37,177 nucleotides of DNA from a virus. Below are positions 1 to 37,177 of the stretch, one piece after another. The stretch's first letter is position 1. Each line of letters starts with the position of its first letter. The stretch is taken from the IMG/VR virus record IMGVR_UViG_3300011115_000461, positions 1-37,177 of that record. One strand, written 5' to 3'. The notes under the pieces are model-generated. The model ran no database searches. It had not been told where the DNA came from and saw nothing but the letters and a program-made list of their open reading frames with translations. Made by a program: the position numbers and the translations under genes.

Positions 1-131
1 TGACGCAGCTCTATAACCCGAAGTGCGAAAAGTGCGGCCGCTGGATGCGGATGGTCTACACGCCAGCCGCCATCGTCTTCACCGGCAAGGGTTGGGCAAA
101 GAAGGACCGAGCAAAGAAGGAGGGCAAGTGA
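1..131 (+). CDS. FmdB-like zinc-ribbon protein, 3' end only
   Basis: The gene runs in from the left edge; reading in frame from base 3 gives 42 residues ending at TGA 129-131. The visible part has one Cys-x2-Cys knuckle (KCEKCG) followed by a segment resembling the FmdB/regulatory zinc-ribbon family, with the family's typical FTGKGWAKKD near the C-terminus and a Lys-rich tail. FmdB-type proteins are small zinc-binding proteins of uncertain role, common in actinobacterial phages. The stop overlaps the GTG of the next gene, so the two are probably translationally coupled. The first zinc knuckle, if there is one, lies outside the window. Confidence 0.6.
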   Translation, partial: TQLYNPKCEKCGRWMRMVYTPAAIVFTGKGWAKKDRAKKEGK

Positions 132-1471
132 AGCACGCTTCATTCTTCAGCGGAGTCGGTGGTCTTGACCTCGGCTTTGAGCGCGCTGGCATTGAGACGG
201 TGAGCGTCAGCGAGATTGACCCATACGCCAACGCGGTGTTGGCTGAGCGATTCTCAGACGCTCCGAATCTGGGAAGCATCACGGAGGTGGAAGCACATGA
301 CATCCCAGAAGCAGACATCTGGTCAGGCGGGTTCCCCTGTCAAGACCTTAGCGTTGCAGGAAAGCGGGCAGGATTTGCAGGCAAACGCTCAAGCCTTGCC
401 TTCACCTTCCTTGACCTTGTTGAGCAACGCCGACCTCGGTGGCTCGTGTTGGAGAACGTCCCTGGACTCTTCAGCTCCAACAAAGGGGCTGACTTCGGAA
501 GGCTTCTCTATGAAATGGAACAACTCGGGTATGGTGTATCGTGGCGAACTCTGGACGCTCGCTACTTCGGAGTCGCCCAGCGACGCCGCCGAGTGTTCAT
601 TGTCGCAAGTCTTGAATCCGACCGCGCCGGTGAGGTTCTCCTTGAGTGCGAGGGCTGCAAGCGGCATCCTTCGCCGAGCCAACCGCAGAGGCAAGGTGCT
701 GCCAGCGGCGCTCCAGACGGCTCTGGAATCGCTGGCGCAATCACCAGACGATTCAGCAAGGGAGTCAACAGCACCATTGACGAGCCACTCATCGTCAGTC
801 CGTCGCCTGACTCCGACGGAGTGCGAGCGGCTGATGGGTTGGCCAGACGGCTGGACAATCAGCAAGGAGTGGAAGACCCGCAAAGGGTAGGGAACTTTGA
901 GATGTATGACTTCCCTGCTGACTCTGTAGCGCCTTCAATGAACGCACTCAGGGCAAGGGACTTGATGGCGTACCAGACGCGGGTAGACGAGAAGAACGGC
1001 AACTTCAGCCTGAGCGAAGCCGAGGTTGCCAACTCGCTCTCTGCCCTCTGGCCAAGCGACACGAGCCACCGCTCGATGACGCTGGTTCAGGCAGTGATTC
1101 AAGACAGCCGAGAAATGGCAAACAAGACGCAGAACGGTTCAGGAGTTAGTACCGAAGACATCGCCTACACACTTACTCGTATTGACCGACCTGCGGTCTT
1201 CCGTAAATCAGCACGAGCGCAGACAAACAAAGACTCAGAGACCTGGGTTGAGGGTGACGTTGCCAACACGCTGAACTCCTTTGACGTTGGTGATGTCAGG
1301 ACAACGCACGCCATTGTAGGTGGCACGCAAGACGAGGATGCTCTACTGCCAGTCGGACTGGACTCACACCGCTACCGATGCTGCGGCAACGGCGTGGTGG
1401 CTCCAGTCGCCGAGTGGATTGGCAGGAGGATTGTGGAAGTAGACCGCCGATGGCGGGAGGAGGGTAAGTGA
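128..1471 (+). CDS. DNA cytosine-C5 methyltransferase
   Basis: Predicted 447-residue cytosine-C5 DNA methyltransferase. From the GTG at 128, motif I (FFSGVGGLDLGFERAG) comes almost at once, then motif IV with the catalytic Pro-Cys-Gln (GGFPCQDLSVAGKRAG), motif VI (ENVPGLF), motif VIII (QRRRRVFIVAS), a long variable target-recognition region and a motif X-like end (YRCCGNGVVAPVAEWIG). An AGGAGGG Shine-Dalgarno sits 4 bases upstream of GTG 128; in-frame codons back to base 23 are read-through of the previous gene. The usual LTPxECERL helix before motif X is not seen in this frame but appears in the overlapping frame (297-890). The target sequence cannot be read from the protein. It may protect phage DNA from host restriction. 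The next gene starts within its stop codon. Confidence 0.9.
   Translation: MKHASFFSGVGGLDLGFERAGIETVSVSEIDPYANAVLAERFSDAPNLGSITEVEAHDIPEADIWSGGFPCQDLSVAGKRAGFAGKRSSLAFTFLDLVEQRRPRWLVLENVPGLFSSNKGADFGRLLYEMEQLGYGVSWRTLDARYFGVAQRRRRVFIVASLESDRAGEVLLECEGCKRHPSPSQPQRQGAASGAPDGSGIAGAITRRFSKGVNSTIDEPLIVSPSPDSDGVRAADGLARRLDNQQGVEDPQRVGNFEMYDFPADSVAPSMNALRARDLMAYQTRVDEKNGNFSLSEAEVANSLSALWPSDTSHRSMTLVQAVIQDSREMANKTQNGSGVSTEDIAYTLTRIDRPAVFRKSARAQTNKDSETWVEGDVANTLNSFDVGDVRTTHAIVGGTQDEDALLPVGLDSHRYRCCGNGVVAPVAEWIGRRIVEVDRRWREEGK
297..890 (+). CDS. Overprinted gene inside the C5-methyltransferase, MTase-associated protein
   Basis: A 197-residue frame lies wholly inside the methyltransferase gene in a different reading frame. 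It looks real rather than a shadow. ATG 297 has GGAGG at 283-287, 9 bases upstream. The protein carries SPVKTLALQESG near the N-terminus, then SLSARAASGILRRANRRGK, then RRLTPTECERLMGWPDGWT near the end. From memory these match a protein type found with phage cytosine methyltransferases. The last block is the conserved LTPxECERLxGxPD helix of C5-methyltransferases, which the main frame lacks at its expected place. It may act as a partner subunit or supply part of the methyltransferase fold. An upstream in-frame ATG at 216 has no good ribosome site. Confidence 0.55.
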   Translation: MTSQKQTSGQAGSPVKTLALQESGQDLQANAQALPSPSLTLLSNADLGGSCWRTSLDSSAPTKGLTSEGFSMKWNNSGMVYRGELWTLATSESPSDAAECSLSQVLNPTAPVRFSLSARAASGILRRANRRGKVLPAALQTALESLAQSPDDSARESTAPLTSHSSSVRRLTPTECERLMGWPDGWTISKEWKTRKG

Positions 1472-2400
1472 GCAAGCAATACGAGTTCGTTCGCGCTGAG
1501 CAAAGGTCCGAGGTCTGGCACGCGCTTAGAAAGGACGGCATCACGGCGACCGACGTGTCAGTCATCGCTGGGCTGAATCCGTACAAGACGCCGTATCAAC
1601 TCTGGGCTGAGAAGTTGGGCAAGTACGAGCCAGAACCAGTAGGACCAGCAGCCGTTCGCGGCATCCTCCTGGAGAACGCAGTGGCGGAGTTCTACGAGAT
1701 GGAGACTGGCCGCGAACTGCGACGCAGCAACGGCATCGTCCGACTCAAGGAGATTCCCTGGGTGATGGCATCACTCGACCGCACCATCGTCGGCGAGGAG
1801 GGTTTGGTGGAAATCAAGACCAGCACCTCACCGCGCTGGACGTTCTCGGCGCCACCAGAAGTTGCCGCGCAAGTGCAGTGGCAGATGTTTGTCACCGGCG
1901 CACCGTGGGTGGACGTCGCAGTCCTACTTGGTGGTCTGGTCTTCCGCATTGAGCGAGTGGAGGCGAGCCTGGACTTCCAGACCGAGTTGTACCGCAAGGC
2001 AGTGGAGTTTAGGAACGCACTCGCAACGGAGACGCCGCCAACCTTGCAGGGTCAGGACTCAGACGCGCTCGCGGCCGTCGTGCCGCAGGCGAGCGAAGAG
2101 TACGCGCAGGCAACCGATGGCATTGACCGCGTGGCGGCGCTCTATGCCGAAAAGCAGTACGAGGCGAAGCTGCTGGATGAGGAACTTCAGAACCTCGCCA
2201 TCTCGCTGAAGGAAGCCATCGGCGAGAAGGCTGGCATCGTCGGGAACGGATGGCAGGCAACGTGGAAGCAGAACAAAGCGTCGGTCAAGACCGACTGGAA
2301 GGAGGTCGCAGCAAAGGTTGACCCGAAGATTATTGAAGCCGCGACGCGGGAAGTTCCCGGCGCGCGAGTCTTCCGATTCAAGAACGAGGAGGCACTATGA
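1468..2400 (+). CDS. YqaJ-family viral exonuclease (block A copy)
   Basis: 310-residue YqaJ/lambda-exonuclease-fold nuclease that would resect double-stranded ends to give single strands for the annealing protein encoded next. The N-terminus has the family pattern of Arg, then ITATDVSVIAGLNPYKTP and LWAEKLG. The active-site region follows as ASLDRTIV and LVEIKTSTS, the Asp...Glu-x-Lys of the PD-(D/E)XK fold, and QVQWQMFVTG is the usual helix after it. GTG 1468 overlaps the methyltransferase stop and follows GGGAGGAGGG. A diverged copy lies at 28599-29561. This copy writes Glu-Ile as GAAATC at 1810, avoiding GATC, where the other copy has GAGATC. Confidence 0.9.
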   Translation: MSKQYEFVRAEQRSEVWHALRKDGITATDVSVIAGLNPYKTPYQLWAEKLGKYEPEPVGPAAVRGILLENAVAEFYEMETGRELRRSNGIVRLKEIPWVMASLDRTIVGEEGLVEIKTSTSPRWTFSAPPEVAAQVQWQMFVTGAPWVDVAVLLGGLVFRIERVEASLDFQTELYRKAVEFRNALATETPPTLQGQDSDALAAVVPQASEEYAQATDGIDRVAALYAEKQYEAKLLDEELQNLAISLKEAIGEKAGIVGNGWQATWKQNKASVKTDWKEVAAKVDPKIIEAATREVPGARVFRFKNEEAL

Positions 2401-3122
2401 GCAAGGAGATTGCAGCGGCGCTGTTGGCGCCATTCGAGGAGAAGGACTTGAAGCATCGTCCAGGCAGGGCTGGGATGACATTCACCTACGCAGATGCGCG
2501 AGCAGTCGCCCAGAGGCTAGATGACGTTCTCGGCATTGAGAACTGGCAGTTCGAGGTCAAGGTGGCTGACCCAGCGCGTGCCGTAGTTCACGGTTCGCTG
2601 GTCGCAGTCATTGAGGGCAAGACGACGCTGCGACAGGACTTCGGCTATCCAAATTCTGCTCAGGACGACGAGCCGCTGAAGTCAGCAGCCTCGGATGCAC
2701 TCCGAAGGTGTGCCGCGCAGCTCGGCGTGGGTAGGAGCCTCTACAGCCCAGAGAAAGGCGTAGGGGGTGCTGGGATACCACTTGGGCGTGTTCCGCGCCT
2801 CTCCGTGGCTCCTACACCCCTCTCCGTTGATTCTACGAGCGGTCTGACGGATGACCAGGCACTGGCGCTCAAGGCTGCAATGGTGTTCGCCGAGTCTGTC
2901 GGTGGCGACACCTGCTCACACGGTACGCCGTGGGCGCTAAAGCCAGGTGGCGTCAGCAAGGTCAGCGGCAAGCCTTACGGTCCGTTCTATGCGGCCAGCC
3001 ATAAGACGCCTGACGGCGGATGGTGCAAGGACAAGCCAAGCCGAGAGTTCCTCGCCTCGCATCCGACCGAAGAGCCAAAGCCACGGATGGTTCCTGAAGA
3101 CCTCAGCGAGCTGCCGTTCTAA
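2397..3122 (+). CDS. Rad52/Rad22-type single-strand annealing protein (block A copy)
   Basis: 241-residue protein of the Rad52/Rad22 (DdrA-like) type. It would coat resected DNA and promote strand annealing together with the YqaJ exonuclease just upstream. Residues about 1-120 hold the recognisable core: GMTFTYADARAVAQRLDDV, WQFEVKV, then LRQDFGYPNSAQDDEPLKSA and SDALRRCAAQLGVGRSLY. After a variable linker, the C-terminal part has spaced Cys/His residues (GDTCSHG, YAASHK, WCKDK) that may bind a metal, and it ends in an acidic LSELPF tail. The ATG overlaps the YqaJ stop. The block B copy at 30117 shares the core and the tail. Confidence 0.85.
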   Translation: MSKEIAAALLAPFEEKDLKHRPGRAGMTFTYADARAVAQRLDDVLGIENWQFEVKVADPARAVVHGSLVAVIEGKTTLRQDFGYPNSAQDDEPLKSAASDALRRCAAQLGVGRSLYSPEKGVGGAGIPLGRVPRLSVAPTPLSVDSTSGLTDDQALALKAAMVFAESVGGDTCSHGTPWALKPGGVSKVSGKPYGPFYAASHKTPDGGWCKDKPSREFLASHPTEEPKPRMVPEDLSELPF

Positions 3123-3478
3123 TGGGACGGAGGCGGCAACTATTGCGGACGCCACAGGCGGCTAGAAACGAGGTGATTCGAGCCAAAGAGACACCTGAGC
3201 AAAAGTCGCTGAGGAATCTTCGCAGTCGGTTGAATCACTACAAAATATCTGTCTACGAGGCAGAAGACATGCTTGGTCGGCAAGGCGGTGGCTGTGCAAT
3301 CTGCGCTCGTCAGATTCGACTCTCGGAGCCGTATCAGGCGAACATTGACCATAGTCACACCAGTGGCAAGATTCGTGGAATCTTGTGCGCTTTCTGCAAC
3401 AAGGGTCTCAAGTATTACAAGCACCTGAGGCGACTGGATTCTGTCGTCCAGGCTTATCTAGGAGAGGAGGAGGACTGA
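3122..3478 (+). CDS. Recombination endonuclease VII-like (block A copy)
   Basis: 118-residue protein of the endonuclease VII family (T4 gp49-like), which cuts Holliday junctions and branched DNA before or during packaging. It shows the His-Cys type metal site: CAIC in the middle, then IDHSHTSGKIRGILCAFCN, and a short helical C-terminal part. This is close to the family's minimal length. The ATG shares a base with the Rad52-like stop (TAATG). In block B the same function (31342) lies after, not before, the winged-helix gene, so this gene has moved between the two modules. Confidence 0.85.
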   Translation: MGRRRQLLRTPQAARNEVIRAKETPEQKSLRNLRSRLNHYKISVYEAEDMLGRQGGGCAICARQIRLSEPYQANIDHSHTSGKIRGILCAFCNKGLKYYKHLRRLDSVVQAYLGEEED

Positions 3479-3479
3479 A

Positions 3480-3917
3480 ATGACACTCTGGATTAAGTGG
3501 TCAGCGAACGCACACAAGGATGCAGTCATCGCCAGCCTGTCGGACATCGAGTTCCGCGCGTTCATCACCATCCTGTCTGAAGCCAAGCAGCTTCGGAACG
3601 GTGGCGAGTTCCGCGACCGGCGACACGTCGCTGCGGTGGTTGGCGCACGGCTCGCCAGGACCCTTCCGCGGCTCATCGCCGAAGGCCTCCTGACGGAATC
3701 TGGAGAGGGTCTCGTCACCATCTCGAACTGGTCTCGATGGCAAGTGGACCCAACCTCGACCATTCGGCAACAGCGCGCTCGTGCGGGAAAAGGGCTTGTG
3801 TCACGGAATAGTCACGCTACAGAGAAGAGAGAGAGTAGAGAGAGAGAAGAGCAGACTCTTACTAAAGCGAGCAGGATGATTCCACTTCACGAGATTCTGG
3901 GAGGGAGCAAGGGATGA
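3480..3917 (+). CDS. Winged-helix-like protein, possible replication organiser (block A copy)
   Basis: 145-residue protein. The first ~95 residues look like a winged-helix DNA-binding domain (WIKWSANAHKD, EFRAFITIL, LIAEGLLTESGEGLVTISN, WQVDPTS). A highly charged tail (KRESREREEQ) and a short conserved C-terminal helix ending in LHEILGG follow. The layout is like phage replisome-organiser N-terminal domains, but that assignment is inference. GGAGGAGG lies shortly upstream of the ATG. The tail is encoded by a long AG-rich tract at about 3821-3853, and the block B homologue (30908) has a similar tract at the same place. Confidence 0.6.
   Translation: MTLWIKWSANAHKDAVIASLSDIEFRAFITILSEAKQLRNGGEFRDRRHVAAVVGARLARTLPRLIAEGLLTESGEGLVTISNWSRWQVDPTSTIRQQRARAGKGLVSRNSHATEKRESREREEQTLTKASRMIPLHEILGGSKG
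3821..3853 (+). repeat. AG-rich homopurine tract inside the winged-helix gene
   Basis: A run of A and G with only single T and C interruptions covers the end of the winged-helix gene and is made mostly of GA dinucleotides. It encodes the Arg/Glu-rich tail. A comparable tract sits at about 31235-31264 in the block B homologue. Such tracts can form triplexes or easily melted DNA, and phage origins can lie within initiator genes as in lambda O. An origin here is only a suggestion. Confidence 0.5.
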
Positions 3918-4276
3918 TGAGGAACGGAGCAGCACCGCACATTGACTTCAGCGACCTGGAGGGAGTGATACCGAGCAACCCGAAACTCTTGCCAAGCAAC
4001 GTGGACTTCATCTTGGAGAGGCGAGGGAAGTTTCTCTTTGCAGAGTTCAAGAAGCCGGATGAGCAAATCTCTGGAGGACAGAAGATTCTCTTGGAGGCGT
4101 TGAGCAGGGTGCCAGGCTTCAAGGTGTTTGTTGCTACGGGATGGAACGAAGGCACGCACCTCGTGGTCACGCAGCTCACGATGATTCGAGGCACGGACCG
4201 TGAGACCGTGTTCTGCGACCTTGAGGGCTTCAAGCAAAGAATCGCTGCGTGGTACGCGGCAGTGGAGGCAGCATGA
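3914..4276 (+). CDS. PD-(D/E)XK-type small nuclease
   Basis: 120-residue protein resembling VRR-NUC or related PD-(D/E)XK nucleases. The likely active site is SNVDFIL followed by FLFAEFKKPD, giving an Asp...Glu-x-Lys pair, and then SGGQKILLEAL, which resembles the helix after the catalytic strand in this fold. It starts at ATG 3914 overlapping the previous stop, and its own stop overlaps the start of the kinase. No copy is present at the matching place in block B, where a different nuclease-like gene (29558) lies after YqaJ. The family assignment is by motif only. Confidence 0.6.
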   Translation: MMRNGAAPHIDFSDLEGVIPSNPKLLPSNVDFILERRGKFLFAEFKKPDEQISGGQKILLEALSRVPGFKVFVATGWNEGTHLVVTQLTMIRGTDRETVFCDLEGFKQRIAAWYAAVEAA

Positions 4277-4833
4277 ATAGGTCGGTTGCGTTCTTGGGGC
4301 CGCAGGGAAGCGGCAAGTCAACCATCGCGGCGCTCTTCGAGGAGCATCGTGGCTATCAGCGGCACGGCATCGCCGACGCCATCAAGCATGTGGCGAACCT
4401 TGCCTACCGTGCGCTCGGCAAGGAGGAACAGTTCCCAGTTGACCGCGCCAGTGGTCCAGAGATGGTCACTGGGCGCGAGTTGCTCCAGGATATTGGCGCA
4501 GCACTCCGCAAGGTGGACAGGAAGTTCTGGCTCCGCATCTGGAGGCAGGACTACTTCGAGCTGCAACGCATGGGCTACGGCGTGGTGATTGACGACGTGC
4601 GGCTGGATGCCGAGGTTGAGTACCTGAAGATGGTTGACCCTGACATCTTCGTTGTCCGGCTGACGGCATCGCCTGAGGTCAGAGCAGCACGCAGGGGCGG
4701 CAAGTTGATAGGTACGAAGGACATCACCGAAAAGGGCTGGACAGATGCCTATGCAGACCTTACGCTCGATACCAGCAACCTGTCGCCTGAAGACGCCTAC
4801 CGCGTCATCACCGACCAGATGGAGGAGGGCTGA
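4273..4833 (+). CDS. Deoxynucleoside monophosphate kinase-like (block A copy)
   Basis: 186-residue P-loop kinase similar in layout to phage deoxynucleoside monophosphate kinases (T4 gp1 type). It would phosphorylate dNMPs to dNDPs to feed phage DNA synthesis. The Walker A loop GPQGSGKST lies at residues 9-17. ELLQDIGAALRKVD and VVIDDVRLDAEVEYL follow, with an Arg-rich lid-like stretch (VRAARRGG) after them. I chose ATG 4273 because it follows GTGGAGG and overlaps the previous stop; the in-frame start at 4249 lies inside the upstream gene. The block B copy is 31749-32342. Confidence 0.8.
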   Translation: MNRSVAFLGPQGSGKSTIAALFEEHRGYQRHGIADAIKHVANLAYRALGKEEQFPVDRASGPEMVTGRELLQDIGAALRKVDRKFWLRIWRQDYFELQRMGYGVVIDDVRLDAEVEYLKMVDPDIFVVRLTASPEVRAARRGGKLIGTKDITEKGWTDAYADLTLDTSNLSPEDAYRVITDQMEEG

Positions 4834-5027
4834 TGTTCAAGGAACTTGAGATTCTGGCAGCACAAGCCGGCTACCGATTCGCCGAGGCCATCAAGGTTGG
4901 CGAGAAGTGGCACGTCATTCTTGACGACGAGGATGGCGAGATGTCGTTCATCGGCGACACCGTTCAGGAAGCGATTGAGAAAGCCACCGAGAATCTTGTC
5001 CGCATCCTCAATCGGTTTGACCGATGA
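4833..5027 (+). CDS. Conserved small protein h1 (block A copy)
   Basis: 64-residue protein of unknown function. It is acidic, with a beta-like middle (WHVILDDEDGEMSFIGDT) and a C-terminal helix (VQEAIEKATENLVRIL). The ATG shares bases with the kinase stop (TGATG). A diverged homologue holds the same place after the kinase in block B (32339-32554), with the same pattern of N-terminal LAAQAGY-like helix, strand pair and final helix. Conservation across two diverged modules supports a real gene. I do not recognise the family. Confidence 0.7.
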   Translation: MFKELEILAAQAGYRFAEAIKVGEKWHVILDDEDGEMSFIGDTVQEAIEKATENLVRILNRFDR

Positions 5028-5206
5028 GTGCGTGGCAGACCATCGGCGCGTTCATCGCGTTCGCGCAGCTCATTCTTGCGTTCCTGATTGCCGCCAGCCT
5101 TCCCAAGACAAGTAGGTCAGGAGGCGCTGGAGCCGCTACCATCTACCTCATCGTGGCAATTGCCACGGTGGTCTGGATGGCAAGGAGTGCAATGTGGCAG
5201 CAGTAA
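5024..5206 (+). CDS. Small two-helix membrane protein (block A copy)
   Basis: 60-residue predicted inner-membrane protein with two hydrophobic helices: residues about 5-25 (IGAFIAFAQLILAFLIAASL) and 37-55 (IYLIVAIATVVWMA). A Gly/Ser-rich turn joins them (SRSGGAG). The homologue in block B (32551) keeps the size, the two helices and the TVVW motif. ATG 5024 overlaps the upstream stop. Its role is unknown; a lysis-related or exclusion role is possible but nothing in the sequence shows it. The 3' end overlaps the next gene by 13 bases. Confidence 0.7.
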   Translation: MSAWQTIGAFIAFAQLILAFLIAASLPKTSRSGGAGAATIYLIVAIATVVWMARSAMWQQ

Positions 5207-5379
5207 AGACGCAGCGTGGCGGTCCGCGCAAGGAGCCGGTCTTCAAGCCGACCCTCTGCGGCTCGTGCAGCAGCGCCTTGAATACGCTCAAGGAGTCGTG
5301 GCGCGTGAAGGTCATCACCTTCAACGGCACGAAGCGCCAGACACGGTTCGCCTGGTATCACCGAGGCTGCGTCAAGTGA
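5194..5379 (+). CDS. Small Cys-x2-Cys / His-x3-Cys protein (block A copy)
   Basis: 61-residue basic protein with a likely zinc site: CGSC near residue 22 and YHRGC at the C-terminus. It starts with GTG 5194 preceded by AAGGAG and overlaps the membrane-protein gene. The block B homologue (32724-32915) has the same N-terminal VKTxRGG, CTEC and a C-terminal RHKGCVK, so the metal ligands are conserved while the rest diverges. Probably a small nucleic-acid or protein-binding factor; function unknown. Confidence 0.7.
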   Translation: MAAVKTQRGGPRKEPVFKPTLCGSCSSALNTLKESWRVKVITFNGTKRQTRFAWYHRGCVK

Positions 5380-5663
5380 CTCGCATCGAGCGACCAGCGC
5401 CGTTCCTTGACGACAAGGTGGTGGCCGTCCAGGAGGGCGCCGACGCATGGTGTGAGGAGCCAGGAGTTACTGGCCGTGTCTGGTGCAACCTAAGCCAACG
5501 CTACGCCGATGCCATTGCGCCAGACGGCTGGTTCTTCTTGTACGAAGGCATCGGCAATCGCAAGACCAACCTTGACCTCATCAAGCATGGGCTGATGCAA
5601 GTGCAGGAGAGCCGCTTCACCCTAAGCGACGGTGGCTCCGCACTCTTGGCGAGGCTCGTCTGA
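5376..5663 (+). CDS. Conserved protein h2 (block A copy)
   Basis: 95-residue protein of unknown function. I take GTG 5376 as the start because it overlaps the previous stop and matches the length of the block B homologue (32912-33202); the longer in-frame extension to 5088 covers the two preceding genes. Conserved blocks between the copies are VQEGADAWC, RYADAIAPDGWFFL, NLDLIKHG and FTLSDGGSALLARLV. The C-terminal part could be a winged helix, but this is a guess. It is followed directly by the resolvase-like gene (TGATG). Confidence 0.7.
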   Translation: MTRIERPAPFLDDKVVAVQEGADAWCEEPGVTGRVWCNLSQRYADAIAPDGWFFLYEGIGNRKTNLDLIKHGLMQVQESRFTLSDGGSALLARLV

Positions 5664-6037
5664 TGGGCAAGTTTAAGGACCTTGACATCCAGCAACGCAA
5701 CGTGGACCCAGCGAAGAGCCGGCGCGGGAAGAACGCGCGCAACCGAGGCAACTCATTTGAGCGAGAAGTAGCAGCCAAGTTGAACGGCAAGCGCATTGGC
5801 TGGGCTGGTGGACCGACTGATGTGGCGACTGGCATCTACGACATCCAGTGCAAGGTCGGCGGCTCCTATCCTGAGCGCATTGACGGCTGGCTCCGCAAGG
5901 TGCCATTTCGATACGAGAAGCTACGCGCCGTGGTGCTTGGCGACTCACCAGGCGCTGGAACGAAGCGCCGTGGACTTATCGTCTTTGACTTTGAGGAGTT
6001 CGTAGACTTCTTCGGCGAGACGGAGCCAGACGAGTGA
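5663..6037 (+). CDS. Holliday-junction-resolvase-like PD-(D/E)XK protein (block A copy)
   Basis: 124-residue protein with the layout of Hjc-like resolvases: RNRGNSFEREVAAKL at residues about 28-42 supplies the first Glu, then a Thr-Asp-Val strand, then YDIQCKVGG. The usual Glu of the E-x-K pair is a Gln here, and the block B homologue (33199) also has AQCK, so the change is conserved and not a sequencing error. It would cut or bind branched DNA. The C-terminus ends in an acidic FDFEEFVDFF helix. It begins in the stop of the previous gene. Confidence 0.75.
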   Translation: MGKFKDLDIQQRNVDPAKSRRGKNARNRGNSFEREVAAKLNGKRIGWAGGPTDVATGIYDIQCKVGGSYPERIDGWLRKVPFRYEKLRAVVLGDSPGAGTKRRGLIVFDFEEFVDFFGETEPDE

Positions 6038-6102
6038 TTGGCGTCATCGGTCTGCTCATTGTCTTCGCCATCGTCTGGTGGTTAGCGGAGACGAGTGAGT
6101 GA
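6034..6102 (+). CDS. 22-residue single-helix membrane microprotein
   Basis: A tiny frame starts at GTG 6034, overlapping the resolvase stop, and ends at TGA 6100-6102, overlapping the GTG of the RlpA-like gene. It encodes one hydrophobic helix (GVIGLLIVFAIVWWLA) followed by an acidic tail. Overlaps at both ends match the coupling used by neighbouring genes and fill the only gap between them. No counterpart is visible at this point in block B. It may be a real microprotein or only a coupling leader. Confidence 0.45.
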   Translation: MIGVIGLLIVFAIVWWLAETSE

Positions 6103-6524
6103 CTTCGCTCCTCTTGGCAGTGGTGTTGGCGTTCACGCCAGGCTGCCAAGTCAAGACGGCACATGGCGTGCCGGTCGGCGGTGTCTCCTCGTGGTACGAC
6201 GCGACCTACACGCCGAAGCACGGCAACGGTGGGCAGACAACCTGGTACACCCGCAAGGGCATCATCTTCTACGCAGCAGTTGGCACCTTCCGCTTCGGAG
6301 ACAAACCGTATGGTCTGAAAGTTTGTCGAGCTGACGACCGAACGACGTGTGTGCAGGTGACGGTCGTGGACCATTGCGGCCGCTGTAAGGCTGACCTGAA
6401 GAAGCCGTGGCATAGCAGGAGTCGCAACATTGACCTGAGTCCAGCAGCATTCAGTAGGCTCAGAGGCTTGCAGTTTGGCGTCTTGCAAGTCATACTCACC
6501 GAATATAATCCAGGAGGACGATAG
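6099..6524 (+). CDS. RlpA-like double-psi beta-barrel protein, exported (block A copy)
   Basis: 141-residue protein with a hydrophobic N-terminal signal (TSLLLAVVLAFTPGC) and an RlpA-like double-psi beta-barrel. The recognisable parts are GVSSWYDATY, FGDKPYGLKVCRADD, VTVVDHCGRC and IDLSPAAFSRL, then GVLQVILTEY. RlpA-type domains bind or cleave peptidoglycan glycan strands, so a cell-wall role outside the membrane is likely. Paired cysteines (VCRAD...TCV, HCGRC) suggest disulfides. In block B the homologue (34141) lies after the class I methyltransferase rather than before it. Confidence 0.75.
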   Translation: MTSLLLAVVLAFTPGCQVKTAHGVPVGGVSSWYDATYTPKHGNGGQTTWYTRKGIIFYAAVGTFRFGDKPYGLKVCRADDRTTCVQVTVVDHCGRCKADLKKPWHSRSRNIDLSPAAFSRLRGLQFGVLQVILTEYNPGGR

Positions 6525-6532
6525 GAGGACGG

Positions 6533-7159
6533 ATGACAACAGTTCGCTCAATCTCCGGCGCTTGGCTCAAGACCGTCGCCAAGAACGCCTTCCCAGAGAA
6601 GACACCACGCGGCCGCGTTGAGGCGCTGGCTGATGCACTAGAGATTAGTCGCCGCAGTTGCTATGCCTATGTCGCTGAGGAGCGTCGCGTGCCGGAGGAT
6701 GTTGAGCAGCGATTCATCGCACTTTTCGGCGCAGTCGCTGACGATGGTTGGCGTCTTATTGAAATGCAGCGACCGCACCGCAAGAAGGAACACAAGCCGC
6801 TGAAGAACGGCAAGGTGCCAGGTCACACCAAAGAGCATGTGCAGTTCAACCGTAATGAGTGGCGCGGCGCTGCAATGCACAACGCCACCATCCTCTCGCA
6901 AGACACGCTCGGTCACGCGCTGCGCTGGGAGCAGAACAGCGTCACCGTCGGGCAGTGCGTCATGGTCGAGGAGGACCTTGACGAGGAGGAGGCGCGCAAG
7001 AAGTTTCCGCATAACTTTGACTTGCTCGCCGTAGAGCAGGACTGGCTCGCCATCTGCCAACTGTGCGGACTGGTTGGCGCCGTTGATGACAGGACGAAAG
7101 AGGTCAATGGCATGGTCTTCCGCGTGTCATGCAGCACCTTCTCGTACAAAGTCCAATGA
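6533..7159 (+). CDS. Unknown protein with N-terminal helix-turn-helix-like region
   Basis: 208-residue protein that I do not recognise. Residues about 20-70 resemble a Cro/XRE-type helix-turn-helix (GRVEALADALEISRRSCY, then EDVEQRFIALFG). A basic linker (HRKKEHKPLKNG) follows, then an acidic stretch (EEDLDEEEARKKF) and a C-terminal region with CQLCG and VSCST cysteines. GGAGGACGG stands just before the ATG. No homologue is visible in block B, so it is specific to the A module and may be a regulator. The next gene starts in its stop. Confidence 0.55.
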   Translation: MTTVRSISGAWLKTVAKNAFPEKTPRGRVEALADALEISRRSCYAYVAEERRVPEDVEQRFIALFGAVADDGWRLIEMQRPHRKKEHKPLKNGKVPGHTKEHVQFNRNEWRGAAMHNATILSQDTLGHALRWEQNSVTVGQCVMVEEDLDEEEARKKFPHNFDLLAVEQDWLAICQLCGLVGAVDDRTKEVNGMVFRVSCSTFSYKVQ

Positions 7160-7725
7160 TTACACTCGCCGACTTTGACCATAAGTTTGAGCCGTTGCTC
7201 GGACGCACGCTGCGCTGGCATCCGTTCCGCACTATCGTCGCCAACCTGATTGCGCGCGGCAGACCGGTGAACATCGCCGAGACAGGCTGCGCTCGGCAGC
7301 CAGGCAACTGGGGTGGCGACGGACAAAGCACGCTGGTCTGGGACTGGCTCCTGACGCAAGTCGGTGGCACTGGCTTGAGCATGGACATTAGCTCAGAGAA
7401 CTGCGAGGCTGCGGCTGGTCAGGTGTTCAACGTCAAAGTGGCCTGTGTGGATTCCATCGTTGGGTTGAGGGTGCTGGTGAAGCCAGAAGAACTGGACTTC
7501 CTGTATCTGGACTCGTTCGACCTAACGGAGACCATTGACTCTCCGACGCACCATCTGGCTGAGCTGGCAAGCGTCTATCCTCGGCTGCCGTCTGGCTGCC
7601 TGATTGCCGTGGATGACTGTGTAAGCGAGCAGCATGGCAAGCACCGATTCGTGCGGGACTGGCTTGCACGGATGGGCGTGGAGCCGCTCGTGCGCGGCTA
7701 CGTCACGGTCTGGGTCAAGCCTTGA
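7156..7725 (+). CDS. Class I SAM-dependent methyltransferase-like (block A copy)
   Basis: 189-residue Rossmann-fold protein of the Methyltransf_24 / FkbM-neighbour type. Motif I is NIAETGCARQPGNWGGDG, followed by the acidic strand end SMDISSENC, DSIVGLRVL, LDFLYLDSFD and then GCLIAVDDC. Such phage genes lie near glycosyltransferases and often act on sugars or small molecules rather than DNA, so a role in glycan or base-modification chemistry is plausible. ATG 7156 overlaps the previous stop. The block B copy is 33560-34153. Confidence 0.7.
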   Translation: MITLADFDHKFEPLLGRTLRWHPFRTIVANLIARGRPVNIAETGCARQPGNWGGDGQSTLVWDWLLTQVGGTGLSMDISSENCEAAAGQVFNVKVACVDSIVGLRVLVKPEELDFLYLDSFDLTETIDSPTHHLAELASVYPRLPSGCLIAVDDCVSEQHGKHRFVRDWLARMGVEPLVRGYVTVWVKP

Positions 7726-7765
7726 CCCGCTAGACTCCTCAACGCGCCGCCTGTGAGCGGCACCC

Positions 7766-7796
7766 GCCTGCCGGTGGAGTCCTCCCGCCGGCAGGC
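7766..7796 (+). promoter_or_regulatory. Conserved RNA hairpin before the metallopeptidase (block A)
   Basis: A perfect 9-bp stem (GCCTGCCGG with CCGGCAGGC) encloses a 13-base loop, TGGAGTCCTCCCG. Block B has an equivalent at 34992-35022 with an 8-bp stem plus a G-T pair and a 13-base loop differing at 2 positions. The loop contains GTCCTCC, complementary to the GGAGGAC ribosome site at 7815-7821 of the next gene. No T-run follows, so it is not a classical terminator. Confidence 0.55.
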
Positions 7797-7823
7797 TTAC
7801 TCATCGGCGAGGACGGAGGACGG

Positions 7824-8228
7824 ATGAAGAAGCCAGACCGATGGACGCAATTGGAGGAGTGGCTGACTGAGGCGCAAGCCAACCTCGGCATTGCTGACTG
7901 GAGGGTGACCGTCGTTAAGGATGCATCCGATGTTGACGCCTGGGCAGACATTGACCCACACAGCCAGAACCTGACCGCTGACCTTCGCGTGGCGCATGAC
8001 TTCTGGAGGCAAGAGCCAGAGAAGCAACGCCTCATCCTGACGCACGAGTTGCTGCACCTCGTGACGTGCCGCACCGACCGCGTGGTGGAGAATCTGGAAG
8101 AGGCACTCGGCAAGGTTGCGTGGGCCGTCTACGAGCCGCAATACACCGACGCCACCGAGCGCATGACCGAACACCTTGCCACCGTCATCGCGCCGTACCT
8201 CGCGCTGCCAGAGTTCGCTAAGGCGTGA
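7824..8228 (+). CDS. Small HELLH zinc metallopeptidase-like protein (block A copy)
   Basis: 134-residue protein with a clear zinc-peptidase signature, LILTHELLHLV, at about residues 70-80, preceded by ADLRVAHDFWRQEPEKQR. The N-terminal ~45 residues contain VTVVKDASDVDAWADI, also conserved in the block B copy (35130-35534, HELMH). A downstream Glu-rich helix (ENLEEALGKVAWAV) may give the third ligand. Function unknown; such proteins could cleave a host or virion protein. The start has CGGAGGACGG just upstream, which the hairpin at 7766-7796 could mask. Confidence 0.7.
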   Translation: MKKPDRWTQLEEWLTEAQANLGIADWRVTVVKDASDVDAWADIDPHSQNLTADLRVAHDFWRQEPEKQRLILTHELLHLVTCRTDRVVENLEEALGKVAWAVYEPQYTDATERMTEHLATVIAPYLALPEFAKA

Positions 8229-8448
8229 CCTTACGGATGAGCTTGGCGGCATACACGCTCGCGCCTTCCCAGACCAAGATGGCGAGTTCGTCTGAGACCT
8301 GCCGCTCCATCGCATCAAGCCGCTCTAGCGTTGCAAGCGTCTTCTCATCCCTGCGTGAGCCGGCAGCATGCCTGGCTGCCATGATTGCGCCAAGCGCCTC
8401 GATACGCTTGAACACTGCCGCGACTGCGCTCTGTGGTTCCTCTGGCAT
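8218..8448 (-). CDS. Minus-strand small helical protein
   Basis: The only gene I support on the minus strand; 76 residues. I chose the ATG at 8448 because GGAGG lies 5 bases upstream on that strand; a longer start at 8463 has a weaker site. The protein is mostly helical and charged (AAVFKRIEALGAIMAARH, KTLATLERLDAMERQVSDELAIL). It converges with the metallopeptidase, overlapping its end by 11 bases. Block B has nothing here: there the metallopeptidase and HNH genes overlap directly. It looks like an insertion in module A. Function unknown. Confidence 0.55.
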   Translation of the reverse strand: MPEEPQSAVAAVFKRIEALGAIMAARHAAGSRRDEKTLATLERLDAMERQVSDELAILVWEGASVYAAKLIRKVTP

Positions 8449-8468
8449 TGGTTCCTCCATCAACTCTT

Positions 8469-8487
8469 GGCTCCCAATCTGGGAGCC
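8469..8487 (-). promoter_or_regulatory. 8-bp hairpin upstream of the minus-strand gene
   Basis: A perfect inverted repeat GGCTCCCA-ATC-TGGGAGCC stands 21 bases upstream of the minus-strand start, in the 159-base gap before the HNH gene. It could act in the leader of the minus-strand gene or as a transcription barrier. No T-run follows on either side, so I do not call a terminator. The rest of the gap has a repeated TTTGCGCCGA word (about 8527 and 8590) and no clear promoter. Confidence 0.4.
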
Positions 8488-8607
8488 TATCCAGAACGCT
8501 ACTCTGCGTCACTCAGACGCCTGTCAGCGTTTGCGCCGAACCTCGGCTGCTCATGACTCTACGGCTGACCTAGAAGACTCCTGTGCTGGTTTGCGCCGAG
8601 GTCAGGC

Positions 8608-8919
8608 ATGACCTTCCAGCGTCCGTGCCTTGACTGCGGAACGCTGACGACCGTGGGCAACCGATGCCAAGCACATCGAGCTGCGGCGCAGTCGAGATGG
8701 AAGGAAGGCAGACCCAACCCATACCTTGACCCCGCGTGGAAGAAACTGAGCAGCCAAGTGCGTAGCAAGCGTCCGTGGTGCGAAGTCTGCGGAAAGACCA
8801 CTGACCTGACCGTGGACCACCTTGACCCACTCAGCAAGGGCGGTCCGCTACTCGCGCCAGAACACAGGCTTCGGGTAGTATGCAGACCGTGCCACGGTCG
8901 CCTGACCAAGCACACGTAG
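8608..8919 (+). CDS. HNH endonuclease (block A copy)
   Basis: 103-residue HNH nuclease. Two zinc knuckles frame the fold: CLDCG near the N-terminus, then WCEVCG and VCRPCH. The active-site core is LTVDHLDPLSKGG followed by HRLRVVCRPCHGRLTKH, matching the HNH pattern. Phage HNH proteins of this size often assist terminase during packaging or act as free nucleases. The block B copy (35531-35860) has the same order of motifs. The gene starts after a 159-base gap rather than overlapping the metallopeptidase, because of the minus-strand insertion. Confidence 0.85.
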   Translation: MTFQRPCLDCGTLTTVGNRCQAHRAAAQSRWKEGRPNPYLDPAWKKLSSQVRSKRPWCEVCGKTTDLTVDHLDPLSKGGPLLAPEHRLRVVCRPCHGRLTKHT

Positions 8920-8937
8920 GAGCAGAGGAGCGAGGAC

Positions 8938-10149
8938 ATGAGCCGCATCGCCTGGTACTCAAACGCATGCCACATCCCTTCGGGCTATGGGATGCAGACC
9001 GCACAAGTCGTTCACCAGATGGCGAAGGACGGTCACGAGGTCGCTATCAGCGCGAATCACGGCGCCAGCGTCATGATGAACTGCGCGCACGGTCATCCCA
9101 TTTTCCCTGAAGGCTTGATGCGCTACTCAATTGACGCAGCGCCAGACACCATGAAAGCGTGGATTGAGGACAAGCCTGGCTTCGGCGTCGTGCTGTTTGA
9201 CCTCTGGCCGCTCGTCGGCGTACAGGGATTCAATGAGCTGAACCTCGCATGCTGGACGCCGGTTGACCATGACCCAACGCCTCCGATGGTTGCCAAGTTC
9301 ATCCTTGACGGCGGTCACCACGCCATTGCCATGAGCCGCTTCGGTGAGCAGCGCCTGCTTGACGCTGGTGTCTCACGCGAGAACCTCACCTATATTCCGC
9401 ACGGCATTGACACGACGCTCTTCAGCGACCGAGGCAAGGGCGCGCGGCAGCCGATGGGAATCCCAGAGGACGCCTTCCTCGTCGTGACGAACGCAGCCAA
9501 CCGTGGACGTATTCCAGTTCGCAAGGCGTTCGGTGAGATGGCTGACGCCATGAGCAAGTTCATGAAAGACCGACCCGATGTTCACTGGATGATTCACACC
9601 GAGCCGAACGGACACAGCGAAGGCGTGAACATTCCGCGCCTCGTCGCGCACTTGGGCATTGACCAACAGCGCGTGCGCTATCCGCACCCAGTTCACTTCC
9701 GCAACGGCATCCCGCAAGACGCTATCGCGCAGATGTATTCAGCCGCTGACGTGCAGCTACTCACCTCGATGGGCGAAGGCTTCGGCATCCCAGCCGTGGA
9801 GAGTCAGGCATGCGGGACGCCAGTCATCGTCTCTGACTTCAGCGCACAGCCAGAACTTATTGGCGTTCATGGAAAGGCGGTGCCGGTACAGCGAGTATGG
9901 GACGAATATCAAGCGTCGTTCTTCGGCATCCCAAACGTGGCTGCGACTGCGGCCGCGCTGCAAGAAGTCTACGAAGAGACGAAGGCTGGCAAGGTGGACC
10001 GCGCTGCGGTCAGCGCTGAGATGTGGCGCTACGACCAGACCAAGTTGTACGAGGCTTCGTGGAAGCCGCTCATCGAGTTGATGACGGCGCGCAAGCGACC
10101 AGGCGAGCCGCTCAACCGAGCGCAACGCCGCGCAACTAAGTCCAAGTAG
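8938..10149 (+). CDS. GT4-type glycosyltransferase (block A copy)
   Basis: 403-residue GT-B glycosyltransferase of the GT4 family. The N-terminal half starts with a Gly-rich donor/acceptor region (SGYGMQTAQVVHQM). The C-terminal half has TYIPHGIDTTLF and the nucleotide-sugar signature GEGFGIPAVESQACGTPVIV. It would transfer a sugar to phage DNA bases, a virion protein or a host surface glycan; the acceptor is not readable. GGAGCGAGGAC lies before the ATG. This is the last block A gene; the sequence changes character just after its stop. The block B homologue is 35870-37084. Confidence 0.9.
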   Translation: MSRIAWYSNACHIPSGYGMQTAQVVHQMAKDGHEVAISANHGASVMMNCAHGHPIFPEGLMRYSIDAAPDTMKAWIEDKPGFGVVLFDLWPLVGVQGFNELNLACWTPVDHDPTPPMVAKFILDGGHHAIAMSRFGEQRLLDAGVSRENLTYIPHGIDTTLFSDRGKGARQPMGIPEDAFLVVTNAANRGRIPVRKAFGEMADAMSKFMKDRPDVHWMIHTEPNGHSEGVNIPRLVAHLGIDQQRVRYPHPVHFRNGIPQDAIAQMYSAADVQLLTSMGEGFGIPAVESQACGTPVIVSDFSAQPELIGVHGKAVPVQRVWDEYQASFFGIPNVAATAAALQEVYEETKAGKVDRAAVSAEMWRYDQTKLYEASWKPLIELMTARKRPGEPLNRAQRRATKSK

Positions 10150-10273
10150 AACGTCTGTCCTAAAGATGGGGGCGGTCAAGATTCTATTGAGCGTGCGGCG
10201 CACGGTATCCAGCGCCGAGTTCGTCAATCTCTTGTACGGTGTGGGTCAGACAAAGGGTTAGGAGATTTTATTT
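10150..10273. other. Junction gap between block A and the structural module
   Basis: 124 bases between glycosyltransferase and small terminase. The last ACGT of the left segment is at 10151 and the first GATC of the right segment at 10322, so the change between the two sequence types falls here or just inside the small terminase. A 31-codon frame (ATG 10166 to TAG 10261) has no good ribosome site and resembles nothing I know. I see no tRNA, attachment-site repeat or clear promoter. GGAG at 10261 serves the next gene. Confidence 0.6.
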
Positions 10274-10813
10274 GTGAGCGCGAAGAAGCCAAGCGACCGA
10301 AGGCAGAACCGAGCGACCAAAGATCTTGGCGTGCTGCCAAAGATCGAGGTCAGCCCTGCTGCGTATCCTGCTGCACCGGCGCACCTCACCGACCGCTGGA
10401 AGGCCGCATGGCTGGTCTTCTGGCAGTCACCGTTCGCACAGGTTGTGCAGCCAGCGCAGCACCCTGCACTTGAGCGACTCTTCTCGATGTACGACGAGCG
10501 AGAGGCAATGGATGTCTATCTCCGAGCTGAGCCGATGACCGTTGGCAGCCAAGGGCAGAAGATCCTCAACCCAATGTACCGACAGCGCACCGCTGTAGAC
10601 GCTGAGATCCGCCAACTAGAAGACCGCTTCGGCTTGCACCCTAAGGCTGGGCTGACGCTCGGCATCGTGTATGGTGAGGCTGCTAGGAGTCTGGAGGAAC
10701 TGAATGCACGAATCGCCAACGCCGCTATCGCCGAAAGCGAAGCGGAAGAAGACCCAAGATATGTCGAGTCAGAAGCCGCCCCAGAAGAGGCCGCTGTACG
10801 CGTCGCCGATTAG
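10274..10813 (+). CDS. Terminase small subunit, P27-like
   Basis: 179-residue protein with the layout of P27-type small terminases, which bind phage DNA and recruit the large subunit for packaging. A basic N-terminus (KKPSDRRQNRATKD) is followed by the typical PAAPAHLTDRWKAAWLVFW and a helical core (ALERLFSMYDEREAM, AVDAEIRQLEDRFGLHPKA), then an acidic tail. It starts at GTG 10274, 9 bases after AGGAG. It lies directly before the large subunit, the usual order, and is the first gene after the junction. Confidence 0.8.
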   Translation: MSAKKPSDRRQNRATKDLGVLPKIEVSPAAYPAAPAHLTDRWKAAWLVFWQSPFAQVVQPAQHPALERLFSMYDEREAMDVYLRAEPMTVGSQGQKILNPMYRQRTAVDAEIRQLEDRFGLHPKAGLTLGIVYGEAARSLEELNARIANAAIAESEAEEDPRYVESEAAPEEAAVRVAD

Positions 10814-11210
10814 CAACCCACCGCCACCGTCGTGGGGTGGCTTGATCTGCCGCTGGATTGAGACCAATCTGGTTCATGGCGAGGGCGACAAGTTCAGCGA
10901 GCCATTCCGACTGGAGCCGTGGCAGCGTGCCTTTATCTGGCGGCTCTACGAGTACGACGCAGCCACCGGCAAGCGCCTAGTGAAGCGCGCCCTGCTGGGT
11001 ACGCCGAAGGGGAACGGCAAGACCGAGCTGCTGGCGGCTATCGCCTTGGCAGAACTGGCAGGACCAAAGGCTCCGCTCTCGCCCAACATCCCTATCGCGG
11101 CTGCGTCATTCGAGCAGGCTGACCTGCTCTTCGGCACCGCGCGCATCATGCTCACGCAAGGTCCACTCGCCAAACTGTTTGAGGTCTTTGATACCGAGAT
11201 CCTAATCTAG
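10704..11210 (+). CDS. Terminase large subunit, N-terminal ATPase part (stops at in-frame TAG)
   Basis: 168 residues holding the ATPase start of a phage large terminase: PFRLEPWQRAFIWRLYEY, then the Walker A-like loop LLGTPKGNGKTELLA at residues about 98-111, and PIAAASFEQADLLFG. Translation ends at TAG 11208-11210, but the same frame continues at once into the rest of the protein. ATG 10704 has GGAGG 6 bases upstream but overlaps the small subunit by 110 bases; ATG 10761 is the alternative. The stop lies in a perfect hairpin (GATCCTA-ATC-TAGGATC, 11198-11214). The gene is broken, miscalled or read through. Confidence 0.85.
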   Translation: MHESPTPLSPKAKRKKTQDMSSQKPPQKRPLYASPISNPPPPSWGGLICRWIETNLVHGEGDKFSEPFRLEPWQRAFIWRLYEYDAATGKRLVKRALLGTPKGNGKTELLAAIALAELAGPKAPLSPNIPIAAASFEQADLLFGTARIMLTQGPLAKLFEVFDTEILI

Positions 11211-11225
11211 GATCGCCCAGGCCGT

Positions 11226-12287
11226 ATGTATCGCGTGGCTGCTGCGGCAGGAACCAACGACGGCGGTCGCCCTACCTGCTTCATCGCTGACGAGCTGCAC
11301 GAGTGGACAGGCAACAAGGAGCGCGTGCATCTCGTGCTGTCTAACTCACTCGCCAAGCGCGCCGAGGCGCTGGAGTTGAACATCTCAACGGCAGGCTCCG
11401 ACGAGAACACGCTGCTCGGACGGATGCTGACCTATGCCAAGCGCATCGCCTCTGGCGAGGTGAGCGACGCTGGCTTCCTTGCTGAGTGGTGGGCTGCGGC
11501 AGACAGCCATGACCTAGAGACCGAGGACGGCCGCAGGGCTGCACTAGAACAGGCGAACCCAAGCGCTCCGGCATTCGTAGATGTGGAGCGACTGCTTGCA
11601 CGGTCTAACGAGGTGCCAATGCACGAGTGGCAGCGGTACCACCTCAACCGCTTTGTGCAGGCTCCTGACCGCTGGATCGGCGCAGAGGCGTGGATGCGAC
11701 TCGCCGACCGCGAGCGCAAACTCATCCCAGGCGAGCGCCTGAGCCTAGGCTTTGACGGATCGTATGCGCGCGACGCTACGGTGCTGACCGCCTGCACGAT
11801 GGACGGTCACATCTTCCTGATCAAGGCGTGGGAGAAAGCCGACACCAACCGCGACCCTGACTGGACGGTGCCACGCTCCGAGGTGGACGCGATGGTCGAT
11901 CAGATGATGGAGACCTACGACGCAACGCTCTTTGCCGACCCACCTGGCTGGTCTTCAGAGATCGAGGAGTGGACGCGCCGCTACGGAAAGCGAGTGGCAG
12001 TCTTCAACACCGCCACCATTGAGCGCATGGGTCCAGCCGTTGACCGATTCTTCACGGCCGTGGCGACTGGCGAGGGGCTGCGGCATGACGGCTCGCCGCT
12101 GCTAGCTCGCCATATCAGCAATGTTCATACGCGCCTAACGCGCTATGGGCAGGTCTTGACCAAGGCGTACAAGGCTTCGCCTGACCGCATTGACGCGGCT
12201 GTCTCTGCCGTCGTGGCGTTCCAAGGTGTAAAGTTCCTCCAGGTAGAACCTAAGACAGCAGCGAAAGTGGAGTGGATCAACCTATGA
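11226..12287 (+). CDS. Terminase large subunit, C-terminal part (Walker B and nuclease)
   Basis: 353 residues in the same frame as the preceding fragment, five codons after its TAG. It begins with RVAAAAGTNDG and contains the Walker B-like PTCFIADELHEW, a coupling region, then nuclease elements SLGFDGSYARDATVL, TLFADPPGW and SPDRIDAAVSAVVAF. Together with the upstream part this is one normal-length large terminase of about 520 residues. ATG 11226 has no ribosome site, so it is probably not an independent gene. The end overlaps a small membrane-protein gene (ATGA). Confidence 0.85.
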   Translation: MYRVAAAAGTNDGGRPTCFIADELHEWTGNKERVHLVLSNSLAKRAEALELNISTAGSDENTLLGRMLTYAKRIASGEVSDAGFLAEWWAAADSHDLETEDGRRAALEQANPSAPAFVDVERLLARSNEVPMHEWQRYHLNRFVQAPDRWIGAEAWMRLADRERKLIPGERLSLGFDGSYARDATVLTACTMDGHIFLIKAWEKADTNRDPDWTVPRSEVDAMVDQMMETYDATLFADPPGWSSEIEEWTRRYGKRVAVFNTATIERMGPAVDRFFTAVATGEGLRHDGSPLLARHISNVHTRLTRYGQVLTKAYKASPDRIDAAVSAVVAFQGVKFLQVEPKTAAKVEWINL

Positions 12288-12421
12288 TTAGCAACGCTAT
12301 TGAACTTGTGGGTGCGGCACTCATCATTGCAGGGGTCGCGCTACTCTCTCTCCCATTGGGACTCATCGCACTCGGTGCGGCTGTTGCCGCTATCGGCTAT
12401 ACGCTAGGAGACCGTAAGTGA
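12284..12421 (+). CDS. 45-residue membrane protein between terminase and portal
   Basis: A short frame starts in the terminase stop (ATG 12284) and ends in the portal GTG (TGA 12419-12421). It encodes two closely spaced hydrophobic segments (IELVGAALIIAGVALLSL and GLIALGAAVAAIGYTL) with a charged GDRK end. Overlap at both ends and the strongly hydrophobic composition favour a real gene. Its role is unknown; small membrane proteins at this position are not typical of HK97-like phages. Confidence 0.6.
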   Translation: MISNAIELVGAALIIAGVALLSLPLGLIALGAAVAAIGYTLGDRK

Positions 12422-13599
12422 GCATTCTCCGCCGCATCCTTGGTGAGACTCGCGCCGTTGGTGGCACTTGGATCACAGACAATCAGCCGACCGTCTCGTC
12501 CGCCGGCGTATCAATCAACTCACAGACCGCCCTCTCAATCGGCGCGTACTACGCGGCCGTCAAGCTGTACGCCGACACCGTCGCGTCGCTTCCGTGGGAT
12601 ACCTACATCCGCATTGACGGCACACGCCGCCCATACCGACCATCCCCAACTTGGCTGACCACGCCACAGCCAGCGAACCCTAACTTCACGGCGTTCGATC
12701 TAAAGCACCGCATCGTCTCGTCGCTCTTCATTGACGGCAACGCATTCGTGCTGTTCATCAAGGGTCGCAACGGCGACATCGTTGAGATGCGCGTCCTAGA
12801 TCCGCACAAGGTCACCATCAAGATGGTTGACGGCGCACCGATCTACACCGTCACAGGTGAAGACAATGTCGGCGTTGAGTTGACCTCTGACGCGATCCTG
12901 CACATCCCACTGTTCGCTACCGGCTCGGCGCTCCGCGCGCCGTCGCCAGTCGAGCAGCACCGCACGACGCTCGGACTTGCCAGCGCGACGCAGTTGTACA
13001 GCGCGAAGTTTTACGAGCAGGGCGCAGCGCCTTCTGCGATCATCCGCATCCCAGGCGAACTGACGCAGGATCAGGCTGACCAGTTGAAGAACTCGTTCAG
13101 CCGCCGTCATGAAGGCATCGAGAAGATGCACAAGATCGCGGTGCTTACCGGCGGTGCAGACTTCCAGCAGATGTCAATGAAGATCAGCGATATGCAGTTG
13201 GTTGAGACGCTCCACTGGGGCGTGGAGTCCATCGCTCGCTTGATGGGCGTACCGCTCCACCTGCTTCAGTACCCAGGCGGCAACACCTCATACAACAGCG
13301 TTGAGATCGTCAGCATTGAGTGGCTGCGCCTTGGGCTTGGACCACTCGTCACGCGCATTGAGGCTGGCTTGCAGCGACTCGTGCCAGGTGCCGACCAGAC
13401 CTTTATCAAGTTCACACTTGACGGCCTGCTCCGCCCAACGACGAAGGAGCGCTACGACGCATACGCCGTGGCACTGACCAACGGCATCCTGTCGCTCAAC
13501 GAGGTGCGCCGTCTTGAAGACCGCGCCGATGTTGATGGTGGCGATATGCACTGGAAGCCGCTGAACATCGGTGTCGTAGGCGAGGAGCCACAGGCTTGA
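12418..13599 (+). CDS. Portal protein, HK97 family
   Basis: 393-residue HK97-type portal, the dodecameric ring at the head vertex through which DNA passes. Family-like segments include TALSIGAYYAAVKLYADTVA near residue 40, PNPNFTAFDLKHRIVSSLFIDGNAF-type strands, the stem/wing region with IRIPGELTQDQADQL, MHKIAVLTGG, and MGVPLHLLQ, then the C-terminal DGLLRPTTKERYDAY. Length and order are normal. GTG 12418 overlaps the previous stop, and its own end overlaps the protease start by 4 bases. Confidence 0.9.
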   Translation: MSILRRILGETRAVGGTWITDNQPTVSSAGVSINSQTALSIGAYYAAVKLYADTVASLPWDTYIRIDGTRRPYRPSPTWLTTPQPANPNFTAFDLKHRIVSSLFIDGNAFVLFIKGRNGDIVEMRVLDPHKVTIKMVDGAPIYTVTGEDNVGVELTSDAILHIPLFATGSALRAPSPVEQHRTTLGLASATQLYSAKFYEQGAAPSAIIRIPGELTQDQADQLKNSFSRRHEGIEKMHKIAVLTGGADFQQMSMKISDMQLVETLHWGVESIARLMGVPLHLLQYPGGNTSYNSVEIVSIEWLRLGLGPLVTRIEAGLQRLVPGADQTFIKFTLDGLLRPTTKERYDAYAVALTNGILSLNEVRRLEDRADVDGGDMHWKPLNIGVVGEEPQA

Positions 13600-15074
13600 G
13601 CTACATCATCGTTGACCTAGATGGCACGCTCGTGCTGGACGGCGAGCAGCCGAACCAGCCCCTGATTGACGCGCTCAACGAGCAGGTCATGACAGGCGAC
13701 GCGCAGATCATCGTGGTATCGGCTCGCAGCATTGAGCGCCTAGAAGAGACGCGCGCGTGGCTTCAGGAGTACAAGGTTGCAGGTGTTGAAGAAGTACACC
13801 TGAACGACTTTGACGGCTCACCATTCGCCACCGGTCTCGCCTTCAAGGAGTACAAGTACGGCCTCCTCAAGGAGCAGTACGGCGACGAGTTGGAGTACGC
13901 GATTGACAATGACGCGGATGTTCGCGCGATGGCTCGCCGCCTAGAGATCGAGGCGTACTCGCCTGAGGAGTATCTCGCTGACGAGGAGCGCGCCGTTTAT
14001 GAGGTGCCTGATTACATCCGCAACGCCGCAGCTCGTGGATTGTCATTCGTTGAGGATGGCTACGCTGGCGAAGGCTTGCAGCCACAGACCATTGCAGAGG
14101 CTCGTGAACTTGCTGCAGGGCGTGCAGACACCGACAAGGTGATCCGCATGGCCGCGTGGATTCGCCGCCATCGTGGCGATTGGGAAGGCGTACCACAGAA
14201 CAGCGATGACGATTCAGAGGACTTCCCTGGACCAGGTGCCGTCGCTGGCTTCCTGTGGGGTGTGGAAACAACGGATGAGGACGCAACTGATCGCGTACTC
14301 TCGTGGGCAGATGCTCTTATCGCGGCTGAAGATAGGGAGATCATTGACATGAAAGAGAAAGAAGTTCGCTCGCTACCAATCGGTGAGTACCGTCTCGCCG
14401 AGGCTGATGCTGACGGACAGCGAACCTTTACCGGCTACGCCGCTATCTGGAATAGCGCGAGCGCTGGCTTGCCATTCGAGGAGCGCATTGCGCCGAGCGC
14501 ATTCAAGCGTTCACTCGCACGCGCATCCGCAGGGCAGAAGATCATCTCCTTCCTCTTCGGTCATGACGAGACGCGCGCCCTTGCCACCACGGCAAGCGGT
14601 CGCCTTCAGTTGACCGAGGACGAGACTGGCCTCCGCGTTGAGGCGAAACTAGATCCAGCCGATCCAGACGCAGCCAAGGTCATCTCGATGCTGACGCACG
14701 AGAGCGCCGCCGCTGGTATGTCGTTCGGCTTCCAGAAGGTTCAGGATGCGTGGGATGGCAATCAGCGCACGATCAAGGAAGCCAACCTGTTCGAGGTCAG
14801 CATCCTTGCTGCCGGTGGTCAGACCCCTGCCTACCCTGCAACCCTTGGTCTCACGGCGATCCGCCAAGTCACTGCGCCAAAGATCGGCGTAGAGGCTGAG
14901 GCGCTGGTCGCCACACTTGAAGCAGTCAAGGCTGGACGCGAACTGTCCAGCGAGGAAGTGGCTGTCATTGATGCTGTTCGCTCCAAGCTCGCGCCAAAGC
15001 AGGAGAAGGTCATTGACCCATCCGTCGCTGTGGCAATGCTTGCCTTGGAAGCGGCAGAAGGTGACGCACTCTAG
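13596..15074 (+). CDS. HAD-like phosphatase fused to HK97 prohead protease
   Basis: 492-residue protein with three parts. Residues 4-135 look like a HAD/PNK-type phosphatase: IIVDLDGTLVLDG with Asp7 and Asp9, then IIVVSARS and IDNDADVRAMA. Residues about 139-225 match a small domain seen in other phage head proteins (AARGLSFVEDGYAGEG, KVIRMAAWIRRHRGDW, GPGAVAGFLWG). Residues about 255-420 are the prohead protease, with FTGYAAIW, FGHDE (His323) and AAAGMSFGF (Ser376). The protease matures the capsid. An in-frame ATG at 14349 (Met252), with GGGAG 9 bases upstream, could make a free protease. The phosphatase substrate is unknown. Confidence 0.8.
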   Translation: MSYIIVDLDGTLVLDGEQPNQPLIDALNEQVMTGDAQIIVVSARSIERLEETRAWLQEYKVAGVEEVHLNDFDGSPFATGLAFKEYKYGLLKEQYGDELEYAIDNDADVRAMARRLEIEAYSPEEYLADEERAVYEVPDYIRNAAARGLSFVEDGYAGEGLQPQTIAEARELAAGRADTDKVIRMAAWIRRHRGDWEGVPQNSDDDSEDFPGPGAVAGFLWGVETTDEDATDRVLSWADALIAAEDREIIDMKEKEVRSLPIGEYRLAEADADGQRTFTGYAAIWNSASAGLPFEERIAPSAFKRSLARASAGQKIISFLFGHDETRALATTASGRLQLTEDETGLRVEAKLDPADPDAAKVISMLTHESAAAGMSFGFQKVQDAWDGNQRTIKEANLFEVSILAAGGQTPAYPATLGLTAIRQVTAPKIGVEAEALVATLEAVKAGRELSSEEVAVIDAVRSKLAPKQEKVIDPSVAVAMLALEAAEGDAL

Positions 15075-15184
15075 GTCTCGTGCCTGCGCCCCACCGCCCT
15101 GAGTAGGCGAGTCCGCGTTAGAGCAACCCACCGAGGAGAGCAAAAATAGTATTCCGCCTATGTGCGGAGAAAGGAAGTGGACTC

Positions 15185-16321
15185 ATGTCCGACTTCGCAA
15201 ATCTCGCTGACAAGCGAGCGAACCTCCTGACGGAGGCACGCGGCATTGCCGTTGAGGCCGCCGATAAGGGAATCGCCCTGGAGGGCGAAGACAAGGCGCG
15301 CTTCGAGAAGCTCGTCGCAGAGGCTGGCTCGCTGGCTGAGGCGATGAAGTCCGAGAAGAACGCTACCGAAGCACGCAAGGCTGCTGACGAGGCTCGCGCC
15401 GAGTTCGCCGCTGTTGTGGCTCCTACGGCTCCTAAGGCTAAGAGCGACTCCGAGCGCCTCCGCGCGATCGGTCTTGCTGGCGGCACCGAGTCGTTCGAGT
15501 ACCGCGATGTGACCAAGAGCAGCAACCTGGGCGATCCAGTTGCCGTGTTCCCACGCGTCAATGTTGTGGCTGGTCAGATCAACCCATTCATCAACCCAGA
15601 TGTGGTTGATGTGATCCGTGTTGCCACCGGCAACGCGATCAAGTTCCCACGAGCCACGGCTCTTGGAACTGCAACCGCCCCAGGCGAGGCTGGCACGATT
15701 GTTGAAAGCGACCCAACGATGGGTACGCTTCAGCTCACGCCTGCCGGCTACAAGATCCTTGTACAGGTCTCGGAAGAGCTTGTTGAGGATGCGGCCTTCG
15801 ACATCGCTGCGTTCATTGCGGACGCTGCTGGTCAGGAAGTCGCTATCGCCCACGGCGCAGCCGCTGGTACCGCAGTCGTGAACGCTGCTGGCACAGGTGT
15901 AACTGGTGCGACCTTCGTACCAACCTACTCTGAGCTTGTTCAGCTTCAGTACGCGGTGAAGCAGCAGTACCGTTCAGCCGCGAAGGCTGGTTGGTTGATG
16001 TCCGATGCGACCCTTGGAACCATCCTTGGGATCACTTCGTCCAGCCTCCCACTCTTCCAGCCAGGTGGTCAGGGTGGCGTTGATCGCCTTCTTGGCAAGC
16101 CTGTCTACACGGCTTCAGGAATCGCTGACATTGCTGACAATGCCAAGCCAATCCTGTTCGGTGACCTTGGACAGATCAAGACCGCGCTCGTCGGTGGCAT
16201 CCGCGTGGATGTAAGCCGCGAGTACGCGTGGAACCTGGGCCTTGTTTCGTACAAGGTTGAGGTTCGCGGCGCAACTGGGCTTGCCCAGGCTGAGGCCGTC
16301 AAGCTCTTCGTCTGCAACTGA
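15185..16321 (+). CDS. Major capsid protein, HK97 fold
   Basis: 378-residue HK97-type major capsid protein. Residues 1-95 form a charged helical delta/scaffold domain (LADKRANLLTEARGIAVEA, EARKAADEARAEFAA) likely removed by the protease encoded just before. The mature part has FPRVNVVAGQINPF, KILVQVSEELVEDAAFDI, GTAVVNAAGTGVTGA, TLGTILGITSS and the C-terminal LGLVSYKVEVRGATGL. AAAGGAAGTGG precedes the ATG. The 110-base leader has a weak 5-bp hairpin at about 15152-15167. A strong hairpin follows the gene. Confidence 0.9.
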   Translation: MSDFANLADKRANLLTEARGIAVEAADKGIALEGEDKARFEKLVAEAGSLAEAMKSEKNATEARKAADEARAEFAAVVAPTAPKAKSDSERLRAIGLAGGTESFEYRDVTKSSNLGDPVAVFPRVNVVAGQINPFINPDVVDVIRVATGNAIKFPRATALGTATAPGEAGTIVESDPTMGTLQLTPAGYKILVQVSEELVEDAAFDIAAFIADAAGQEVAIAHGAAAGTAVVNAAGTGVTGATFVPTYSELVQLQYAVKQQYRSAAKAGWLMSDATLGTILGITSSSLPLFQPGGQGGVDRLLGKPVYTASGIADIADNAKPILFGDLGQIKTALVGGIRVDVSREYAWNLGLVSYKVEVRGATGLAQAEAVKLFVCN

Positions 16322-16352
16322 TCCGTCAGTAGCAACGATTAGTTCGTGGGGA

Positions 16353-16378
16353 AGGGGAGCCGCTTCGGCGGCTCCCCT
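16353..16378 (+). terminator. Strong UUCG hairpin after the capsid gene
   Basis: An 11-bp perfect stem (AGGGGAGCCGC with GCGGCTCCCCT) closes on a TTCG tetraloop, an exceptionally stable RNA fold. No T-run follows, so it may pause or attenuate transcription, or protect the 3' end of the capsid message, rather than terminate fully. The position just after the most highly expressed structural gene fits a role in keeping capsid output above that of the downstream genes. Confidence 0.75.
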
Positions 16379-16399
16379 GAACCGCAAGTAAGGAGAACA

Positions 16400-16636
16400 A
16401 TGCTCATCAAACTGCGAAAGCGCCGAGGCGAATATCCAACCGGTGCGGTGGTCGACATGCCAGCCGATGAGGCTGAGAGTCTGATCGCCTTCGGTCTCGC
16501 CGACCTTGTCGCAGATGTCGACGCAGAGGCACCAACGCGGCTCGTAGAGCGCGCGAAAGTATCAAAGGGTATGAGGACTGCCACCATCAAGCAAACAGAG
16601 CCGAGCGTGGCGGAAAGCACGGAGTCTGAAGCGTGA
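16400..16636 (+). CDS. Small head-region protein, unknown
   Basis: 78-residue protein. ATG 16400 follows AAGGAGAACA; in-frame codons upstream run through the hairpin and are not used. The first half (LIKLRKRRGEYPTGAVVDMP, ADEAESLIAFGLADLVADV) resembles short phage head or head-tail proteins with a KOW/SH3-like strand set, and the tail is Thr/Glu-rich. It lies between capsid and connector genes, so a structural or assembly role is likely. I do not recognise a named family. Confidence 0.65.
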   Translation: MLIKLRKRRGEYPTGAVVDMPADEAESLIAFGLADLVADVDAEAPTRLVERAKVSKGMRTATIKQTEPSVAESTESEA

Positions 16637-16899
16637 GTCTTCTCAATAGCACTATCACCGTCGGCACGACAGCAACCCTGATTGCTACAGGGCTAACTGG
16701 CCCATCGTGGGTTTATATGCACGCACCTACCGGTGGCAATACGGTATATCTCGGCACCAGTGCAGTGACCACGGCAAATGGCTTGGAACTTCCTAAGGGG
16801 CAACTTCACGAGGTCTGGCTTGCCGAGACAGACAAGCTCTACGCTATCGTGGCGACAGGCACGCAACCACTTATGGTCATGCAGTCAGGAGGCCGCTAA
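16633..16899 (+). CDS. Small beta-rich head protein, possible decoration protein
   Basis: 88-residue protein rich in Thr, Gly and Val with no charged N-terminus: TITVGTTATLIATGLTG, GGNTVYLGTSAVT and LYAIVATGTQPLMVM. This looks like a compact beta-sandwich such as a capsid decoration or head fibre protein. It overlaps both neighbours by a few bases and lies just downstream of the capsid gene. The role is inferred from position and composition only. Confidence 0.6.
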   Translation: MSLLNSTITVGTTATLIATGLTGPSWVYMHAPTGGNTVYLGTSAVTTANGLELPKGQLHEVWLAETDKLYAIVATGTQPLMVMQSGGR

Positions 16900-17498
16900 T
16901 GTCTTACGCCACGCTCGCTCAGTTCAAGGCTGCTGTCGGCATCACCGACACGACGGATGACACCGCTCTTCAGGCGGTGCTTGACGCTACCGATACGCTG
17001 ATCGATCTCTACTGCGACCGCAAGACTGGCTTCGGTACCGCGACCGAGACGCGCTACTACACCGCCGATGCCTACCAGTACTGCCTGACCGATGACCTTG
17101 TGAGCGTCACGACGCTTCAGACGGATGATGATGCCAATGGCACCTACGAGACCACTTGGACGAGCGGCACCGACTATGTGCTTGCTCCGCGCAATGCAGC
17201 TCTGGACGGTTTCCCTTACACCGAGATCGATACGAGCGTCACATGGCCGCGCAACTTCCCTAAGGATGTCTATCTCGGCGTGAAGGTGACTGGCGTGTTC
17301 GGCTTCCCATCCGTGCCGGCAGCCGTGACGCAGGCAGAGATCATTCAGGCTGGCGCTGTCTGGAACAGCCGCACCGCGCCCTTCGGCGTGATCGGATCGG
17401 CAGACCTTGGCGGCATCCTCCGCATGAGCCGCGCCCTGCATCCTGAAGCTGCGTTGATCCTTGAGCCGTACCGCAAGCGCACCGGCTTGGCGCGATGA
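16899..17498 (+). CDS. Head-tail connector protein (gp6/phiE125 gp8-like)
   Basis: 199-residue protein with the pattern of HK97 gp6-like connectors: YATLAQFKAAVGITDTTDD, ALQAVLDATDTLIDLYCDR, then a beta region (TWTSGTDYVLAPRNA, VYLGVKVTGVFGFPSVP) and a helical end (AEIIQAGAVWNSRTAPFG). It would sit under the portal and join the tail. ATG 16899 follows AGGAGG and overlaps the upstream stop. Its stop overlaps the next gene. Confidence 0.8.
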   Translation: MSYATLAQFKAAVGITDTTDDTALQAVLDATDTLIDLYCDRKTGFGTATETRYYTADAYQYCLTDDLVSVTTLQTDDDANGTYETTWTSGTDYVLAPRNAALDGFPYTEIDTSVTWPRNFPKDVYLGVKVTGVFGFPSVPAAVTQAEIIQAGAVWNSRTAPFGVIGSADLGGILRMSRALHPEAALILEPYRKRTGLAR

Positions 17499-17926
17499 CC
17501 GACCTGACCATCCTTGACGCAATCGCCACGCGCGTAGAGGCCGCGACTCCACCAACTGGCTACACGCTCCGTAAGTGCTACGCCACTCCGCCAGAAGGAC
17601 TCCCTGTCACGCCTGTCGCCGTCCTGTTCCCAGGTGGCGATCAGGTCACAATCGGCAACGGTAATCGAACTACGGTACTGACCGTAAATATCGTGATCTA
17701 TCTGCTCCCCATCCCACGCATGGATGAGAAATACCGCGACCTTTACACTTGGCGCTCGTGGCTCCGCACCGTGTTTGATGGTGCTGTGACCATTAGTGGA
17801 AACGCTGTTCAGGTCGCTGTGACTGGTACTACACTCGGCACAGATACCTACGCCGATCAGGAATACCTGACGGTCCAGGCAGTTGCGGAAGTGACCGTCT
17901 ATGACACGGTCGCGTTTACCGCGTAG
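17495..17926 (+). CDS. Head-tail joining or tail terminator protein
   Basis: 143-residue protein at the position of the tail terminator/neck gene, between connector and tail tube. It starts with a short helix (TILDAIATRVEAATPPTG) and continues as mixed strands (VTPVAVLFPGG, TTVLTVNIVIYLLPIP, YLTVQAVAEVTVYDT). This agrees with a small alpha-beta neck protein. Family membership is weak by eye; position is the main evidence. The start overlaps the connector stop. Confidence 0.6.
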   Translation: MTDLTILDAIATRVEAATPPTGYTLRKCYATPPEGLPVTPVAVLFPGGDQVTIGNGNRTTVLTVNIVIYLLPIPRMDEKYRDLYTWRSWLRTVFDGAVTISGNAVQVAVTGTTLGTDTYADQEYLTVQAVAEVTVYDTVAFTA

Positions 17927-17942
17927 AGCAAGGAGAACTTAG

Positions 17943-18944
17943 ATGGCAACCTACGGCGCAAAGGCTCTGACGCGAATCGCTACTGCGTCGCAAGCCAACT
18001 TCGGCACGGCCGCATCGATCGGCACCGCAACTGGCGAGATCCTCTTCACCGAGACGCTGGGCGCTCTTGACCTTGGCATTACTGTTGACCTGGGCGAGAC
18101 GACCTCAGTTGGTAAGCGCACCGCCATTCAGGCTGGGCGACCAACGATCACCTCAAAGATGCCAGTCCTGTCGATCACCGAGGGTCCTGCTTCGCTCCGC
18201 ACGCTTCCGCTTGTTCTTGACTCAGTCGGCGCAGCCGTGACCGGCGCTGGTCCATACACCTGGACTTGGTCGCCAACACAGGGCGATGTTGACACGCTCG
18301 TCTTCTACTCGTTCCTTGTTGAAGATGGCGTGCAGAAGTATCTCGTGCGCGACGCTGCGCCAACAGAGATCACATTCTCGGCAGACGCTTCAGGGCTTCT
18401 CCAGATGGGTGCGACCTTTGCTGCGACTACGGTCTCCAGCTCGGCGCTCGCCTTCCCAACCGCGATCCCTGCGAACCCAATGATGCCTGGCCGCTTGATG
18501 AAGCTCAGCACCGACACCAACTTCCCTGATAAGTCAGGCACAGGTGCGACTGACTACACGAGCGTGATGAACTTCAGCCTGTCGATCACGACTGGCGTAG
18601 GGATGATCAACGCACTGGATGGCAGCCTGACGGCCGCTACCGCTGCGCTGACCGGTGCGCTTGATGCAACGCTGACCTTCACGGTAGCGAGCAACAGCAG
18701 CGCGACCACCTCCTTCCCAATCACGAGCATCGCTGACCAGAAGTATCTGCGCCTCTACGGCACGACTGCCGATAACTACGGTGTGTGGATTCTCGGCTCG
18801 TGGGAGATCGAGAGCGTCACGCCGCTCGGCGCGGATGTTGATGGCGTTGTGACCAATGAAGTGGTCTGCCGCCTGGCATACGACACGACCTCAGGCAAGT
18901 CGCTTGAGATCATCGTAGATTCGCCGCTGGCAACAGCGCCGTAA
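17943..18944 (+). CDS. Major tail (tube) protein
   Basis: 333-residue protein with tail-tube character: a beta-rich Gly/Thr composition, an N-terminal segment GAKALTRIATASQANFGTA, GAYTWTWSPTQGDVDT-like strands and many Ala/Thr turns. A C-terminal domain from about residue 210 (LDATLTFTVASNSSATT) may be an Ig-like addition exposed on the tail. AAGGAG precedes the ATG. It is directly followed by the frameshifted chaperone gene, the standard order for siphoviruses. Confidence 0.8.
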   Translation: MATYGAKALTRIATASQANFGTAASIGTATGEILFTETLGALDLGITVDLGETTSVGKRTAIQAGRPTITSKMPVLSITEGPASLRTLPLVLDSVGAAVTGAGPYTWTWSPTQGDVDTLVFYSFLVEDGVQKYLVRDAAPTEITFSADASGLLQMGATFAATTVSSSALAFPTAIPANPMMPGRLMKLSTDTNFPDKSGTGATDYTSVMNFSLSITTGVGMINALDGSLTAATAALTGALDATLTFTVASNSSATTSFPITSIADQKYLRLYGTTADNYGVWILGSWEIESVTPLGADVDGVVTNEVVCRLAYDTTSGKSLEIIVDSPLATAP

Positions 18945-18979
18945 AGAGCAGCGCCTAGCGCGCTAGTAGGAGGGTCAAT

Positions 18980-19246
18980 ATGGCAGAGAATCGCACGATT
19001 GTGCTGGATGGTGAGTTTGCTGGTTGGACGGCTGAGGTCCGAGCTGGAATCTCCGCAAGGATTCTGCTCGACCTTCAGTCATCTGAATCCTCAAGGGTGC
19101 TACCAGCATTCGCAGCGCTGGTGGTGTCGCACAACTTCAAGGGCATTAATGGCGAAGAGATCGCTGATGTGCTTGATGCTCCGGTAGATGCGCTGACGAT
19201 GCTCATGGAACTCTGGGCAAAGGGAAATAGCCTGGACCCCAAGTAA
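18980..19246 (+). CDS. Tail assembly chaperone, short form (G-like)
   Basis: 88-residue protein between tail tube and tape measure, the place of the lambda G/GT pair. It has a beta start (RTIVLDGEFAGWTAEVRAG) and helices (ALVVSHNFKGINGEEIADV, ALTMLMELWAKG). AGGAGG precedes ATG 18980. Near its end, CCCC at 19237-19240 precedes AAGTAA, where a -1 slip would join the overlapping second frame. The short form is expected in excess and the fused form in the minority during tail assembly. Confidence 0.75.
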   Translation: MAENRTIVLDGEFAGWTAEVRAGISARILLDLQSSESSRVLPAFAALVVSHNFKGINGEEIADVLDAPVDALTMLMELWAKGNSLDPK

Positions 19247-19422
19247 GGCTCGCCGCTAGGCGGCTGGCAATCGGTCAATCGATTGTCCCTCCGCCAGAGA
19301 TAATCTTCCACATTCTCGGCGCCAAGTTTGGGATGTGGCCGGATGATGTGGCGAGCCTGCCAATAGAGCAAGTCATTGCTGCCTGGGAACTTCATGCGGA
19401 GATGCAGCCGAAAGGTAAGTAG
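19231..19422 (+). CDS. Tail assembly chaperone, frameshifted extension (T-like)
   Basis: An open stretch in the -1 frame relative to 18980 runs from after TAG 19228-19230 to TAG 19420-19422. It has typical T-domain content: PPPEIIFHILGAKFGMWP, DDVASLPIEQVIAAWEL and HAEMQP. It has no good early start of its own; the first ATG, 19333, is mid-domain. A -1 slip on CCCC (19237-19240) gives DPQVRLAARR at the joint and a fusion of about 147 residues. The slip site is non-standard: only the P-site codon re-pairs perfectly. Confidence 0.7.
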   Translation, partial: PGPQVRLAARRLAIGQSIVPPPEIIFHILGAKFGMWPDDVASLPIEQVIAAWELHAEMQPKGK

Positions 19423-20160
19423 ATGGCAATCAATGGTCTAGAGCTAGAGATTCAGGGCGATGTTCGGAAGCAGACCGAGGCGCTCCAGAAGACCTTCCTA
19501 GAGACACTCGGCTGGAAGGGCCTCCGCAAGTTGGAGCAGTTCGCCACGGTGAACGCAGCTCGTGCGCTTGCTCCCTATGTCCGAGATGCTGCGCCTACTG
19601 ACTCCAAGTTTCTAGCCAAGAATGTCCGCGGCCGTCGCTCCAAGATCACACGCCCAGGTGCCATCGTCGGACCGGTGGGCGGAAAGAAGCACGCGTGGTA
19701 TTCGTGGTTCGTCGTTAAGGGAACCAAGCCGCACACCATTCCAAAGATCACGGCTCGTAACCTATTCACCACACAGAAGGTTATTGAGCATCCAGGAACT
19801 CGTGGCAATAACTTCGTCAGTGAAGCAGTAGAGCGTAATATCAGGGTCGGTCAGGATGCGATGGCTAAGACCATCGTGCTCTTGATGAACGATGTTGCGA
19901 TGCGGAATAAGGTGCTCGGTCTAGAGATTGAGTACGCCAATGGCACCGCAACGAAGTTCCAGCAGGAGCAGGCGCTACGCCAGTGGAACAAGCCTGACTT
20001 CATTGGGCCACTCACGCCACTACAAGCTGAGGGTAAGCGTCGCCGAGAGGTGAACGATAAGGTCAAGGCAATCGCACACACGGCACGAGTACGGCAACTA
20101 CGGCGAGATGCTGGGGTCTTCGGTATCTCTCCCAATATGTCTAACCTGCGAGCAGGGTAG
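19423..20160 (+). CDS. HK97 gp10-like tail protein
   Basis: 245-residue protein. The first ~165 residues fit the HK97 gp10-like pattern: LRKLEQFATVNAARALAPYV, RDAAPTDSKFLAKNVRGRR, WYSWFVVKGTKPHTIP and EHPGTRGNNFVSEAVE. The C-terminal part is basic and helical. It would join head to tail or complete the tail. Its place after the chaperone and before the tape measure is unusual, since gp10-like genes usually come before the tail tube. It starts right at the chaperone stop (TAGATG). Confidence 0.65.
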   Translation: MAINGLELEIQGDVRKQTEALQKTFLETLGWKGLRKLEQFATVNAARALAPYVRDAAPTDSKFLAKNVRGRRSKITRPGAIVGPVGGKKHAWYSWFVVKGTKPHTIPKITARNLFTTQKVIEHPGTRGNNFVSEAVERNIRVGQDAMAKTIVLLMNDVAMRNKVLGLEIEYANGTATKFQQEQALRQWNKPDFIGPLTPLQAEGKRRREVNDKVKAIAHTARVRQLRRDAGVFGISPNMSNLRAG

Positions 20161-20169
20161 GAGTAAGCA

Positions 20170-21378
20170 ATGGCTAATGTCGCAGTCAACGCAACGATCA
20201 GCGCACGAGACGCTGCCTCCGGCAATATCAGGAAAGTAAGCACCAGCCTTAGGGTTCTACAGGTTGGCTTCGCTTCTGCCGGTGTTGCTGCTGCTGGGTT
20301 CGCAAAGTTCGCCTTTGATGCCGTTAAGTCAGCGGCTGAAGACGAGATGTCAAATGCCAAACTCAATGCAGCGCTGAAGACTCGCGGATTCCTTACCGAT
20401 GAACTGTCTGCCAAGATCCAAGAGCAGACGCTCGCCATGGCCGCCTACGGCATCACGGATGATCAGGTGCGCGCTGGCATCGAAGTTGGCTCACGCTTCT
20501 TCAAGGATCAGGCAACACTCCTAAAGGCGAATGCGCTTGCCGCACAGATCGCTACCGCGACAGGTGCCGATATGGCGTCTGTCATGGAGATTCTCGGCAA
20601 GGCTGCTCAGGGCAATACCAAGGGGCTTAAGGCACTCGGTATTGAAACGACGAAGACAGTCAAGCGGACGATCTACAAGACTAAGACCGATGCTCTCGGT
20701 CATAAGGTAACCGTCAAGACCATCAAGCTCACAAAGCAAGCAGCGACGATTCAGGACATTCTCTCTGAGGCTGCGAAGAAGTATGGCGGCATTGCCGATG
20801 AGGTAGCGAATACGACAGCCGGTAAATACGCGGCGGCACAAGTCAGCCTTAATGAGAAGTTCGAGAAGTTCGGATACAAACTGCTACCAGCAGTCAATGA
20901 AGCACTGACGTTTTTGACCGACAATGTCCTGCCAGCGCTTGATACGCAGTTGACATTGATTGGAGCGACGCTTGATACAACAGTATCTGAGCACTTCGAT
21001 CCATTCAGGGCTGAGTTGGATAAGTTCGGCAAGTATTTCGCAGGTGGCGGAGAAGACTTTATCCAGTTTGGAAATCAGCGCTACTGGGATAACTTCTTTA
21101 AGCCGATGAACGATGCGATTGATAAGGCACGCGCAGTACTGACCGTCTTTAATGCTGCATACGAGTTCTTCCTGCAACTTCAGGGCAAGCCAATCCCAGG
21201 AGCCAATCCAACGACATATACAAGTCCAACTGGTCAAGTGCTTCCAATCGGAGGTGGGTCATTCCATCCGGCAACAATGCCAGGTACGACCAACAATATC
21301 TATATCGGAACCGACAAGGTTGATACGGTCATCACCGATTCAATCAAGCGAACCGGTGGCCGTGGCAGGAATCCATAA
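20170..21378 (+). CDS. Tape measure protein, short
   Basis: 402-residue tape measure-like protein that sets tail length and is ejected with DNA. The N-terminus (VSTSLRVLQVGFASAGVAAA) and Ala-rich helical segments (AKFAFDAVKSAAEDEMSNAK, NALAAQIATATGADMA) are typical. Hydrophobic stretches in the middle and a loose Gly/Pro/Thr-rich end follow. It is much shorter than most, so the tail should be short for a siphovirus. It contains the only ACGT of the right-hand segment (20908). The next gene overlaps its stop. Confidence 0.75.
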   Translation: MANVAVNATISARDAASGNIRKVSTSLRVLQVGFASAGVAAAGFAKFAFDAVKSAAEDEMSNAKLNAALKTRGFLTDELSAKIQEQTLAMAAYGITDDQVRAGIEVGSRFFKDQATLLKANALAAQIATATGADMASVMEILGKAAQGNTKGLKALGIETTKTVKRTIYKTKTDALGHKVTVKTIKLTKQAATIQDILSEAAKKYGGIADEVANTTAGKYAAAQVSLNEKFEKFGYKLLPAVNEALTFLTDNVLPALDTQLTLIGATLDTTVSEHFDPFRAELDKFGKYFAGGGEDFIQFGNQRYWDNFFKPMNDAIDKARAVLTVFNAAYEFFLQLQGKPIPGANPTTYTSPTGQVLPIGGGSFHPATMPGTTNNIYIGTDKVDTVITDSIKRTGGRGRNP

Positions 21379-23120
21379 TGGCTGCACCATTCACGCTGAT
21401 CATTGCTGGTGTGACTGGCGCTGGTACCGGTGGTGATCTTCTAACGCTTCCAACTCCATCCGCTACGACCACTCCTTATGTTGATCTAGGATCGCTATCT
21501 CTGACGATGTCCGCTGATGGTAAGGGTGGATCAATGTCGTTTGATGTCATTGAGACAAAGACTCCGAGCGGTACTTCTCCCTGGTGGCGATCAGGCGCTG
21601 TCTACGACAATGCTCGCGTGCAGTTCTTTGATAGCCGATACAGTTCTACTACGCCACTCTTCCTTGGATATATCACTGGCGTCAATGGCAAACTATTAGA
21701 GAACGGCATTGGCACGCGTGCATCTGTCAATGTTGAGGATGCCGATGGTTGGCTTGGAAAAACCATCATTCGCAATGGTGTCTTCGATGTAAGCACTGGT
21801 AGCCGCACAGTTACAAGAGGATCGTATGTAGATTCCTTCACACTTGGCTCAGGCGTGTCCGATTCAGATACGGCTAGCACTGACCAGGACATCATCAACC
21901 TCCTGCTCAAGAAACTCTCGCAGCAGATTACGGATTCGAGCACCTTACAGCTTCTCAATACCTCAGTCATCAGCGGATCAAACCGTGCGATCTTCACTGG
22001 TACAGCACAGAATATTGGCAAGCAGATCTTCAAGGTCACGACGCTACAGAGCGCACTTGATCAAATCGCAGAGGCAGCCGGTGGATTGGCTGAGATCCAG
22101 TACCGCTATTGGATTGATGGAGACGGCCGTCTTAACTACGGACCAAAGACCACAGCGCCAACATACGCAACTGCACCAGCCGAGATCGTTACTGATCCAT
22201 CCAGCGTTCAAGTTGGCAGCACGACTACGCCAACGCGCATCCTTGCGCGTGACCTCAGCGTCAATCTTGATCATGAGCAGATCGTCAAAGGGATTTTTGT
22301 TCAGGCTGTTGATGCGTATGCGCGCTACGACAATAACCGCCTATGGACTGCAACACCGAGCAATCCAACCAACGATCCGTACTACCGCACCTATAACGGC
22401 ACATACTTCAAGGCGACCGTCACGACGGCTGCTCGATCAGGAACGACCGCAACGATCACAACATCACCAGCTCACGGCTTTGCCTCCGGCCGTAGCGTCA
22501 CAGTTAAATTGACCAGCGGACCAACTGGCTACACTGCGCTCAATGGAACATTCACGATCACTGGTGTGACGACAAATACCTTCACCTACACGACAGGCAC
22601 AAGTGGCACCATCACCTCAGGTGCAGCCGTAGGCTTCGCATCCGCGCAGGGTAGCGGTACGAGTAGCGATGGCGCTGGTCAGGCAACGCGTAATGGTCCT
22701 CTTCCACAGCAGGTATTCAGCGCGCCAAAGATCTCCTACAAGTATGACCGCAACAGAGATATCAGCCTTCTGACGCGAGCGACGATGCTGACTCGCAGCA
22801 AGCCGGTACGCACGGTCTCATTCACGGTTGCAGGAGCGAACCTATCGCAGACCGCCTCACCTGATTGGTCATATGGTTACAGCCAAGGCTATCCAGCTGC
22901 CGCCGCAACTCCATACACCTTGGTGAAGGCATGGCTACCAGGGCAATATGTGAAGATCAATGCGCCAGCGCTCGATCTGTCGAATACCATCTTGTACATT
23001 CCGACCGTCACCATGCGTTTCGCAGAGGGCGGAGGAACATACCAGATGCAGTATGAGATTGAGGCGGACTTCCGCCGGCAGTATCTCAGCGGCCTTCGCG
23101 GCTTGATTGGAGGAGAGTAA
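21378..23120 (+). CDS. Minor tail / baseplate protein with FCCH-like domain
   Basis: 580-residue tail-tip protein. The N-terminal ~320 residues are beta-rich, like distal tail/hub proteins (AAPFTLIIAGVTGAG, SADGKGGSMSFDVIE, LFLGYITGV, LQSALDQIAEAAGGLAEIQ). A central insert at about 350-415 (TATITTSPAHGFASG, YTALNGTFTITGV, TNTFTYTT) is like the FCCH-type beta domain found in many tail proteins. The C-terminal part (KAWLPGQYVKINAPALD) resumes the hub pattern. It probably forms the tail tip that holds the fibre encoded next. Confidence 0.65.
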   Translation: MAAPFTLIIAGVTGAGTGGDLLTLPTPSATTTPYVDLGSLSLTMSADGKGGSMSFDVIETKTPSGTSPWWRSGAVYDNARVQFFDSRYSSTTPLFLGYITGVNGKLLENGIGTRASVNVEDADGWLGKTIIRNGVFDVSTGSRTVTRGSYVDSFTLGSGVSDSDTASTDQDIINLLLKKLSQQITDSSTLQLLNTSVISGSNRAIFTGTAQNIGKQIFKVTTLQSALDQIAEAAGGLAEIQYRYWIDGDGRLNYGPKTTAPTYATAPAEIVTDPSSVQVGSTTTPTRILARDLSVNLDHEQIVKGIFVQAVDAYARYDNNRLWTATPSNPTNDPYYRTYNGTYFKATVTTAARSGTTATITTSPAHGFASGRSVTVKLTSGPTGYTALNGTFTITGVTTNTFTYTTGTSGTITSGAAVGFASAQGSGTSSDGAGQATRNGPLPQQVFSAPKISYKYDRNRDISLLTRATMLTRSKPVRTVSFTVAGANLSQTASPDWSYGYSQGYPAAAATPYTLVKAWLPGQYVKINAPALDLSNTILYIPTVTMRFAEGGGTYQMQYEIEADFRRQYLSGLRGLIGGE

Positions 23121-23122
23121 TC

Positions 23123-24652
23123 GTGGGCAAGTACGGAACTGACCTAACAGGCTTTGGTGCATATGAGGGTGGAGTAAACGCTGACAAGGGCGCAAACCTC
23201 ATCAGCACGAACAGCGACGGAGAGACTGCCCTGCTCTTTGGTCCTGCTGCACTGCGAGAGATCCAGGCTGGTGTAGCGAATGGCGATTTTGCCATCTCTC
23301 CTGATGCTTCCGATGCAGTCATCAGCGACAGCAACCCACTGCCGTACTGGACCTTCACAGATGTGAACAGCGCAGGGGCAATCACGGCGGCTGTCGTTGC
23401 GGATGCAACCAACGGATCTGGCAATGTGCTTACCTTCACCGTAGCAAGCGGCACTCTTACTGGTAAGAGCGTCACCCTCACGCGCTACATTCCAGTCTCT
23501 TCAACCCTCTCTCGATCATTCTGCTATTACCTTGAGGCTTCGTTCACCAATGCTACGAATAGCGCTGAATCAGAAGTAGAAGTCTCAGCACAGTTTTACA
23601 CGCTAGCTGGTAGCACCACTGGATCGTCGTTCACTTCTGGCGCAGTTCCATTCTCGTCGCTAACTAGCACCACTGGAGTGACGGCTCCTGCAAACTTTGA
23701 CGCAAGCTCTTTGCTTGCTACAACGGCTCCTGGCGATGCTGCATCCTGCAAGGTCACAGTCACCGTCCGAACCGTGGCGACACAGAGCGCCGCGCGCGCG
23801 ATCACTCTGGCAGAGGTCTCATTGGCGGCAGGGCAGCCAGAGATCCTTCTCACTGATCGCAGCGCACCGCAGACCTACCAGCCAGCCGTGCTGCAAGCAG
23901 ACGGAGGAGAGTTGCTGATTCAATCTGATAACGGCAACAGCCTGACCATCACGGCAACCAAAAGCAACTTCAACAACTCAGTCACCACCACTGGCGACAT
24001 TGGCTTTGACGGTGTGATCTATGGATCTTCTGGATTGACTGGCATCGCGCTCAATGTCGGCGGTACAAATAATCGTCTGTGGATTCACTCATCGCCTGCC
24101 GCAGATGTTGCCGCATCTACCAGCACCAGCGTCTCTGGCGTGCTCATCACCAAGGTCACCGCAGGACAGCCGAGCACCAACATCAACGGAACGGCGACCA
24201 CGGACGCATTCGCCGATGCGCTCCGCAACGGCGGAATCGCCGTAGACACAACCAACAACCGCGCCTACTTCTACTCAGGCGGTTGGAAGTACGCCGCGCT
24301 GACTACGCCGTCCGACTCTCGCCTCAAGGAAGACATCACCGAGATCTCTGGAGCGCTAGATACGCTGCGTCAACTCGTACCAGTGGCGTTCAAGTGGAAG
24401 CGACCAGAGGCACACGGCCGCAGCGAAGCAGTCTCCGACGATGGCACGCGGCTCGGCTTCATTGCTGATCAGGTCGCAACGACCGATCTCGCGCATTGGG
24501 TAGAGACACTTGGCGTTGATGATCGAGAGGCGGATCTCGTTGATACGACTGAGGTACTGGCCGTGAACATTCCGCAGAACGAGATGGAGGCGCTCGTTGT
24601 TCAGGCGCTCCTGGACATTGATGCGCGTCTCAAGGCGCTGGAGGGCGCATGA
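23123..24652 (+). CDS. Tail fibre with C-terminal S74 intramolecular chaperone
   Basis: 509-residue fibre, the likely host-binding protein. It has a beta-rich shaft with many Ser/Thr/Ala repeats and a C-terminal Peptidase_S74 domain. The Ser/Lys catalytic pair falls in SDSRLKED at about residues 397-404, followed by the domain's usual LRQLVPVAFKWKRPEAHG and RLGFIADQVA. In this family the domain folds the trimer and then cuts itself off before the Ser. GTG 23123 follows GGAGGAGAGTAATC. The end overlaps the next small gene. Confidence 0.85.
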   Translation: MGKYGTDLTGFGAYEGGVNADKGANLISTNSDGETALLFGPAALREIQAGVANGDFAISPDASDAVISDSNPLPYWTFTDVNSAGAITAAVVADATNGSGNVLTFTVASGTLTGKSVTLTRYIPVSSTLSRSFCYYLEASFTNATNSAESEVEVSAQFYTLAGSTTGSSFTSGAVPFSSLTSTTGVTAPANFDASSLLATTAPGDAASCKVTVTVRTVATQSAARAITLAEVSLAAGQPEILLTDRSAPQTYQPAVLQADGGELLIQSDNGNSLTITATKSNFNNSVTTTGDIGFDGVIYGSSGLTGIALNVGGTNNRLWIHSSPAADVAASTSTSVSGVLITKVTAGQPSTNINGTATTDAFADALRNGGIAVDTTNNRAYFYSGGWKYAALTTPSDSRLKEDITEISGALDTLRQLVPVAFKWKRPEAHGRSEAVSDDGTRLGFIADQVATTDLAHWVETLGVDDREADLVDTTEVLAVNIPQNEMEALVVQALLDIDARLKALEGA

Positions 24653-24816
24653 CACCGCGCCAGATTGACCAACTGATCGAGCGCCTGGACTCGCACTCAG
24701 CGAAGCTGGATGAGGTGCGCTCGGATGTTGACCGGATCAAAGGAGGACTAGTGGTGATTGCCGCGCTGTTGTTCAGCGTGCTGATCCCACTACTCGCATC
24801 GCTGCTCTCTAAGTGA
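24649..24816 (+). CDS. XhlA-like small protein, coiled coil plus membrane anchor
   Basis: 55-residue protein too short for a typical gene-length cut-off. The first half is a charged coiled coil (QIDQLIERLDSHSAKLDEV) and the second a membrane helix (LVVIAALLFSVLIPLLASLL). This is the layout of haemolysin XhlA/holin-associated phage proteins. ATG 24649 overlaps the fibre stop, and the stop overlaps the GTG of the PA14 gene. It probably assists lysis, working with the holin-like proteins downstream. Confidence 0.65.
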   Translation: MTPRQIDQLIERLDSHSAKLDEVRSDVDRIKGGLVVIAALLFSVLIPLLASLLSK

Positions 24817-25949
24817 AGCGGCTCGCGTTCCCATTGCTAGGGATCATCTTCACCACGCTCGTCTTCCTACCCATCGTGCGCGCAGAAGACACGCCCCAGC
24901 AGGGCGTGCGGATGACCGTCTACAACGGCTTCCCTGATCCGAACTACCAGCCCTGGGTAGAGCCGCCTACCGGCACACCGTGCTTTGATTTCGTCGTGCG
25001 AAACATTGACGCTGACTGGGGCGGTGGTCCTGCCGCTGAGGGCTGCGACGCTGACTTCTTCTTGGTGCATTACAGCGGCTGGTTGACCGTGCCAGAGAGC
25101 GGAGCCTATGAGTTCCTAGCGCTCGTTGACGATGGCTGGCGGATGACGATCAACGGCCAGCTCGTGAACGATAACTGGACACTCAAGGGCTGCGGCGGAT
25201 GGTGGAGCGGACCGAATGAAGGCTTCATCGATCTGATCGCTGGCGTGTCCTATCCGCTAGATGCGTGGATGTACGAATGGGGTGGCGGTGCGTGCGCGAT
25301 TCTCTGGTATGGATCGCCAACCAACTACGGCGTAGTGCCTACCGAGTGGCTGACCACCGCGCCAGTGCAGACTCCAGAGCCGTCACCAGAAGAAAGCCTA
25401 GCGCCATCTGTTGCGCCAACGCCAGAACCAAGTCCTTCAGAAAGTCCATCGCCAGATCCTACGCCATCCGTGGAGCCGTCACCATCTCCGACGCCAGAGC
25501 CGTCACCATCTGTAGAACCAACACCAAGTGAGGTGCCAAGTGTCCAACCATCGCCGATCCCATCACCGACTCCCACACCCAAGCCGTCGCCCACGCCTGA
25601 CCCTTCGACAGAACCTAGTGCGAGTGAGTCCGCTTCTCCTGATCCCTCTCCTCTACCTACTGACTCACCATCCGTAGAGCCGAGCGTGGAGCCGACACCA
25701 GAGCCGAGCACTCCACCAGATAACATTGCGGAAGAAGCAGCACAAGCCGTAGGAGAGGCGGTGGCTGCCGTTGGTGAAGCGGTGAGCGCAGCCATTGGCA
25801 AGATCGCCAATCTCGGCAAAGACCTTTCGCCAGCGGAGAAGAAGAAGGCCGCGCCAGTAGCAGTGGCAATCGTGATCAGTCAGGTTGCGAGTGCCGCAGT
25901 TGCTGCCGCATCAAGCGCCGCCAGCGCAGCGAGAAAGGTTGACAAGTGA
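24813..25949 (+). CDS. Secreted PA14-domain protein with long Pro/Ser stalk
   Basis: 378-residue exported protein. An N-terminal signal peptide (KRLAFPLLGIIFTTLVFLPI) has a likely cut after IVRA. Residues about 30-185 form a PA14/GLEYA-like carbohydrate-binding domain (FFLVHYSGWLTVPESGAYEF, LVDDGWRMTINGQLV, GGACAILWYGS). Residues about 187-300 are a low-complexity Pro/Ser/Glu/Thr stalk built of PSPxP units. The C-terminus is Ala-rich, with a hydrophobic helix (APVAVAIVISQVASAAVAAA). It may be anchored at the cell or virion surface and bind host glycans. Its place in the lysis cassette is unusual. Confidence 0.7.
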   Translation: MKRLAFPLLGIIFTTLVFLPIVRAEDTPQQGVRMTVYNGFPDPNYQPWVEPPTGTPCFDFVVRNIDADWGGGPAAEGCDADFFLVHYSGWLTVPESGAYEFLALVDDGWRMTINGQLVNDNWTLKGCGGWWSGPNEGFIDLIAGVSYPLDAWMYEWGGGACAILWYGSPTNYGVVPTEWLTTAPVQTPEPSPEESLAPSVAPTPEPSPSESPSPDPTPSVEPSPSPTPEPSPSVEPTPSEVPSVQPSPIPSPTPTPKPSPTPDPSTEPSASESASPDPSPLPTDSPSVEPSVEPTPEPSTPPDNIAEEAAQAVGEAVAAVGEAVSAAIGKIANLGKDLSPAEKKKAAPVAVAIVISQVASAAVAAASSAASAARKVDK

Positions 25950-26119
25950 TCAAGCGAATCATCGTAGATCTCGTCGGTGGAGCGTGGACGATTCTTGGTC
26001 TGCTCTTCGCGGTCGTGGTCTTGCCGGAAGGCGACACGCAATCAACGATGGCAACGCTCTTCGGCGGACTGACGCTGATCTGGTTGCTGACTGGACCACT
26101 ACGGTGGATGGAGGAGTAA
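25946..26119 (+). CDS. Small two-helix membrane protein, holin candidate
   Basis: 57-residue protein starting at GTG 25946 in the stop of the PA14 gene. Two hydrophobic helices (GAWTILGLLFAVVVLP and LFGGLTLIWLLTGPL) are joined by a short polar loop (EGDTQSTM). Size and topology fit a class II holin-like protein, and the endolysin follows one gene later. The holin-like region fused to the endolysin is a rival for the holin role, so this could instead be an antiholin. Confidence 0.6.
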   Translation: MIKRIIVDLVGGAWTILGLLFAVVVLPEGDTQSTMATLFGGLTLIWLLTGPLRWMEE

Positions 26120-26370
26120 TGAGCGCAGCAGATCACATCGAGCAGATTCACGAGCAGGGCTGGACGCGCGTTGATACCGCGCCAGGTGAGTGGGTCGCTG
26201 TCGTACCGAATGAGAACAACACCGCATTCGGTGGCACCCTCTGGAAGGTCGCAGCGGATGGCAAAGAGTACGCAGAGGGCGTGACGGCTGGCTATCCAGT
26301 CAGCGCCGCACTCGACTACGACGCAGCCGGTCGCGCACTTGCTGTGCTGATCAAGCAGGAGAACGCCTAA
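26119..26370 (+). CDS. Small protein between holin candidate and endolysin, unknown
   Basis: 83-residue soluble protein. ATG 26119 overlaps the stop before it (TAATG) and follows GGAGG; the longer in-frame extension lies inside the upstream genes. It has a helix (SAADHIEQIHEQGW), a strand region (WVAVVPNENNTAFGGTLWKV) and a helical end (AALDYDAAGRALAVLIKQ). I do not recognise a family. The end overlaps the endolysin start by one base. Confidence 0.6.
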   Translation: MSAADHIEQIHEQGWTRVDTAPGEWVAVVPNENNTAFGGTLWKVAADGKEYAEGVTAGYPVSAALDYDAAGRALAVLIKQENA

Positions 26371-27512
26371 TGCCGCTGTACCGCGTCAAGTCGCAGCTCT
26401 ACGCCGATGCTGAAGCGCAGGTCAAGGGCGCTGCCAATCAGATCCTAGATGACTGCACATGGTCATCCTGCGCGGCCGCAGTCTCGTGGGCTTCTGGCTA
26501 CACCGTGGACTACAGCGCAGCTCAGGGTGTCGCAGCCTTTGAGAAGGCGACAGGACGCAAGGATAAGCAGGGCGTGAACGATGCTGGCGGCTCGCTGAAG
26601 GAAGCCGTGCAGACCATCGCCGTACTCGGTGGCAAGGCGCGCTATGCCAAGTCATGGGATGACGCGATGACTGCCGCCAAGGGTGGCGCTGCGCTCATGG
26701 TCTGGGTGCAGCAGCCAGTCGGCTACCCAGCCGATGTTCACATCTCGAAGTGGCATGAAGTCTGGAAGAAGTGGTGGGCAAAGAAAGATCCTGCCCACCT
26801 AAAGGCTGGCTACGGCCATATTACCAGCGCCGCGTGGTGCGAAGACCACGGCTGGCAGTGGGCGTGTCCGACGCGCGATGACAAGCAAGCCGCCGAGAAG
26901 TACGGCGTGCCGGTCACAGAGGCGCAGCTGCGCCAGATCGCCAATAGCAAGGTCAAGGCTGGCAAGGTTGCCGCCGACTACAAGTGCCTGCTCATCGTGA
27001 CCCACTCAGGCAAGGTCGCGGCTCCAGCGCCAGTCGCTGCGCCTGTGGTCGCTCCTGCACCTACGCCAGCACCTACTCCTAAAATCGCCGTAGAGACACC
27101 TAGGAGCCACGCAGAGCCACGAAAAGTGGCGCAGGGTACTAAGACACCTGACGCGGTGCAGGCGCAACTGGATCAACTCGGCAAGACTGACTGGGGCGCT
27201 GTTGCCGCTGACGGTCTCGCCGTACTCAACGCGGCAGCCGCCGCTACAGGAAAGGAACAAGGTATGAACCGCATCTGGGCTGGACTCAAGTACATCGCCG
27301 CGAACACACAGATCGATGAGATCGCGCTGGACTTCGTCAAGACCTTCCTCACGGTGAGCATCTCGGTGGCGCTCGGTCTCGGTATTCCGCTGCTCGATAT
27401 CCAGGGTGGCGACTTCCGCACCATCGTCTCCGCCGGTCTCGCCTCAGGGCTGGGCATCGTAGTCAAGGCGCTTGACCGTGATAACAGCGCCTACGGCCTC
27501 ACCAAGAAGTAA
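26370..27512 (+). CDS. Endolysin-holin fusion: papain/C39-like peptidase plus C-terminal membrane domain
   Basis: 380-residue protein. The N-terminal ~215 residues look like a C39/papain-like peptidase or amidase: Gln24 and Cys29 in NQILDDCTWSSC, with a likely catalytic His150 in AGYGHITSAAW. An Ala/Pro linker (APAPVAAPVVAPAPTPAP) follows at about 218-238. The last ~80 residues hold two membrane helices (FLTVSISVALGLGIPLL, IVSAGLASGLGIVVKAL) and a holin-like DRDNSAYG end. The catalytic part would cut peptidoglycan peptides. Endolysin and holin parts in one frame are unusual. An internal start at 27264 may make the holin alone. Confidence 0.75.
   Translation: MPLYRVKSQLYADAEAQVKGAANQILDDCTWSSCAAAVSWASGYTVDYSAAQGVAAFEKATGRKDKQGVNDAGGSLKEAVQTIAVLGGKARYAKSWDDAMTAAKGGAALMVWVQQPVGYPADVHISKWHEVWKKWWAKKDPAHLKAGYGHITSAAWCEDHGWQWACPTRDDKQAAEKYGVPVTEAQLRQIANSKVKAGKVAADYKCLLIVTHSGKVAAPAPVAAPVVAPAPTPAPTPKIAVETPRSHAEPRKVAQGTKTPDAVQAQLDQLGKTDWGAVAADGLAVLNAAAAATGKEQGMNRIWAGLKYIAANTQIDEIALDFVKTFLTVSISVALGLGIPLLDIQGGDFRTIVSAGLASGLGIVVKALDRDNSAYGLTKK
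27264..27512 (+). CDS. Possible separate holin from an internal start
   Basis: In-frame ATG 27264 inside the endolysin gene is preceded by AGGAAAGGAACAAGGT, a plausible ribosome site. Translation from here gives an 82-residue protein with a short amphipathic N-terminus (MNRIWAGLKYIAANTQ) and the two membrane helices, which is the size of a free holin. The same message could thus yield both lysis proteins. Evidence is the internal ribosome site and the module boundary only. Confidence 0.4.
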   Translation: MNRIWAGLKYIAANTQIDEIALDFVKTFLTVSISVALGLGIPLLDIQGGDFRTIVSAGLASGLGIVVKALDRDNSAYGLTKK

Positions 27513-27515
27513 ACC

Positions 27516-27671
27516 GTGCCAGTCCGAGTCAAGCGCCCCTACGGCACTTGCTCGGTCTGCGAGCTACAGAGCAGGGTCTGGGAGGTTGAGTCTGAAGAGG
27601 TACTCCTCTGTGGGGTATGCCTCAGGCTGCTGGTAGATCTGGCTCTAGAGGACTTGTCGCAGCCGTCCTAG
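27516..27671 (+). CDS. 51-residue zinc-finger-like protein
   Basis: Short frame from GTG 27516, four bases after the endolysin stop, to TAG 27671. Two Cys-x2-Cys knuckles (CSVC at residues 12-15 and CGVC at 32-35) make a likely zinc ribbon, followed by a Leu-rich helix (LRLLVDLALEDL). It resembles other tiny zinc-binding proteins in this window. No strong ribosome site; translation may be coupled to the endolysin. It is the last gene before the terminator. Confidence 0.5.
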   Translation: MPVRVKRPYGTCSVCELQSRVWEVESEEVLLCGVCLRLLVDLALEDLSQPS

Positions 27672-27678
27672 ACGGCTT

Positions 27679-27708
27679 CCCCTAGGTGGTCCCTCCTCCA
27701 CCTAGGGG
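27679..27708 (+). terminator. Terminator hairpin closing the structural/lysis operon
   Basis: An 11-bp perfect stem (CCCCTAGGTGG with CCACCTAGGGG) encloses an 8-base loop. It lies between the last late gene and the block B promoter, where a transcription stop is expected. No T-run follows on the + strand, so termination may need Rho or be partial. Confidence 0.7.
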
Positions 27709-27745
27709 CTATCCACCCTGCATAAAAAATAGTCGCGCAACAGGG

Positions 27746-27775
27746 TTGACAGCCTGAAACCGTTGACCCTATACT
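27746..27775 (+). promoter_or_regulatory. Sigma-70-type promoter for block B
   Basis: A consensus -35 TTGACA at 27746-27751 and a near-consensus -10 TATACT at 27770-27775 are separated by 18 bases. It is the clearest promoter in the window and points into the small genes and YqaJ of block B. Transcription should start near 27782. A second TTGAC at 27763 overlaps the spacer. Confidence 0.85.
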
Positions 27776-27816
27776 GACCTTGTCAGGAGGAAACCAGCCA
27801 CTCGGTTGGACTGACA
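27774..27816 (+). promoter_or_regulatory. CTGAC/GTCAG inverted repeats at the block B start site, possible operator
   Basis: CTGAC (27774-27778), GTCAG (27782-27786) and CTGAC (27811-27815) surround the expected start site. The first two form a short inverted repeat across the -10 edge. TGTCAG 27781-27786 and CTGACA 27811-27816 could also form a hairpin in the leader. An operator or leader switch is plausible. The 27709-27828 interval otherwise holds no gene. Confidence 0.45.
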
Positions 27817-27828
27817 CAGGAGGTCAAG

Positions 27829-28086
27829 GTGGTAAAGAGCGCACAGGGCAAGTTCAGCGATGGAAAGACCTATTCAATCCGACCGTACAAGAACGGCTGG
27901 AGGCTGACTCTTCGCCGCGATGGCAAGTACCTCATCGCATTCACTGTGCTTGATGGTTTCCTACTTGAGCAGATGGTTGCCTCATATGAGATGACCGGCG
28001 ATTACTTCGATCTTTATTCGTCATACGAGATCAATGTGATTCAGCCATACATTCGTGCAGCTTACGCTTCACAGGCGGTGCGCTAA
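27829..28086 (+). CDS. First protein of block B, unknown
   Basis: 85-residue protein starting at GTG 27829 with AGGAGG 5 bases upstream. It looks like a small alpha-beta protein: basic strands (TYSIRPYKNGWRLTLRRD, YLIAFTVL) then an acidic, Tyr-rich helix (GDYFDLYSSYEINVI). Being first after the strong promoter it should be made early and in quantity. I do not recognise it. Block A has no counterpart in the window. Confidence 0.65.
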   Translation: MVKSAQGKFSDGKTYSIRPYKNGWRLTLRRDGKYLIAFTVLDGFLLEQMVASYEMTGDYFDLYSSYEINVIQPYIRAAYASQAVR

Positions 28087-28229
28087 TGCGACACGGCCAG
28101 ATCGGTTTGCCACACCGACCAAAGCCACGAGCGAAAGTCTCGCCGTGGTATCAAGTGGCAGAGTTCATCACGGCACTGTTGATCTTTGCAGCGGTGTATG
28201 TCGTGCTAGTCGTAGGAGGGTCACTATGA
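28086..28229 (+). CDS. 47-residue single-helix membrane protein
   Basis: Short frame with ATG in the previous stop (TAATG) and its own stop overlapping the next ATG. A basic N-terminus (PHRPKPRAKVSPW) is followed by one membrane helix (EFITALLIFAAVYVVLVV), suggesting an inside-positive anchor. Unknown role. With the next gene it forms a pair of tiny membrane proteins ahead of the recombination genes. Confidence 0.6.
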   Translation: MRHGQIGLPHRPKPRAKVSPWYQVAEFITALLIFAAVYVVLVVGGSL

Positions 28230-28393
28230 AAGTCAATCGCAAGAACACGCCCAAGATGGTTGTGCGTCCGTACTTCCAGTCCGAGTATCAGCAGCTCGAA
28301 CGACGCGAGCGCAACATTGAACGAGCCAAGTTTACGGTCGCGTTGATGATCGCCTGGGTCATCGCAGTTGTAATCTGGGAGATCGTGCGTTGA
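28226..28393 (+). CDS. 55-residue membrane-anchored basic protein
   Basis: ATG 28226 follows GTAGGAGGG and overlaps the upstream stop. A long basic region (NRKNTPKMVVRPYFQSEY, ERRERNIERAKF) leads into a C-terminal membrane helix (VALMIAWVIAVVIWEIV). The soluble part could face the cytoplasm and bind nucleic acid or a partner. The stop overlaps the TTG start of the next gene. Unknown function. Confidence 0.6.
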   Translation: MKVNRKNTPKMVVRPYFQSEYQQLERRERNIERAKFTVALMIAWVIAVVIWEIVR

Positions 28394-28602
28394 TCAAGTG
28401 GAAATGCACCATCTGCTGGCGACAGATGGCAACGGAGGTCAAGCCGAATCTCATTGAGCGTCTCTGTCCTGACTGCAAGGTCAGTCATTGGCAGAAGGTC
28501 GTAGAGATCTACGCAACAGGCGACAAGGAGCGACTGGCAGAAGCGAAGAGCAAGCTGCGCGCCGCGCAGCAAGCATTGAAGAAGACACAGGAGGCCAAGT
28601 GA
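28390..28602 (+). CDS. Zinc-ribbon plus helix small protein
   Basis: 70-residue protein with TTG start 28390, read from the overlap with the previous stop and GGAG shortly before it. The N-terminal half has two knuckles (CTIC and CPDC), a likely zinc ribbon. The C-terminal half is a charged helix (KERLAEAKSKLRAAQQALKK) that may be a coiled coil. Its stop overlaps the YqaJ GTG, so translation is coupled to the exonuclease. Perhaps a DNA-binding accessory. Confidence 0.65.
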   Translation: MIKWKCTICWRQMATEVKPNLIERLCPDCKVSHWQKVVEIYATGDKERLAEAKSKLRAAQQALKKTQEAK

Positions 28603-29561
28603 GCAAGCGATACGAGTTCATCAGCGCGCCGCAGCGCAGTCCAGAGTGGTTTGAGATCCGTAAGGGCGGCATCACCGCCACCGGTATCACCGCCATCAAC
28701 GGCACCTCACCGTACAAGACCGCATACCGCCTCTGGGCGGAGTTGACTGGTCAGGTTGGTGAGCAGCCAGCAGGCGCAGCCGCGCAGCGCGGTCAGATCT
28801 TGGAGCAGGCAGTCGCCGACTACTACACCGTAGAGACTGGCAAGAAGCTGCGAAAGAGCAACGGCATCGTCCGACTGAAGGAGCATCCCTGGGCGATGGC
28901 TTCGCTGGATCGCACCATCGTTGGTGACCCTGAAGGTCTCGTAGAGATCAAGACCTCAACCAGCAACCGCTGGCAGTTGTTCCCTGTGCCACCTGAGTAT
29001 GTCGATCAGGTGCAGTGGCAGATGTTCGTGACTGGCGCGAAGTACGCCGATGTCGCAGTCCTGCTCTCTGGGCTGGTCTTCCGCATTGAGCGCGTAGAGG
29101 CTGACCCTGTCTACCAGACGCTGCTCTTTGACAAGGCCGTGGCGTTCCGTGAACTGGTCGCCAGTGGCACGCCGCCACCTCTGACCGGCAACGACAGCGA
29201 CACGCTCGCAGAGGTCAAGCCGCAGAGCAGCAACACCTACGCGGTCGCTGATCCGCAGCTCGATCACATCGCGCGTCTCTACATTGAGGCGAAGGCTGAG
29301 GCAGAGGCTGCTGATGCTGCACTCAAGGAAATGGCAATCGCCATCAAGGAGGCAATCGGTGAGGGCGAAGGCGTGAAGGGGCGCGGCTGGCTTGCCACCT
29401 GGAAGCAGAACAAGCCAAGCACCAAGGTGGACTGGGAGTCGATCGCCGATGTTCTACGCGGCGTAGCGCCAGAGACCTACGAGCAGGCGGTGAAGAAGTT
29501 CACCGCCGAGAAGCCAGGTGCGCGCGTCTTCCGCGTTCACGGCAAGGAGGATGAGGCGTGA
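28599..29561 (+). CDS. YqaJ-family viral exonuclease (block B copy)
   Basis: 320-residue homologue of the nuclease at 1468. Start GTG 28599 lies in the stop of the zinc-ribbon gene and follows AGGAGG. Motifs match copy A: ITATGITAINGTSPYKTA, LWAELTGQ, ASLDRTIV, LVEIKTSTSN (Glu-x-Lys) and QVQWQMFVTG. It would resect DNA ends for annealing. Compared with copy A it has slightly longer loops and different codon choices: it uses GAGATC where A has GAAATC, and GATGTC where A has GACGTC. Both copies look intact. Confidence 0.9.
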   Translation: MSKRYEFISAPQRSPEWFEIRKGGITATGITAINGTSPYKTAYRLWAELTGQVGEQPAGAAAQRGQILEQAVADYYTVETGKKLRKSNGIVRLKEHPWAMASLDRTIVGDPEGLVEIKTSTSNRWQLFPVPPEYVDQVQWQMFVTGAKYADVAVLLSGLVFRIERVEADPVYQTLLFDKAVAFRELVASGTPPPLTGNDSDTLAEVKPQSSNTYAVADPQLDHIARLYIEAKAEAEAADAALKEMAIAIKEAIGEGEGVKGRGWLATWKQNKPSTKVDWESIADVLRGVAPETYEQAVKKFTAEKPGARVFRVHGKEDEA

Positions 29562-30124
29562 TTGAGGTAGCGATTACGCCAGCGATCATCGTTCGCGCAG
29601 AGGAGATGTACAAGGCGGCACAGTCCAGCGCGCGTCTGCGGTTCCGAAAGGACAAGGCCGCCGGCAATACGACTTGGACTGGCTGCGTTGGTCAGGCAGT
29701 CTTTGAGGCTGCACTCCGAGAGGCTCGGATTCCGTTCAAGTTCATTGACGCGACCACACACGACTACGAAGTGTGCGGTCTGAAAGTCGATGTCAAGACC
29801 AAGGCATGGAGCAAGGCTGCGTGGGCATCCGATCCAGTCAGCGTCTTTGACTACATCAAAGACCACCAAGCGGTGGACTACTACGCCTTTGTTCACTTGC
29901 AGCTCGCAGCAGGTGAGGATCGCAACGGCGCACCGAGCGCCACACGGTTCCAGAAGGCGTGGGTATTAGGAGCCAAGGAGGCGAGCGCATATTTCGCGGA
30001 AGCGGAGGAGGTGAAGATCGGTACGGTATTCGAGAGTGGTCACATTGCGAAGGCGGACTCACGCAATCTGGCTGTCAACAAACTGGAGTCCATTGAGGTT
30101 CTAGGAGGACCAGAAGATGAGTAA
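29558..30124 (+). CDS. Nuclease-like protein inserted between YqaJ and Rad52
   Basis: 188-residue protein that separates the two recombination genes in block B only. A helix (WTGCVGQAVFEAALREARIP), then DYEVCGLKVDVKTKAW (an Asp-x-Lys pair) and YYAFVHLQL suggest a PD-(D/E)XK restriction-endonuclease fold, like structure-specific or restriction-type nucleases. The role is unknown; it may replace the block A nuclease at 3914. GTG 29558 overlaps the YqaJ stop and its end overlaps the next start by 8 bases. Confidence 0.55.
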   Translation: MIEVAITPAIIVRAEEMYKAAQSSARLRFRKDKAAGNTTWTGCVGQAVFEAALREARIPFKFIDATTHDYEVCGLKVDVKTKAWSKAAWASDPVSVFDYIKDHQAVDYYAFVHLQLAAGEDRNGAPSATRFQKAWVLGAKEASAYFAEAEEVKIGTVFESGHIAKADSRNLAVNKLESIEVLGGPEDE

Positions 30125-30803
30125 GGAAATCGCAGCGGCACTGGCCGCACCATTCACCGGCACAGACCTAAAGACGCGCCCAGGGCGTGGCGGCATGACC
30201 TTCACCTACGCCGACGCGCGAGCCGTAGCTCAGCGCCTTGACGATGTGCTGGGTCTGGCTGGCTGGCAGTTTGAGGTCAAGGTCGCTGACGCGCAGCGCT
30301 TTGTCGTACACGGCACGCTGATCGCCGTCATTGATGGCGTGACCACCGTCCGACAGGACTTTGGCTATCCAAACAGCGCGCAGGATGACGAGCCGTATAA
30401 GTCGGCCGCCAGTGACGCTCTGCGGCGCTGTGCAGCTCAGTTGGGCGTGGGTAGGTCTCTCTACTCGTCTGGCACGCAAACGAGCCTCTCCGTGGCTCCT
30501 AGGGCGGTCTCCGTTGATTCTGTGAGCCAGTCTCAGCCTTCCGTCCTAAGCACGGATGTGGCCGTAGCAGCCGCAATGCTGTTCGCAGAGGGCGAATGCC
30601 CAGACCACCGCACCGCATGGCAGTTCAAGCCTGCCGGTGTGAGCAAGGCTGGCAAGGCGTACAACGCCTTCTACGCCTGCGGCGGCAAGACCGACGGCCA
30701 GTTCTGCAAGCGCAAGCCGAGCATCGCCTGGGTGAACGCGCAGACGCAGCCAAGCGGCGAGCCTGAGCGCAGCGAGATCGACCTAGAGTCGCTGCCGTTC
30801 TAG
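30117..30803 (+). CDS. Rad52/Rad22-type single-strand annealing protein (block B copy)
   Basis: 228-residue homologue of the protein at 2397. The core is strongly conserved (GMTFTYADARAVAQRLDDV, WQFEVKV, RQDFGYPNSAQDDEP, SDALRRCAAQLGVGRSLY), the linker is different and shorter, and the C-terminal metal-like region keeps spaced Cys/His residues (ECPDHR, YACGG, FCKRK) and the ESLPF end. AGGAGG precedes the ATG. Unlike copy A, it is followed by a noncoding stretch with two hairpins rather than by endonuclease VII. Confidence 0.85.
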   Translation: MSKEIAAALAAPFTGTDLKTRPGRGGMTFTYADARAVAQRLDDVLGLAGWQFEVKVADAQRFVVHGTLIAVIDGVTTVRQDFGYPNSAQDDEPYKSAASDALRRCAAQLGVGRSLYSSGTQTSLSVAPRAVSVDSVSQSQPSVLSTDVAVAAAMLFAEGECPDHRTAWQFKPAGVSKAGKAYNAFYACGGKTDGQFCKRKPSIAWVNAQTQPSGEPERSEIDLESLPF

Positions 30804-30808
30804 TCAAC

Positions 30809-30888
30809 GCGGCGAGTGGTGGCTGAATACGCCGCTCGTCGCATCATCTACGGCTGGGAGAGACTGGCGACCTCCACCTCTCCCAGCC
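30809..30888 (+). terminator. Tandem hairpins after the Rad52-like gene
   Basis: Two inverted repeats follow the stop: GCGGCG/CGCCGC (30809-30814 with 30830-30835) and a strong 11-bp stem GGCTGGGAGAG/CTCTCCCAGCC (30852-30862 with 30878-30888, 15-base loop). There is no T-run. They may terminate or attenuate the first block B transcript or mark an mRNA processing point. Block A has no such gap because the endonuclease VII gene sits there. Confidence 0.6.
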
Positions 30889-30907
30889 ACTAACACAGGA
30901 GGACACG

Positions 30908-31342
30908 ATGGTTTGGTTCAAGTGGGTAGCAAACGCACACCGAGACGCGGAAATCTCGGCGCTGACTGATACGCAGTTCCGCGCGTTCATCACGATCATT
31001 GGAGAGGTGAAGCTGCTCCGCTCCGGCGGTGTCTTCAAGAACCGACAGCACCTCAAGACGGTCATTGGCGCACGCCTGTTTAGGGGTGTGGAAGGACTGT
31101 TGAAAAGTGGTCTCCTGACCGAATCTGGAGACGGAGTCATTGCCGTCTCAAACTATTCTCGCTATCAAGTCGACCCCACCTCGACCTCTCGTGGACAAAA
31201 GTACCGAGATCAAAAGAGGGGTAGGTTGACGGACAGAGAAAGAGAAGGAGAGAGAGAAGAGAATAGAACCCCTATATCCCCTAAGCGCTCTGGCTCTGGA
31301 CGGCTCACGCCGCTAAACGAGATTCTTGGAGTAAAGCGCTAA
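30908..31342 (+). CDS. Winged-helix-like protein, possible replication organiser (block B copy)
   Basis: 144-residue homologue of the protein at 3480. It shares WFKWVANAHRDAEI, TQFRAFITII, LLKSGLLTESGDGVIAVSN, YQVDPTS and a C-terminal TPLNEILG. The middle tail is again Arg/Glu-rich (DREREGEREE) and encoded by an AG-rich tract (31235-31264). GGAGGACACG precedes the ATG. Conservation of the two ends, with a variable charged tail between, fits a DNA-binding domain plus a partner-binding peptide. Confidence 0.6.
   Translation: MVWFKWVANAHRDAEISALTDTQFRAFITIIGEVKLLRSGGVFKNRQHLKTVIGARLFRGVEGLLKSGLLTESGDGVIAVSNYSRYQVDPTSTSRGQKYRDQKRGRLTDREREGEREENRTPISPKRSGSGRLTPLNEILGVKR
31235..31264 (+). repeat. 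AG-rich homopurine tract (block B)
   Basis: An uninterrupted run of A and G mirrors the tract at 3821-3853 in the block A homologue. Keeping it in two copies with otherwise shifted codon choices suggests that either the Arg/Glu peptide or the DNA itself matters. Confidence 0.45.
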
Positions 31343-31752
31343 TGAGGATACGGATGGAGAACCCTTCGGTGCGAGCGCTCATGCAACGAGAGCGACGAGC
31401 CAAGGAGACTCCAGAGGAACGAGCTGTGAGGGTATTGAAGTACACGCTCTACAACCATCGCATGACGATGGAGCAATACACGGCCTTGAGGGTGGCACAG
31501 GCTGACCGGTGCGGAGCGTGCAGGGAGCCGCTCCTCTTCGGTGAGCCAAGAGCGGTGACGGTCGATCACGATCCGCGCTGCTGCCAGTACGCAGGGCTGG
31601 GAACTCGTAGGACAAAGGGTCAGCCGATCTCGTGCGGCAAGTGCGTCAGGGCGCTGCTCTGCGGACCATGCAACCGAGCGGTGGGATTCCTTGAGCGCTA
31701 CCCACAGCGCGTGCATATGTGGATGGACTATGTCAGGAGGGTAAGCAAGTGA
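31342..31752 (+). CDS. Recombination endonuclease VII-like (block B copy)
   Basis: 136-residue homologue of the gene at 3122, longer by an insertion. Metal and active-site elements are CGAC, VTVDHDPRCCQYAG, CGKCVRALLCGPCNRAVGF. The extra segment between His and the second Cys pair (GLGTRRTKGQPISCGKC) adds two cysteines and may add a second zinc site. It lies after the winged-helix gene, the reverse of block A. The ATG overlaps the previous stop (TAATG), and its stop overlaps the kinase GTG. Confidence 0.8.
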   Translation: MRIRMENPSVRALMQRERRAKETPEERAVRVLKYTLYNHRMTMEQYTALRVAQADRCGACREPLLFGEPRAVTVDHDPRCCQYAGLGTRRTKGQPISCGKCVRALLCGPCNRAVGFLERYPQRVHMWMDYVRRVSK

Positions 31753-32342
31753 ACATCGCATTCGTAGGACCACAAGGATCTGGTAAGTCAACGCTCGCAG
31801 CGATGCTGGAGCAGCGGCGCGTGCATCCGTACACGGTGCTGCCAATCGCGGAGACGATCCGCACCATCGCAGCACTCGGATACGGAGAGGACTTCGACAA
31901 GAGCAAGCGCTACAGCCAGCGCCGCATGGGGCTGGACATTGAGGTCTCTGGCCGCGAGATCCTCCAAGACATTGGCGCGCAGCTGCGCGAACTGGATGCC
32001 ACCTTCTGGATCAAGGCGTGGCACTCGGAGTACCTGAAGATCAAGACTGCCGGTCGGCTGGTCGTAGTGGACGATGTCCGACTGCCACTGGAGGCGCACT
32101 ACCTCAGGGCGCATATTCCTGGGATCGTCATCGTGCGAGTCTTCGCCTCTGCCGATGCTCGGACGGCTCGCCGTGGCGTGTTACAAGGCACGAGCGATGT
32201 GACCGAGTTCGGCTACTTGCAGACCGAGTATGACTTGCAGATCGATACGACAGACTTGACAGCCGACCAGTCTTACGCAATCCTCAGGAAGCACATGGTG
32301 AATAACGGTCTATGGCAGTCATCCTATGAGGAGGAATCGTGA
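31749..32342 (+). CDS. Deoxynucleoside monophosphate kinase-like (block B copy)
   Basis: 197-residue homologue of 4273-4833. The P-loop GPQGSGKST lies at residues 6-14, followed by EILQDIGAQLRELDATFW, VVVDDVRLPLEAHYL and ARTARRGVLQGTSD. GTG 31749 starts in the stop of the endonuclease VII gene; AGGAGGG is 9 bases upstream. It would make dNDPs for replication. The region between P-loop and EILQDIG is a little longer than in copy A. Confidence 0.8.
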   Translation: MNIAFVGPQGSGKSTLAAMLEQRRVHPYTVLPIAETIRTIAALGYGEDFDKSKRYSQRRMGLDIEVSGREILQDIGAQLRELDATFWIKAWHSEYLKIKTAGRLVVVDDVRLPLEAHYLRAHIPGIVIVRVFASADARTARRGVLQGTSDVTEFGYLQTEYDLQIDTTDLTADQSYAILRKHMVNNGLWQSSYEEES

Positions 32343-32554
32343 GCAATACAGACTTGACCGAACTAGAGACGCGCGCGGCGCAGCTCGGCTATCACTACGA
32401 CGGCCTGATCCGCGTTGGTGAACCAGCGATCTGGACAATCGTGCTGACAGATACGGCCGGCACGGAACTGACCTTCCAAGCGCCAACGATTGAGGGCGCA
32501 ATCGAGGTTGCCAATGATCGGATGGCGCTGCTATCTGGGCTGGCTGACCTATGA
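32339..32554 (+). CDS. Conserved small protein h1 (block B copy)
   Basis: 71-residue homologue of 4833-5027. It shares the N-terminal helix (LETRAAQLGYHYDGLIRVG), the central strands (WTIVLTDTAGTELTF) and the helix (IEGAIEVANDRMALL). GTG 32339 follows GAGGAG and overlaps the kinase stop. Same position, same fold pattern, unknown function. Confidence 0.7.
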   Translation: MSNTDLTELETRAAQLGYHYDGLIRVGEPAIWTIVLTDTAGTELTFQAPTIEGAIEVANDRMALLSGLADL

Positions 32555-32736
32555 GCGCCTTTGACTATCTCGGCGCAACGCTGATCGTCATCAACTCTGC
32601 GCTCTTTCTCGTGGTCTTCGCTAGTGTTCCTATCGCAATCAAGCGCGGCACAGGAACTGCTGCGTCGCTGATCTACCTGCTCACCACGGCAGCGACAGTG
32701 GTCTGGATCTGGAGGGCGCTCGCATGGCAGGCGTAA
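32551..32736 (+). CDS. Small two-helix membrane protein (block B copy)
   Basis: 61-residue homologue of 5024-5206. It has two membrane helices (ATLIVINSALFLVVFASVPI and SLIYLLTTAATVVWIW) joined by a basic Gly-rich turn (KRGTGT). The overlap pattern with both neighbours is the same as in block A, including the overlap into the following Cys protein. Role unknown. Confidence 0.7.
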   Translation: MSAFDYLGATLIVINSALFLVVFASVPIAIKRGTGTAASLIYLLTTAATVVWIWRALAWQA

Positions 32737-32915
32737 AGACCAAGCGCGGCGGAGCCGCTAAGCCGCCGGTATGGACGGTGACCGACTGCACCGAGTGCGG
32801 CAAGGTCATTGACTACACCGACCCTAAGCGGCAGGTGTTCCCTGGCCAGCGCGTGCTGGTCATCACCGAGAAGAGCCGACGCTTTGAGTGGCGGCACAAG
32901 GGCTGCGTGAAATGA
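32724..32915 (+). CDS. Small Cys/His zinc-site protein (block B copy)
   Basis: 63-residue homologue of 5194-5379. VKTKRGG at the start, CTECG near residue 19 and WRHKGC at the end keep the likely zinc ligands. The middle is basic. ATG 32724 lies inside the preceding membrane-protein gene. Probably a small binding protein; function unknown. Confidence 0.7.
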   Translation: MAGVKTKRGGAAKPPVWTVTDCTECGKVIDYTDPKRQVFPGQRVLVITEKSRRFEWRHKGCVK

Positions 32916-33202
32916 GCCAGATCGAGATCCTTGCCTCCGAGCTGGATGACGGCATTCGGTGTGTGCAAGAGGGCGCAGATGCCTGGTGCTATGACCCTGC
33001 TATCGGTAGGCAGTTCGCCAAGTTGAGCATCCGCTACACGGATGCCATCGCGCCAGAGGGCTGGTTCTTCCTCAACGAGCATATCTTCAACCGGCGCACG
33101 ATCCTTGACCTCATCAAGGCTGGACACTTGGAGATTCAGGAGTCAGCCTTTACCCTGTCCGACGGTGGCCAGGCACGACTAGCACGGCTGGTCAGAAAGT
33201 GA
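32912..33202 (+). CDS. Conserved protein h2 (block B copy)
   Basis: 96-residue homologue of 5376-5663. ATG 32912 overlaps the previous stop; the in-frame start at 32888 lies inside that gene. Conserved blocks are CVQEGADAWC, IRYTDAIAPEGWFFL, TILDLIKAG and FTLSDGGQARLARLV. Unknown function; always directly upstream of the resolvase-like gene in both modules. Confidence 0.7.
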   Translation: MSQIEILASELDDGIRCVQEGADAWCYDPAIGRQFAKLSIRYTDAIAPEGWFFLNEHIFNRRTILDLIKAGHLEIQESAFTLSDGGQARLARLVRK

Positions 33203-33567
33203 GCAAGATGAGCGACCTAGATATCGATCAGCAGAACGCTGAGAAGTCCAAGCGCGGCAAGCGCGCACGCAACAAGGGCAACGCCTTTGAGCGCGAGGTG
33301 GCGGAGAAGCTCGGCGGAGTCCGAGTCGGCCAGTACGGCGGCAAGACCGATGTGCAGTCGGACTGGATCGTCGCGCAGTGCAAGGTGGGCAACGGCTCCT
33401 ACTCGGAGCGCTACGACGGCTGGCTCCGCTCGGTGAAGGGCAACGCCAATCAGATCGCCGCACTCGTCGTAGGTGACGCACCTGGACCAGGCACGAAGCG
33501 TCGCACAATGATCGTCCTTGACTTTGAGGACTTCGTTGAGCTGCTCAACACTGAAGACCATGCATAG
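33199..33567 (+). CDS. Holliday-junction-resolvase-like PD-(D/E)XK protein (block B copy)
   Basis: 122-residue homologue of 5663-6037. It shows ARNKGNAFEREVAEKLGG, then GGKTDVQSDWIVAQCKVGNG. The active-site Glu of E-x-K is Gln here as in copy A. It ends in FDFEDFVELL. GTG 33199 overlaps the previous stop; ATG 33208 is an alternative. It probably cuts branched DNA; the shared Gln suggests that activity tolerates it or that the protein binds without cutting. Confidence 0.75.
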   Translation: MSKMSDLDIDQQNAEKSKRGKRARNKGNAFEREVAEKLGGVRVGQYGGKTDVQSDWIVAQCKVGNGSYSERYDGWLRSVKGNANQIAALVVGDAPGPGTKRRTMIVLDFEDFVELLNTEDHA

Positions 33568-34153
33568 GGATGACCTGACCCTGCTGCGCGCAGGGTTCGC
33601 CAAGACCTTTGAGCCGCACCTAGGCAAGAGCAAGCGCTGGTCAGCATTCCAGTTCATCGCTGACATCGTCATCGCTCGCTCGTTCAACCAGCCCACGATC
33701 ATCGTTGAGACCGGCTGCGCTCGGCAGGCTGGCAACTGGAACGGTGACGGCCAGTCCACCGTAGTCTGGTCATGGCTTGCTGGTCAGTGCGACGGCTTCC
33801 TCTACTCGGTAGACATCAACCCAGAGAACATTGAGACCGCGCGCACGCTCTCGCCATCCGCACGGCTCACCGTCGGAGACTCGGTCACCTACCTGCGCGC
33901 CTTCCACGACGCACCAAGCATCTCGCTGCTGTACCTAGACTCATTCGACTACAAGGTTGGCGACCTTGCCTCCGCAGAACATCACCTGCGCGAGCTGCAA
34001 GCGATCTACGACCGCCTGCCTACTGACTGCCTGATCGCCATTGACGACTGCATTACACCTACCGAGGGCAAGGGTGCGCTCGTCCGGCAATGGCTCGCGG
34101 AGCGTGGCAATCTTCCTGTCATGGAAGGCTATGTCACGGTATGGCTCAAGTAG
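33560..34153 (+). CDS. Class I SAM-dependent methyltransferase-like (block B copy)
   Basis: 197-residue homologue of 7156-7725. Motif I is IVETGCARQAGNWNGDG, then SVDINPENIETA, VGDSVTYLRAF, LLYLDSFDYK and CLIAIDDCI. ATG 33560 overlaps the end of the resolvase-like gene; the upstream in-frame start lies inside it. In this module it precedes rather than follows the RlpA-like gene. Likely target: a sugar or small molecule linked to the glycosyltransferase pathway (inference). Confidence 0.7.
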   Translation: MHRDDLTLLRAGFAKTFEPHLGKSKRWSAFQFIADIVIARSFNQPTIIVETGCARQAGNWNGDGQSTVVWSWLAGQCDGFLYSVDINPENIETARTLSPSARLTVGDSVTYLRAFHDAPSISLLYLDSFDYKVGDLASAEHHLRELQAIYDRLPTDCLIAIDDCITPTEGKGALVRQWLAERGNLPVMEGYVTVWLK

Positions 34154-34638
34154 TCTCGCTCCTGCTAGGGCTGACTCTCCTGACTGGCTCAGGAGGACCG
34201 AGCCTGACACCGCGCGGTGTTCCCACCGAGGGAGTCGCCACCTGGTACGGCGCGCACTGCCCCAAAGGCGTGACCAACTTTGGACGCGTTGACACCTGCA
34301 CTCCGTACCTCACCAAGGAGCAAGGTGGCCGTGGTGGTGAGCGCGTCATGTATGCCGCCGTGGCAGCCTTTTCTTATTACGCGAAACCGTATACACTCCG
34401 CGTCTGTAGGGCAGATCAGCCGACTCGCTGTGTGACCGTCGTGGTCAGGGATGAGTGCGCTGGTCTCTGTAGGAGGGATCTCAAGAAACCGTGGACAAGT
34501 CAGAGCAGAGCCATCGACCTAAGTCCAGCCGCGTTCTCTCAACTCGCGCCGCTCGGCAGAGGCGTGCTGGCGGTGACCATCAGGGAACTACCAGAGAGCA
34601 GCGAGAGTTTCAGCAGGCTTGTGCTGCGTGGTCGCTGA
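34141..34638 (+). CDS. RlpA-like double-psi beta-barrel protein, exported (block B copy)
   Basis: 165-residue homologue of 6099-6524 with a signal-like N-terminus (AQVVSLLLGLTLLTGSG), GVATWYGAHCP, YAKPYTLRVCRADQ, VTVVVRDECAGLC and IDLSPAAFSQLA. Relative to copy A it has an inserted Gly/Arg-rich loop and a longer tail. ATG 34141 overlaps the end of the methyltransferase. A cell-wall role outside the membrane is likely. The last 148 bases are overlapped by another frame. Confidence 0.75.
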   Translation: MAQVVSLLLGLTLLTGSGGPSLTPRGVPTEGVATWYGAHCPKGVTNFGRVDTCTPYLTKEQGGRGGERVMYAAVAAFSYYAKPYTLRVCRADQPTRCVTVVVRDECAGLCRRDLKKPWTSQSRAIDLSPAAFSQLAPLGRGVLAVTIRELPESSESFSRLVLRGR

Positions 34639-34829
34639 AGCTGGATGTCAAACTCAATGCGCTGTTCAACCTCATGCCGCAGTTCGGCAAGAGCATCCAC
34701 TGGGCGCGAGAGCGCTACTACGGTGGCACCTTCGTCACCGATGCCGACCTCTACTGGATCAATGACCGCCTCAACGATGAGAGCGAGATCGAACACTCCG
34801 CCAAGTTGCAGCGCACGCCGCTGCGGTAG
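34491..34829 (+). CDS. Unknown protein overlapping the end of the RlpA-like gene
   Basis: 112-residue frame from GTG 34491. The part beyond the RlpA stop (SLKLDVKLNALFNLMPQ, HWARERYYGGTF, ADLYWINDRLND) looks like a genuine helical protein. No start codon lies between 34491 and the RlpA stop, so it either starts deep inside the RlpA gene (148-base overlap) or is reached by a -1 shift from it. No homologue in block A. The start is uncertain. Confidence 0.4.
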   Translation: MDKSEQSHRPKSSRVLSTRAARQRRAGGDHQGTTREQREFQQACAAWSLKLDVKLNALFNLMPQFGKSIHWARERYYGGTFVTDADLYWINDRLNDESEIEHSAKLQRTPLR

Positions 34830-35129
34830 ATCTCATGTGCCGCGTGTGCGCTGGTGATGAAGACACCACGCCATCCTGCTGGGATCGCACCTGTCCTCCT
34901 GCGATCAGTATCGCCGCTCCCATTGAGAGGAGCCAAGTGATGCGATACGATCTGCGAGCGACCGCGCGCCTTGTGGTGCTGCGGTCTCTCTCCCTGCCGG
35001 TGGTGTCCTCCCATCGGCAGGGGCTACTCTGGGGCAGCGTAGACGCTCGCACGACCATCATGGCTATTGCCGGTCAGCGAGGTACGAGTGGTGCGACTCC
35101 ACTCCTGCTCCACCACTACTGGAGGGCGA
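34830..35129 (+). other. 300-base stretch without a firm gene
   Basis: Between the previous frame and the metallopeptidase. A frame from ATG 34835 to TAA 35137 begins with cysteines (MCRVCAGDED, SCWDRTC) like a zinc knuckle, but it has no ribosome site, and its second half runs through the conserved hairpin at 34992-35022, so I do not call it a gene. GAGAGGAG at about 34925 stands before GTG/ATG codons without a convincing product. No tRNA seen. Confidence 0.4.
34992..35022 (+). promoter_or_regulatory. Conserved RNA hairpin before the metallopeptidase (block B)
   Basis: CCCTGCCG pairs with CGGCAGGG, extended by a G-T pair, around the 13-base loop TGGTGTCCTCCCA. It matches the block A hairpin at 7766-7796 in stem sequence, loop length and 11 of 13 loop bases, although the surrounding DNA is unrelated. 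The loop CCTCC is complementary to GGAGG at 35121-35125 of the next gene. Confidence 0.55.
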
Positions 35130-35534
35130 ATGGCTAAGCAGGACAAGTTCACGCAGCTCCGAGGCTGGCTCTCGGATGCACAGGTACTCCTAGGGCTTGA
35201 CCACTGGGAGATCACCGTCGTAGAGGCCGCAGCCGATGTAGATGCCTGGGCAGATATTGAGGCACACCCTCAGCAGCCCACCGCCGACTTGCGCGTCTCG
35301 TTCGACTTCTGGAAGCAGGCTCCTGAGAAGCAGCGCCTGATCCTCTGCCACGAGTTGATGCACCTAGTGGTCTCTCGCTATGCGCGCATCTCCGAGAACC
35401 TAGAAGACGCACTCGGCGCACTGGCATGGGCAGTCATTGAGCCGCAGCTAGAGGACGCGGAAGAGCGAGCGGTTGAGCATATGGCGCGCATCGTCGCTCC
35501 CTATCTCATCGTGCCGAACTTCCCTAAGGCGTGA
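35130..35534 (+). CDS. Small HELMH zinc metallopeptidase-like protein (block B copy)
   Basis: 134-residue homologue of 7824-8228. The zinc motif is LILCHELMHLV, preceded by ADLRVSFDFWKQAPEKQR; the N-terminal half has ITVVEAAADVDAWADI. ATG 35130 follows TGGAGGG; the longer in-frame start at 35067 is upstream of that site. It overlaps the HNH start, unlike copy A. The target protein is unknown. Confidence 0.7.
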   Translation: MAKQDKFTQLRGWLSDAQVLLGLDHWEITVVEAAADVDAWADIEAHPQQPTADLRVSFDFWKQAPEKQRLILCHELMHLVVSRYARISENLEDALGALAWAVIEPQLEDAEERAVEHMARIVAPYLIVPNFPKA

Positions 35535-35860
35535 GAGCGCAACGACCGTGCCTGACCTGCGGCGTACTCACGACCTACGGCAACCGCTGCAATGTCTGTG
35601 GTCCACGCAAGGCGACCGAGTGGGCGAAGAATCGCGGACCATCTCCGTACCGGTCAGCCGACTGGCGGAGGCTCTCGGCACAGAAGCGCAAGGAGGTTCC
35701 CTACTGCGAGATCTGCGGCCAGCGAGACGGCAACCCAAGCAACCCACTCACCGCAGACCATATCCAGCCTCTCAGCCAGGGCGGTGCGTTGATCGTGCCG
35801 ACCTTCATGCTGCGGACGCTGTGTAGGGTCTGTCACGGCAAGATCACCAAGCATAAGTAG
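35531..35860 (+). CDS. HNH endonuclease (block B copy)
   Basis: 109-residue homologue of 8608-8919. It shows CLTCG, YCEICG, LTADHIQPLSQGG, and LCRVCHGKITKH. The active-site His pair is intact. A short insertion (RDGNPSNP) separates the second knuckle from the catalytic strand. GTG 35531 overlaps the metallopeptidase stop. Confidence 0.85.
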   Translation: MRAQRPCLTCGVLTTYGNRCNVCGPRKATEWAKNRGPSPYRSADWRRLSAQKRKEVPYCEICGQRDGNPSNPLTADHIQPLSQGGALIVPTFMLRTLCRVCHGKITKHK

Positions 35861-35869
35861 GAGGATTCA

Positions 35870-37084
35870 ATGAGCAAGCCGATCATCATCGTGAGCAACA
35901 CCCCAGTCGCGCCGACTGGCTACGGTCAGCAGACCAAGCAACTGGCACAACGCATTAAGGCGGACGGCATTCCTGTCGGTGTCTCGGCCAACTATGGCGC
36001 TCCGACCAACATGGAGGTTGAGGGCATCCAGGTATTCGCCGAGGGGCTGATCAAGTATGCCAACGACTCAGGACCAGAGAACATCGCTATGGCCGCCTCA
36101 CAGGGTGGCTTTGGCATCACGCTGTTCGATGTGTGGGTGGCGATCAACGAGGCGTACCACAGCCTCCCTATCGTCGCGTGGGTGCCAATCGACCACGACC
36201 CTGTGCCGCCGCGCGTCGCGGAGTGGTGCATCAAGGGTGGCAACAAGCTCATCGTGGCAATGAGCAAGCATGGCGAGCAGGCACTCTTGAAGGCAGGCGT
36301 ACCACGCGACCGACTGGTCTATATCCCACACGCCATTGATACCAAGATCTGGACTGCGGATGGACCGACCTGCCGCGATGTCCTACGCGTGCCGGAGGAT
36401 GCCCACCTGACCGTGATCACCGCCATGAACAAGGGCAAGCGCAAGTCATTTCCTGAGATGTTGAAGGCGTGGTCGCTCTTCGCCGCAGCGCACAAGGATG
36501 CCTACCTGTACCTGCACACCGACCGCTTCGGTCACCTGGACGGCATCAACCTGATCCCTGTCCTCAAGGCCGTCGGCGCTCCAGAGGATCGCATTCGCTG
36601 GGTGAACAGCAGCCAGATGCGTGCAGGCATCGCAGCCGAGACGCTCGCCAGCATCATGCGCTCCGCCGATGTGCTGCTCTTGGCTTCACGCGGTGAGGGC
36701 TTTGGTATCCCTGTGATCGAGGCACAGGCAGTCGGTACGCCTGTCATCGTCACCGACTGGACGGCACAGCCGGAGTTGGTGAGGGATCACGGCTACATTG
36801 CTGACGGTCAGGAAGACTGGGATGAGATGCAGGAGTCCTACTGGAAGATCCCTCATGTCGGTCATATCTTGCAGGGGCTGGAGAACAACTACACCGACAC
36901 CAAGAGCGGCCGTGTAGATCGCAAGGCGCTCGCTGCCAAGATGTTTGAGTACGACGCTGACTATGTCTACACAACCAAGTGGCAGCCACTCTTCGCCGAC
37001 ATCTTCATCGGCAAGATCCGCCTAGGCGTACCGGCAGAGCAGCCAGTCGCACTGAACCGCGCACAGCGGAGGAAGGCTAAGTGA
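35870..37084 (+). CDS. GT4-type glycosyltransferase (block B copy)
   Basis: 404-residue homologue of 8938-10149. It shows PTGYGQQTKQLAQRI, VAWVPIDHDP, LVYIPHAIDTKIW, and the signature GEGFGIPVIEAQAVGTPVIV. The C-terminus ends in LNRAQRRKAK, close to the LNRAQRRATK end of copy A. GTAGGAGG precedes the ATG. Here the gene is followed at once by an overlapping small gene, whereas copy A is followed by the junction. Confidence 0.9.
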   Translation: MSKPIIIVSNTPVAPTGYGQQTKQLAQRIKADGIPVGVSANYGAPTNMEVEGIQVFAEGLIKYANDSGPENIAMAASQGGFGITLFDVWVAINEAYHSLPIVAWVPIDHDPVPPRVAEWCIKGGNKLIVAMSKHGEQALLKAGVPRDRLVYIPHAIDTKIWTADGPTCRDVLRVPEDAHLTVITAMNKGKRKSFPEMLKAWSLFAAAHKDAYLYLHTDRFGHLDGINLIPVLKAVGAPEDRIRWVNSSQMRAGIAAETLASIMRSADVLLLASRGEGFGIPVIEAQAVGTPVIVTDWTAQPELVRDHGYIADGQEDWDEMQESYWKIPHVGHILQGLENNYTDTKSGRVDRKALAAKMFEYDADYVYTTKWQPLFADIFIGKIRLGVPAEQPVALNRAQRRKAK

Positions 37085-37177
37085 CCGTCGCGCACCTCTG
37101 CGACATGGGCGATATCCGTGGGATGGGTAAGCGCCGCGCCTGCTCTCGCGTGCTGTACTGCAACAAGTGCAAGCGCG
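37081..37177 (+). CDS. Cys-rich small protein, 5' end only
   Basis: A frame starts at GTG 37081 in the glycosyltransferase stop and runs off the right edge. The 32 visible residues contain LCDMGD, RACSRV and YCNKCK, suggesting a zinc-binding fold. Its presence shows that block B continues past the glycosyltransferase with more early-type genes. Confidence 0.5.
   Translation, partial: MTVAHLCDMGDIRGMGKRRACSRVLYCNKCKR

Follow-up and report, generated by a model that had tools for sequence, protein, structure and literature searches.

The window analysed here, the whole 37,177-nucleotide stretch of IMG/VR virus record IMGVR_UViG_3300011115_000461, carries near its start a gene for a predicted C5-cytosine DNA methyltransferase (C5-MTase) that precedes genes for a RecE-like exonuclease, an Erf-like annealing protein, and endonuclease VII. 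The portal, head protease, and major head protein genes found farther on identify the virus as a tailed phage. No restriction gene was found among the ten proteins tested. Two genes of the window, at 8938-10149 and at 35870-37084 near its end, match one glycosyltransferase family (phrog_2170).

The methyltransferase locus is made up of two overlapping reading frames, referred to here as alpha and beta. Its features, numbered along the window, are as follows.

128..1471, plus strand: alpha chain, C5-cytosine DNA methyltransferase by sequence, GTG start, 447 aa (PF00145, E 2.9e-55; TIGR00675 dcm, E 3.3e-55)
140..163, plus strand: alpha motif I (SFFSGVGG), from sequence
283..288, plus strand: internal Shine-Dalgarno sequence GGAGGT for beta, 8 nt before ATG 297
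297..890, plus strand: beta chain, 197 aa, ATG start, wholly nested within alpha in the +1 frame
297..581, plus strand: beta N-terminal extension, residues 1-95, overprinting alpha motifs IV-VIII; fourfold identity 0.63; predicted disordered when modelled alone (AF2 pLDDT ~30-45)
329..352, plus strand: alpha motif IV (GFPCQDLS) with the catalytic Cys, from sequence; invariant in 49 homologues
578..598, plus strand: alpha motif VIII (QRRRRVF), from sequence
582..746, plus strand: beta middle segment (bM), residues 96-150, SLSQVLN..GILRRANRRGKVLPAAL; helices; placed by profile alignment to Dcm (3lx6/3me5)
798..857, plus strand: beta motif IX (VRRLTPTECERLMGWPDGWT), placed by the PF00145 and TIGR00675 profiles and by HhaI/HaeIII matches; core invariant in 54 homologues
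891..1369, plus strand: alpha variable insert from the end of beta to motif X; low conservation, ordinary synonymous divergence
1370..1423, plus strand: alpha motif X (RYRCCGNGVVAPVAEWIG), near-invariant in 49 homologues; C-terminal helix in the AF2 model

The alpha frame contains motifs I, IV (PCQ), VI (ENV), VIII, and X in the order required of a C5-MTase, and on this basis alpha is a C5-cytosine DNA methyltransferase by predicted activity. Motifs I-VIII, which PF00145 spans, lie near the N-terminus and motif X lies at the C-terminus. In the AF2 model of alpha (mean pLDDT 57), residues 1-170 form the catalytic Rossmann domain of a C5-MTase, about 160 residues of which match M.HhaI/M.HaeIII, while residues 174-294 are disordered and motif X forms a helix. 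The insert at 891-1369, which differs greatly in length among relatives, possibly has a role in further target recognition. Repeats of the form G..APTLNA.....TRATV occur in the insert of several related alphas.

No motif IX lies between motifs VIII and X in alpha's frame; it is located in beta, where RRLTPTECERLMGWPDGWT is put at motif IX by both PF00145 and TIGR00675 and where PF00145 separately covers residues 151-190 (profile 269-297, E 1.5e-4). The preliminary description, made from the window alone, had noted motifs IV-VIII in the main frame and the absence from it of a C5-MTase hallmark, and this hallmark is the displaced motif IX. The same partition, with motif IX in beta and missing from alpha, was found in 79 of 80 loci selected by their beta and in 30 of the 31 closest loci selected by their alpha. 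The frames are related such that alpha codon positions 2, 3, and 1 serve as beta positions 1, 2, and 3.

Taken by itself, the window offers a suggestive result only, as its +1 frame stays open in 2-3% of synonymous-codon resamplings (P 0.02-0.03), which is too weak to be used as proof of a second gene. Comparison with relatives decides the question. Relatives were collected through a beta-based search (80 loci) and through an alpha motif I-VIII search (80 loci, made up of 79 newly fetched loci and L008), the latter of which is blind to whether the +1 frame is open. All 79 newly fetched alpha-selected loci nevertheless carry a beta-type N-terminal profile in the +1 frame. Over alpha residues 60-200 of 47 deduplicated alpha-selected loci, only 4 stops were observed in the +1 frame, where the codon usage of the individual genes predicts 182; the +2 control frame of the same loci contains 293 against 288 expected. 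Stop codons scattered through the second frame of homologues, which the preliminary description had named as grounds for abandoning its proposal, are thus not seen. Ordinary C5-MTases without a nested beta signal (L169, L170, L171, and L173) have stops near or somewhat below expectation in three cases and slightly above in one; a further C5-MTase of this panel, L174, has an open +1 frame, yet does not match the beta profile.

The relatives fall into two architectures. Group A, which includes the window, carries motif IX on beta and comprises 54 deduplicated relatives from many independent contigs, with both frames constrained. In group B, which takes in 40 of the 48 loci L113-L160, bM is likewise +1 to motif VIII and motif IX lies in alpha's frame. 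Pairwise identity at the fourfold third positions of alpha in the 54 group A relatives is 0.36-0.46 in most bins outside beta and 0.6-0.97 over most of beta. By alignment column, mean identity is 0.63 over alpha residues 57-160 (p 1.3e-12 vs outside) and 0.84 over residues 161-254 (p 1.8e-21 vs outside), compared with 0.47 before beta and 0.40 after it; these p-values are indicative, as their units are related sequences and alignment columns with no correction for phylogeny. Group B shows the same effect over its shorter nested ORF (0.58 and 0.79 vs about 0.31 outside). The earlier proposal would also have fallen had synonymous change over 297-890 been unreduced, and the reduction is instead strong.

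The character of this constraint changes along the overlap. Over alpha 57-160, the substitution pattern indicates that alpha remains the main frame with its silent sites held back. At alpha 161-208 and 220-248, variation is greatest at codon position alpha 1 (beta 3) and smallest at alpha 3 (beta 2); beta is thus the selected frame in these stretches, with alpha carried along. The beta frame is also the better conserved of the two over window positions 608-890, and frame-specific conservation peaks at beta residues 41-82, 116-147, and 168-187. Three blocks, SPVKT, GILRRANRRGK, and RRLTPTECERL, had been cited in favour of the second frame, and all three are present in beta. SPVKT fails as independent evidence, however, being mostly a +1 echo of the catalytic motif PCQDLS, since fourfold sites there (~0.33-0.40) are no more conserved than those outside.

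The predicted start of beta is conserved as well. The preliminary description had placed a Shine-Dalgarno sequence before ATG 297, and relatives bear this out: all group A members (54/54) have an in-frame ATG at most 75 nt ahead of the PC motif, and the beta ATG is preceded at proper spacing by a Shine-Dalgarno match of at least 4 bases in 41/54 and of at least 5 in 35/54. About one quarter of group A relatives have no recognisable Shine-Dalgarno sequence ahead of the beta ATG. In group B, a start codon with a Shine-Dalgarno sequence is present in 27/36. As a control, a start with a match of at least 5 bases was found in frame 0 in 0/54 and 0/36 and in frame +2 in 13/54 and 8/36 (groups A and B, respectively). 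Both marks of overlapping genes, namely reduced synonymous change and avoidance of stops beyond expectation in homologues, are therefore found at this locus, and the sequence comparison firmly supports two protein-coding frames that are each under selection, as first suspected over 297-890.

What beta contributes is apparent from its C-terminal half. A beta profile aligns over residues 89-182 (E ~5e-4) with 3lx6 and 3me5, which we take to be Dcm of E. coli/Shigella (the structure search names both as cytosine-specific methyltransferase), and it also matches HhaI and HaeIII over motif IX. The alignment runs from the stretch that succeeds motif VIII into the beginning of motif IX, although the bM part of the match is modest. 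In Dcm, a single chain with all motifs in one frame, the segment matched by bM comes after motif VIII in frame, while in nearly all relatives of the window bM is +1 relative to motif VIII. Because Dcm holds this segment in one chain with motif VIII, the C-terminal half of beta corresponds to a displaced part of the small domain of an ordinary enzyme, and its homology to Dcm is shown by the profile alignment. AF2 prediction of beta alone (mean pLDDT 49) gives disorder over residues 1-95 and helices at 118-131 and 137-147. Order and disorder are complementary in the two predictions, with the alpha catalytic domain opposite the loose beta N-terminus and the small-domain part of beta opposite the loose middle of alpha. 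Given the low confidence (pLDDT 49 and 57), these models are only a picture consistent with the other evidence.

M.EcoHK31I, which recognises YGGCCR, is a C5-MTase of two polypeptides, the smaller of which is reportedly nested in the larger in another frame, as beta is in alpha (297-890 in 128-1471, +1). Its larger polypeptide contains motifs I-VIII and X and its smaller only motif IX (PMC3404938); alpha and beta divide the motifs in the same way. The window differs in that it holds a phage gene beside recombination genes, with a larger alpha and a long variable insert. Another two-chain enzyme, M.AquI (CYCGRG), is split after motif VIII. Its smaller chain carries motif X as well as IX (PMC3404938), whereas the window keeps X on alpha and nests beta in alpha. 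Both of these enzymes also lack motif IX between VIII and X in a single chain, yet count as C5-MTases.

An annotated parallel is found in Streptococcus phage MM1 1998, whose depositors annotated alpha and beta subunits of a C5 methyltransferase (AAZ82425/AAZ82426). As in the window, beta is nested in the +1 frame and bM is +1 to motif VIII, but the MM1 beta (141 aa) stops before motif IX, which lies in alpha's frame. Along with MM1, group B includes Virus Rctr41k, Caulobacter phage DMCA, and a Bifidobacterium plasmid dcm. The dmt gene of phage P1 and a Vibrio phage have the bM block and an in-frame motif IX and do not match the beta N-terminal profile. In P1 (L164, NC_005856), a +1 ORF at 2216-2707 with the bM/ILRRG block lies inside the C5-MTase half of dmt (1918-4182), and the record has no CDS for it. 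P1 dmt differs from the window in encoding motif IX in frame, in its fusion with a Dam-type domain, and in showing no clear Shine-Dalgarno sequence for the nested ORF, which matched no NCBIfam or PHROG family. By parsimony on a quick tree of alpha N-termini, which has weak support at many forks and joins long branches, motif IX switches frame at least 5 times. In a genome scan, the beta profile hit only 7 loci in bacterial contigs.

Several other arrangements were observed. Four relatives (L116, L118, L122, and L163) are split into three ORFs, the first with motifs I-VIII, the nested one with bM, and a third, separate one with IX and X. C5-MTases of the Faecalibacterium phages Toutatis and Lelie seem to be circularly permuted, with motif I after X, and split over frames. 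Within a G-rich run the two phages diverge in frame, so that only one of them has motifs IV-V in frame with bM, and the point of permutation is not that of the type which PMC5944983 describes as uniform. Some phage C5-MTases contain or overlap a different overlapping chain, of the phrog_1008 type, marked by PTP..SD blocks and an LMGFP/LMGWP motif. The ORFs concerned are as follows.

L165 (Toutatis), 1620-2237 and 1751-3043: split, permuted-looking C5-MTase ORFs
L184 (Lelie), 2115-2528, 2246-2737, and 2299-3543: split, permuted-looking C5-MTase ORFs
L172, 2185-2889: phrog_1008-type overlapping chain (Diva gp50, 'g49 internal gene')
L168, 2470-2973: phrog_1008-type overlapping chain (Rebeuca gp79)

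A literature search for a nested chain in phage methyltransferases beyond EcoHK31I returned nothing relevant but the unrelated hidden HNH of ShiLan. In the mycobacteriophage methylases with a ShiLan domain, a second protein is hidden out of frame in the methylase gene (PMC11855218), but this protein is an HNH endonuclease carried by an inserted mobile element and no subunit of the enzyme.

We therefore favour, with a probability of about 0.86, a phage C5-MTase made of two overlapping chains, in which alpha carries motifs I-VIII and X and beta, made from its own internal ribosome-binding site, carries the small-domain segment and motif IX, the two assembling as one enzyme. One message would serve for both chains, with beta translated from the internal start at 297. 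Alpha would supply AdoMet binding and catalysis through motifs I-VIII and the closing helix through motif X, and beta would supply, from the +1 frame, motif IX and the small-domain segment usually found after motif VIII. The DNA-binding cleft would then lie between the chains, both of which would be needed, and wherever the frames share DNA, one would encode structured protein and the other disordered protein. The motif partition and the conserved beta start are firmly grounded in the alignments; translation of beta and its assembly with alpha are what we infer from them. The preliminary description had offered two chains or an ancient frame rearrangement as alternatives, but these are not exclusive and both gain support, the segment and motif IX having moved to +1 and beta having its own start and ribosome-binding site. 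A frame rearrangement divided the fold, and its parts are most likely produced as separate, overlapping chains which come together in the enzyme.

Programmed ribosomal frameshifting could instead yield one chain, with alpha I-VIII shifted +1 into the C-terminal half of beta and the upstream +1 frame incidental. The structured part of beta does start where alpha motif VIII ends, such that a shift there would join the motifs in order. However, the upstream region (beta 1-95) is itself open and constrained (p 1.3e-12) with a conserved ATG and Shine-Dalgarno sequence, and motif X, being in alpha's frame, would require a second shift; for these reasons frameshifting is improbable. AAAAAAG, the single simple slippery pattern sought, is absent. 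An equally slim chance attaches to beta being a separate protein with its own function (e.g., a regulator or anti-restriction protein) that merely shares DNA with the methyltransferase. Because group B relatives, including P1 dmt, keep the +1 ORF even with motif IX in alpha's frame, motif IX cannot be the only reason for retaining beta. Yet the C-terminal half of beta aligns with the Dcm small-domain segment and in group A has the motif IX that alpha lacks, and across from this segment alpha's frame shows little conservation and is predicted to be disordered. The last alternative, a frameshift of the pseudogene or sequencing-error kind in an otherwise normal single-chain methyltransferase that has no second gene, would fit the marginal open-frame result of the window alone but is refuted by the recurrence of the layout, with both frames constrained, in the 54 deduplicated group A relatives.

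Returning to the two-chain enzyme, we lean towards the nested +1 beta being a general, mostly unannotated, and obligate subunit in a large phage and prophage clade of C5-MTases. It would be kept even where motif IX lies in alpha (group B, with bM also in P1 dmt) since it would always supply the small-domain segment lost by alpha, motif IX having changed frame several times.

The two-chain idea is not new in kind, as M.EcoHK31I has the same motif partition (PMC3404938). Less expected is the breadth of the nested chain, mostly unannotated, among the sampled phage enzymes, including those of group B. Databases list such genes as single, sometimes motif-IX-less methyltransferases, and the annotated chain alone would therefore be expected to fail on expression. 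Once the nested chain is recognised, activity and specificity can be clearly tested for a common type of phage enzyme, including a gene of the model phage P1. The locus is also a strong example of one enzyme with two domains encoded by the same DNA in two frames, each ordered where the other is disordered.
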